From contig DATMML010000022.1 of assembly GCA_035570235.1 (NCBI GenBank), forward strand, positions 1-41,343: 41,343 nucleotides of DNA. Reading direction: 5' to 3'. Under the pieces are notes generated by a model. The model was given only the letters and a program-made list of their open reading frames with translations. It was not told where the DNA came from and made no database searches. Each line of letters opens with the position of its first letter. Position 1 is the first letter of the stretch. Positions 1 to 41,343 of this stretch are shown here, one piece after another. Source of the stretch: Vicinamibacteria bacterium. GTDB taxonomy: Bacteria > Acidobacteriota > Vicinamibacteria > Fen-336. The position numbers were made by a program, and so were the translations under genes.

Positions 1-187
1 TACAGCCGACACTGCCTTCTTTACTCGAGGTCAACACTCGGGAATTCAAGGGTCTGGAGTGTTGTGGGTTGCACCGGGGGCGTCCGATGCTCCTCCTTTA
101 ACTCTCAGGCGCGGCAGCGCCCAGGCAAGGCCTGCGCTTGGCCTTGACGCCCTCGGAGGTCCCACTCCGCCACTCTTGTAATGCAAC

Positions 188-1363
188 TCAGCGATGGCCG
201 CGGAATGCCGCGATCTCGGGCTGGGGCGGATCGGCTAAGGAGGAGGCGCGAGATTGACGGCCCTTGGCCTGACCGTAATCGACAGTCAACGTCACAAGAA
301 AGCTGTTGCTGTCGGTCCCGAACAAGTCTCCCACGCGGCTTCGGCCCATGTTGCCCACATAGGCGAAATCCAATCGGAACGGGGCGAACTTTCCTGAAAG
401 GCCGACCGTAGGGGAGGTCTCGTCCAGACCGCACCTTGCCGTGAGCCGCCCCTGCAGCAACACCTGTTCGAAGCCCAGGTTGGGGTGATAGACGAGTGTG
501 TGCGTTCCAGCGAGAGCGTTCTGGCGTTGGAGACGGGTTGCGCCGACATCGACCAATGCCCCCTGCCATGGGGAGATGGAAACGCCCAACCGGTACTCCG
601 TGGTGTGGACCATGCCCTCATTGACACCTGCAGAGTCGGTCCGGCGCTCAAGGTCCCTGTTCAACAGACCCCGAAAGCCGAGGAGCACCCGCTTCTCGGG
701 TTGCCAAGCCACACCGAACCCGCCGGATGGGCGCCACTCCGTTTCGTACCGTACACCCTTCTGCTGAGGGCTCTGGTTGGCTTCGAATTGGGACGTCTCG
801 TGAGACAACAGCACGCCGACGGAGAGTCCTTTTCCCAACGGCATGGCAATCTTCGAGAAGACGGCATGATCGGAACCCTTCCCGATCAGTGGAACCGAAC
901 CGGGGCCCAGCCCCGGAGCCTTGGCCGTGAAATGCACATCGTTGGTGTCCTGGAACATTGCGATCACGTAGATCGTCAGGCCATGCCAAAGGGAGGGCGT
1001 GGTCAGGCCGACGGCCGCAAAATGGAAGTCGTTGCCGTTCGTGTAATGGGTATCTCCGTAGTCGACGAGCGCTGTGTCCGCGTCCCGCCACACGAGGGCA
1101 TAGTTACCCCAGGTAGCCCCGTCCCCGCCGAAGCCGATCGAACGGACCCCTTTCTTGATCTGGCCGGATGAAAACTCGCGTATCGAGAGCTCTGGCGACT
1201 GGGCGTGTGCCCAAGCCGGAAAAGCACAAACACTCCCCACGAACACGCCGAGCGCCGGCCAGGAGAACCGGGGTCGCCTCGCTTCGCACCCGCCAAGCCC
1301 GAGAGCGCCCGAGGCTCCGGCCTTCTTCTTGCGACACCGGGGTCTTGCGCTACCACCTTTCAT
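188..1363 (-). CDS. Putative outer-membrane beta-barrel protein, uncharacterised
   Basis: The protein has about 391 residues. A basic N-terminus is followed by a hydrophobic segment ending in AWAHAQ, which looks like a signal peptide cleavage site. The rest has alternating polar/hydrophobic strands rich in Gly, Tyr and Phe and ends close to a strand-like segment (SFLVTLTVDYG), as in surface barrels. I do not recognise the family. An in-frame TTG lies 33 bases further upstream at 1396; I prefer the ATG at 1363, which has a GGTGGGG stretch just ahead of it. The last 25 or so residues are polar and basic, unusual for a barrel that normally ends in an aromatic residue, so the true end of the barrel may be internal. 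There are no close operon neighbours. Function unknown. Confidence 0.6.
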   Translation of the reverse strand: MKGGSARPRCRKKKAGASGALGLGGCEARRPRFSWPALGVFVGSVCAFPAWAHAQSPELSIREFSSGQIKKGVRSIGFGGDGATWGNYALVWRDADTALVDYGDTHYTNGNDFHFAAVGLTTPSLWHGLTIYVIAMFQDTNDVHFTAKAPGLGPGSVPLIGKGSDHAVFSKIAMPLGKGLSVGVLLSHETSQFEANQSPQQKGVRYETEWRPSGGFGVAWQPEKRVLLGFRGLLNRDLERRTDSAGVNEGMVHTTEYRLGVSISPWQGALVDVGATRLQRQNALAGTHTLVYHPNLGFEQVLLQGRLTARCGLDETSPTVGLSGKFAPFRLDFAYVGNMGRSRVGDLFGTDSNSFLVTLTVDYGQAKGRQSRASSLADPPQPEIAAFRGHR

Positions 1364-1644
1364 CACACCCCACCAGTTAGGCGAGAAGGAATTCAATCCT
1401 TGGCGACTTAACCCCTATCTCCAACGTGGAAACCCAGACCTCTGATTGTCATCGTCTCTACTTGCGGTGTCGACGCGATAGGCGGACAGATCAGATGCCC
1501 GAAGGCCCGGGTCAGATGATAGCGACAGCGCTCGCCAAAAACACTTCTCCCCCCTGTCTCCGGCCTCTGCACCAACTGACGCAGGCGGCGTTGGGCATGC
1601 GCCCCAGGCGGACAGAGTCGCTTAAGATAAAGAGGAGACCTTCC

Positions 1645-1898
1645 ATGCAACTCAGATGTCTTTCGGTGCTCATTGTCACGACTGCGTTCGCGGTGATGAG
1701 CCAGCCCGCCCGGACGAGCAGACTGCCTACGAAGGCTTCGGCCCAAGCTTCCCCATCTACGCCAATGGCGGTACCGGCTTCAGCGGTCCCTGGACTCAGG
1801 GCGGATTCAACCTGCACCAGATGGTGCACCTCAACTGCACGTTATCGTCGAACACCAAGCCGCCGCTGCTGCTCCTGGGGCATCTGCTCCGCCCCTAA
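1645..1898 (+). pseudogene. Frameshifted remnant of a secreted protein gene
   Basis: An ATG at 1645 preceded by AGAGGAG starts a convincing signal peptide (MQLRCLSVLIVTTAFAVMSQ). In that frame the sequence turns into Ser/Pro/Thr/Arg low-complexity nonsense. From about 1710 the next frame reads DEQTAYEGFG followed by ANGGTGFSGPWTQGGFN, which resembles the start of the mature region in many exported concanavalin/LamG-like proteins. That frame stops at 1898 after about 60 more residues. The simplest reading is one frameshift between roughly 1700 and 1735 plus loss of the 3' part. A sequencing error could explain the shift but not the early stop. Confidence 0.5.
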
Positions 1899-2024
1899 GT
1901 CCTTACCGATGCTGTCATAGCAAGGGGAACGACGCTTTCTCCTTTAGGCTGGCATTGGATGTGCCACTCTGCGCACGGGGGCTCGTGTACCCCCCCCAAC
2001 TCCTCCTGGAGGGGAGATAACGAC

Positions 2025-2264
2025 ATGCTGAAGAAACTCGCTTTGCTGGTCGCGTTTGTCTTCGCCTTCGGCGTCACCATGACGCTGCCGGTCGCTGCTC
2101 AGGCACAGGAGAAGAAGGAAGACAAGAAGGAAGACAAGGCCGAGAAGAAGGCGGACAAGAAGGAAGACAAGAAGGAAAAGAAGGACAAGAAGAAGGACAA
2201 GGCCGAAAAGAAGGCGGACAAGAAAGAAGACAAGAAGGAAGATAAGAAGGAAGACAAGAAGTAA
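2025..2264 (+). CDS. Secreted Lys/Asp/Glu repeat protein
   Basis: The protein has 79 residues. The first 27 form a signal peptide (KK, hydrophobic core, VAAQAQ cleavage site). The mature part consists only of Lys, Glu, Asp and Ala in KKEDKKEDK-type units, including two copies of AEKKADKKEDKK. The ATG at 2025 has GGAGGGGAG about 7 bases upstream, so I reject the longer in-frame opening at 1959. The mature chain would be strongly basic, unstructured or helical, and periplasmic or surface-exposed. Similar Lys-rich exported peptides are common in GC-rich soil bacteria, with no known function. A strong intrinsic terminator follows 33 bases after the stop, so it is probably a well-expressed single-gene transcript. 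Confidence 0.75.
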   Translation: MLKKLALLVAFVFAFGVTMTLPVAAQAQEKKEDKKEDKAEKKADKKEDKKEKKDKKKDKAEKKADKKEDKKEDKKEDKK

Positions 2265-2296
2265 AAGTAGACCCGCTTCGAACGTCCTTCAGCACG

Positions 2297-2334
2297 AAAG
2301 GGGGGCTACCCGGCCAAGAGTAGCCCCCCTTTTC
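2297..2334 (+). terminator. Rho-independent terminator
   Basis: A 13-bp perfect inverted repeat (AAAGGGGGGCTAC and its complement GTAGCCCCCCTTT) flanks a 10-base loop and runs into TTTT. It ends transcription of the Lys-rich protein gene. Confidence 0.9.
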
Positions 2335-2521
2335 CTGTTTCTCGTTCCCTTCCGTGAGGAGCCACCAAACACTCGCTTAGATTCGTAGCATTGCCCAGGA
2401 AGAGTTGCGCTCAGAAACCGATTGCGCAAACTCACCGTGAAGGAGGCCCCTGGAGTCACCACACCGGCAGAGTCAACGTCCCGGCGGGACTCGTCGACGG
2501 ACGCGTCATCGATCGCAATCC

Positions 2522-3940
2522 CTAGGTTCGGTTCTCAACCCCGGTGAAGGGCCAGCGCCGAACCCGCCAGGACCAGATGACGAAGAAAACGAGGCCGACA
2601 CTGAGCGTCCCGAGGCCGAAAAGGATCACCCTCGGCTCCGTGGTGGCAAAGACAAAGATCCAACCGCCCAAGGCGACAAGGCTCGGCAAGGGATAGAGCC
2701 AAATCTTATAGGGGCGGGACATGCCCGGCTTGCGCCTTCTCAGAAGGGCAACCGCCCCGATCTGGCCCATGAACTGGATGAGGATCCGGGTCGTGACGAG
2801 GGCGTCGATCACCAAGCCCAGGGAGAGGAAGCTGCACGCGATCGCGATGAGGCCAACCACGAGCAGGGAGATGTAAGGGAAGGGTCTTTTCGGGTGGAGA
2901 CGGCCAAACGCCCGGAAGAAGTACCCGTCGTTGGCGGCGGCGTAGGGGATGCGAGAGTAGCCGAGGAGAAGGGCGAAGACGGAGCCGAACGCCGTCCAGA
3001 GGATTGCGGCCGTGAAGAATGACGCGACGGTCTTGCCGTAGATCTTCTCCATGAAAATCGAGACCACGAACTTGGACTGCGGGTGGTCCCCCGGGGGGAC
3101 GAACTCCCGCCAGGGGACGACGCCGATCACGGAGAGGTTGATCGCGAGGTAGATGAGGGCCACCCCCACGATGCTGAGCAGGATGGAGCGAGGGATCACG
3201 CGCCCCGGATCCTTTACTTCGTCGCCGATGTAGCAGATGTCGTAGTAGCCAAGGTAGTCGTAGATGCCGACCCGCGACGCCGCCCCCAGGCCGATCAGGA
3301 AGCCGAGCGAGAAGTTGAATGCTCCGGGCGGGAAGTCGAAGGCGAGCCGCGGGTCGAAATGCCGGGCGCCGCTCACGATCACGGCCAGGGTGGTCAGGAT
3401 CGTCCCCCCCCAGAGAGCGAGGGTGAGGGGGCCCAGGGATCCCAGAGGCCGGTAAAGGAGCACGAGGTTCAGGACCCCCACTCCCGCCGCCACGAGCGCG
3501 AAGTCAAAGTCCGTCAGGGACGGCCACAGGTAGCCAAGGTACTGCGAGAACCCGATGTATCCCGAGGCGATCTCCAACGGGCCGCTCAGGATGAACTGCC
3601 AAATGAAAAGGAAGGCGGCGAGCCGGCCCCACGTCTCGGGGCCGTACCCCTCCCGCAGGTAGACGTAGGTCCCGCCTGACCCGGGCATGGCCGCTCCCAG
3701 CTCGCTCCAGACCATGCCGTCCGGAATCACGATCAGGAGGGCGACCAGCCAGCCCAACATCGCCTGCGGCCCGCCGAGGGCGCCCATCAGGAGGGGGATC
3801 GTGATAAACGGCCCCACTCCGATCATGTTCGTCATGTTGAGGGCCGTGGCTTGGAGCAGGCCAAATCGGCGGGGTAGCGCCGGACGGCCGTCGCGTGCGG
3901 AAGGCCCGAAGGCGTCGGGATCCGTCGCTGGCGGGGTCAT
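2522..3940 (-). CDS. APC superfamily amino acid permease
   Basis: This is an inner-membrane transporter of about 472 residues with roughly 12 hydrophobic segments. It belongs to the amino acid-polyamine-organocation superfamily by the TM1 unwound-helix region (TNMIGVGPFITIPLLMG), the conserved WSELGAAMPGSGGTYVYLRE after TM2, and the YIGDEVKDPGRVIPRSIL loop. Substrate cannot be told; amino acid uptake or exchange is typical. The GTG at 3970 is possible, but the ATG at 3940 has GGAG six bases upstream and is preferred. It lies 255 bases downstream of kdpD on the same strand, with a short GC-rich hairpin (3996-4010) between, so it is probably transcribed separately. Confidence 0.9.
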   Translation of the reverse strand: MTPPATDPDAFGPSARDGRPALPRRFGLLQATALNMTNMIGVGPFITIPLLMGALGGPQAMLGWLVALLIVIPDGMVWSELGAAMPGSGGTYVYLREGYGPETWGRLAAFLFIWQFILSGPLEIASGYIGFSQYLGYLWPSLTDFDFALVAAGVGVLNLVLLYRPLGSLGPLTLALWGGTILTTLAVIVSGARHFDPRLAFDFPPGAFNFSLGFLIGLGAASRVGIYDYLGYYDICYIGDEVKDPGRVIPRSILLSIVGVALIYLAINLSVIGVVPWREFVPPGDHPQSKFVVSIFMEKIYGKTVASFFTAAILWTAFGSVFALLLGYSRIPYAAANDGYFFRAFGRLHPKRPFPYISLLVVGLIAIACSFLSLGLVIDALVTTRILIQFMGQIGAVALLRRRKPGMSRPYKIWLYPLPSLVALGGWIFVFATTEPRVILFGLGTLSVGLVFFVIWSWRVRRWPFTGVENRT

Positions 3941-4195
3941 GGAGTTCTCCAAAGAGGGGTCGTGCGACACAGGGTCCGCTTACGCCGGGATCTACGGGGC
4001 CGCCGGCCCCATTCCGGGGTCATCTCGTGACGGCCCCGATCCTATACGATGCGGGTGCCCAAACGGGCCGGGGCTCGACGCGTGCTCGACGAGGGGTCGC
4101 CCGTGGGCCGGTCGGGCCCAACGAGAGCGTTCAAGACGCGCCTGCTGGTAAAGCGAGACCTGTCCCGACCGGCGGTGTGCGGCTCGTCCCGCTCG

Positions 4196-6943
4196 TCAGG
4201 GTGGAGGGTCACCCTGAGCTGGCCGCCCCCCAGTTCCCTCGCCGTCGACAGGTTCCTTAGCGAGGGTGGGCGGGGTTCCGTCTAGGGGAAGCGTGAACTT
4301 GAATGACGCCCCGCCGCGGGGACGATTCTCAACCCAGATACGCCCACCATGGGCCTGGATGATGGCCCGGCAGATGGCGAGCCCGAGGCCCACGCCGGGC
4401 CGTCTCTCGCTGGACGCCCGGCGGAAGGGCTCAAAAATGCGCCCCTCCTCCCCGGGGGGGATGCCCGGCCCCTGATCGGCCACCTCCACCAGGATCTCCC
4501 CGTTTCCCGCCCGAGCCCCGATCTCGATCTCGGCCTCGGCGGCCGTGTATTTGAGCGCGTTCTCGAGCAGATTGACGAGGACCTGCTCGACGAGCACGGT
4601 GTCGAGGGGCACAAGGGGCAGGTTCTCCGGCAAGTCCGTCCGCACCCGGCGCCCCCGCAGCCTCTCCTCCATCTGGGTGAGGGCGGCCCCCACCGCCTCC
4701 TCGAGCGGCTGCCATTCCTTGTTCAGGGTGATGGCCCCCGCCTGCAGGCGGGTCATGTCGAGCAGGTTGCGAACGCGTCGGTTGAGCCGCTCCGCCTCCT
4801 CGCGGATGGTTTCCAGGAGGTCGTGCCGCACGCTGGAGTCGAAGGAGACCTGTCGGTCCAGGAGAGTCGTGGCCGCCCCCTCGATGGCGGCGAGCGGGGT
4901 GCGAAGGTCATGGGAGACCGAGCTCAAGAGCGCGCTTCGCAGCCTTTCGCGCTCGGACTCCAAACGCACGCGCTGTGTTTCCTCGACCAGGCGGACGCGC
5001 TCCAGGGCCACGGCGGTCTGGGCCGCGAAAGCGTCCAGCAAGCGTCGCTCTCCCGAATCCTCCAACCGGCTGCGGTCCTTGGGAACGATGCTGAGAACTC
5101 CCAGCTTCCCTCGCGAGGTCACGAGGGGGAGGTGGAGGCCCAATGCACCCGGGAGCGTGCTCGTGGAGAGGCCTGCTTCGCGCCCGTTGGTCCACACCCA
5201 TTGGGCGACGCCCCTTTCCTTGGTGTCGAGATCCAAGCGCTCGTCCGTCCGAAAGAGGACCTTCAGCCCGCCCGCCTCGTCCGGTGCCCAGATGGCCACC
5301 GCGCTGTCGAAGAGGCGGGCGATATGCCGCGCCGCCCCTTCGATCAGGCCCCGGTTCTCCATGCTTCGGGCCAGCTCCCGGCTCATGTCATAGAGAGCGG
5401 CGGTGTGCCGTTCCCGCTCCCGCGCCGCCTGCGCCTGGTTACGGACCCGGCGGGTGAGATCGCTGATCACGACCGCCACCAGGAGCATGACCACGAAGGT
5501 GACCACGTGCCGGAGGTCGCTGACGCTGAACGAGAAGTAGGGGGGGATGAAGAAGAAGTCAAAGGCAAGTACGCTGAGGGCGGCGGAGAAAAGGGATGGG
5601 CCGTAGCCCAAGCGGAGCGAGGCGATCACGACGCTCAGCAGATAGACCATCACGATGTCGGTGAGGTAGTCGGGGCCAAAGGCCACCCACCCGAGGCCGG
5701 TGGCGAGGGCCACGAGCGCGGCCGCGGCCGCATAGCCGGCTCGCCCAGGCTCTCGGTCGCTCCGGCGATCCGGGACCCACTCCGCGGTCTCCGCCCCCCC
5801 CGCGGTCACGTAGATGTCGATGTCGCCGGTGTGGCGGACCAGGTCGTCGACAAAGCTCCCGACCAACCGCTCGCGCCATCCGCGGTTTCGGGGCTTGCCC
5901 ACCACGATCTTGGTCGCGTTGCGCTCCCGAGCCAGGCGCACGATCGCCTCCGCGGCCCGCTCATCGCTGAGGGTCTCCACATCCGCCCCCAGCTGGGCGG
6001 CGAGGCTGAGGTTTTGGGATAGGCACGTGCGGTCCTCCTTGGACAGCCGGATCGAAGCCGGGGTCTCGACGTAGACCGCGAGCCAGGGCGCATGCAACCC
6101 GCGCGCCATGCGGCAGGCGTCGCGGATCACCCGCGCCGAGTGCGGACTCCAGCTCACGCACACCAGGATCCGCTCCGAAGCCGCCCAGGTGGTCTCGATC
6201 CCCTTGGCGCGACGGTACTGGCGCATCTCGGCATCGACCCGCTCCGCGGTGCGGCGCAGCGCGATCTCGCGCAGGGCGATCAGGTTCCCTTTGCGGAAGA
6301 AGCTCTCGATGGCCCGGTGCGCCTGCTCTGGTACGTAGACCTTGCCTTCGCGCAGCCGCTCGAGGAGCTCGTCCGGCGTGAGGTCGACGAGGCGAATCTC
6401 CTCCGCCGTCTCCAGGATCGAATCCGGAACCGTCTCGCGGATGGTCACGCCGGTGATCTGGGCCACCACGTCCGTGAGGCTCTCGACGTGCTGGACGTTC
6501 AGGGTCGTGTAGACGTCGATGCCCGCCTGTAGCAGCTCCTCGACGTCTTGCCAGCGCTTCACGTGCCGGGAGCCCTCGGCGTTGGTGTGGGCGAGCTCGT
6601 CGACGAGGAGCAGGCCGGGACGTCGGGCGAGGGCCCCATCGAGGTCGAACTCTTCGATGATGATGGATCGGTAGGGCACCCTACGCCGCGGCAACACCTC
6701 CAGGCCTTCGAGAAGAGCCGCCGTCTCCTGCCGGCCGTGGGGCTCCGCCACCCCCACCACCACGTCCCGGCCCTCCCCGCGCTCGCCCTGGGCCGCCTCC
6801 AGCATGGCGTAGGTCTTGCCGACCCCCGGGGCCGCCCCGAAAAAGACCGTCAGCTTCCCCCGCCGCGCGCGCCGCTCTTCCTCATCCACGCTGCGCAGGA
6901 GCTCGTCCGGGTTGGGACGCTCAACGGACACGATCGGAACCAA
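4196..6943 (-). CDS. kdpD: Osmosensitive K+ channel sensor histidine kinase KdpD
   Basis: At 915 residues this is full length for KdpD. Domains in order: KdpD sensor domain with Walker A GAAPGVGKT at 36-44; Usp-like domain at about 250-370; four transmembrane helices at about 395-505; GAF-like region at about 545-650; HisKA with the phospho-acceptor His678 (SVSHDLRTPL); HATPase_c with the DQGPGIPPGEEGRIFEPF and GVGLGLAICRAI motifs. It senses K+ limitation or osmotic stress and normally phosphorylates KdpE. It follows kdpC by 91 bases in the same direction. The TTG at 6943 is the widest start; a GTG four codons later is an alternative. The chain continues about 25 Pro/Gly-rich residues past the kinase core. 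No kdpE follows. Confidence 0.96.
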   Translation of the reverse strand: MVPIVSVERPNPDELLRSVDEEERRARRGKLTVFFGAAPGVGKTYAMLEAAQGERGEGRDVVVGVAEPHGRQETAALLEGLEVLPRRRVPYRSIIIEEFDLDGALARRPGLLLVDELAHTNAEGSRHVKRWQDVEELLQAGIDVYTTLNVQHVESLTDVVAQITGVTIRETVPDSILETAEEIRLVDLTPDELLERLREGKVYVPEQAHRAIESFFRKGNLIALREIALRRTAERVDAEMRQYRRAKGIETTWAASERILVCVSWSPHSARVIRDACRMARGLHAPWLAVYVETPASIRLSKEDRTCLSQNLSLAAQLGADVETLSDERAAEAIVRLARERNATKIVVGKPRNRGWRERLVGSFVDDLVRHTGDIDIYVTAGGAETAEWVPDRRSDREPGRAGYAAAAALVALATGLGWVAFGPDYLTDIVMVYLLSVVIASLRLGYGPSLFSAALSVLAFDFFFIPPYFSFSVSDLRHVVTFVVMLLVAVVISDLTRRVRNQAQAARERERHTAALYDMSRELARSMENRGLIEGAARHIARLFDSAVAIWAPDEAGGLKVLFRTDERLDLDTKERGVAQWVWTNGREAGLSTSTLPGALGLHLPLVTSRGKLGVLSIVPKDRSRLEDSGERRLLDAFAAQTAVALERVRLVEETQRVRLESERERLRSALLSSVSHDLRTPLAAIEGAATTLLDRQVSFDSSVRHDLLETIREEAERLNRRVRNLLDMTRLQAGAITLNKEWQPLEEAVGAALTQMEERLRGRRVRTDLPENLPLVPLDTVLVEQVLVNLLENALKYTAAEAEIEIGARAGNGEILVEVADQGPGIPPGEEGRIFEPFRRASSERRPGVGLGLAICRAIIQAHGGRIWVENRPRGGASFKFTLPLDGTPPTLAKEPVDGEGTGGRPAQGDPPP

Positions 6944-7034
6944 GCCTTCCTAGGGCGCCTTCTGGCCGTGGGCGGCCATTTCGCAGCCGTCGGGGGGAAC
7001 CTATCCTCTTTGTCGAACCGGGTCTAGGCCCAGG

Positions 7035-7640
7035 TCAGGGGGCGCCTTTCGCTCCCGGCACCTGGTGTCCGAGCTCCTGGTCGAGGGCGAGGTTCAGCAA
7101 GAGCACGTTCAGCCGGCGTTCGCCCAGGAAACCGAGATCGCGGCTCTCGGTGTAGGCCGCGACCAAGGACTTCACGCGTTCCTCGTCGACGGCCCGGGCC
7201 TGGGCTACACGTGGCACCTGCCAGAAGGCGGCTTCGGGGGAGATGTGCGGATCGAGGCCACTGGCCGACGTGGTTGCGAGGTCCGCGGGCACGGGGTCGT
7301 GGGCGCCAGGATTCTCCTTGCTCAGGCGGGTCACCTCTGCCCCGACGCGGTCGCGGAGCTTGGCCGAGGTGGGACCCAGGTTGGAGGCACCGGAGTTGGT
7401 GGCGTCGTATCCATCCCCGGCCGCAGAGGGTCGCGGATGAAAGTAGGCCGGGCCCGCGAAGGCCTGTCCAATCAGCTCCGAACCCACGATCCGCCCCCCG
7501 GGCCCCGTGACCAGGCTCCCATTCGCGCGGCCCGGGAAGAGGGTCTGGGCGAGAACGGTCATGGCCAGTGGATAGGCCAGGCCCGTAAGGGCCAGGGTGA
7601 CGATGGTCAACCGGAACGCAATGTCGAGGGTCTTGAGCAT
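7035..7640 (-). CDS. kdpC: Potassium-transporting ATPase subunit KdpC
   Basis: The 201-residue protein has one N-terminal membrane helix (about 10-35) and a periplasmic domain. Family landmarks are GSELIGQAF, the YFHPRPSAAG segment, TSASGLDPHISPEAA and VNVLLLN-like LNVLLLNLALD near the end. KdpC stabilises the KdpFABC complex and affects ATP affinity. It starts nine bases after kdpB stops, with GGAGG in the gap, so it is translated from the same message. Confidence 0.97.
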   Translation of the reverse strand: MLKTLDIAFRLTIVTLALTGLAYPLAMTVLAQTLFPGRANGSLVTGPGGRIVGSELIGQAFAGPAYFHPRPSAAGDGYDATNSGASNLGPTSAKLRDRVGAEVTRLSKENPGAHDPVPADLATTSASGLDPHISPEAAFWQVPRVAQARAVDEERVKSLVAAYTESRDLGFLGERRLNVLLLNLALDQELGHQVPGAKGAP

Positions 7641-7649
7641 GAGGGCCTC

Positions 7650-9698
7650 CTAGACCATACGGACGAACTCGAGGACGATATCGATGAGCTTAATGCCCAA
7701 GAAGGGCGCTATCACACCGCCCACTCCGTAGATGAGCAGCGAACGCTTGAGGACCGCGGCCGCTCCCAGAGGACGGTACCGTACGCCTTTCAGGGCCAGC
7801 GGTATCAGGAGCACGATGATGATCGCGTTGAAGATGACCGCGGACAGAATCGCGGTCTGCGGGTCCAAATGCATGACGTTTAGGGGAGCGATCTGCGGGA
7901 ACACCCCCACGAACAGAGCGGGGAGGATGGCGAAATACTTGGCTACGTCGTTGGCGATGGAGAAGGTGGTCAAGCATCCGCGGGTCATCAACAGCTGCTT
8001 CCCCACCTCCACGATCTCCAGGAGTTTCGTGGGGTTGGAGTCGAGGTCGATCATGTTCCCGGCTTCCTTGGCCGCCTGGGTGCCCGTATTCATGGACACC
8101 GCGACGTCTGCTTGGGCGAGGGCGGGCGCGTCGTTTGTCCCGTCTCCCGTCATCGCGACCAGCTTGCCCTTGGCCTGTTCGGCCCGGATCAACTCCAGCT
8201 TCTGAACGGGCGTGGCCTCGGCCAGAAAATCGTCGACCCCTGCTTCGGCGGCGATGGCGGCCGCCGTCAAGGGATTGTCGCCGGTGATCATCACCGTGCG
8301 TATCCCCATGGCCCGGAACCGCTCGAACCGCTCGCGTAGCCCTCCCTTCACCTTGTCCTTGAGGTGGATGACCCCCAGCAAGCGGAGACCCTCAGAAACG
8401 AGGAGGGGCGTTCCCCCGGATTCGGCGATCCGCCGGACCATGCCGTCCGTCTCTGCGGGGATGCTCCCGCCGAGGGACCGCACGTGGCTCAAGATGGAGT
8501 CCGGAGCCCCTTTGCGGATCTGGCGACCGTCCAAGTCCACTCCGCTCATCCGCGTCATCGCGGAGAACGGGATGAAGGTGGCCTGCAGCTCATGGATCTC
8601 CCGCGCCCGAAGCCCGTATTTCTCCTTGGCGAGCACGACGATGGAGCGGCCCTCCGGCGTCTCGTCGGCAAGGCTGGCGAGCTGGGTCGCCTCCGCCAGC
8701 TCCCCCGGGCTGCAGCCCCCCACGGGGAGGAACTCGGTCGCCATGCGGTTACCGAGGGTGATAGTGCCGGTCTTGTCCAAGAGTATGGTATCGACGTCGC
8801 CCGCCGCCTCCGCCGCCCGCCCGCTGAGCGGGATCACGTTGCTGCGGACGAGACGGTCCATGCCTGCGATCCCGATGGCGGAGAGCAGCCCGCCGATCGT
8901 GGTGGGAATGAGGCAGACGAGCAGGGCCACCACCACGGGGACAGAGATGCTGACGCCCGAGTAGACGGCAAAGGGAACGAGGGTCACGCAGGCGATCAGG
9001 AAGATGATGGTCAAACCCACGAGCAGAACGTGCAGGGCTATCTCGTTCGGAGTCTTCTGACGCTTCGCTCCCTCCACCAGCTGCACCATTCGGTCGAGGA
9101 AGGACTCCCCCGGGTTCACGGCGATACGCACCACGATCCGATCCGAAATGACGCGCGTTCCACCGGTTACGGCCGAGCGGTCCCCGCCGCTCTCGCGGAT
9201 GACGGGAGCCGACTCTCCCGTGATCGCGGACTCGTCCACGAACGCCACACCTTCGATGACGTCGCCGTCACCGGGAACGAGTTCCCCCGCCTCCACCACC
9301 ACCACGTCGTCCTTGCGCAGATTGGAGGCGGGGATGCGCTCCTCCTTATTGTTCCGGAGAAGGCGGGCGATCGTGTCGCGGCGCAGGCCCTTGAGGGCGG
9401 CGGCCTGCGCCTTGCCCCGCCCTTCCGCGACCGCCTCCGCGAAGTTCGCGAAGACGACCGTGAACCAGAGCCAGAGGGCCACGTTTCCTGTGAACCAGGC
9501 GGGAGGGGCGCCTGCGGCCGGGGCGACAAGGTCGCGCACCCAGACGAGGGTCGAGAGCACGCTCCCCACCTCCACCACGAACATCACGGGGTTCTTGGCC
9601 ACCTGCCGGGGGGAGAGTTTCAGCATGCTGTCGATGATCGCCCGCTTCAGCAGGGTGGGCTCGAAGGCCGATACCGCGCGCACGTTCGAGGCAGCCAT
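7650..9698 (-). CDS. kdpB: Potassium-transporting P-type ATPase catalytic subunit KdpB
   Basis: The 682-residue protein matches the usual KdpB length. The phosphorylated aspartate is Asp308 in DKTGTIT; the actuator-domain TGES motif lies in [12 protein letters not shown], and the hinge motif is [17 protein letters not shown]. The conserved membrane segment [14 protein letters not shown] is present. KdpB hydrolyses ATP to drive K+ import through KdpA. Its ATG overlaps the kdpA stop by one base (TGATG), a translational-coupling arrangement. Confidence 0.98.
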
Positions 9699-11419
9699 CA
9701 GTACACCTTTCCGTTCAAGGCCAGGAAGTGTTCGACCACTGGGCTCAGGCAGAGGGCCGGGAAAAAGGTCAAAGCTCCCACGATCACCACCACCCCCACC
9801 AAAAGCACCACGAACAGGGCCCCGTTGGTGGGGAAGGTGCCTGGCCCGGGAGGGCTGACCTTCTTTCCCGCGAGCGCGCCCGCGATGCCGAGGGCGGGGA
9901 TCATCATCCAGAAACGGCCGGCCAGCATGCCCAGCCCCAGCGCGACGTTATAAAAGGGGGTGTTGCCGTTCAGGCCCGCGAAGGCGGATCCGTTGTTTCC
10001 GGCCACGCTTGTGAAGGCGTAGAGGATCTCGGTGAGTCCGTGGGGCCCCGTGTTGCCGAGAGTGGAGGTCCCGTAGGGCTCGACGGCCGCCCAGCCGCTC
10101 AGACTAAGAATGATGAGCGGGAATACCAGCGCGTAGAGCATGGCGAGCTTCACTTCCCGAGTTTCAATCTTCTTGCCCAGGTACTCGGGCGTCCGCCCTA
10201 CCATCAGACCCGCGATGAAAACGGAGAGGATGGCCATGACCAGGATCCCGTAGAGCCCCGCCCCCACCCCGCCGAAAACGACTTCTCCGAGCTGGATGTT
10301 GAAGAGGGGGACGAGACCCCCCAAGGGTGTGAAGCTGTCGTGCATGGCGTTGACCGCCCCGCACGAAGCGTCGGTGGTGACGGTCGCGAACAGGGCCGAG
10401 TTCGTGGCCCCGAAGCGGACCTCTTTCCCTTCCATGTTGCCCGCGGCCTGGTTCACGGCGAACCCTCTCAGCGCCGGGTTGCCTTTGGACTCCGCCCAAT
10501 ACGCAACGGTTACCCCCACGAAGAACAAAAGCGCCATGGCGGCAAAGAGAGCCCAGCCCTGTCGGCGGTCGTTGGCCATTCGGCCGAAGGTGTAGGTGAG
10601 GCCGGCCGGGATCATGAAGATCAGGACCATCTCCAGGAAGTTGGTGAGCGGGGAGGGGTTCTCGAAGGGGTGGGCGCTGTTGGCGTTGAAGAAGCCGCCC
10701 CCGTTCGTTCCCAGCTCCTTGATCGCCTCCTGCGAGGCCACCGGGCCCATGGCGAGAACCTGCTTGCCTCCCTCCAGGGTCGCAATTTCTCGGTAGGGGG
10801 CGAGGTTCTGGATCACGCCCTGGGAGGCGAGCATCAGACCGAAAACCACGCTCAAAGGGAGCAGGATGTAGAGGGTCGAGCGGACCACGTCCGCCCAGAC
10901 GTTTCCGATCGTCCCCGGCGCCTTCCCGTCCGATCGTCTAGTGATCCCGCGGGCCAGGGCGAGGGCGACCGCGATCCCGACCGCTGCGGAGGTGAAGTTG
11001 TGCCAGGCGAGGCCGGCCATCTGGGTGAGGTAGCTCATGGTGGCCTCGCCCGTGTAGTTCTGCCAGTTGGTGTTGGTGGTGAAACTGGCGGCCGTGTTGA
11101 AGGCGAGGCCCGGCTCGACAGCGGGAAACTTCTGCGGGTTCAAGGGGAGCAGGTGCTGCAGCCTTTGCAGCGCATAGGTGACCAGCAGCCCAAAGACACT
11201 GAAGGCAAGCACGCCGAGGGTGTATTCCCGCCAGCCCTGCTCTCGTCGCGGATCGATCCCGCACAGCCGATAGACCACTCTCTCCAGGGGCCCGAGGACG
11301 CGCCTGAGCCAGTGTCCGTCGCCCTCCAGGACTCGAAACATGAAATTCCCCATGGGCCTGGTGAGGGCCAGGATCACGAGGAAGAAGAGCAAGATCTGCA
11401 GCCATCCATTCGCGGTCAT
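9698..11419 (-). CDS. kdpA: Potassium-transporting ATPase subunit KdpA
   Basis: The 573-residue, multi-spanning inner-membrane subunit is related to the SKT family and forms the selectivity filter. The signature [17 protein letters not shown] lies near residue 236, and the pore-loop repeats [32 protein letters not shown] and [15 protein letters not shown] are all present. It sits eight bases after kdpF and overlaps kdpB by one base. Length is close to the E. coli protein (557). Confidence 0.98.
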
Positions 11420-11427
11420 CGCATCAC

Positions 11428-11517
11428 TCAGAAGCGCTCCGGGCGCAAGAGGGCGTAAACGAGGTAAACGAGCACCAGCAAGGAAATGACGAGGCCCAGG
11501 AAAAGCTCAAAGCTCAA
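11428..11517 (-). CDS. kdpF: KdpF, small stabilising subunit of the Kdp complex
   Basis: This 29-residue ORF starts at TTG (11517). It begins MSFELFLGLVISLLVLVYLV and ends YALLRPERF. A single hydrophobic helix followed by YLVYALLRPERF is the standard KdpF pattern. GAGGAGG lies about five bases upstream of the TTG. KdpF packs beside KdpA in the membrane and stabilises the complex. It lies directly upstream of kdpA, as in most kdp operons, and is short enough to be missed by gene callers. Confidence 0.93.
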   Translation of the reverse strand: MSFELFLGLVISLLVLVYLVYALLRPERF

Positions 11518-11527
11518 GGGCGCCTCC

Positions 11528-11611
11528 TCAGAGTCGGTCGCAGCCCTGGACGTACAGCCAGGACAGGGCGAAGAAGGCCAGAGTGGTCAGAACAAACACG
11601 AGATCGAGCAT
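11528..11611 (-). CDS. Small conserved-looking membrane peptide in the kdp operon
   Basis: A 27-residue ORF starts at ATG 11611, with CGAGG ahead of it. It begins MLDLVFVLTTLAFFALSWLY and ends VQGCDRL. It has one hydrophobic helix with an acidic N-terminal residue (Asp3) and a polar GCDRL tail, so probably a single-pass inner-membrane protein. It ends ten bases before kdpF and shares the operon. From memory, short ORFs with an FFAL...Y..GC.RL pattern occur at this position in other kdp operons, but I could not check. It resembles KdpF in size, though not in sequence, and might be an extra accessory subunit. Confidence 0.7.
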   Translation of the reverse strand: MLDLVFVLTTLAFFALSWLYVQGCDRL

Positions 11612-11654
11612 TAGAACCTCGTCCGAGACCCCTTGGGTACTGCAGGGCGCGGAA

Positions 11655-13328
11655 TCAGAGCTTTACGAGGAAAGCGAACGTGAGTCGGTTCTCGGACTTA
11701 CGAAGATCCGGAGAAAAGCCCGGAACCGCTGAACCAGCGGGCCCTACGTTGCCTCCTGGCGGCGTCACCCCTCCCGACCCCGAAAAGTAGGGGACGTTTG
11801 CCGCCCGGTGATTGCCCTCCAGCCGAAAAGTCACGAACTGATTCGGCATGTAGTCTAGCGTCACTTGCATGTCCCAGGCCTTGAACACGTCGCCCGGGTT
11901 GGCGGTGAAGTACGGCGTTCCCGAGAAGGCCGTCGCACCGTTGATGGGCGGCACCAGCACCAGGTACCGCCCCGGGTTGGTGATGGCCCCACCGCCGATC
12001 GTGAAGCCGTAGCGGCCGTGATCGAGCCACAGCCGGTTGTAGGCCATGAAGCCGAGGAAGTACTGCGACGGGCTCAGGGCGGTGCCGCCCGAGCAACTCA
12101 CGCCACCGCCGTACTCGCATCCCGCGTCGAGGGTGAGGGAAGCCGCGGCCTTGAGCCCTCCCTTGTCGTAGTACTTGACCATGACGCTGTCATCGGTGTG
12201 GACGCGTTTGCGGTCCGGGGTGGCGAGCGTGTCGGCGCCGAAGTACTGGTTGCCGAGGAGCGAGAGCCAGCCGTTCGGGCGCCAGAGAACCTGAAGCCCG
12301 AGCCCGGGTGTGTTGTTGAACTTACCGTACGACTGCCAACCGTTGATGAACCAGGGCTCGATCTTCAGCTTGTCGTTCGGGAAGATCTGGACGCGCATGC
12401 CGTTGAAAAACCACGGCGTGTTCGATGAGACGTAGGAAGGCTGGTAGGTCCAGTTGTCGAAGTTGTAGTAGCTCCAAAGGCCCACGTACGACATGAAGAT
12501 GCCGGCCTGGACGTTGATGCCGTTCCACTTGTTGATGTGATAGCCACCGTACGCCTCGGAGATGTAGCGGTAGGCACCATCCAGGGTCCATTGCCCGCGC
12601 GCCGGGCTCGCGTCGTTGCGGGGCGTGGTGAAGGAGTACATCCCGAATTGGGTCATCAGCCGGCCCTGCACGTTCTTGTAATTGAAGTCGCCACCGATGC
12701 CCAGCTGGGTGAGCTGGAACTCGTTGTGCCGGAATACCTCGCTCGAGCCGGAGATCGTGTCGTCCTGCGGGCGGTTGAAGCTGTAGTGGTAGGCGGTGTC
12801 GACCCTGAACTCTCCGGTGAAGGCGGTGCTTGAGAGCACCCTCTCGGCGGCCCCATAGTTCCCGGGCACCCATGAGAAGTCCGCAAACGCAAATGGCTCC
12901 GGCGTCTTCTCCGGGGTTTTCTGTTCGAGCTCGGCGGCAGGCGATGGCTCGGCGGCCGGAGTCGGTGACGCGGACGCGGCCGAAGGCTGAGCCGCGTCGG
13001 TTGCCGGCGCGCCCCCTGACGGCGCTGCCTCGGCGAGCGACGCCCTGCCCTCGACCCGGGCGCGTTTCAGCTCGCCCTCAAGCCGTTCGATCCGCTCTTT
13101 CAGGAGAAGGATCTGATCGGTCCCTTCTGGGAGCGGGACCCGAGGGGAGGTCTCGGACTTCCTAGAGACGTTGGGTTCCTCCGCTCCGAGGCTGGAAGCG
13201 CCCATGAGCACGACAAGCGCGGCGAGGAGGGCAGGCGGCACACCGACAAGAGAGAACCGGCACGTGGCGACGGTGGCGTTACACCACCGTTCCTTTCGAG
13301 CCCGCGTCCTCTCACCATCTCGCCTCAT
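11655..13328 (-). CDS. Putative BBP2-family outer-membrane porin of the kdp operon
   Basis: The protein has about 557 residues: a signal-like N-terminus (LLAALVVLMGASSLGAEE), a short coiled coil (LLLKERIERLEGELKRAR), an Ala/Pro/Ser linker, then a barrel beginning FADFSWVPGNYG. Features typical of the putative beta-barrel porin-2 (OmpL-like) family are RVDTAYHYSFNRPQDD, the aromatic strands, the loop VQIFPNDKLKIEPWFINGWQ and the C-terminal LTFAFLVKL strand. The ATG at 13328 has GGAGG eight bases upstream; longer in-frame starts at 13343 and 13415 lack one. It lies 43 bases ahead of the small ORF and kdpF, so it is probably the first gene of the kdp operon, providing outer-membrane entry for the cation. 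The coupling to K+ is inference. Confidence 0.85.
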   Translation of the reverse strand: MRRDGERTRARKERWCNATVATCRFSLVGVPPALLAALVVLMGASSLGAEEPNVSRKSETSPRVPLPEGTDQILLLKERIERLEGELKRARVEGRASLAEAAPSGGAPATDAAQPSAASASPTPAAEPSPAAELEQKTPEKTPEPFAFADFSWVPGNYGAAERVLSSTAFTGEFRVDTAYHYSFNRPQDDTISGSSEVFRHNEFQLTQLGIGGDFNYKNVQGRLMTQFGMYSFTTPRNDASPARGQWTLDGAYRYISEAYGGYHINKWNGINVQAGIFMSYVGLWSYYNFDNWTYQPSYVSSNTPWFFNGMRVQIFPNDKLKIEPWFINGWQSYGKFNNTPGLGLQVLWRPNGWLSLLGNQYFGADTLATPDRKRVHTDDSVMVKYYDKGGLKAAASLTLDAGCEYGGGVSCSGGTALSPSQYFLGFMAYNRLWLDHGRYGFTIGGGAITNPGRYLVLVPPINGATAFSGTPYFTANPGDVFKAWDMQVTLDYMPNQFVTFRLEGNHRAANVPYFSGSGGVTPPGGNVGPAGSAVPGFSPDLRKSENRLTFAFLVKL

Positions 13329-13445
13329 GTAAATGGCCTCCATGACAAAAAGCCGTTCTTGAACGGCCTCGGCAAAGCCTCCAGGTTTCCGGAGCATGGC
13401 CCGTGACCGGCCCAAGTCCGCACAGCAATAGACGCTACCCCCTCC

Positions 13446-13463
13446 GGTGTAAGGAAGGTGTAA
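13446..13463 (-). promoter_or_regulatory. Candidate KdpE/OmpR-type operator (11-bp direct repeat)
   Basis: On the minus strand TTACACC occurs twice, separated by four bases (TTACACCTTCCTTACACC), a period of 11 bp. OmpR/PhoB-class response regulators bind head-to-tail repeats with 10-11 bp spacing. As I recall, the E. coli KdpE site also contains TTTACACC. The site lies about 118 bases upstream of the porin ATG. An AT-containing TCTATT (minus strand, 13428-13433) could be a -10. Confidence 0.45.
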
Positions 13464-13674
13464 ACACTGGCCTCCCGGTCATAAGGATCTGGTAAAAACA
13501 GCCTGGCGCGGGCGCCCGCGGCAATCCCGGAACGGGTAGCACGCCCGCCGGTTGTTGGGCGGTGCGCTCTGCGGCCCGCTCCCGGTTTGGGATGGGGCAG
13601 TGTCGCGAAAATTGGGTAATGGGTCAGCTCGAATGGGGGCGGTGTTCTCGGGGCACTGCTAGACTAGCGGCCCC

Positions 13675-13896
13675 ATGGACCCCCTGACTGCCTTCGGGCT
13701 CATTGGCGTCTCGGCAATGCTGGTGACCTATGCGTTGGAGAAGCGCAGCAACTGGTTCATTCTTGCCTTCTCCGCATCCTGTGCCCTTGCCTCAGCCTAC
13801 GGCTTCCTGCAAGGCAGTTGGCCCTTCGGCATCATCGAGGCCATCTGGTCTATCGTAGCGTTTCGACGCTGGGTTCTTGCTCGGTCGTCAAACTGA
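13675..13896 (+). CDS. Small integral membrane protein, uncharacterised
   Basis: The 73-residue protein has three hydrophobic helices (about 5-20, 28-47 and 50-66) separated by EKRSNW and QGSWPF. The layout suggests an uncharacterised membrane family with an (A)LEkRSxWFiLAFa.scaLasaYGFLqGsWPFGiiEaiWs pattern that I believe is widespread but unnamed. The ATG is at 13675, and the gene ends 369 bases before the DedA gene. It diverges from the porin-kdp operon. No function can be inferred. Confidence 0.7.
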   Translation: MDPLTAFGLIGVSAMLVTYALEKRSNWFILAFSASCALASAYGFLQGSWPFGIIEAIWSIVAFRRWVLARSSN

Positions 13897-14265
13897 CCCT
13901 ACCGAGGATTGACGCAGGTCCGGAGTCATATGATAGTGATTTGTGTTGATGGCCTTCACCACACGGGGCGCGAACCGTGAGCCCATGGGATCTGCTGGCG
14001 TGAGGGCGACGTCACTGCCCGGGTCGACTGGGAGAAGAGAACCCAAGACCGACGAATCCGACCTCGGAGGGAGGCTGACGCCCTCGGGGTTTACTAACCT
14101 GATCCCACCGCTCGCGGTTGGGTCGCGGTTTTCGCTCAGGTTCGTGCCCACACGACTCGAGGGAGCTGAATACCCGGAGGCTAGGGGAGGGGAGAGAGTT
14201 GCGGACCCGGGTTGCCCGCGCGGCGAGGAGGGTCGGCGTCTCAGAACCGGCCCTGTGAGCCGTTG
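13897..14265. other. Intergenic region upstream of the DedA gene
   Basis: No convincing gene. The open frames here lack family resemblance and have Arg/Pro/Gly-rich shadow composition. The only signal is a possible promoter (next entry). Confidence 0.5.
13909..13937 (+). promoter_or_regulatory. Possible sigma-70 promoter
   Basis: TTGACG (13909-13914) and GATAGT (13932-13937) are separated by 17 bases. The -10 matches only four of six positions. It would give a leader of about 320 bases for the DedA gene, so it is tentative. Confidence 0.3.
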
Positions 14266-14850
14266 ATGGATACGGCAATGCAGTGGGTCGCTCAGTACGG
14301 CTATGTCGCGATCTTCTCTCTCCTCGTGCTCGGGATCATTGGCCTGCCCATACCAGACGAGACGCTCCTCCTGTTTGTGGGCTACCTCATCTATAAAGGG
14401 CAGCTCCGGCCCATCCCGAGCCTGGCCTCCGCCTTTCTGGGCAGCCTCTGCGGGATCACCCTCAGCTACGCGGTCGGACGTACCTTCGGGTTGTACGTCA
14501 TCAGAAAATACGGCCGGTACGTTCGCGTCACCGACGAGCGGATGAAGCGGGTTCACCGTTGGTTTCAGCAGATGGGCCGGTGGGCTCTCACCTTCGGCTA
14601 CTACGTGCCGGGCGTGAGACACCTCACGGCGTATGTCGCGGGGGCGTCGAAGCTGGAACTGCCCGTCTTTGCTCTATTCGCCTACAGCGGCGGACTCCTC
14701 TGGTCAGGGACCTTCATCGGCTTGGGTTACGCACTCGGCCAGAGATGGTCGCACGTGGGGCTCGGTCAGCTTCACTTGGCGCTGACCGCCGCTGTCGCCC
14801 TCATCCTGATCTTTGCGTACATCTGGTACCGGAGGCGGGGATCGGCTTGA
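14266..14850 (+). CDS. DedA family (SNARE-associated/VTT domain) membrane protein
   Basis: The 194-residue inner-membrane protein has the DedA landmarks: GLPIPDETLLLFVGYLI after the first helix, LGSLCGITLSYAVGRTFG, the F/YGYYVPGVRHLTAYVAGASKL region (the F-x-R-x-x-P-like motif) and C-terminal helices. DedA proteins are thought to flip phospholipid carriers or lipids and support envelope integrity. I chose the ATG at 14266; an in-frame ATG at 14278 is equally plausible, and the longer opening at 14212 adds residues without family resemblance. It converges on tatA, with a hairpin in the 74-base gap. Confidence 0.88.
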   Translation: MDTAMQWVAQYGYVAIFSLLVLGIIGLPIPDETLLLFVGYLIYKGQLRPIPSLASAFLGSLCGITLSYAVGRTFGLYVIRKYGRYVRVTDERMKRVHRWFQQMGRWALTFGYYVPGVRHLTAYVAGASKLELPVFALFAYSGGLLWSGTFIGLGYALGQRWSHVGLGQLHLALTAAVALILIFAYIWYRRRGSA

Positions 14851-14857
14851 TCGATCG

Positions 14858-14885
14858 GGACCCGCCCTGCCGGAAGCAGGGGTCC
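14858..14885. terminator. Hairpin between convergent genes
   Basis: GGAC...GTCC outer and CCCTGC/GCAGGG inner stems surround a five-base loop. There is no U-tract, so it may be only a weak or bidirectional terminator between the DedA gene and tatA. Confidence 0.3.
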
Positions 14886-14924
14886 AGCGGAGACGAGTAG
14901 ATAGTCTTCAGGCCGGGAGAAGGT

Positions 14925-15101
14925 CTACGTCTCCTTCTTTCCGTTCTTTCCCTGCTCGGGTTCGTCCTTCATGGCTTTCTTGAAGTTCCGAATGCCTTCG
15001 CCAATGCCCTTTCCGAGCTGGGGAAGACGACTCGTGCCGAAGATGAGCACGAACACGATAAGGATGAGCAAGACTTCGGGTGCGCCAAGGGTGCCAAACA
15101 T
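14925..15101 (-). CDS. tatA: Twin-arginine translocase subunit TatA/TatE
   Basis: The 58-residue protein has a short N-terminal membrane helix (PEVLLILIVFVLIFG), the FG hinge, the amphipathic helix RLPQLGKGIGEGIRNFKKAM and a Lys-rich tail. This is the full TatA layout. The ATG at 15101 has GGAG eight bases upstream; an in-frame GTG at 15122 adds seven residues and is less likely. TatA oligomerises to pass folded proteins across the inner membrane. No tatB or tatC is nearby, which is common in this kind of organism. The DUF1501 protein in this window carries an RRRFLG Tat signal and is a likely client. Confidence 0.92.
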   Translation of the reverse strand: MFGTLGAPEVLLILIVFVLIFGTSRLPQLGKGIGEGIRNFKKAMKDEPEQGKNGKKET

Positions 15102-15532
15102 CGCAGTTCTCCAGTTAGGCACAGATAGCCTACCACGCCGCGTAGTCGGTCAGGGGAACGGGAAAGATACAAATCCGCGCCCCCAAGGCCCCCTTAGATA
15201 GGGAACCCAGCCTCGAAATCGCCCCGCGGACGTTACCCTCCCCCTCAAGCCGTGGCTCCCGTGGAGCCGCCAAAGAATCCGTCCGACCGCGCGCTGGGTC
15301 TGAAGCCGTTTTCGTGTAACCTTAAGGTGGCGACGGGGTTGACGACCGTTTTGCATCGACCCGGCGGGCTCAGCGGAGAGCCGGTGGGGGTTGCTGACGG
15401 GCCCGGAGCACGGCTGATGAGGCAATGGCAACAGGGGTGGTTGCGCTGCCTCGAGAGCGACCCGCTAGATAGAGTGCGCACGCGGTCGTCAGCACTGCCA
15501 CCGAACCGACACCGAGGGGCCGAGAAACGTCC
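15102..15532. other. Intergenic region between tatA and the NRAMP-like gene
   Basis: This 431-base stretch separates divergent genes. I see no gene with family resemblance and no riboswitch consensus I can name. The 3' half (about 15340-15530) has many GC-rich complementary runs and could form a structured leader for the transporter. Confidence 0.4.
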
Positions 15533-16852
15533 GTGTACTGGATCAGCAAGACCTTCCATCGCCTGAACCGCTTTCAGCGGCGTCTTTTTGTCTTCCTCGC
15601 CGTCCTCGGCCCCGGGATCATCACCATGGTCGCCGACAACGACGCGGGTGGAATCTCGACCTACGCCGTGACGGGATCGAAGTACGGCTTCAGCCTGCTC
15701 TGGGTGTTCTTCCTGCTCGTGCCCATGGCCTACTACGTCCAGGAGATGACGGTGCGGCTGGGTGCGGTGACCAAGCGGGGCCATGCCGAGGCCATCTTCG
15801 AGGGCTTCGGGCCGACGTGGGGCTGGTTCTCGCTGGCGGACCTGGCCATAGTCAACTGGCTGACCCTGGTCACCGAGTACATCGGCATGACCGCGGCCAT
15901 GCGCCTGTTCGGCGTCCCCCCCTGGGTGACCTTCCTCGGGGTCACGCTCGTGCTCTTTCTGGTCGTGATTACGGGGCAGTATTGGACCTTTGAGCGGCTC
16001 ACGCTCTTCTTCTGCCTTTTCAACCTCGTCTATATCCCGGCCGCCTTCTGGGCCATGGCCACCCCCACCGCCCCCGGGTGGGGGAAGGTCTTCGAGGGCC
16101 TTTTCGCGCCCCACTTGCTGGGCGGGTTGAGCGGGGAGATGCTCTTCATCATCCTCGCCAACATCGGGACGACGATCACCCCCTGGCAGATCTTCTTCCA
16201 GCAGAGCGCGGTAGTTGACAAGGGCCTCGACGTCCACGACGTGAAGTACGGGAAGGTGGACACGTTTGTCGGTTCGCTGGTGACCTGCGTCGTGGCGGCC
16301 TTCATCATCGTGGCCACGGGGGCCGCCTTCTACTACCACCACCCGCCGGTCGTGATCGAGGACGCGGAGCAAACGGCGAAGGCCCTGGTGCCCCTCCTGC
16401 CCACGGGGGAGGGCGAGCTGGCCCGGAGGCTGTTTGCCATCGGCCTCTTCGACGCGGGGTTTCTGGGCGCCCTCTGCATCTCGCTCTCCACCTCCTGGGC
16501 GGTGGGCGAGGTCTTTGGTTGGGCGCACTCCTTGAACAAGGGGGTGAAGGATGCCCCCTGGTTCTACGCCATCTACCTGCTGATGCTCCTCACCTCGGGG
16601 GCGGTGGTGCTGATCCCGGGCGCCCCCCTCATCACGATCACGATGTTCGTGCAGGTCGTGGCGGTGACGCTTCTGCCTTCGGCCCTCGTGTTCCTGATCC
16701 TGATCCTGAACGATCCCTCCTTCATGGGCAAACACGTCAACACCCGCTGGGAGAACATCGCCAACTGGTCGATAGTGGTCTTCGTCACCTTCATGTCGAC
16801 GCTCTTTGCCGTGAGCACGCTGTTCCCGAAGTGGTTCGGGATGTCTTCCTAG
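15533..16852 (+). CDS. NRAMP-related divalent metal transporter, possibly Mg2+-selective
   Basis: The 439-residue inner-membrane protein has about 11 helices and the NRAMP fold signature GPGIITMVADNDAGGISTYA in TM1. The canonical DPGN metal site reads DAGG here (Asp37 kept, Asn replaced by Gly). The TM6 MPHN equivalent reads TITPWQ near residue 216, so the Mn/Fe-binding methionine is absent. Loss of that methionine is known in NRAMP-related magnesium transporters. The next gene encodes MgtE-N and CBS domains and starts eight bases after this stop, supporting Mg2+ as substrate. That is inference; Mn2+ is not excluded. The GTG start at 15533 has only a distant GAGGGG upstream. Confidence 0.87.
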   Translation: MYWISKTFHRLNRFQRRLFVFLAVLGPGIITMVADNDAGGISTYAVTGSKYGFSLLWVFFLLVPMAYYVQEMTVRLGAVTKRGHAEAIFEGFGPTWGWFSLADLAIVNWLTLVTEYIGMTAAMRLFGVPPWVTFLGVTLVLFLVVITGQYWTFERLTLFFCLFNLVYIPAAFWAMATPTAPGWGKVFEGLFAPHLLGGLSGEMLFIILANIGTTITPWQIFFQQSAVVDKGLDVHDVKYGKVDTFVGSLVTCVVAAFIIVATGAAFYYHHPPVVIEDAEQTAKALVPLLPTGEGELARRLFAIGLFDAGFLGALCISLSTSWAVGEVFGWAHSLNKGVKDAPWFYAIYLLMLLTSGAVVLIPGAPLITITMFVQVVAVTLLPSALVFLILILNDPSFMGKHVNTRWENIANWSIVVFVTFMSTLFAVSTLFPKWFGMSS

Positions 16853-16860
16853 GAGGCCCC

Positions 16861-18159
16861 GTGGCCGCTACCCCCCGCGAGGTACCAAGAGGTTCCGACC
16901 TGCCCCCGACGGGGGGAGGGGTCCGGTTCTTCTTCTTCTCCGAGCTCATCAAGCGGCCGGTCTGTGCGGGGAAGCTCGGCGACCGCATCGGCCGCCTCAG
17001 CGATCTCGTCTTTGCCCTGAAGGATCCCTACCCGGAGGCGGCCGGGATCTACCTTGAGTTCGGGTGGGCCGTGCCCACCCAGTTTGTCCCTTGGGAGCGG
17101 GTTTCGCGCATCGAGGACGACGCGATCTTTGTAGAGCCTCCGCCCCCCGGTGGCCCCTATCCGCCCTTTGTGGACCAGGCCGGCTGGATCATGCTCGGGA
17201 AGCACCTCATGGGTCGCACTATCCTCGACATGGACGGGCGGCGCATCGAGGTCGTGAACGATATGCAGCTCCTGGAGGCCCGGGGCCGCCTCCTCCTGAT
17301 CCACGTTGACACCTCCTTCAATGGGTTCCTCCGGAGCTGGGGGCTGGGCAAGCTCGACTGGATCAAGGGCGAGTTTATCTCCTGGAAGTACGTGCAGCCC
17401 CTCTCCGTGGAGGACGCCGTGACCACGGACAAGCTCGAGCTCTCCGTCACGCGTCGGCAGCTCAAGGAGCTGCCCTGTGAAGACTTGGCCGACGCTTTGG
17501 AGCAGCTCTCCGGGCAAGAGCAGGAGGCGTTGTTCTCCGCCCTGGACTCGGAGAAAGCCGCGGAGACCCTGGCCGAGGCCGAGCCCCGGGCCCAGCGGCA
17601 GCTGGTGGCCCGGCTCAGGAAAGAGCGGGCCCGGGCGATCCTGGGGGAGATGACGGTGCCCCAGCTGGCCAAGCTGCTCTCCGCCCTTCCCCATGACGAT
17701 GCCGAGGAACTGCTGGCCGTGCTGCCCCCGGACATCGTGCGACGGCTGAAGGGCATCCTCTCCGAGGAGGAGGTCAGGGCCCAGGAGCTCATGGACTCCG
17801 ACTACGTGGCCTTTCCCGCCGGAGCCAAGGTGGGGTCGGTGCTCGCGGAGATCCGGCGGTCGGGCCGCGCCCGCAATGCCGTCTCCTACGTCTACGTGGT
17901 GGGCAACGACGGGGAGCCGCTCCTGGGGGTGGTCGACCTCCGGGAGCTGGTGCTGGCGCGGGACGAGCAGACCCTGGGCGAGATCATGTCCACGCCCGTG
18001 GTAACTGCGGAGGCGGAAAACGTCCAGGACGAGTTGGCGGAGATGTTCGCCAAGTACACCTACCAGATGATTCCGGTCGTTGATGCCCACGACCGCATCC
18101 TAGGCGTCGTCCGCTACAACGACATCATGAAGGGGGCCTCCGTTCCGGCTAAGGATTAA
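16861..18159 (+). CDS. Soluble PRC-barrel / MgtE-N / CBS-pair protein
   Basis: The protein has 432 residues, starting at GTG 16861, four bases after GGAGG. N-terminal PRC-barrel-like segments (LGDRIGRLSDLVF near 40, MDGRRIEVVNDMQLLE near 120) are followed by an MgtE N-domain of helical repeats (about 195-300: LAKLLSALPHDDAEELLAVLPPD). A CBS pair covers about 305-428 (AQELMDSDYVAFP, YVYVVGNDGEPLLGVVDL, LGEIMSTPVVTA, MIPVVDAHDRILGVV). It has the cytosolic Mg2+ sensor parts of MgtE but no channel helices. Directly behind the NRAMP-like gene, it probably gates or regulates that transporter in response to Mg2+ or nucleotides. Confidence 0.88.
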   Translation: MAATPREVPRGSDLPPTGGGVRFFFFSELIKRPVCAGKLGDRIGRLSDLVFALKDPYPEAAGIYLEFGWAVPTQFVPWERVSRIEDDAIFVEPPPPGGPYPPFVDQAGWIMLGKHLMGRTILDMDGRRIEVVNDMQLLEARGRLLLIHVDTSFNGFLRSWGLGKLDWIKGEFISWKYVQPLSVEDAVTTDKLELSVTRRQLKELPCEDLADALEQLSGQEQEALFSALDSEKAAETLAEAEPRAQRQLVARLRKERARAILGEMTVPQLAKLLSALPHDDAEELLAVLPPDIVRRLKGILSEEEVRAQELMDSDYVAFPAGAKVGSVLAEIRRSGRARNAVSYVYVVGNDGEPLLGVVDLRELVLARDEQTLGEIMSTPVVTAEAENVQDELAEMFAKYTYQMIPVVDAHDRILGVVRYNDIMKGASVPAKD

Positions 18160-18181
18160 GGTCAAGGACTAGGGTGCCTGA

Positions 18182-18295
18182 GTGCCTCGCGTGAAGACGA
18201 CCCGGACGGCCCGTATCGCGCTCTACTCGCTCCGCGTGTATCTGGCCGTGCTGCTGACCCTGCTCGTCATTCGCTTCCTCAGGATCCTGGGCTAG
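18182..18295 (+). CDS. Tiny single-helix membrane ORF downstream of the MgtE-like gene
   Basis: A 37-residue ORF starts at GTG 18182 (or 18191). A basic N-terminus (MPRVKTTRTARIALYSLR) is followed by one hydrophobic helix (VYLAVLLTLLVIRFLRILG). AGGG lies about seven bases upstream of the GTG, and the ORF starts 22 bases after the previous stop on the same strand. It could be an operon member modulating the transporter, or chance. I know of no family. Confidence 0.4.
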   Translation: MPRVKTTRTARIALYSLRVYLAVLLTLLVIRFLRILG

Positions 18296-18348
18296 GGGGC
18301 CGGGCCCTGCCCGCGAACGGGGGTGGAGAGCCCTGCGGGGGCGCCGCT

Positions 18349-19602
18349 TCAGGCCCGGAAGAGCTGCAGGCCGGCGAAGTTCGGGCCGAGGATCCTCTCC
18401 GCGGGAATCTTGAACCAGTCGCGCAGCACGGACGCGTAGACGGAGCGGAAGTCGACCGCGAAGGGAACGTCACCGCCCTCGAGCTTGGACAGATCGGGCG
18501 CCGGCCCGTAGAGGCCGCCCGCCACCTTGGCGCCCACCACGAAGAGGCTGCTGGCCGCCCCATGGTCGGTGCCCGCGCTCGCGTTCTCCTGCACCCGCCG
18601 GCCGAACTCAGAGTAGGTGAGGACGGCGACCCGCTCGTCAAGGCCATGCGCCTTCAAGTCCTCGAGGAAGGCGGAAACACCCTCTGCCAGCTGGGCCAGT
18701 AGGTTGCGCTGCTGGGGCTTCTGGTTGGCGTGGGTGTCAAAGCCCCCCAGGGTCACGTGGAAGATGCGCGTGCCCACTTTCGCGGTGAGGAGCTGGGCGA
18801 TGAGCCGGAGCTGGTCGCTGAGCCCGCTCTTGGGATAGGTCACCATCGAGGAGTAACCGGCCACCGCCGCCCGCAGCTCGTCGGAGGAGCGCAGGGCGCT
18901 GCGGCCGACTTGGCGGACGAAGCCGGCGCCCGCGGGCTCACCGTTCTCCCCGTACATGGCGCCGAGCGCGGTGCGGAGCGCCCCCGCGTCGGCCGGATAT
19001 CGCCGGTCGGGCTGCACGGAGAAAGCATCGAGGGAGAGAAGCGAGGGAACGGGGGTGCGCGGGGCGTAGAGGGCGGGGGTGAGGCCACCGCCCCCGATGC
19101 CGAGGGCCTCCAGGGCCGCGGGTTCGCGGGGATGGCGTGGGTCGGGCTGGAAATCGATAGCCCGGCCGAGCCAGCCCGTGGGCTCCCGGTAGGGATCCAG
19201 CCGCGCCGTCTGCCAGACCGCGGTGGAGAGGAAGTGCGAGCGGTCGGGGTTGGGATAGCCGACGCCCCCCACCACCGCCAGGGTGCCCTGGGCAAAGCGC
19301 TCGCGGAAGGGAGCGAGGGCTGCGTGGAGGCCAAGGCGCTCGTCCAGCTTCAGGAGCTCGCTTTCCGAGAGGGCGACGGTGGGCCGGAGCTTGGGGTAGT
19401 GCGGATCGGCGTAGGGGACCACGGTGTTGAGGCCATCATTGCCGCCCGCAAGCTGGATCACGACCAGGGAGCGGCCAGAAGCCGGGCCTCCTGTGTCCTC
19501 CGCTCCCAGGGCGGCGGCCATCCGGGGGAGGAGGCCCGAGCCGCCGAGGGCCACGAGGGTCGCCCCGCTGCTCCCCAAAAAGCGACGGCGTGTGATGCCC
19601 AT
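18349..19602 (-). CDS. DUF1501 family Tat-exported protein
   Basis: The 417-residue protein starts MGITRRRFLGSSGATLV, a twin-arginine signal with the RRxFLG core. DUF1501 (sulfatase-like alkaline phosphatase superfamily fold) landmarks are VVIQLAGGNDGLNTVVPY, RSHFLSTAVWQT, RIFHVTLGGFDTHANQ, LTYSEFGRRVQENASAGTDHGAAS and FVVGAKVAGGLYG. These contain the Asp, His and Asn residues expected to bind metal, although biochemical function is not established for the family. It follows the DUF1800 gene by six bases, the usual pairing. Confidence 0.95.
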   Translation of the reverse strand: MGITRRRFLGSSGATLVALGGSGLLPRMAAALGAEDTGGPASGRSLVVIQLAGGNDGLNTVVPYADPHYPKLRPTVALSESELLKLDERLGLHAALAPFRERFAQGTLAVVGGVGYPNPDRSHFLSTAVWQTARLDPYREPTGWLGRAIDFQPDPRHPREPAALEALGIGGGGLTPALYAPRTPVPSLLSLDAFSVQPDRRYPADAGALRTALGAMYGENGEPAGAGFVRQVGRSALRSSDELRAAVAGYSSMVTYPKSGLSDQLRLIAQLLTAKVGTRIFHVTLGGFDTHANQKPQQRNLLAQLAEGVSAFLEDLKAHGLDERVAVLTYSEFGRRVQENASAGTDHGAASSLFVVGAKVAGGLYGPAPDLSKLEGGDVPFAVDFRSVYASVLRDWFKIPAERILGPNFAGLQLFRA

Positions 19603-19608
19603 GGCTCC

Positions 19609-20958
19609 CTAGCTCAACTGGAAATCGGGGGTGGAGAGTATCAGGTGGATGAGGCCCCGCAGTTTCTCGTCCATGGTTCGGGTGTCGGAGGTGATCGACG
19701 GGGATTTGCCGCCCAGCTCCTTCATCCGCTGGGGGTCCGGTGTCTCGACGTAGGCCACCAGGGCCTGGCGGGTGGGTTCCGAGAGCACCCCGTCGAGGAG
19801 ATGCCCCACGGCCAGGTCCACGATCTGCCGGGGGGTAGTGGGGGTGACTCCCTCGAAGACCCTCTCCGGTTCGATGTGGCTGGTCCCCTTGGGGCCGCGC
19901 GCGGTCGTGATCGAAGCCGCGAAGTTGAGGCGCTCGAAGAGGGTCGAGGTGGAGATCCAGGCCTTACCCCCGTCCCAGCCCTTGACGCTCGGGGGGTTGA
20001 ACAGGTCCTGGCCCATGCGAGCCATGAGGGAGACGACTTGGCGGGGGGTGATGGTGCCACCCAGGCTGCGGATGGCGCCGATCACGAACTCGGCCGGACT
20101 CTTGACCTGGGCCCGGAATGCCCGCTCGGAGGAGAAGACGGGGGAGAGGAACATGGCGCGGAGCACCTCGCGGATGTTCCCGCGGGTAGAGCGCCAGGCC
20201 TGGACGAACGGGGCCAGGGTCGGCGGCTCCGGGTTCTCATAGACGAAGAAGGAGAAGAGCTTACTCGTGACGCGCTCGGCGGTGGCGGGGTGCTCGGCCA
20301 GGATGTTCAGGACATCCGAGCCGTCGAGGTTACCCTCGTGCCCGAGAAAGGTCTTGGGTCCGACGTCGTGCTCGCTCGCATTAAAGAAGAAGCTGTCGTC
20401 GCGCAGGTTCCATCCGGAGAAGGCCCGCGCCGCCTCCTGGACGTCCGCCTCCTTGTACTGGCCGCGACCGATGGTGAAGAGCTCCATCACCTCCCGCGCG
20501 AAGTTCTCGTTGGGGTGGGCCTTGCGGTTGGCGGAGCCGTCCAGCCAGACGAGCATGGCCGGATCGCGAGCCACCCGCTGCAGAAGATCCCCGAAGGAAC
20601 CGAGGCCCCGCTCGCGGAAGAGCTGGTTCTGCAGGTACATCAGATAGGGGTTGCCGACCTTGCTGATCGCGGTCGCAAAGTGGCCGTGCCAGAGGAACGT
20701 CATCTTTTCGATGAGCGGGCACTGGCTGTGGATCATGCGGTAGATCCACCAGGTCCGGACGTCTTCAATGTTGTTGAAGTCCAGGAGGCCGCCGATCTGG
20801 CGGTCGATCTCGCCCAGGCCGTCCGAGACTCCCCCCGGTTCGAGGAGCAGGTGAACCGTCTGCTCGAAGCCTTCGTTGAGCCGGGCCTCGACTTCGCCCG
20901 GGGCGGGCCCGAATCCTGCCCGACGTAGCAGGTGGGCCATCCGTATGCGTGGTTCCAC
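19609..20958 (-). CDS. DUF1800 family protein
   Basis: The protein has about 449 residues. DUF1800 landmarks: HLLRRAGFGPAPGEVE at the N-terminus, MTFLWHGHFATAISKV, MLVWLDGSANRKAHPNENFAREVMELFTIGRGQYKEADVQEAARAFSGW, KVFLGHEGN-like KTFLGHEGNLDG, and VKGWDGGKAWISTSTLFERLNFA. Function is unknown. The family is nearly always encoded next to DUF1501, as here. I chose GTG 20958, with GGGAGG six bases upstream, over the longer opening at 21054. No classical signal peptide is visible from this start. Confidence 0.93.
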   Translation of the reverse strand: MEPRIRMAHLLRRAGFGPAPGEVEARLNEGFEQTVHLLLEPGGVSDGLGEIDRQIGGLLDFNNIEDVRTWWIYRMIHSQCPLIEKMTFLWHGHFATAISKVGNPYLMYLQNQLFRERGLGSFGDLLQRVARDPAMLVWLDGSANRKAHPNENFAREVMELFTIGRGQYKEADVQEAARAFSGWNLRDDSFFFNASEHDVGPKTFLGHEGNLDGSDVLNILAEHPATAERVTSKLFSFFVYENPEPPTLAPFVQAWRSTRGNIREVLRAMFLSPVFSSERAFRAQVKSPAEFVIGAIRSLGGTITPRQVVSLMARMGQDLFNPPSVKGWDGGKAWISTSTLFERLNFAASITTARGPKGTSHIEPERVFEGVTPTTPRQIVDLAVGHLLDGVLSEPTRQALVAYVETPDPQRMKELGGKSPSITSDTRTMDEKLRGLIHLILSTPDFQLS

Positions 20959-21134
20959 GCGAGCCCTCCCACTACCAGTGTAAACCGGGCGGCCGAGCAA
21001 CGCACGTGGCCTTCGGGGATCCCCACCCCGGGCGGGAGCGCGCGTTCCTTTCAAGCGAGGGACTCCGCCCCCCGGCTACGGGGTCCCCGCCATTGCCCGT
21101 CCCTCCTTTAAGTGAGTCGAGTTGGAGGTGATCG

Positions 21135-21206
21135 GTGAGGGCACGGGCCGCCGCCGCCCTGACCGTCCTGCTGCTTCTGGCCCTCGGCCCCGCGGAGCCT
21201 GCTTAG
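21135..21206 (+). CDS. Micro-ORF consisting only of a signal peptide
   Basis: A GTG at 21135 with GGAGG six bases upstream encodes 23 residues beginning MRARAAAALTVLLLLALG and ending PAEPA before TAG. It is a textbook signal peptide with nothing after it. Its stop overlaps the stop of the convergent lipoprotein gene. It may be the 5' end of a gene truncated by rearrangement, a tiny secreted peptide, or chance in Leu/Ala-rich GC DNA. Confidence 0.25.
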   Translation: MRARAAAALTVLLLLALGPAEPA

Positions 21207-21847
21207 GGCGCCAGGGGAAGGGAGGCCGTGGGCACGGAGAGAGCCTGGACGGCATCGATGTCGGCGCCTTCGGTGACCGTATCGCCCGGGCAGGGATAGA
21301 GCTCTCCGTCCTCGATCTTGATGTACCGCGCCCGCTTAAGGCCGCCGCTGGCGAGATCGAAGTCGCAGTAACCCAGAAGCCGGCTGATGCGGCCTTCTGG
21401 GGTGTTGGGGCAGTTCTTGCGGTCGAGGAATACAAAAGGTCCATCCGGCGACTCGGAGGCGTAGACGGACACGGGCTCGTTGCCGACGATCTGGAAGACG
21501 CGGATGTCGTAGCCGGGCCCATCCTCGATGCAGCCGCCCATGTCTACGGTGACGTAACCACCGAACCCCACGCTCATGAAGCCCGCGTAGTGGTCCGGCC
21601 CAAAGCCCGATGCGTTGGGCGGGCCCAGGACCTCCTCCGGGTTGTTGTAGATGTTCTGGGCCAGGGTGCAGGCGGGGAGCCACCAGTCGACCACCTTTTG
21701 CCCGTATGCGGAGGGCGGCGACGTGCAGTAGTTGGGGGGCGGGGTGGGAGTGGGAGTGGGCTGGGGACTCGGTGTGGAGCCGCCGCCGCCACAGGCGGAG
21801 AGGGCGACCAGGGGGACCAGGCGCAGGAGCGGGCGGCGGAGGCTCAC
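21203..21847 (-). CDS. Lipoprotein with discoidin-like C-terminal region, uncharacterised
   Basis: The 214-residue protein starts at GTG 21847, which overlaps the preceding stop (GTGA). A signal peptide with lipobox LSAC is followed by a Thr/Pro tether (PTPTPTPPP). The body has an F5/8-type or cell-adhesion-like look: EEVLGPPNASGFG, GGYVTVDMG, VFQIVGNEPVSVYASESPDGPF and RYIKIEDGE. It contains several Cys. Probably surface- or periplasm-anchored. It is the last gene of a three-gene cluster of exported proteins. Confidence 0.72.
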   Translation of the reverse strand: MSLRRPLLRLVPLVALSACGGGGSTPSPQPTPTPTPPPNYCTSPPSAYGQKVVDWWLPACTLAQNIYNNPEEVLGPPNASGFGPDHYAGFMSVGFGGYVTVDMGGCIEDGPGYDIRVFQIVGNEPVSVYASESPDGPFVFLDRKNCPNTPEGRISRLLGYCDFDLASGGLKRARYIKIEDGELYPCPGDTVTEGADIDAVQALSVPTASLPLAP

Positions 21848-22515
21848 GGAGCGGGCTCGCGCCCGCAGGCGCGGAAGGCGGCATTGCCCGGGCCGCGCGT
21901 CAAAAAGGCGAGGAACTGGCGAGCCCCCTCGCGGTTGGCGCTCGCGCGCACCCCCACCGCGCGCACCAGGAGCGGGGGCAGAGACAAAGGCGAGACGCGC
22001 CCCTTGCCGGCGAGGCTCAAGGGAACCACCGCCAGCTCGCTCTCGGTCAGTTGCACCGGGCCGTTGAGGGTCGCGAGGCTGCGGACATTTTCCGGCGGCA
22101 GGCGCTCAAGCATGCGCCGGGCCTCGAGGCCCAGCGTACCTCCCAGCACGCGGACCCGCACCGACGGCTGGTCGAGGGCGCGGACGTCCGGGGTGGCGTC
22201 CAGGCTCGGGCCCACGAGGACCCACGGGATCGTCGCGACATCCACGTCGAGGTCGGGATGGGAGGCGCCCCCTTCGATGAGACGGGTGAGTTCCCCCTCC
22301 GCTCCCACCACCGCGTCGGCCCCCGTCGCAGAGGCTGCTGATTCCAGCCGGGCCACCTCCACGGTCAGCTTCCTCTTGAAGGTCGCCTCGTAAAGGGGTT
22401 TCACAGCCTCGACACAAGGACCCACGGCGGGACTCACCCTGACCCGTAGCTCTCCGCTCGGGGCGGTCGAGCCCACGGCGGCCAGGATGAGGAGGGACGT
22501 CAAGCGTGCGCTCAC
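21844..22515 (-). CDS. ModA-like periplasmic substrate-binding protein
   Basis: The protein has about 223 residues from GTG 22515 (GAGG eight bases upstream; the longer opening at 22596 overlaps the previous gene). A signal peptide (LTSLLILAAVGS) precedes VRVSPAVGPCVEAVKPLYEATFKRKLTVEV, then ADAVVGAEGELTRLIEGG and VLVGPSLDATPDV. It ends with a helix and REGARQFLAFLTRGPGNAAFRACG, the molybdate-binding-protein pattern of type II binding proteins. No ABC permease or ATPase accompanies it, so the ligand and role are unclear. Confidence 0.65.
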   Translation of the reverse strand: MSARLTSLLILAAVGSTAPSGELRVRVSPAVGPCVEAVKPLYEATFKRKLTVEVARLESAASATGADAVVGAEGELTRLIEGGASHPDLDVDVATIPWVLVGPSLDATPDVRALDQPSVRVRVLGGTLGLEARRMLERLPPENVRSLATLNGPVQLTESELAVVPLSLAGKGRVSPLSLPPLLVRAVGVRASANREGARQFLAFLTRGPGNAAFRACGREPAP

Positions 22516-22525
22516 GATCGGCACC

Positions 22526-23098
22526 TCATTGCGGCTGCAGCGACCATGTGTGGTCGCGGCCCCCGAGGCAGGCTCCCAGCGTGTCCGGAGCGTCATCGCG
22601 GGGCCGGCTCATCTCGATGTCGCCAATCGCCGTCCCCTGCGCCTGCGGTCGGCCCAAGGTCGTGGCCGTAGCATTGGCGGTCCCCGCCAACCGCACCCAC
22701 ACCCGGAGTCCCTCCAGGGTCCGGATGCCGAAGTCCTTTGTCCCAAAGCCGCCGTGGAGCTGATCCCCCTGCCGCAGGAGAACGAAACGTCCGACTGTGG
22801 AGTCCCCGGCGGTGCCTTGCCCGAAGACCTCCGAGCCTTGAGCGATGGGGTCCGCTATCGAGGCCGGCTGGCGGACTGGGCTTTCGCTGAGGTCGACGAG
22901 AACCGTGACGCTGGGCACCGTCATCGTGCAGCTTGGGCTTGCCGTCAACGTCAGCTTGTACTGTCCGGAGAACGTCCCCGTCGCCAAGGTCCGTGGGGGC
23001 GCGGTCGGGGCCCCATCCTGGGCCCGTTCGGTGCTCTCCGTCCGCCAACCCGGGACGAAAGCCAGGGCGGCGGCGAGAACGGTCGGTAGGTGCTTCAT
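22526..23098 (-). CDS. Secreted protein, uncharacterised
   Basis: The 190-residue protein has a signal peptide (MKHLPTVLAAALAFVPG). The mature part, beginning ATGTFSGQYKLTLTASPSC, is rich in beta-strand-like Thr/Val/Gly segments and has two Cys. I do not recognise the family. It sits 10 bases upstream of the ModA-like gene on the same strand and is probably the first gene of that cluster. A 223-base stretch without genes separates it from the metal-efflux genes. Confidence 0.6.
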   Translation of the reverse strand: MKHLPTVLAAALAFVPGWRTESTERAQDGAPTAPPRTLATGTFSGQYKLTLTASPSCTMTVPSVTVLVDLSESPVRQPASIADPIAQGSEVFGQGTAGDSTVGRFVLLRQGDQLHGGFGTKDFGIRTLEGLRVWVRLAGTANATATTLGRPQAQGTAIGDIEMSRPRDDAPDTLGACLGGRDHTWSLQPQ

Positions 23099-23321
23099 AC
23101 CCTTATTCTTTCCTATTCATCGGGTCCTCCGCTGCGCTCTTTCTGACCCCGGACCGCGTCGGGGGCACGCCCCTGGTCCGCGAGGGGCTGAGGCAACAAG
23201 GACGGGAGGGCTGCCGCGGTCGCTGGGGGGACCATCTCCCTTTCCCGAGACCGAAGCGGCGTGGCGGGCAGAAGCGTCTGCCCCTCCCGATCTCGCCCCG
23301 GCGCGCGGAAGCCTCCTCGGA

Positions 23322-26300
23322 TCACGATTTGCCCCCTTCTCCGGGGCCGCCGCCCGGTCCCGGCCGGTGGTCGTGCTCGGGATGCATCTCGTGGTGGTAG
23401 TCGTTTGCGCGCCGCTGAGGGGAAGCTAGGAACTCGTCGGTGCCCGGCTTGGGCAGGAAGCGGTGGGCGGCCAGGAGGAGGGCGGGCTGAAGGGCCCGGC
23501 TCAAGAGGGCCAGGGCCAGAGCGCCCCCGATCACCACCACCGCCAAGGGCTTCTGGGTCTGGGCCCCGAGGCGGTTGGAAAGCGCGGCCGGGAGCAGGCC
23601 GAACATAGCGACCAAGGTGGTCATGAGCACGGCCCGCAGGCGGTGCTGGGCCGCGTTCAGGACCCCCTCCTCGGCTAATCTCCCCGCATCCCATTCTCGC
23701 TGCGCGTAGGTGACGACCAGGATCGCATCCTGGATGGCGATGCCAAAGACCGACACGAAGCCCATCGCCGCGGACACGGAGTTGTTGATGCCGGTAAGGA
23801 GGAGGGCGATGAGCCCACCCGTGCAGGCGATGGGGATGTTGGCGAGCACGACCACGGTCAAGGCGGCGCTCCGCACAGAGCTGTAGGCCAGGAAAGTAAT
23901 GAGGGCCAGGGTGATGGGAATGACGACGATGAGGCGCCCGCGGGCCTCCTCCAGCTCATTGATCTCCCCCGCCCATTCCAGGTGGGTGTCCGGGGGTATC
24001 GCCACCCGCTGGGAGATTCTCTCCTGAGCCTCGCTGATGACGCCGCCCAGATCGCGCCCGCGCACCGAGAACTTCACGGGCGTGTTCCGGCGGCCGTCCT
24101 CCCGGTAGATGACGGAGGGACCGTCCTCCTCGCTTATCCTCGCGATCTGGGCGAGGGGAATCTGCGTTCCATCGGGTACGGACACCGTGATGCGCCGGAT
24201 GGCCTCCAGATCGCGACGGAAGGGCTCTTTCCAACGGACCACGAGGTCGAATTGCCGCTCCCCTTCGAAGACCTGGGTCGCGGTCTGTCCTCCGATGGCC
24301 GCCTGCACGACCGCTTCTACGTCGCCGGTATTGAGGCCATAGCGGGAGCACATCTCCCGATCGGGGATGATCTTGACGCTGGGCTGGCCTAGTGAGCTGA
24401 AGAGTCCCAGATCCTTGACCCCCGGAACCCCGGCCATGACCTCCACGACTTTCTCCGCCAGCTGCTGGTTGACCTTGAGATCCGGACCCACGATCTTCAC
24501 GCTGTTCTCACCCTTGACCCCGGACAAGGCTTCCTCCACGTTGTCGGAGATCATCTGCGAGAATCCGAAGACGATCCCCGGGAATGCCTCTTGGAGGTCT
24601 CGGGACATGTTCTCGATGATCTTCTCCTTCGTCCAGCCCGCGGGCCACTCGCTGGATGGCTTCAAGGGGGCGAAGAGCTCGATGTTGAAGAACCCAGAGA
24701 CGTCGGTGCCGTCGTCCGGCCGCCCCAGCTGGGAAACGACCGTGGTCACTTCGGGATACTTCCGGACGATGTTGCGCATGGTCCCCACTGAGCGCGAGGA
24801 CACCTCGAGGGCGACCGAGTTGGGCAGGGTGGCCCGGATCCAGAGATTGCCCTCCTCCAGCTTGGGCATGAACTCGCGCCCGATGAAGTGGAGGAGCAGA
24901 GCGCAGAGGGCGACGGGGCCGATCAGGTAGAGGAGGGCGAGCCGCGAGGTCTTGATGCCGAAACGGAAGAGGGGAGTGTAGAGCCCCTGCAAGGATCGCA
25001 TGAAGCGGCTCTCCGTCTCCTCATCGTGAACGCGCAGGAAACGCCGGGCCAGCACGGGGGTCAGGGTGAGCGCCATGAAGATGGCTCCCCCGATGGCGAA
25101 GGCGTACGTGTGGGCGAGGGGGGAGAAGATCACGCCCGAGACGCCGGTCATGGTGAATAGGGGGAGGAAGGCCACGCCCATGATGAGGGTGGAGAAGGCC
25201 ATGGGCGTGCCCACCTCAGCGGCGGCAGTGGATATGCGGACGCGCAGGGTTCCCACTGAGTGCTTCCCGAGGTGACGGACTATGTTCTCGATCATGATTA
25301 CGGTGGAGTCGATGATGATGCCGAAATCCACCGCTCCCAGCGAGATCAGGTTCGCCGAGGTGTGCGTGGCCACCGCCCCGCAGAACGCGGCCAGGAGGGC
25401 GAGGGGAATGTTTACGGCCGCGATCAACCCCGCCCGTAGGTGGCCGAGGAAACCGAGGAGTACGATGATGACCAGCACCATGCCGAGGAGCAGGTTCTCC
25501 AGGACCGTGTGGGTAGTGGCATCCACAAGGTCCCCGCGATCGTAGTAGGGCTCGAGGGTCATGCCCGGGGGGAGGAGGCGAAGCCGACGGATGTGCTCCA
25601 CGCGCTCCTTGATGCCCTTCAGCGTGGGAGAGGTCTCACCCCCGTAGCGCATGAGGACGATACCTTCCACGGCGTCGGGCTCGTCGTCGTGGCCGACGAT
25701 GCCCAGGCGCGGTTTGCTCCCGATCGCGACCTCGGCCACATCCCGCACCCGGATGGGGACGCCCCTCTGGACGGCCACCACGATGTTGCCCACGTCGTTC
25801 AAGGAACCGATGAGGCCCACCCCGCGCACGTCGTACGACTGCTCCCCGATGGTCAGGCGCTGCCCCCCCACGTTCTGATTGGCGTTGCTGATGGCGGCCT
25901 GGAGCTGGGCCAGGGTGACCCCGTAGGCCCGCAGCCGATGAGGATCCACCGCCACCTGATATTGCTTGGTGAGGCCTCCAAAGCTCACCACGTCGATGAC
26001 CCCCGGGACGCGCTTGAACTCGCGCTCTAGGATCCAGTCCTCGGCCGTCTTCAGGTCCATCAAGGAGTAGCCCTTCCCCTTCAGGAAGTAGCGGAAGACC
26101 TCTCCCACCGCGTTGGAAGGGGAGATCTGGGCCTGGACGTTACCCGGCAGCTGGAGGAAGGACAGCCGGTTGATGACCTCCTGCCGGGAGTCCTCATAGC
26201 GGGCTCCCCAGCGGAAATAGCACTTCACGTCGGAGAGCCCGAAGAGAGACTGGGAGCGGATGTGGTCAAGGCCGGGCATGCCGGAGAGGCTCACCTCGAC

Positions 26301-26504
26301 GGGAATGGTCGTGTAGCGTTCGACCTCCTCGCCGCTCCGGCCCTCCGGCTGTGCGATGACCTCCACCAGCGGAGGGACGGGGTTCGGATAGGCCTCGATG
26401 TTGAGAAGGTCGTAGGAGACGGCCCCCGCCACCACGAGGCCCAGGGTGAGAAGGACGATGACCCCCGGGAACCTGAGGGCAAAATCGACGATGCGCTGGA
26501 TCAT
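23322..26504 (-). CDS. CzcA/CusA-type RND heavy-metal efflux pump
   Basis: The 1060-residue inner-membrane RND transporter belongs to the heavy-metal (HME) class. The N-terminus carries YDLLNIEAYPNP; the TM4 proton-relay motif DFGIIIDSTVIMIEN has Asp393, Asp399 and Glu406 all in place. The pattern GRPDDGTDVSGFFNIELF is typical. A C-terminal His-rich tail (NDYHHEMHPEHDH) could bind metal. It would export a cation such as Zn, Co, Cd or Cu/Ag. It starts four bases after the adaptor gene stops. No TolC/CzcC outer-membrane gene is present here. Confidence 0.95.
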   Translation of the reverse strand: MIQRIVDFALRFPGVIVLLTLGLVVAGAVSYDLLNIEAYPNPVPPLVEVIAQPEGRSGEEVERYTTIPVEVSLSGMPGLDHIRSQSLFGLSDVKCYFRWGARYEDSRQEVINRLSFLQLPGNVQAQISPSNAVGEVFRYFLKGKGYSLMDLKTAEDWILEREFKRVPGVIDVVSFGGLTKQYQVAVDPHRLRAYGVTLAQLQAAISNANQNVGGQRLTIGEQSYDVRGVGLIGSLNDVGNIVVAVQRGVPIRVRDVAEVAIGSKPRLGIVGHDDEPDAVEGIVLMRYGGETSPTLKGIKERVEHIRRLRLLPPGMTLEPYYDRGDLVDATTHTVLENLLLGMVLVIIVLLGFLGHLRAGLIAAVNIPLALLAAFCGAVATHTSANLISLGAVDFGIIIDSTVIMIENIVRHLGKHSVGTLRVRISTAAAEVGTPMAFSTLIMGVAFLPLFTMTGVSGVIFSPLAHTYAFAIGGAIFMALTLTPVLARRFLRVHDEETESRFMRSLQGLYTPLFRFGIKTSRLALLYLIGPVALCALLLHFIGREFMPKLEEGNLWIRATLPNSVALEVSSRSVGTMRNIVRKYPEVTTVVSQLGRPDDGTDVSGFFNIELFAPLKPSSEWPAGWTKEKIIENMSRDLQEAFPGIVFGFSQMISDNVEEALSGVKGENSVKIVGPDLKVNQQLAEKVVEVMAGVPGVKDLGLFSSLGQPSVKIIPDREMCSRYGLNTGDVEAVVQAAIGGQTATQVFEGERQFDLVVRWKEPFRRDLEAIRRITVSVPDGTQIPLAQIARISEEDGPSVIYREDGRRNTPVKFSVRGRDLGGVISEAQERISQRVAIPPDTHLEWAGEINELEEARGRLIVVIPITLALITFLAYSSVRSAALTVVVLANIPIACTGGLIALLLTGINNSVSAAMGFVSVFGIAIQDAILVVTYAQREWDAGRLAEEGVLNAAQHRLRAVLMTTLVAMFGLLPAALSNRLGAQTQKPLAVVVIGGALALALLSRALQPALLLAAHRFLPKPGTDEFLASPQRRANDYHHEMHPEHDHRPGPGGGPGEGGKS

Positions 26505-26508
26505 GCCG

Positions 26509-27645
26509 TCAAATCATTCCCGCGAGGAAGATTGCCCCCCCCGTCACAACCCTGTCTCCGGCCGCCAGTCCCTCGAGCACGGCCACGGGGTCCCCCCCTC
26601 CGTCCCCGATCCTGACGTTTCGGGGCTCGAACCGGAGGAGACCACCGGGCGCCGGGCCCTTCTCCACGAAGACCACCGTGCGGTCGCCAAGGCGCAAAAC
26701 GGCGGAGCGCGGCACCCCCAGGGCTCGCGATTCCCCCAGCAGTATCGAGACCGTGGCGTACATTTCGGGGCGAAGCTCCCGGCCGGGGTTGAGGATGGAG
26801 CAACGCACCCGGGCGGTGCGGGAGACGGGGTCGAGGGCGCCTGAGATCCAGTCCACCGTCCCCTGGAATCCCTTGTCAGGGTAGGCGATGACCTTCACCG
26901 TCACGGTTGCGCCCTTCTTGATCTTTGGCAGGTCCACCTCATAGATATCAGCCAGGATCCAGACCCGGTCCAGCTCTCCGATGGTGAACAGCTCGACCGC
27001 GGTCCCACCTGAGTACTGCCCCTGAACCTCGGTTCCGGGGTTGACATTCCGGGCGATGATCTCCCCGGCAATGGGCGCGCGTAGGAGGTAGTCCTGGGTG
27101 ACCTGCGCGTCCGAGCCCGGGGCGAGAAGGGAGACCTTCTGCTGGGCACGATCCAGCTCGGCCTGGGCCTTGCGAAAGTTGTCCTCCGCCGCCTCCAAGT
27201 CCCGACGGGCGCCGGCATGGGCGTCGACCAGCTCCTTCTGCCGCTGGAACTCGCTCTGGGCCGCGGTCAAGTCGGCTTTGGCCTTGACGAAGTCGGAGAA
27301 AGCCTGGCCGATGTCGGGTGACGCCATGGCCAGGAGGGCGCTCCCGCGCTCCACCCACTGGCCCGGCTGGGCCAGAACCCGCACCACCCGCCCGTTCACG
27401 GGGGCGAAGACGTGGGTCACGCGAGCATCGTCGAAGGTGACGCGGCCGCTGGTCACCACCGCGTTGCCCACCGGCTGCTCCCCGACCGGACTCACCACAA
27501 TCCCGGCCTTGGCCAGCCGCTCCGGGGAGAGCCAGGCTTCGCCCGGGGGCGGCTGATTCCCGGCGGTGGGGTCTTGGGCCCGGCCGCAGGCGGCCGCGCT
27601 GGCCAGGGAGAGGGTGATGATCAGGAGAGTCGATGGCCGAGTCAT
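26509..27645 (-). CDS. CzcB/CusB-type RND efflux periplasmic adaptor lipoprotein
   Basis: The 378-residue membrane-fusion protein has signal peptide and lipobox AAAC. Domains in order: a barrel-sandwich lipoyl half (HVFAPVNGRVVRVLAQPGQWVERGSALL), a helical hairpin (about 125-185: KADLTAAQSEFQRQKELV), the second lipoyl half (APIAGEIIARNVNPG), and beta-barrel and membrane-proximal domains (VWILADIYEVDLPKI, VPRSAVLRLGDRTVVFVE). It links the RND pump to an outer-membrane channel. It is the first gene of the pair, with AGGGA upstream. Confidence 0.94.
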   Translation of the reverse strand: MTRPSTLLIITLSLASAAACGRAQDPTAGNQPPPGEAWLSPERLAKAGIVVSPVGEQPVGNAVVTSGRVTFDDARVTHVFAPVNGRVVRVLAQPGQWVERGSALLAMASPDIGQAFSDFVKAKADLTAAQSEFQRQKELVDAHAGARRDLEAAEDNFRKAQAELDRAQQKVSLLAPGSDAQVTQDYLLRAPIAGEIIARNVNPGTEVQGQYSGGTAVELFTIGELDRVWILADIYEVDLPKIKKGATVTVKVIAYPDKGFQGTVDWISGALDPVSRTARVRCSILNPGRELRPEMYATVSILLGESRALGVPRSAVLRLGDRTVVFVEKGPAPGGLLRFEPRNVRIGDGGGDPVAVLEGLAAGDRVVTGGAIFLAGMI

Positions 27646-27901
27646 TCTCTTAGATCCCTGCTCGCGGCCGCCCCCAGGGGCAGACGATCGTCCCCTACCA
27701 TTTTGAAACAGTGTCGAAGGACTGGGCTATGACCGGGCGCCAGAGAAGGGCACGTTCGACATTGCACCTCCTGCAAAGACTACCATCCTAGCGTTCACAA
27801 CGCACGAGTGGGTCACGGAGCAGCCCCTGAGTAGGCGTCGCACCCGGAGGCGCGGAATGGGGGCCCTCCATCCCGGGGCGTGCTGGCGCTGACGTGGCCT
27901 C

Positions 27902-29212
27902 TCAGAACTCGAGATGCGCGCGAAACCCTACGATGTCGACCGGACCGCGGTCCTGGTTGTAGGCGGGATTCACGACGTGCTGGTAGTCGCCGCTCAAGCT
28001 CAAGCCGTGGGGGAGCTGGAGGTTGTAAAAGGCCTCCAGGACCAGCTCTGAACCGTAACGGAGCGCCCCGTCCCCGATGATGAACCCGTAGCCTCCGGCG
28101 GCGAGGTAGTCCCTGTGGTCCCGCGAGAGGCCGTTGACGACCAGAGCGCCTCCCACGGAGTCTTTCTTGCGCCCCCAAGCCTTGCCGCTCCAGAGCGCGC
28201 CTAGGCTGGCGGTTCGGTCGATCTCCGTGAACGCCCATGTCTCGTTGCGGCCGTCGCTCCAGCCCACCCGCATAAAGAGCCCCGCGTCCTCGGCCACCTC
28301 CTGCTCCAAGCCGATCCCGGCTCCGTTCTTGTCCCGGCCGTACCTGCGGGTTTGGGTGATGTCGGGGGCGGTCGGGGACAGCGCCAGCGCCTCGCGGTAA
28401 TTTCCCATGCGAGCCAGGTTGCGGTAGAGGAAGAGGCGGGCCGCACCGGGGTGCCCGAAGAGGCTGTACTTTCGCTCCCCCTCGAAATTCCACGCGTGGG
28501 CGTCGTGGATTCGGAGGTCCAGCTGCAGCTGGTTGGCCACGACCGGTACGAGCACGGCGGCGGCCCGGAGGGCCCAGCCCCGCTCCTGGTACTCGGCGTG
28601 AACGCCCCAGGTGTAGCCCCGGGTGTCGGCGGCGTAGTCCCAAGCCCCGTTGTCCATCAGGGCCCAGTTCAGGAACTGCCCCCGGGGGTCGTGGCTGAAG
28701 CGGTTGTCGTCGAAGGAATCGGTCAAGCTGAACTTGCCGAACTTCACGACCAGGCGCCGAACCGGGTAGCGGCCAGGGAGCTGGTCGGGCGCATCCGCGA
28801 CCGGCTCGGTGTCCTCGCCGAAGCCGAAGGTCTGTTGGAGGTAGAGCCGAGCCACGACTACGATCGGGGCGGCGTTGCCTATGCGGTAGACCTCTCCGTT
28901 CGGAAAGCCCGCGATTCCCGACGTCCGGCTCAAGCCGTCGCCGCCGCTCAACTCCGGGCTGGTGTAGAGCTCGGCCCCCTTCCAAAGCTTGGCACCCGCC
29001 CAGATCGTCGCCGTGACCGAGGTCTTGGACTCGGCTACCGGGATCAGGCTGTTCTGGCCGGAATAAGCGGCGGGGAAGCTCCCGTGGTGCTGGGTCACGA
29101 TTGTCTGCTGAAAATGGAAATTCCACCAGGGAGGGGATTCCGGGGACTCCGCTGGGGATGCCTCTTGGCCGCGGAGGAGGGGGTTGGCCGAGAGCAGGAT
29201 CCCCAGACTCAA
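27902..29212 (-). CDS. OprB-like carbohydrate porin
   Basis: The protein has about 436 residues. The mature region starts WWNFHFQQTIVTQHHGSFPAAYSG. OprB features are LYLQQTFGFG, the VKFGKFSLTDSFDDN strand, and the C-terminal YNLQLPHGLSLSGDYQHVVNPAYN followed by GPVDIVGFRAHLEF ending in Phe. The start is unclear: upstream of the mature part there is only a TTG at 29212. A CTG at 29221 would give a better signal peptide (MRTLSLGILLSANPLLRGQ). No ATG or GTG lies in frame after the sulfatase stop. It follows the sulfatase gene within 90 bases, so it may import sugars released by it. Confidence 0.8.
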   Translation of the reverse strand: MSLGILLSANPLLRGQEASPAESPESPPWWNFHFQQTIVTQHHGSFPAAYSGQNSLIPVAESKTSVTATIWAGAKLWKGAELYTSPELSGGDGLSRTSGIAGFPNGEVYRIGNAAPIVVVARLYLQQTFGFGEDTEPVADAPDQLPGRYPVRRLVVKFGKFSLTDSFDDNRFSHDPRGQFLNWALMDNGAWDYAADTRGYTWGVHAEYQERGWALRAAAVLVPVVANQLQLDLRIHDAHAWNFEGERKYSLFGHPGAARLFLYRNLARMGNYREALALSPTAPDITQTRRYGRDKNGAGIGLEQEVAEDAGLFMRVGWSDGRNETWAFTEIDRTASLGALWSGKAWGRKKDSVGGALVVNGLSRDHRDYLAAGGYGFIIGDGALRYGSELVLEAFYNLQLPHGLSLSGDYQHVVNPAYNQDRGPVDIVGFRAHLEF

Positions 29213-29298
29213 CGTCCGCAGGGCTGGCCACGCCCTGCGGTCCCTCGGGGGCCCGGAACGTGCCGTTCCTTGGAGGGCGCGCTCTCTTCTTCCCGGTC

Positions 29299-30789
29299 CT
29301 AGTTTCGGCACGCGGCCCCTCGGCAGGTTTTGAGAATGGCGACCCGGCTGCTGAGGGGCCCGAGGGTTGTGGAGGGGGCCTGGTTGCCCAGGTTGTTCAG
29401 CTGGTAAGGATCGGTCGTCATGTCGTAGAGCTCGATCTCGCCCGTGACGTACTCCACGTAGGTCTTCTGGTCGGCGGTGCGTAGGCCATAGAAGGTCGGA
29501 ATGCCCCCCCGGACCTGCTTGGGATTGTCGGGGTCGGATAGGTTCTGCCAGTGCTCGAGGAGGAGGTCCCGCCGCCAATCCGTCGGTGGCGAGGCGGTTA
29601 GAAGGGGAGCGAAGGAGCGCCCGTCGACGGTGTCGGGGGGGGTGGCGTGGGCCCACTCCGCGAAGGAGGGGGCAAAGTCGATGTTGGCTACGATCTGGTC
29701 GCGGGTCTGGCCGGCCGGCACGCCCGGGCCCCGCACTATCAGGGGGACCCGTACGGACTCCTCGTACGCCGCTTCCTTCCCGTGGGGAAACCGGTGAGGT
29801 CCCAGGATGAAGCCGTTGTCGGAAGTGAAGAGGATGAAGGTATTCGCGAGCCGGCCGTCCGCCTGGAGCTCCTGCACGATCTTCTCGACCATGTCGTCCG
29901 CGGCCAGCATAGTCATCAGCCGATTCTGGTACAGGGTATCGATCTGCACCTCCACCTTGTCGGTAAAGAGGGGCAAGTCCTGGAGCCAGTTCGGCTTGTT
30001 GCTCACGTCCCCCTCGTTGAAGGAAGGGACGCGGGGAGCGTTTTGATCGGCGAGAAGGCCCTTGTGTCGGTCGGCGGGGATCGCCGGGGTGTGGGGCGCG
30101 GGTGGAGCCAAGTAGAGGAAGAATGGCTCCGGGCCCTTTGCCGCCGCGGCCTGGATGCCCGCCACCGCCTTCTGGGTCAGCACGTCGGTGAGGTAATCCT
30201 GCTTGTCGCGTGTGACAACACCGTTGTCGTTGATGATGAAATCGTAGTAGTCGCCGGAGTCGGGTTCGCCCCCCGGAGCAAAATCCCCATGCCAGTCGTC
30301 CCAGCCCGGGGGCACGTGGGCGGGGTCACCTATCCCATAGCCGTTGATGTACTTGCCGACGAAGATCGTGCGATACCCAGCCGCCTTGAGCCAGGGGGCC
30401 AGCATGGACGCCTCCGAGACTTGCGTGAGCAGGATGTCGTAGCCCCCGGCGGGCGCCGAGTTGGCGAGGGCGTGGTGGTTGTGGGCATATTGGCCGGTCA
30501 GGATCGAGGCCCGCGAGGGGCAGCAGAGAGAGGTCGCGACGAAGTTCCGCGTAAAGGTGACTCCCTGGTCGGCAAGAAGCGACTTGACCTTGGGCATGAA
30601 GGGCATCGATTGCGTGTCCTGATCGTCCGTGAGGATGAAGACGATGTTGGGCGGTGGGAGCGGAGTCGGCGTGGGGGCGGGTGGGGCGGGCGAGGACGAG
30701 CCCCCGCAGGAGGCCATGAAAAGACTCGTGCAAACCAGCAGGCTCACTCCCGCTGGACGCCGGCTGATTGATTTGAGGGCAGGGCCCAT
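29299..30789 (-). CDS. Lipoprotein sulfatase
   Basis: The protein has about 496 residues. The signal peptide and lipobox (MASC) are followed by a Pro/Thr tether. The type I sulfatase core starts NIVFILTDDQDTQS (metal-binding Asp pair) and has C-C-P-S-R with Cys89 as the formylglycine site and ASILTGQYAHNH after it. FILFTSDNGFILGPHRFPHGKEAAYEESVRVPLIVRGPGV holds the second metal site and substrate loop. It hydrolyses sulfate esters, probably on glycans at the cell surface, and needs a formylglycine-generating enzyme encoded elsewhere. The ATG at 30789 has GAGGAGG 13 bases upstream; a TTG at 30819 is possible. It is followed by the OprB-like porin. Confidence 0.92.
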   Translation of the reverse strand: MGPALKSISRRPAGVSLLVCTSLFMASCGGSSSPAPPAPTPTPLPPPNIVFILTDDQDTQSMPFMPKVKSLLADQGVTFTRNFVATSLCCPSRASILTGQYAHNHHALANSAPAGGYDILLTQVSEASMLAPWLKAAGYRTIFVGKYINGYGIGDPAHVPPGWDDWHGDFAPGGEPDSGDYYDFIINDNGVVTRDKQDYLTDVLTQKAVAGIQAAAAKGPEPFFLYLAPPAPHTPAIPADRHKGLLADQNAPRVPSFNEGDVSNKPNWLQDLPLFTDKVEVQIDTLYQNRLMTMLAADDMVEKIVQELQADGRLANTFILFTSDNGFILGPHRFPHGKEAAYEESVRVPLIVRGPGVPAGQTRDQIVANIDFAPSFAEWAHATPPDTVDGRSFAPLLTASPPTDWRRDLLLEHWQNLSDPDNPKQVRGGIPTFYGLRTADQKTYVEYVTGEIELYDMTTDPYQLNNLGNQAPSTTLGPLSSRVAILKTCRGAACRN

Positions 30790-31053
30790 GGTGTCGAACG
30801 CTCCTCCTCGACCCCGCAAACGTCGGGTCGCTTGAGCTGGGATCCAGAGTGTACCGTAGCGTGTTGCTACCGGCCACCGCGGCTCTCCTCAAGCGATCGG
30901 TGTCATCGGTCATGGTAGGCTACGCGCTCCGGTGGCCCAAGAAGCGCGATCAGACAGAGAAGAAACCCGTCAAGATCATCCCCGAGCCGAGGGAAGCTCC
31001 GAATCGGATGAAGGGAGCCCTAGATACTACGCCGTGAGGGAGGGGCGCCCTCG

Positions 31054-31608
31054 GTGTGGCTGATCCTCATCCTCCTGGCTCGCTTCCTGGACTTCGCCGT
31101 CCCTCTGGTTCCGGGCACTTGGTGGGAGTACCGGGAGTCCTATACTGAACACATAGGGAGCCTCGACTCGACCAGCGACGATACCACCCGTTTCGAAGTC
31201 CGTGGAAGCAGCGTACGTCCGTACATTCGACAGAATGGTGGCGCTGATCCCACGTCGGGGCCCGTGGAGTCTGGGCCGGGTTGGATTCGTCTCACGCCTT
31301 GGACGGGCGAGGACGCGCTGCCCGTTCCTCTCGAGCTGGGCCGCTCGGGACCGCCGTCCGGAGCAGGAGCGGCCTGGACGGTGGAGGAGGTAGAGGAGGT
31401 GACGGTTCCCGCGGGCACGTTCCCAGCCCTGCGCTGCGCGCTGCGCACCCGGCACAATGCATCGGTCCTGTGGATCGCGCCGGGGGTGGGGGTGGTGAGG
31501 GAGACCCAGGGTACGCCCGGCCAGCGGCCCGAAATCGAGCGCGTCCTGCTTCGCTGGGGAGCACCGTCGGCGGCCCCGTCTTCGTCCCTGCCCGGCGACC
31601 GGCCTTAG
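31054..31608 (+). CDS. Exported protein, uncharacterised
   Basis: The 184-residue protein starts at GTG 31054, with GAGGGAGGGG upstream. A short hydrophobic N-terminus (WLILILLARFLDFAVPLV) is followed by PGTWWEYRESY. The C-terminal half has EVTVPAGTFPALRCALRT and LWIAPGVGVVRETQG. Such PGTxWxY...vpaGtF...wyapGVGvVre patterns occur in exported proteins of unknown function in soil bacteria. It converges with the next gene, ending one base before it. Confidence 0.7.
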   Translation: MWLILILLARFLDFAVPLVPGTWWEYRESYTEHIGSLDSTSDDTTRFEVRGSSVRPYIRQNGGADPTSGPVESGPGWIRLTPWTGEDALPVPLELGRSGPPSGAGAAWTVEEVEEVTVPAGTFPALRCALRTRHNASVLWIAPGVGVVRETQGTPGQRPEIERVLLRWGAPSAAPSSSLPGDRP

Positions 31609-31609
31609 A

Positions 31610-32290
31610 TCAGAACCGCTTGAGGAGGTCCTCGCGCTTCTCCGCCGCCAGCGAGGTCAGGAGAACCTTGAGGCTGTCCAGAGACTCGGTGGTGAGGGTC
31701 TGGAAATCCTGACGGATGGCCTGAATCTGGTCCCACTCCCGGTCCGCTTCGGGCTCCTTCCTCACGATCCGCTGGGTGGACTCCATGAGGAAGCGGGCCC
31801 CGAGGGCGAAGCTGCGGCCCAGGATGTAGACCCGCAAGCGGTACCGTTCCGCGGTGGAAACCAAGAACTGGTGAAGGAGTCCGTTCAGGTAAGCAAGGCT
31901 CACGATCTGGGCCAGTTTGAAGTCGCGGGGGCGAAGGGGGTTGACGGGGGCCATAGCCGAGACCATGCGGGAGAAGGTGGCCATGGCAGCGAGGAGCTTC
32001 AGCATGTTGGGGGCGAACTTCTCGATCACTCGGTAGCCCACGTCTATGAGGTGGATGGCCTCGTCCACCGACCCCAGCTCGCGGACGGAGAAGGCCTCGT
32101 CGTAGGTCAGCTCGGCCAGGGCCATCTCAGAGTGCACGCGGCCCTCGATGCTCTTGTAGAGTTTCTCGCCCCGCGGCGTGAGAAGCAGTTCCCAATCTCG
32201 CCGGACGGCCCGCTCGTTGCGCAGCCCGAACAGGAAGAGGACGACCAGGCACCCTAGCGCCGAGAGACCGATCATCCAGAATACGCCCAC
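31610..32290 (-). CDS. Membrane-anchored protein, uncharacterised
   Basis: The 226-residue protein has one N-terminal helix (FWMIGLSALGCLVVLFLFGL) followed by about 200 mostly helical, mixed-charge residues (HSEMALAELTYDEAF, VGYRVIEKFAPNMLKLLAAM, DFQTLTTESLDSLKVLLTSL), presumably cytoplasmic. No family is recognised. It starts 12 bases after the upstream membrane-protein gene and probably shares its transcript. Confidence 0.65.
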   Translation of the reverse strand: MGVFWMIGLSALGCLVVLFLFGLRNERAVRRDWELLLTPRGEKLYKSIEGRVHSEMALAELTYDEAFSVRELGSVDEAIHLIDVGYRVIEKFAPNMLKLLAAMATFSRMVSAMAPVNPLRPRDFKLAQIVSLAYLNGLLHQFLVSTAERYRLRVYILGRSFALGARFLMESTQRIVRKEPEADREWDQIQAIRQDFQTLTTESLDSLKVLLTSLAAEKREDLLKRF

Positions 32291-32302
32291 GCCTTGTCCT
32301 TC

Positions 32303-33028
32303 CTAGCCCGGCAGTCGCTGCAGGGCCCGGACCCTTTCCGGGGCCTGGATGGGGGCGGCAGCGGGCAGCCAAGCCGCGCGCGCCCAGTAAGCCATGAGAG
32401 CAATATAGGCGCCCACGTCCGCGTAGTTCACGAGGGTCCGAAGGTCCCAGCCATAACTGTCCAGAACGTTGAGACCGGTAGTGAAGACGAGTAAGTAAGG
32501 TACGAACCCGATTAAGATGGCTTTGTGGAAGGGATCTACGGGAAGCCGGTACCAGAGGATCGTGGCCGCGATGGCGGCGAAGAGCCAGATGGTCCCGTTC
32601 ACCAAGCGCGGCTGGATGCGTCCCGCGATCAGCTCGAACGTAGGGGGAGCGGAGGCCGTGCTCTGGCTGCCGTCCCCGGTCACGGCCAACACCGTCACAA
32701 ACGTTACGGCCAAGAGTAGAAGCACCACGCCCCTCGCCGTGGACCGCGCTCCTGGGAACGCGCGGAAGGTCCGGAAGGACAACTCGAGAGCCACCCCGAA
32801 GCGGAGGGCGGCGACGAAGACTTCCTTCAGGACCCAGGCCATCCGGGTGTAAAACCACGCTGGCCCGAAGATCACCAGGAGGTCGAACGTCAGCACCGCC
32901 CCCAGGTACAGCACGAACGTGGGGCAGATGCGGTAGCGCCGCCGAATGACAATCCCGACCACGGCCGCCAGGATCAGCAAATCCCCGGCGAGCGCGACGG
33001 CGATCTCGATCAGGCTCATGTGACCCAT
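32303..33028 (-). CDS. Seven-helix integral membrane protein, uncharacterised
   Basis: The 241-residue protein has about seven hydrophobic segments separated by short basic loops. There is an RRRYRICPTFVLYLGAV segment after the first helix, and FRTFRAFPGAR and YGWDLRTLVNYADVGAY later. The layout resembles small sensor- or receptor-like membrane proteins, but no motif assigns a function. The ATG at 33028 has GAGG five bases upstream; an ATG at 33019 is an alternative. Same strand and operon as the following membrane-anchored gene. Confidence 0.65.
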   Translation of the reverse strand: MGHMSLIEIAVALAGDLLILAAVVGIVIRRRYRICPTFVLYLGAVLTFDLLVIFGPAWFYTRMAWVLKEVFVAALRFGVALELSFRTFRAFPGARSTARGVVLLLLAVTFVTVLAVTGDGSQSTASAPPTFELIAGRIQPRLVNGTIWLFAAIAATILWYRLPVDPFHKAILIGFVPYLLVFTTGLNVLDSYGWDLRTLVNYADVGAYIALMAYWARAAWLPAAAPIQAPERVRALQRLPG

Positions 33029-33196
33029 CGACGCCTCGCCGCCGGCGTCCCGCAGCCAAGGAGCCGACTACGGGAGCGTATCCCCTCCCCCCCGTTAGGG
33101 GGAAACCCGCACTTTCGTCGCGGCGGTCCCTAGTGTAATCCCTAAAGCCGGGAGAAGCACCCGGAAACCCAGGTGTCCTCTTTCCGGAAAGCCAAA

Positions 33197-33403
33197 TCAC
33201 CGCGGGGGGATCCCGGTCATTCCATCCAAGGCGTGATAGGCCGCGTTCGGCGGGATGCCCGTCATGCCATCATTGGCCTTGGGGGGGATCCCGGTCATGC
33301 CGTCATTGGCCCGCAGCGTACCGCTCACGCCTCCGCCGAACCCCACGCCCCCTAAGTCACCGTCAAACCTGAACAAAGACACCATCATGAAGATCCAGAG
33401 CAT
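33197..33403 (-). CDS. Small peptide with three GMTGIPP repeats
   Basis: The 68-residue ORF starts at ATG 33403 with AGGGAGG five bases upstream. It has a short hydrophobic N-terminus (MLWIFMMVSLF), a Gly-rich stretch (DGDLGGVGFGGGVSG), then three copies of GMTGIPP, the first two as NDGMTGIPP, separated by KA and NAAYHAL. The three DNA copies differ only at synonymous third positions, which supports this reading frame and selection on the peptide. It diverges from the GAF-HTH regulator. It may be a secreted or processed peptide, but no known family fits. Confidence 0.65.
   Translation of the reverse strand: MLWIFMMVSLFRFDGDLGGVGFGGGVSGTLRANDGMTGIPPKANDGMTGIPPNAAYHALDGMTGIPPR
33208..33310 (-). 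repeat. Three short tandem repeats inside the peptide gene
   Basis: Three copies of a 21-base unit (GGCATGACCGGGATCCC-type) lie within the peptide gene, two of them extended by an AATGA(C/T) codon pair. Spacing is irregular (about 27 and 39 bases), and the copies differ at third codon positions. This is a protein-level repeat, not a CRISPR or satellite. Confidence 0.7.
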
Positions 33404-33420
33404 TTTCGCCTCCCTTGTTA

Positions 33421-33447
33421 GTGTGTACTGCGGTGGTCAGTATACAC
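33421..33447. promoter_or_regulatory. Candidate operator: 10-bp inverted repeat between divergent genes
   Basis: GTGTGTACTG and CAGTATACAC are inverted repeats with one mismatch in ten and a seven-base spacer. The element lies 18 bases upstream of the peptide ATG and about 125 upstream of the regulator. AT-rich sequence follows, with a possible plus-strand promoter of TATACA (33441-33446), 17 bases, then TATACG (33464-33469) preceded by TG. The repeat could be a dimer binding site or a hairpin in the peptide leader. Confidence 0.5.
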
Positions 33448-33571
33448 TTCTTGTCAATTGTGATATACGTAACATGTACCGTTGTCGCGAAGACCGGTTC
33501 TGGAGGGTCCAACTTCTTGACGTGGCTGCTAGGAAACGGTTAATATTGGGTTCCCAATTGGAGGTGAGCCT

Positions 33572-34279
33572 GTGAAACGTCGCGTGGACCTCATTGATCA
33601 GTTCGCCGACCTTGTGGTCGGCGCAGACGATCCACGACGTCTGGCGGAGCGGACGTTGGAAGTCGTCATGTCGCTGAACAACGGCCGTAGCGGGGCTGTC
33701 TTTTCGTGCTCCGACGACCGGGTCGCGCTCTTCGCCTCCCGCGGGATCGATCAAGCGGTGCTCGATGCGGTTGAGACCGTCTGGAGCCGCAGCCGCGATT
33801 CCCTGCGGAAGGGGGAGACGTTCTACGTTCCGGACCGTACGGTCGAGCGGAGGCTACCGCCAGAGAATGGGGATCAATCGGGCGCGGCCAGCTTCGCGGT
33901 GGTGCCGGTCTTCGAGGCGGAGACCCTGGTGGCGTTGCTCTACGTGGACAGCCATGACCCCCACTTTTGTGCGTCCCACGACCTCGAGCGGCTCACCAAG
34001 TTCTCGCGGATCGTGGCCAAGGCGGTGACGGACAACGTGCCCGTCCGGGACCGCGCGCGGGCTCAGGCCGACGCTTGGGAGACGTACCTCGAACGGACGC
34101 CGGTGGAAGACATGGAGCGCGAGAAGCTGTTGCTGCTTCTCAACCGCAACGAGTGGAACATCGCCCGCGTGGCGCGCCTCATGGGCGTGACACGACGCAC
34201 GATCTACTTGCGGCTGCAGCGATACAACATCCCGCGCGAGCGGGTGCCTAAGACCCGGCTGCGTCCCGCCACCATCTGA
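33572..34279 (+). CDS. GAF-domain regulator with C-terminal Fis-type HTH
   Basis: The 235-residue cytoplasmic protein has a GAF-like sensor at about 10-155 (LAERTLEVVMSLNNGRSGAV, SFAVVPVFEAETLVALLYVD). A linker is followed by a Fis/NtrC-type HTH at about 183-222 (LLLLLNRNEWNIARVARLMG, then VTRRTIYLRLQRYNI). It lacks an AAA+ domain, so it is not a sigma-54 activator. GGAGG lies just ahead of the start at 33572. It diverges from the GMTGIPP-repeat peptide gene and is the obvious candidate to control it. The ligand is unknown. Confidence 0.85.
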   Translation: MKRRVDLIDQFADLVVGADDPRRLAERTLEVVMSLNNGRSGAVFSCSDDRVALFASRGIDQAVLDAVETVWSRSRDSLRKGETFYVPDRTVERRLPPENGDQSGAASFAVVPVFEAETLVALLYVDSHDPHFCASHDLERLTKFSRIVAKAVTDNVPVRDRARAQADAWETYLERTPVEDMEREKLLLLLNRNEWNIARVARLMGVTRRTIYLRLQRYNIPRERVPKTRLRPATI

Positions 34280-34285
34280 GTCGAT

Positions 34286-34325
34286 CCCTCCGGGGGGCCT
34301 CACGCTCCCTCCAACCCCCGGAGGG
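34286..34325. terminator. 11-bp inverted repeat between the regulator and gltX
   Basis: CCCTCCGGGGG and its exact complement CCCCCGGAGGG enclose an 18-base loop, starting seven bases after the regulator stop. No U-tract follows. It may terminate the regulator transcript or act as a leader element for gltX, whose ATG is 17 bases downstream. Confidence 0.45.
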
Positions 34326-34342
34326 CGTAGAATCCCGGCTGC

Positions 34343-35821
34343 ATGACAGTACGGGTCCGCTTTGCTCCCAGCCCCACCGGTTATCTCCATGTCGGGGGAG
34401 CTCGCACCGCTCTCTTCAACTGGCTCTGGGCCCGTAAGAACCAGGGCACCTTCATCCTTCGCATTGAGGACACCGACCGCGAGCGGTCCACCGATGCGAA
34501 CACCCGCAGCATCCTGGAAGGGCTCGACTGGCTGGGCCTGCACTGGGACGAGGGGCCTTACCTTCAGAGCGAGGGCATCGAGCGGCACCGGGCGATCGCC
34601 CGTCGGCTACTGGAGGAAGGCAAGGCCTACCGGTCGTTCGCGACCCCCGAAGCGCTAGAGGCCCAGCGCAAGCTGGCCACCGCTGAGGGCCGGCCCTGGC
34701 TGCGCGATCACGAGAGTCGCGGTCTCTCGGAGGAGGCATCGGCGGGCCGGGCCGGCGCCGGAGAACCGTTTGCGATCCGCTTTCGGGTCCCTGATGACGA
34801 CGGGCTCACACGCTTCGAAGACAAAGTCTATGGCACCCAGGAACGCCGCCACCGGGACATCGAGGATTTCGCGCTCCTGCGCCCCGACGCCACGCCTCTT
34901 TACAACCACGTGGTCGTCTGCGACGACGTGGAAATGCGGATCACCGACGTCATTCGAGGCCAGGACCACCTCTCCAATACCCACAAGCAGATCCTGCTCT
35001 ACGAGGCCCTGGGGGTCAGACCGCCGCGCTTCGCTCACCTGCCCCTGATCAACGCCCCCGACCGCACCAAGCTATCCAAGCGGCGCCACGGCCCCGTGGT
35101 TTCGCTCACCACCTACCGCGACCGCGGCTTCTTGCCCGAGGCCTTTCGTAACTTCCTCGCCCTCCTGGGCTGGTCGGGGGGGGATGACCGCGAGATCTAC
35201 ACTACGGAAGAGCTCATCCAGGCTTTCAGCCTGGAAGGAATCGGCCGCTCCAACGCCATCCTCACCTTCTCGGAAACGGATCCCCGGCAGTGGACCGACC
35301 GCAAGGCCCTCTTCCTGAACCAGCAATACCTCTCGCGCATGCCCCTTCCCGACCTTCTCCCCCGGGTGGAGGCCGTGCTCAAGCAGGCGGGCCTCTGGCA
35401 GGAGAAGTGGGGAGCGGATCGCCCCGAGCGCGCATGGTTGGAGAAGACGGTGGATCTCATCCGACCACGCTACGTCACCCTTCTCGATTTCGGGGAGGCG
35501 GGCCGCGCCTACTTCGACGACACATTCGACCGCGATCCGGAAGCGGTGGAGAAGAACCTTAAGAAAGAGCCGCGCCTCTCCGAGTGGCTGCCCGAGCTCG
35601 CCCGCCGCTTCGAGAGCCTCGATCCCTTCGATGCCGCTTCCTCGGAGACCGCGTTGCGGGCCTATGCGGAGGAGCTTGGGATCAAGGCGGGCGTTCTCAT
35701 CAACGCTGTCCGTACCGCGGTCACGGGCCGTTCGGTCGGTCCCTCGCTGTTCCCCGCGCTCGAATGCATCAGTCGTGGGCGTGTGGTGGCGCGGCTGCGT
35801 GACGCCGCCCAGCGCCTTTAG
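34343..35821 (+). CDS. gltX: Glutamate--tRNA ligase
   Basis: The 492-residue class Ib synthetase has the HIGH-type motif PSPTGYLHVGGART at 8-21 and the KMSKS-type motif KLSKRRHG near residue 243, both ATP-binding signatures. Also present are FILRIEDTDRERS, YRSFATPEALEAQRK and the anticodon-binding helical domain (about 330-490). It charges tRNA-Glu with glutamate in the cytosol. Its stop overlaps the stop of the convergent exported-protein gene by four bases. A tRNA-Glu gene lies 1 kb downstream. Confidence 0.97.
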   Translation: MTVRVRFAPSPTGYLHVGGARTALFNWLWARKNQGTFILRIEDTDRERSTDANTRSILEGLDWLGLHWDEGPYLQSEGIERHRAIARRLLEEGKAYRSFATPEALEAQRKLATAEGRPWLRDHESRGLSEEASAGRAGAGEPFAIRFRVPDDDGLTRFEDKVYGTQERRHRDIEDFALLRPDATPLYNHVVVCDDVEMRITDVIRGQDHLSNTHKQILLYEALGVRPPRFAHLPLINAPDRTKLSKRRHGPVVSLTTYRDRGFLPEAFRNFLALLGWSGGDDREIYTTEELIQAFSLEGIGRSNAILTFSETDPRQWTDRKALFLNQQYLSRMPLPDLLPRVEAVLKQAGLWQEKWGADRPERAWLEKTVDLIRPRYVTLLDFGEAGRAYFDDTFDRDPEAVEKNLKKEPRLSEWLPELARRFESLDPFDAASSETALRAYAEELGIKAGVLINAVRTAVTGRSVGPSLFPALECISRGRVVARLRDAAQRL

Positions 35822-36675
35822 CGGCGCGGAACCACGAACGGGCGGTCCAGGCGAACGATGAGGATGGTGCCCGCTGGCAGCTCCACCTCGTCTCCTCGGG
35901 TGCCGACCACGGCCCCCGTCCCCCCGATCAAGATTCCGGCGATGGCGCCTTTGTTCCCGCCCAAGATCCCGCCCAGGACGCCACCCAGCAACGCGCCGAT
36001 CCCCGCCTTGCTCGCGGTCTCCCCCGTCCCTTCGCCGTCATTGAGGGAAACCACTCGGGCTCGGATGTCCAGCCGATCACGATCCAGATAGAGGGTGTCG
36101 AAGTCCAGGTCCAGCTTTCCGCCTTTCGAAGGGCGCTGGGCGGGCTCCACGTCCCGCACGATGCCCCTGATCCGGGCGCCCGCAGGGATGACAAGCACGC
36201 CTTCGCTGCGGACGGGGCGGAACACGGAGGCCTCAAAGCGGTCCTCCCGTCGTGCCGTACGCGAGGAGAGGGGCTCGTCCAGGCGCACCCTGAACTGCGT
36301 TCCTTCCGGGATCTGCACCTCCCGCCGGTTGTCTGCCCCGAACGCCCGCTCCAGGTCGTCCCGGAGCTGACGAATGGACCGCCGCAGCTCCTCGACCTCG
36401 TCCATGCCAACGCCCGTTCCCTCCTGGCCGCTGCGCTCCTGGCGACGCATCTTTACCTTAAGGGCAATGGTGTCTTCGCGGATCTCCTCCGCCCGTTGCC
36501 GGAAGGCCTCGGCCCGCGAGTCGCCCGGCTCGAGGGCCCGGAGATCCTCGTCGAGGTTGCGGAGGTCGTCCTGAAGGCGCTGCAGGTCGCGCGGTCGTGC
36601 CTCCTCCCGGCTTTGGGCGGCGGCGGAGAAGGGAAGGGCGAGCGCAGCCAGGGCCAGCACGGTCAGTGGTCTCAT
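35818..36675 (-). CDS. Exported coiled-coil protein with glycine-zipper segment
   Basis: The 285-residue protein starts at ATG 36675, with GAGGAGG a few bases upstream, so the longer opening at 36729 is rejected. A signal peptide (LALAALALPFSAAAQ) is followed by a coiled coil at about 20-110 (DLQRLQDDLRNLDEDLRALE, EVEELRRSIRQLRDDLERAF). A beta-rich domain follows (IPEGTQFRVRLDEPLSSRTA, VIPAGARIRGIVRDVEPAQR), then a Gly-rich helix (GIGALLGGVLGGILGGNKGA), and it ends with LPAGTILIVRLDRPFVV. The Gly-zipper suggests membrane association. Function unknown. Confidence 0.75.
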   Translation of the reverse strand: MRPLTVLALAALALPFSAAAQSREEARPRDLQRLQDDLRNLDEDLRALEPGDSRAEAFRQRAEEIREDTIALKVKMRRQERSGQEGTGVGMDEVEELRRSIRQLRDDLERAFGADNRREVQIPEGTQFRVRLDEPLSSRTARREDRFEASVFRPVRSEGVLVIPAGARIRGIVRDVEPAQRPSKGGKLDLDFDTLYLDRDRLDIRARVVSLNDGEGTGETASKAGIGALLGGVLGGILGGNKGAIAGILIGGTGAVVGTRGDEVELPAGTILIVRLDRPFVVPRR

Positions 36676-36779
36676 GTTTCCTCCTCGTCCCAAGGAGCAG
36701 CATATCCTGGGAAGACCCCAGCCCACCATTTCTTGTCGGCCGGCCTTTAAGACGGATTATTGGTTCTGCCCGCTCGTCC

Positions 36780-36809
36780 TTGACACCCCCCGGCTTTCAT
36801 CCCTATATT
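36780..36809 (+). promoter_or_regulatory. Sigma-70-type promoter for tRNA-Glu
   Basis: TTGACA (36780-36785) and TATATT (36804-36809) are separated by 18 bases. The -10 ends seven bases before the tRNA 5' end, as expected for a stable-RNA promoter. Confidence 0.85.
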
Positions 36810-36816
36810 GATGAGT

Positions 36817-36891
36817 GGCGCTATCGTCTAGGGGTTAGGACGGATGGTTCTCAGCCATCAAACCAGGGTTCGATTCCCTGTAGCGCTACCA
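36817..36891 (+). tRNA. tRNA-Glu (anticodon CTC)
   Basis: The 75-base cloverleaf has acceptor stem GGCGCTA pairing with TAGCGCT (one G-U), and CCA is encoded. The anticodon stem GATGG/CCATC carries loop TTCTCAG, giving anticodon CTC at 36850-36852, for GAG codons. The T-arm is CAGGG/CCCTG with loop TTCGATT. It reads Glu codons and is served by the gltX product encoded upstream. Confidence 0.96.
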
Positions 36892-37707
36892 ACCTAGATT
36901 CAATCACTTACATCTTTCGGCGGCCCGCGGCTTCCCGATCCTGTTCTTTACAGGCCTCGCCCACAATCCCTCGCAGGAAGCGCGTCGTTGTAGTCACCGT
37001 CCCCCGAACCCCTGAAGCTGACCGCAGGCGATGCAGGAGCTGAACGTGAGGCCGCAGCGTAGGCCTGGTTTCGACAGACACTTGCGGGGAGTGACGAAGG
37101 ACACTTCGTTTCGGTTGAGCGGAACCGCCTTGCCTTACCGGCCGTCTTTCTTTGCAAGGGGATCTCGTGTACGTCGAGCAACGCCTGACCATCTGCGAGG
37201 CATGTTGCCGCGTTCTCGCTCTTCAATATCACTGGGCTGCTCCTCGCGTCCCATCAAGCCGAGAGCGCATTTTCCTAAGACCGTTCGCCTGCCCTGCGTG
37301 TGGCACTTCAATCCATTCTTCACTCTGATGTATGCGTATGCGTTCGTGCTGAAGGCAGTCCCGGGGCCCGACCCTGAAGCCCGCGCTCATCAAAGCAGCG
37401 TGAGACGCGTCTATGCGGCGACTGGCGGCGGCAGGACGAAGGATGGCATTCGGGCAGAACCGTCGATCGACTTACCTCGGGGTCTCGTGCGGCATCTCGA
37501 GCAGCTGTGGGTCTTCGTTCTTTGGCAGCTCACTCGGTTTTTCGGGCAGTAGGGGAGGCTGAATCAACAAGGAGGCCGTGGACAGAACCCGCGCGGGCTA
37601 GAATTGACGCGGGCTTTGCAGCGTGTTCCGGTGTCTGATTGGGGCTTCGCAACAGTGAGCAGCTGTGAGCAGTCAGAACTCTTTGTGAAGCAAGAAGCTC
37701 GCTGGCA
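36892..37707. other. Gene-poor, lower-GC region downstream of tRNA-Glu
   Basis: This 816-base stretch holds no recognisable gene. A 173-codon open frame (37031-37552) has no family resemblance and mixed composition. GC content looks lower than its neighbours, especially around 37200-37340. I see no repeat of the tRNA 3' end and no integrase remnant. Confidence 0.5.
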
Positions 37708-40404
37708 ATGCTAGAGTTACGGCCAAATTCTATGCCGCGGGAGCCGGGCGTGCCCAAGAGCCCTGCCGGCCAATACGGCCTCCTGGCCCTGCTCCTTGTT
37801 ACCGCACTCGCTTATCAGACGCGAGTGACGGCATACCAATATCCCCACTGGTTCGGTGGTCCGGATAGAGCCGCGAGCCCCTTCTACGTAGCAACAGACG
37901 CAAATGGAGTGGTGATCAGACTATTGACACCTGAAGCCCTGGCCGCAGGTGCTCGCGATGGCGACGAACTAATGGCCGTCCAGGGTCGACGCGTAGAGGG
38001 GATTGCGGTCTTTGGCGAAGCGCTCGCTAAAGCCCGCCCCGGTGATGTCCTGCAGATAGAGCTCCGCTCCCGGGAGGGGGGAAAACCACAGCCAGAGCGC
38101 GCGGTGCACGTCACACTGCGAGCCCACGAATGGGGCGATGCCTTAAGCCTGATTTTCTTCGTGATGATGCCCTTTTTCTGTCTGCTGCTTGGATTCTGGG
38201 TGGCCGCGGTAAGGCCCCGGGATCCCTTGGCGTGGCTGCTCTTGGCGCTCATGCTGAGTTTCACCGCGTTCCCCTATCCGGGGGTCGAGACTTGGGGGGC
38301 GGTCTGGCGCGATCTGGGACAGGTGTACCAGAGGGGCCTCAACTCGACGTGGGCTTTGGGAATGATGCTGTTTGGCATCTATTTCCCAGCGCCGTTTGCT
38401 CCGGACCAACGCCGGCGTTGGTGGGACTGGTGCAAGTGGTTGATCGGTGTGCCCCTAGCCGTCCTGGCGGTGCCGAGCATGATCGAGGCTGTGGGTGAAC
38501 TGGAAAACCTGGCTGCGGTCATGCCCCTTGAACGCCTGGATATCTATTCCAACACTGTGGTCTCCCTCCTCTCCTATGCCGCGGTGGCGGTGTTCTTTGC
38601 CTCGCTCGGAGCCAAGATGGGCCGGGCCGGATCGAAGGACGCTAAGAGGCGCCTCCGGCTCCTCTTCTGGGGCGCCAATGTCAGCTTGAGTCCCATCTTT
38701 GTCCTCACGATCATCGCTCACTACAAGCACGTGCTTCTCGAGGCTGCTGTCCCAAAATGGGTGAGCGCTCCCGCCTCTCTGCTCCTTTTTCTTTTCCCGG
38801 TCACCCTCGCCTACGTCATCGTCGTGCATCGGGCGATGGATGTCCGGGTGGTCATCCGGCAGGGACTGCAGTATGCCGTGGCCAAGGGTGGCATCCGTCT
38901 GTTGCGCTTGGCGGTCGGCTTCGCGCTCGGGGCCGCCGTTCTGGGGGCCCTCAGGGGCGTGGACCGGGGCGGGCTGACCTTTTATGCCATCATCGCGGCC
39001 GGGGTTGGGGTCTGGTTCGGGCTGCGGAGTGGTCTCGAGTGGCTACACGCCTGGACGGACCGCCGTTTCTTCCGCGACGCATACCAGGCCGAGAAAATCC
39101 TGAGCGAACTGAGTGACAGCGTGCGCTCGATCGGCGAAACCAAGTCCTTGCTCATGACGGTCGCCGAGCGCATCGCGGAGTCCATGCACGTGCCCCGCAT
39201 CGCGGTCTTGATAGATGGTAGCGGTCCCTATCGCCCCGCCTACGCGCTCGGTTACCCCGAGATCCCAGACGTGACCTTCCCCCCAAACGCGGTCACGGTT
39301 CGTCAGCTCGGGTGCGAGGGCAACCCCCTGCGCGTGTATCTTGACAATCCGAACTCGTGGGTAAACCGTTCGCCCGAGCTGACCCCGGAGGAACGCGCCC
39401 AGCTCGAGCTGCTCGAAAGCGAGCTCTTGTTGCCCCTAACCTTGAAGGACAAGCTCCTCGGGTTCGTGAGCCTCAGTCAAAAGCGATCCGAGGAGCCCTA
39501 TTCCGGCGGCGACCTGCGGCTCCTTAAGTCGGTGGCGACCCAGACCGGTCTTGCCCTCGAAAACTCACGCCTCACCGCGACCATAGCGGAAAGCGTCGCC
39601 CGGCGCGAGAAGCTGAACCGCGAGCTGGAAATCGCGCGTGAGGTTCAGGAGCGCTTGTTCCCCCAGAGGCTGCCCGCAGTCGCGGGGCTTGATTACTTTG
39701 GCAAGTGCCGCCCCGCGCTCGGCGTGGGCGGGGACTACTACGACTTCCTGGCCCTACCCGGGGGAAAGCTAGGCATTGCGATCGGCGATGTCTCCGGCAA
39801 GGGAATTGCGGCCGCTCTCATGATGGCTAGCCTTGAAGCGTCGCTCCGGGCCGAGGCCATGCGCGGCACCGATGATCTGTGCACCCTCATTCAGAGCGTG
39901 AATCGCCTGGTGTTCGATGCGACGGCGGAGAACCGTTACGCGACGTTTTTCTACGCCCAGTACGACCCTTCTTCTCGCCGCTTGACCTACGTGAACGCCG
40001 GGCACAACCCCCCCATGCTCTTTCGGCGAACGGGCGGAGCCGGCATGCCATCGCGATTGGAGGCGACGGGCACCGTCGTGGGACTGCTTGCCGACCCCGC
40101 CTTCCATCAAGCTTCCCTCACCCTTCAGCCCGGGGACGTCTTTCTCGCCTACACGGACGGGGTGAGTGAGGCAATGAACTCCGCGGATGAGGAGTGGGGC
40201 GAAGGCGGGATGATAGCGACGATGGGAAGCGCGGATGGCTTATGCGCGGCCGAGACCGTGGAGCGCATCATCGGTGCCGCGGATTCGTTCGCGGCGGGTG
40301 CTGAGCAACACGACGACATGACCTTGGTGGTATTGAGGGTTCTGATTGAATCCGCCGTAGCCGGTCAACACGCTGAAGGACTAACGGTAACCCCCAGGAC
40401 CTAG
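37708..40404 (+). CDS. Membrane SpoIIE-type (PP2C) serine/threonine phosphatase
   Basis: The 898-residue protein has a membrane helix at about 20-40, a PDZ-like segment at about 55-130 (VVIRLLTPEALAAGARDGDE), several helices to about 430, a GAF-like domain at about 460-620, a short helix (REKLNRELEIAREVQERLFP), and a SpoIIE/PP2C domain at about 640-880. PP2C metal motifs are GVGGDYYDF near 672, GDVSGKGIAAALMM, NAGHNPP and the C-terminal HDDMTLVVL. It probably dephosphorylates an anti-sigma-factor antagonist in a partner-switching stress response. ATG 37708 or 37732 may be the start; neither has a clear RBS. Confidence 0.9.
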   Translation: MLELRPNSMPREPGVPKSPAGQYGLLALLLVTALAYQTRVTAYQYPHWFGGPDRAASPFYVATDANGVVIRLLTPEALAAGARDGDELMAVQGRRVEGIAVFGEALAKARPGDVLQIELRSREGGKPQPERAVHVTLRAHEWGDALSLIFFVMMPFFCLLLGFWVAAVRPRDPLAWLLLALMLSFTAFPYPGVETWGAVWRDLGQVYQRGLNSTWALGMMLFGIYFPAPFAPDQRRRWWDWCKWLIGVPLAVLAVPSMIEAVGELENLAAVMPLERLDIYSNTVVSLLSYAAVAVFFASLGAKMGRAGSKDAKRRLRLLFWGANVSLSPIFVLTIIAHYKHVLLEAAVPKWVSAPASLLLFLFPVTLAYVIVVHRAMDVRVVIRQGLQYAVAKGGIRLLRLAVGFALGAAVLGALRGVDRGGLTFYAIIAAGVGVWFGLRSGLEWLHAWTDRRFFRDAYQAEKILSELSDSVRSIGETKSLLMTVAERIAESMHVPRIAVLIDGSGPYRPAYALGYPEIPDVTFPPNAVTVRQLGCEGNPLRVYLDNPNSWVNRSPELTPEERAQLELLESELLLPLTLKDKLLGFVSLSQKRSEEPYSGGDLRLLKSVATQTGLALENSRLTATIAESVARREKLNRELEIAREVQERLFPQRLPAVAGLDYFGKCRPALGVGGDYYDFLALPGGKLGIAIGDVSGKGIAAALMMASLEASLRAEAMRGTDDLCTLIQSVNRLVFDATAENRYATFFYAQYDPSSRRLTYVNAGHNPPMLFRRTGGAGMPSRLEATGTVVGLLADPAFHQASLTLQPGDVFLAYTDGVSEAMNSADEEWGEGGMIATMGSADGLCAAETVERIIGAADSFAAGAEQHDDMTLVVLRVLIESAVAGQHAEGLTVTPRT

Positions 40405-40431
40405 GCGTCCCATTCCGTGCCGAACGAGCGG

Positions 40432-40454
40432 CCAACCAGCTCTGGGTTGGTTGG
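40432..40454. terminator. Hairpin between convergent phosphatase genes
   Basis: CCAACCA and TGGTTGG form a seven-bp stem with a nine-base loop. It has no U-tract, so it is only a candidate bidirectional terminator. Confidence 0.3.
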
Positions 40455-40481
40455 GCCCGTGGGAGCTCGAATCTCGAGCGC

Positions 40482-41343
40482 CTATCGGACCTTAGCCACG
40501 ACCATCGTCATGTCGTCGTGCTGCTGCATGCCGTGCGCGAACTCGTCCACCGCTTGGATCACAGCCCCGACGATTCCCTCCGCCGGTCGTTCCGACGCCG
40601 CCCACAGAGCCTGCTCCAGGCGTTCCTCACCGAACTCCTCACCCTCCGGGCTGAAGGCCTCGGTGATTCCATCTGTGTAGGCGACCAGCAAATCGCCCGG
40701 GTTGAGGTGGATCCGGCACTCCTCGTAGGTGGTCCGTTGCAACGCGCCGATCACGAGGCCCCCCGTGCTGAGGCGTAGAGCCGTCACCAGCTCCGGGGCG
40801 ACGGCTACTCCTCCCTCGTTCGCGGAGCCGGGCCAGCTCGCTTGCTTCGCCAACGAGCCCGCGCCGGGCCCGTCGCCCCCCCGGCTGCCCCGGAACAAGA
40901 GGGGCGGGTTGTGGCCGGCATTGACGTAGGTGAGCTGGCCGGTGTGCTCGGCAAACTCGGCATAAAAGAAGCTGGCGAAGCGATTGCGCTCGGCGGAGCG
41001 ATAGAGCAGCCCGTTCATGGCCGCCACGAGTTGCCCGGGGGCGACGCTGCCCGCCTGGCTGCGAAGGGAAGCCTGCACCACCGACATGAGCAGGGCGGCC
41101 GAGATCCCCTTACCCGCCACGTCCGCGACCGCGATTCCGAGCCGTCCTTCCCCCAGCCGCAGGAAGTCGTAGTAGTCACCCCCCACCGCCTGCGCGGGGC
41201 GACACACGCCCGCCAGTTCCAGGTGCGGGGACTCGGGCGGGCGGTCCGGGAACAACCGCCGCTGTACGTCCGACGCCATGGCGATCTCCCGCCGCAGGAA
41301 CTCCTCCTCTGCCCGACGGTGCACGAGCTGGCTGTTCTCGATC
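40482..41343 (-). CDS. SpoIIE-type PP2C phosphatase, N-terminally truncated by the window
   Basis: The open frame runs off the right edge; the visible part (about 286 residues) reads IENSQLVHRRAEEEFLRREI, the usual end of a GAF domain and start of the helical linker. The catalytic domain follows: AVGGDYYDF, VADVAGKGISAALLM, NAGHNPPLLF, YTDGITEAF and HDDMTMVVAKV. A GTG at 41324 is in frame but is more likely internal. It resembles the convergent gene at 37708-40404 in the catalytic domain, so the two are paralogous in that part. Confidence 0.88.
   Translation of the reverse strand, partial: IENSQLVHRRAEEEFLRREIAMASDVQRRLFPDRPPESPHLELAGVCRPAQAVGGDYYDFLRLGEGRLGIAVADVAGKGISAALLMSVVQASLRSQAGSVAPGQLVAAMNGLLYRSAERNRFASFFYAEFAEHTGQLTYVNAGHNPPLLFRGSRGGDGPGAGSLAKQASWPGSANEGGVAVAPELVTALRLSTGGLVIGALQRTTYEECRIHLNPGDLLVAYTDGITEAFSPEGEEFGEERLEQALWAASERPAEGIVGAVIQAVDEFAHGMQQHDDMTMVVAKVR

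Follow-up and report, generated by a model that had tools for sequence, protein, structure and literature searches.

The gene called P here, on the minus strand at 33197–33403 of the window (the whole 41,343-nucleotide stretch analysed, from the assembly of a Vicinamibacteria bacterium, a soil member of the Acidobacteriota), encodes a 68-residue protein with a short hydrophobic N-terminus and three copies of the octapeptide DGMTGIPP, and has syntenic homologues. Sequence comparison indicates that P is probably the precursor of a multi-copy peptide signal, served by a cognate seven-helix (7TM) receptor R, a membrane-anchored transducer T and a DNA-binding output protein, all encoded beside it. 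Judged by their homologues, P, R and T each represent a conserved protein family that Pfam and NCBIfam lack.

The repeat peptide

Translated from the ATG at 33403 to 33197 on the minus strand, P reads MLWIFMMVSLFRFDGDLGGVGFGGGVSGTLRANDGMTGIPPKANDGMTGIPPNAAYHALDGMTGIPPR and is preceded by a near-perfect Shine-Dalgarno sequence (AAGGGAGGCGAAA-ATG; 33404–33418, minus strand), which bears out the 68-residue frame with a strong ribosome-binding site described in an earlier note on this DNA. That note had counted three copies of GMTGIPP; there are indeed three, but the perfect unit is eight residues long and not seven, DGMTGIPP, beginning at residues 34, 45 and 60 (residues 34–41, 45–52 and 60–67, at 33281–33304, 33248–33271 and 33203–33226 respectively, all on the minus strand). 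Position by position the codons of the three units are GAC/GAT/GAT, GGC/GGC/GGA, ATG, ACC/ACG/ACC, GGG/GGC/GGG, ATC, CCC/CCG/CCC and CCC/CCG/CCG. As first read by eye, only silent third positions differ: the minimum of variable third positions is six, all synonymous, and pairwise comparison of the units gives 12 synonymous and 0 nonsynonymous differences. Chance does not make this array, since a repeated 7-mer of any kind appeared in 3 of 100000 shuffles of the 68 residues, and a 7-mer present at least three times occurs in 3 of the 571 six-frame segments of the window, the two besides P being of low complexity.

The same pattern holds over eight arrays of the family, in which the minimal changes inside the cores are 41 synonymous and 0 nonsynonymous, the zero being partly ascertained because cores were located by exact match. 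Linkers vary within arrays whose cores do not, for instance RQVAYA/REVASL/RGVTYL in homologue L110, and one degenerate core was seen, in L064. Together with the shuffles, this count of silent and replacement changes, a check that the earlier note had proposed, upholds its argument for selection on the peptide and against chance repetition.

No coding sequence for GMTGIPP beyond P was found elsewhere in the window's own genome, and the DNA pattern for GMTGIPP alone gave no match outside that genome because the unit diverges, so that protein searches and synteny were needed to find relatives. The plus-strand ORFs antisense to P are interrupted by stops in the homologue L056; the minus-strand frame is therefore the coding one. 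A short hydrophobic N-terminus is present in all members of the family, and in the P of the window this stretch has no clear AxA signal-peptidase site, so that its leader argues weakly for export. P has no Pfam or NCBIfam match above the curated cut-off, in agreement with the initial impression that no known family is involved.

Neighbouring genes and a candidate operator

P is followed by R (32303–33028) and then T (31610–32290), all on the minus strand, and on its other side lies a divergent regulator (33572–34279, plus strand). R is a predicted seven-helix inner-membrane protein of 241 residues and the candidate peptide receptor; its AlphaFold model shows seven helices (pLDDT 80), and its positive charges sit in loops 1-2, 3-4 and 5-6, which therefore gives an N-out, C-in topology. 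T, the candidate transducer, is a 226-residue protein modelled as one N-terminal membrane helix and a helical bundle (pLDDT 84). The 235-residue regulator combines a GAF domain with a Fis-type HTH_8 and has no AAA+ domain. R has no Pfam, NCBIfam or PDB sequence match, and T has no Pfam or NCBIfam match and no significant PDB fold match. The superposition of R on GPCR-type 7TM proteins does not rise above background (VIA Z 10–11.6, under a helical-bundle background of about 13; Foldseek E at least 0.099), so we claim no homology with them. The single match to anti-phage defence, a weak one to PDLC04133 mad1 (E 0.00065), is confined to the helix-turn-helix of the regulator and was set aside.

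Multi-core RiPPs typically carry identical cores repeated behind a leader, and P has this layout, but that its cores are enzymatically modified is barely credible: neither the neighbours in the window nor the homologous loci that were inspected include a RiPP modification enzyme, and the units of the window's clade carry no conserved Cys/Ser/Thr pattern.

Upstream of P lies a candidate operator/promoter, GTATAT-N17-GTATACT (33439–33468, minus strand; 65–36 nt upstream of the ATG), the second hexamer of which plausibly doubles as a -10 box. Its general form, GTATAY-N17-RTATACT, is present in 6 of 6 close-clade loci, starting 65–81 nt before the start codon of P, and in none of 2000 shuffles. 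It occurs once in the 5.7-Mb genome of the window, just upstream of P. In a survey of 14 genomes of the family, all six with a close regulator carry the site at the module, one of them having one extra, and none was found in the remaining eight. The simplest interpretation has the GAF-Fis protein acting at this single promoter.

Homologous modules in the order of the window

Of 193 genomes of the class, 13 carry T, and all 13 belong to the window's own order; the named relatives are Vicinamibacteria or Acidobacteria MAGs. Every R-T module of this order with intact flanks has a small hydrophobic-leader ORF at its regulator end, in one of two arrangements. In the first, as in the window, P stands ahead of R and T with the regulator divergent, and the peptides carry three ADGSTGIPPH (L056), three AEGGAAFPT (L057), or DGGSGIPPV twice with one degenerate copy (L064), or end in single-copy tails: ...DDPYPPPKP (L059), ...EDPFPPPRP (L075), ...AEGPINPPPKP (L058) and ...ADGSSPIPPPPPPPGP (L065). 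In the second (L061, L066–L068 and L070–L073), regulator, R and T form one operon from which P diverges, and the tails are ...EGGSTQPPPK (L061), ...NDGGTPAPPPDGRGGKR (L066), ...NDGPGDMPPKR (L067), ...MDGGNPWPPVKK (L068) and ...KDGGNPWPKPPK (L070), with similar ones in L071–L073. The leader M(R/K)xWFxFPxxLLMLSPxWLER is common to the peptides of L056 and L057, whose units differ between the two loci but are uniform within each, a signature of concerted evolution; across the relatives generally, units diverge between genomes and remain uniform within one gene.

The small protein might have been a cis-acting leader of the SecM/TnaC type, in which stalling of the ribosome at PP(P)-stop controls the gene for the downstream membrane protein. 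The N-terminus is hydrophobic, many single-copy members have a proline-rich end near the stop codon, and P directly precedes R both in the window and in more distant relatives of the class Terriglobia. In eight loci, however, P is transcribed away from R, and no consistent gene was found downstream of it there; arrays of 3–10 units and tandem gene copies would also be senseless for a single arrest event. Because P can point away from R, an arrangement that largely refutes it, we reject this very improbable explanation. That P stays beside R whichever its direction argues instead for action in trans.

The homologues also speak to the proposal, made from the window alone, that relatives should differ in repeat number and conserve GMTGIPP. 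Copy number is 1, 2, 3, 4 or 10 (three in L056 and L057, two and a degenerate one in L064, four in L110 and ten in L091), single-copy relatives being common. GMTGIPP itself is not conserved; what is kept is a core closer to [DE]-G-x-x-(P)-[IVW]-P-P. The frames of all syntenic homologues are intact, none being broken in the way that the earlier note had named as telling against it. The likeness it saw to precursors of multi-copy peptides is strengthened accordingly, as homologous genes keep their place, vary in repeat number and stay open.

The genome of the window holds further copies. A second R, at L108:5629-6326 on contig C64, is 92–95% identical, frameshifted and without peptide, T or regulator; it is a recent partial duplication that has since decayed. 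Two more paralogous modules lie on contig C101 (L064, with its DGGSGIPPV-repeat peptide) and on contig C70 (L069), where the module ends at the contig edge.

Relatives in other classes

The same gene set is found on a gp11 Acidobacteria contig (L091), in which P consists of a leader and 10 copies of (A/T)DGGGPIPPA, nearly all set in the frame ADGGGPIPPAPTQ(I/V). L110, in genome G313, has four copies of EDGTGPIPPPA beside R and a divergent regulator. Upstream of its complement ORF starting at 705, a repeated GTGTGGCACAAGC element stands in place of the GTATAC pair and is possibly a different operator.

Homology links R to a large family (hhalign probability 97.9, E 3.7e-13, 224 columns) from a class that we take, from general knowledge of the phylum, to be Terriglobia; a single query recovered it in 52 of the 151 genomes sampled from this class, concentrated in one of its families. 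A small ORF with a Shine-Dalgarno sequence and a hydrophobic N-terminus, at most 450 nt upstream of the gene, directly precedes R in 26 of 35 Terriglobia loci, compared with 9 of 233 control genes taken from those loci, and in 15 of 30 loci of a second, partly overlapping batch under a strict filter; as the loci are phylogenetically non-independent, these counts show association and not a level of significance. Repeat peptides there include four copies of ADGSGPVPPFPPKPP and two of WADGGSPVPPFPD; by locus, L167 has four copies of DGSGPVPPFPPKPP and L174 the two of WADGGSPVPPFPD. Several of the peptides carry repeats of (A/W)DGxxPVPP and some a single one. Many have no DG motif and have Cys instead, among them those with a Cys/Pro-rich tail, PVPxCxPDDPNACG, encoded in one to three tandem gene copies. 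Unlike that of the window, several Terriglobia leaders have an AxA-like site directly before DG, which suggests that D may be the mature N-terminus.

Other parts of the module differ between the classes. No homology was detectable between T and the small protein that follows R in Terriglobia, and the regulator next to the Terriglobia loci is of a different type from GAF-Fis and reads as XRE-like. At L167:6818-7898 and L174:6470-7637 the peptide-R pair lies beside a divergent conserved protein of 149 residues (..HVATLRDMGTGRYRHAG..) and an apparently XRE-like regulator; in L167 neither gave a Pfam or NCBIfam match above cut-off. Judged by these loci, P and R are the pair that stays constant throughout the phylum, whereas T and the type of regulator can be replaced.

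So constant a genetic pairing would also be expected if the small protein were a membrane-tethered accessory subunit of R, anchored by its N-terminus and never released, whose proline-rich tail binds R and tunes it. Leaders such as MRFWFVFPLTLLMLSPLWLER have no obvious signal-peptidase site, and single-copy tails could act as ligand arms. Tethering alone, however, leaves uniform repeats of 3, 4 or 10 units unexplained, and likewise the tandem duplicate genes and the AxA sites that directly precede DG in Terriglobia. We therefore consider a tethered subunit unlikely and favour a released peptide.

Divergence of the peptide and its partner

The four proteins diverge at different rates, mean identity in the close clade being 76% for the regulator, 69% for T, 47% for R and 33% for P. 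Within R the predicted periplasmic loops are 16–45% identical and the cytoplasmic loops 57–78%, a contrast seen in every pair. A receptor following a changing ligand would show this pattern, although the outer (periplasmic) loops of ordinary membrane proteins are often less conserved for other reasons.

The order of these rates bears on whether the receptor might be the regulator itself, the peptide being re-imported as a pheromone and sensed by the GAF domain with RRNPP-like logic, and R a transporter or an unrelated membrane partner. The regulator does have a GAF domain of ligand type and is the DNA-binding neighbour of the sole matching site in the genome. Yet it diverges slowest while R diverges fast, and it is R that stays with the peptide throughout the phylum as the regulator changes from GAF-Fis to XRE-like; re-import is thus rather improbable.

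A short hydrophobic-leader peptide with diversifying units, encoded head to tail with the gene of a membrane protein, as in the window, could also be a small bacteriocin, an antimicrobial repeat peptide for which R and T would provide immunity or export. There is, however, no ABC exporter, peptidase or modification enzyme nearby, the DG-PP units are neutral or acidic and not amphipathic, and the module has a dedicated, conserved regulator and a single operator. The strong conservation of the cytoplasmic loops of R fits coupling over immunity. With enzymes and exporters absent, the RiPP and bacteriocin readings were rejected or down-weighted, and we hold a bacteriocin to be decidedly unlikely.

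Proposed mechanism and relation to known systems

In the signalling mechanism that we favour, P would encode, in several copies, a linear signal that is short and rich in proline, roughly DGMTGIPP with some flanking residues. Its short hydrophobic N-terminus would take the precursor into the membrane or the Sec pathway, and a cut at or near the DG boundary would release several copies of the peptide. We infer that these are bound and sensed by R at its periplasmic face, and that the conserved cytoplasmic loops of R pass the signal on, probably together with T, to the divergent GAF-Fis regulator, whose output at the single GTATAY-N17-RTATACT site would close a feedback loop on the peptide-R-T operon. 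Support at the level of sequence comes from repeats under purifying selection, from a conserved set of neighbouring genes, from the pairing with R throughout the phylum, from the operator, and from the contrast between the conserved inner and variable outer loops of R. The peptide may also leave the periplasm to act between cells, although released peptides of about 1 kDa might not readily cross the outer membrane.

This organisation has parallels in several known systems. Like the Phr precursors of Bacillus (Rap-Phr, RRNPP), P would be a short pre-pro-peptide with a hydrophobic N-terminus and a presumptive mature peptide at the C-terminal end, its gene lying beside that of the candidate receptor. 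For Rap-Phr, duplication of the autoinducer within its own gene is documented, the repeats being identical or diverging, and intragenic pheromone duplications are noted in fungi (PMC5199041). The Rap receptor is, however, a cytoplasmic TPR protein reached by import, whereas P, in a Gram-negative phylum, is constantly partnered by a seven-helix membrane protein. The neighbours of P (GAF-HTH_8, seven-helix membrane protein and one-TM helical protein) gave no match to a TPR family, and membership of the RRNPP group, surveys of which cover Bacillota and their mobile elements (PMC10075063), fails because there is no TPR receptor.

Yeast alpha-factor and Ste2 likewise pair a multi-copy, proline-containing precursor with a seven-helix receptor, the role for which R is a candidate, but no part of the two systems shows detectable homology. 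The yeast system is eukaryotic and G-protein coupled, with processing by Kex2 and Ste13. Streptococcal SHP/Rgg resembles the module in its tiny precursor with a short hydrophobic segment and its adjacent divergent regulator; there the hydrophobic C-terminus serves as the signal and the regulator acts as its own receptor for it, with no membrane receptor and no repeats. In ComCD and AgrBD-AC the peptide is sensed by a multi-helix membrane protein encoded alongside, as we propose for R, but the P module has no histidine kinase or response regulator. Pfam and NCBIfam searches found no kinase domain in R or T, so membership of the two-component pheromone systems fails, as does that of the RiPPs for lack of enzymes. 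P does combine several near-identical units in one short precursor under purifying selection, and the best explanation by analogy is that it would work like the Phr or alpha-factor precursors yet belong to no named family.

More widely, we see evenly balanced prospects that Acidobacteriota possess a phylum-wide class of linear peptide signals with dedicated seven-helix receptors, a counterpart of the fungal pheromone-7TM systems unrelated to RRNPP, Agr or Com, in which the signal would be multiplied either within one gene, by up to 10 internal repeats, or by tandem copies of the gene. Members of this phylum are among the most common bacteria in soil, and searches of the open-access journal literature found no account of peptide signalling in them. 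If correct, this would name a signal and a receptor for the whole phylum, offer testable peptides of about 8–13 residues and provide a seven-helix bacterial receptor with diversified peptide specificities; the signalling claim aside, P, R and T would still stand as conserved families new to Pfam and NCBIfam.

The window also encodes, at 37708–40404 and 40488–41342, two adjoining SpoIIE-type phosphatase proteins that are 42% identical over 262 aligned residues; of this pair, which has no obvious tie to the peptide module, one is a membrane protein of 898 residues with a GAF domain.
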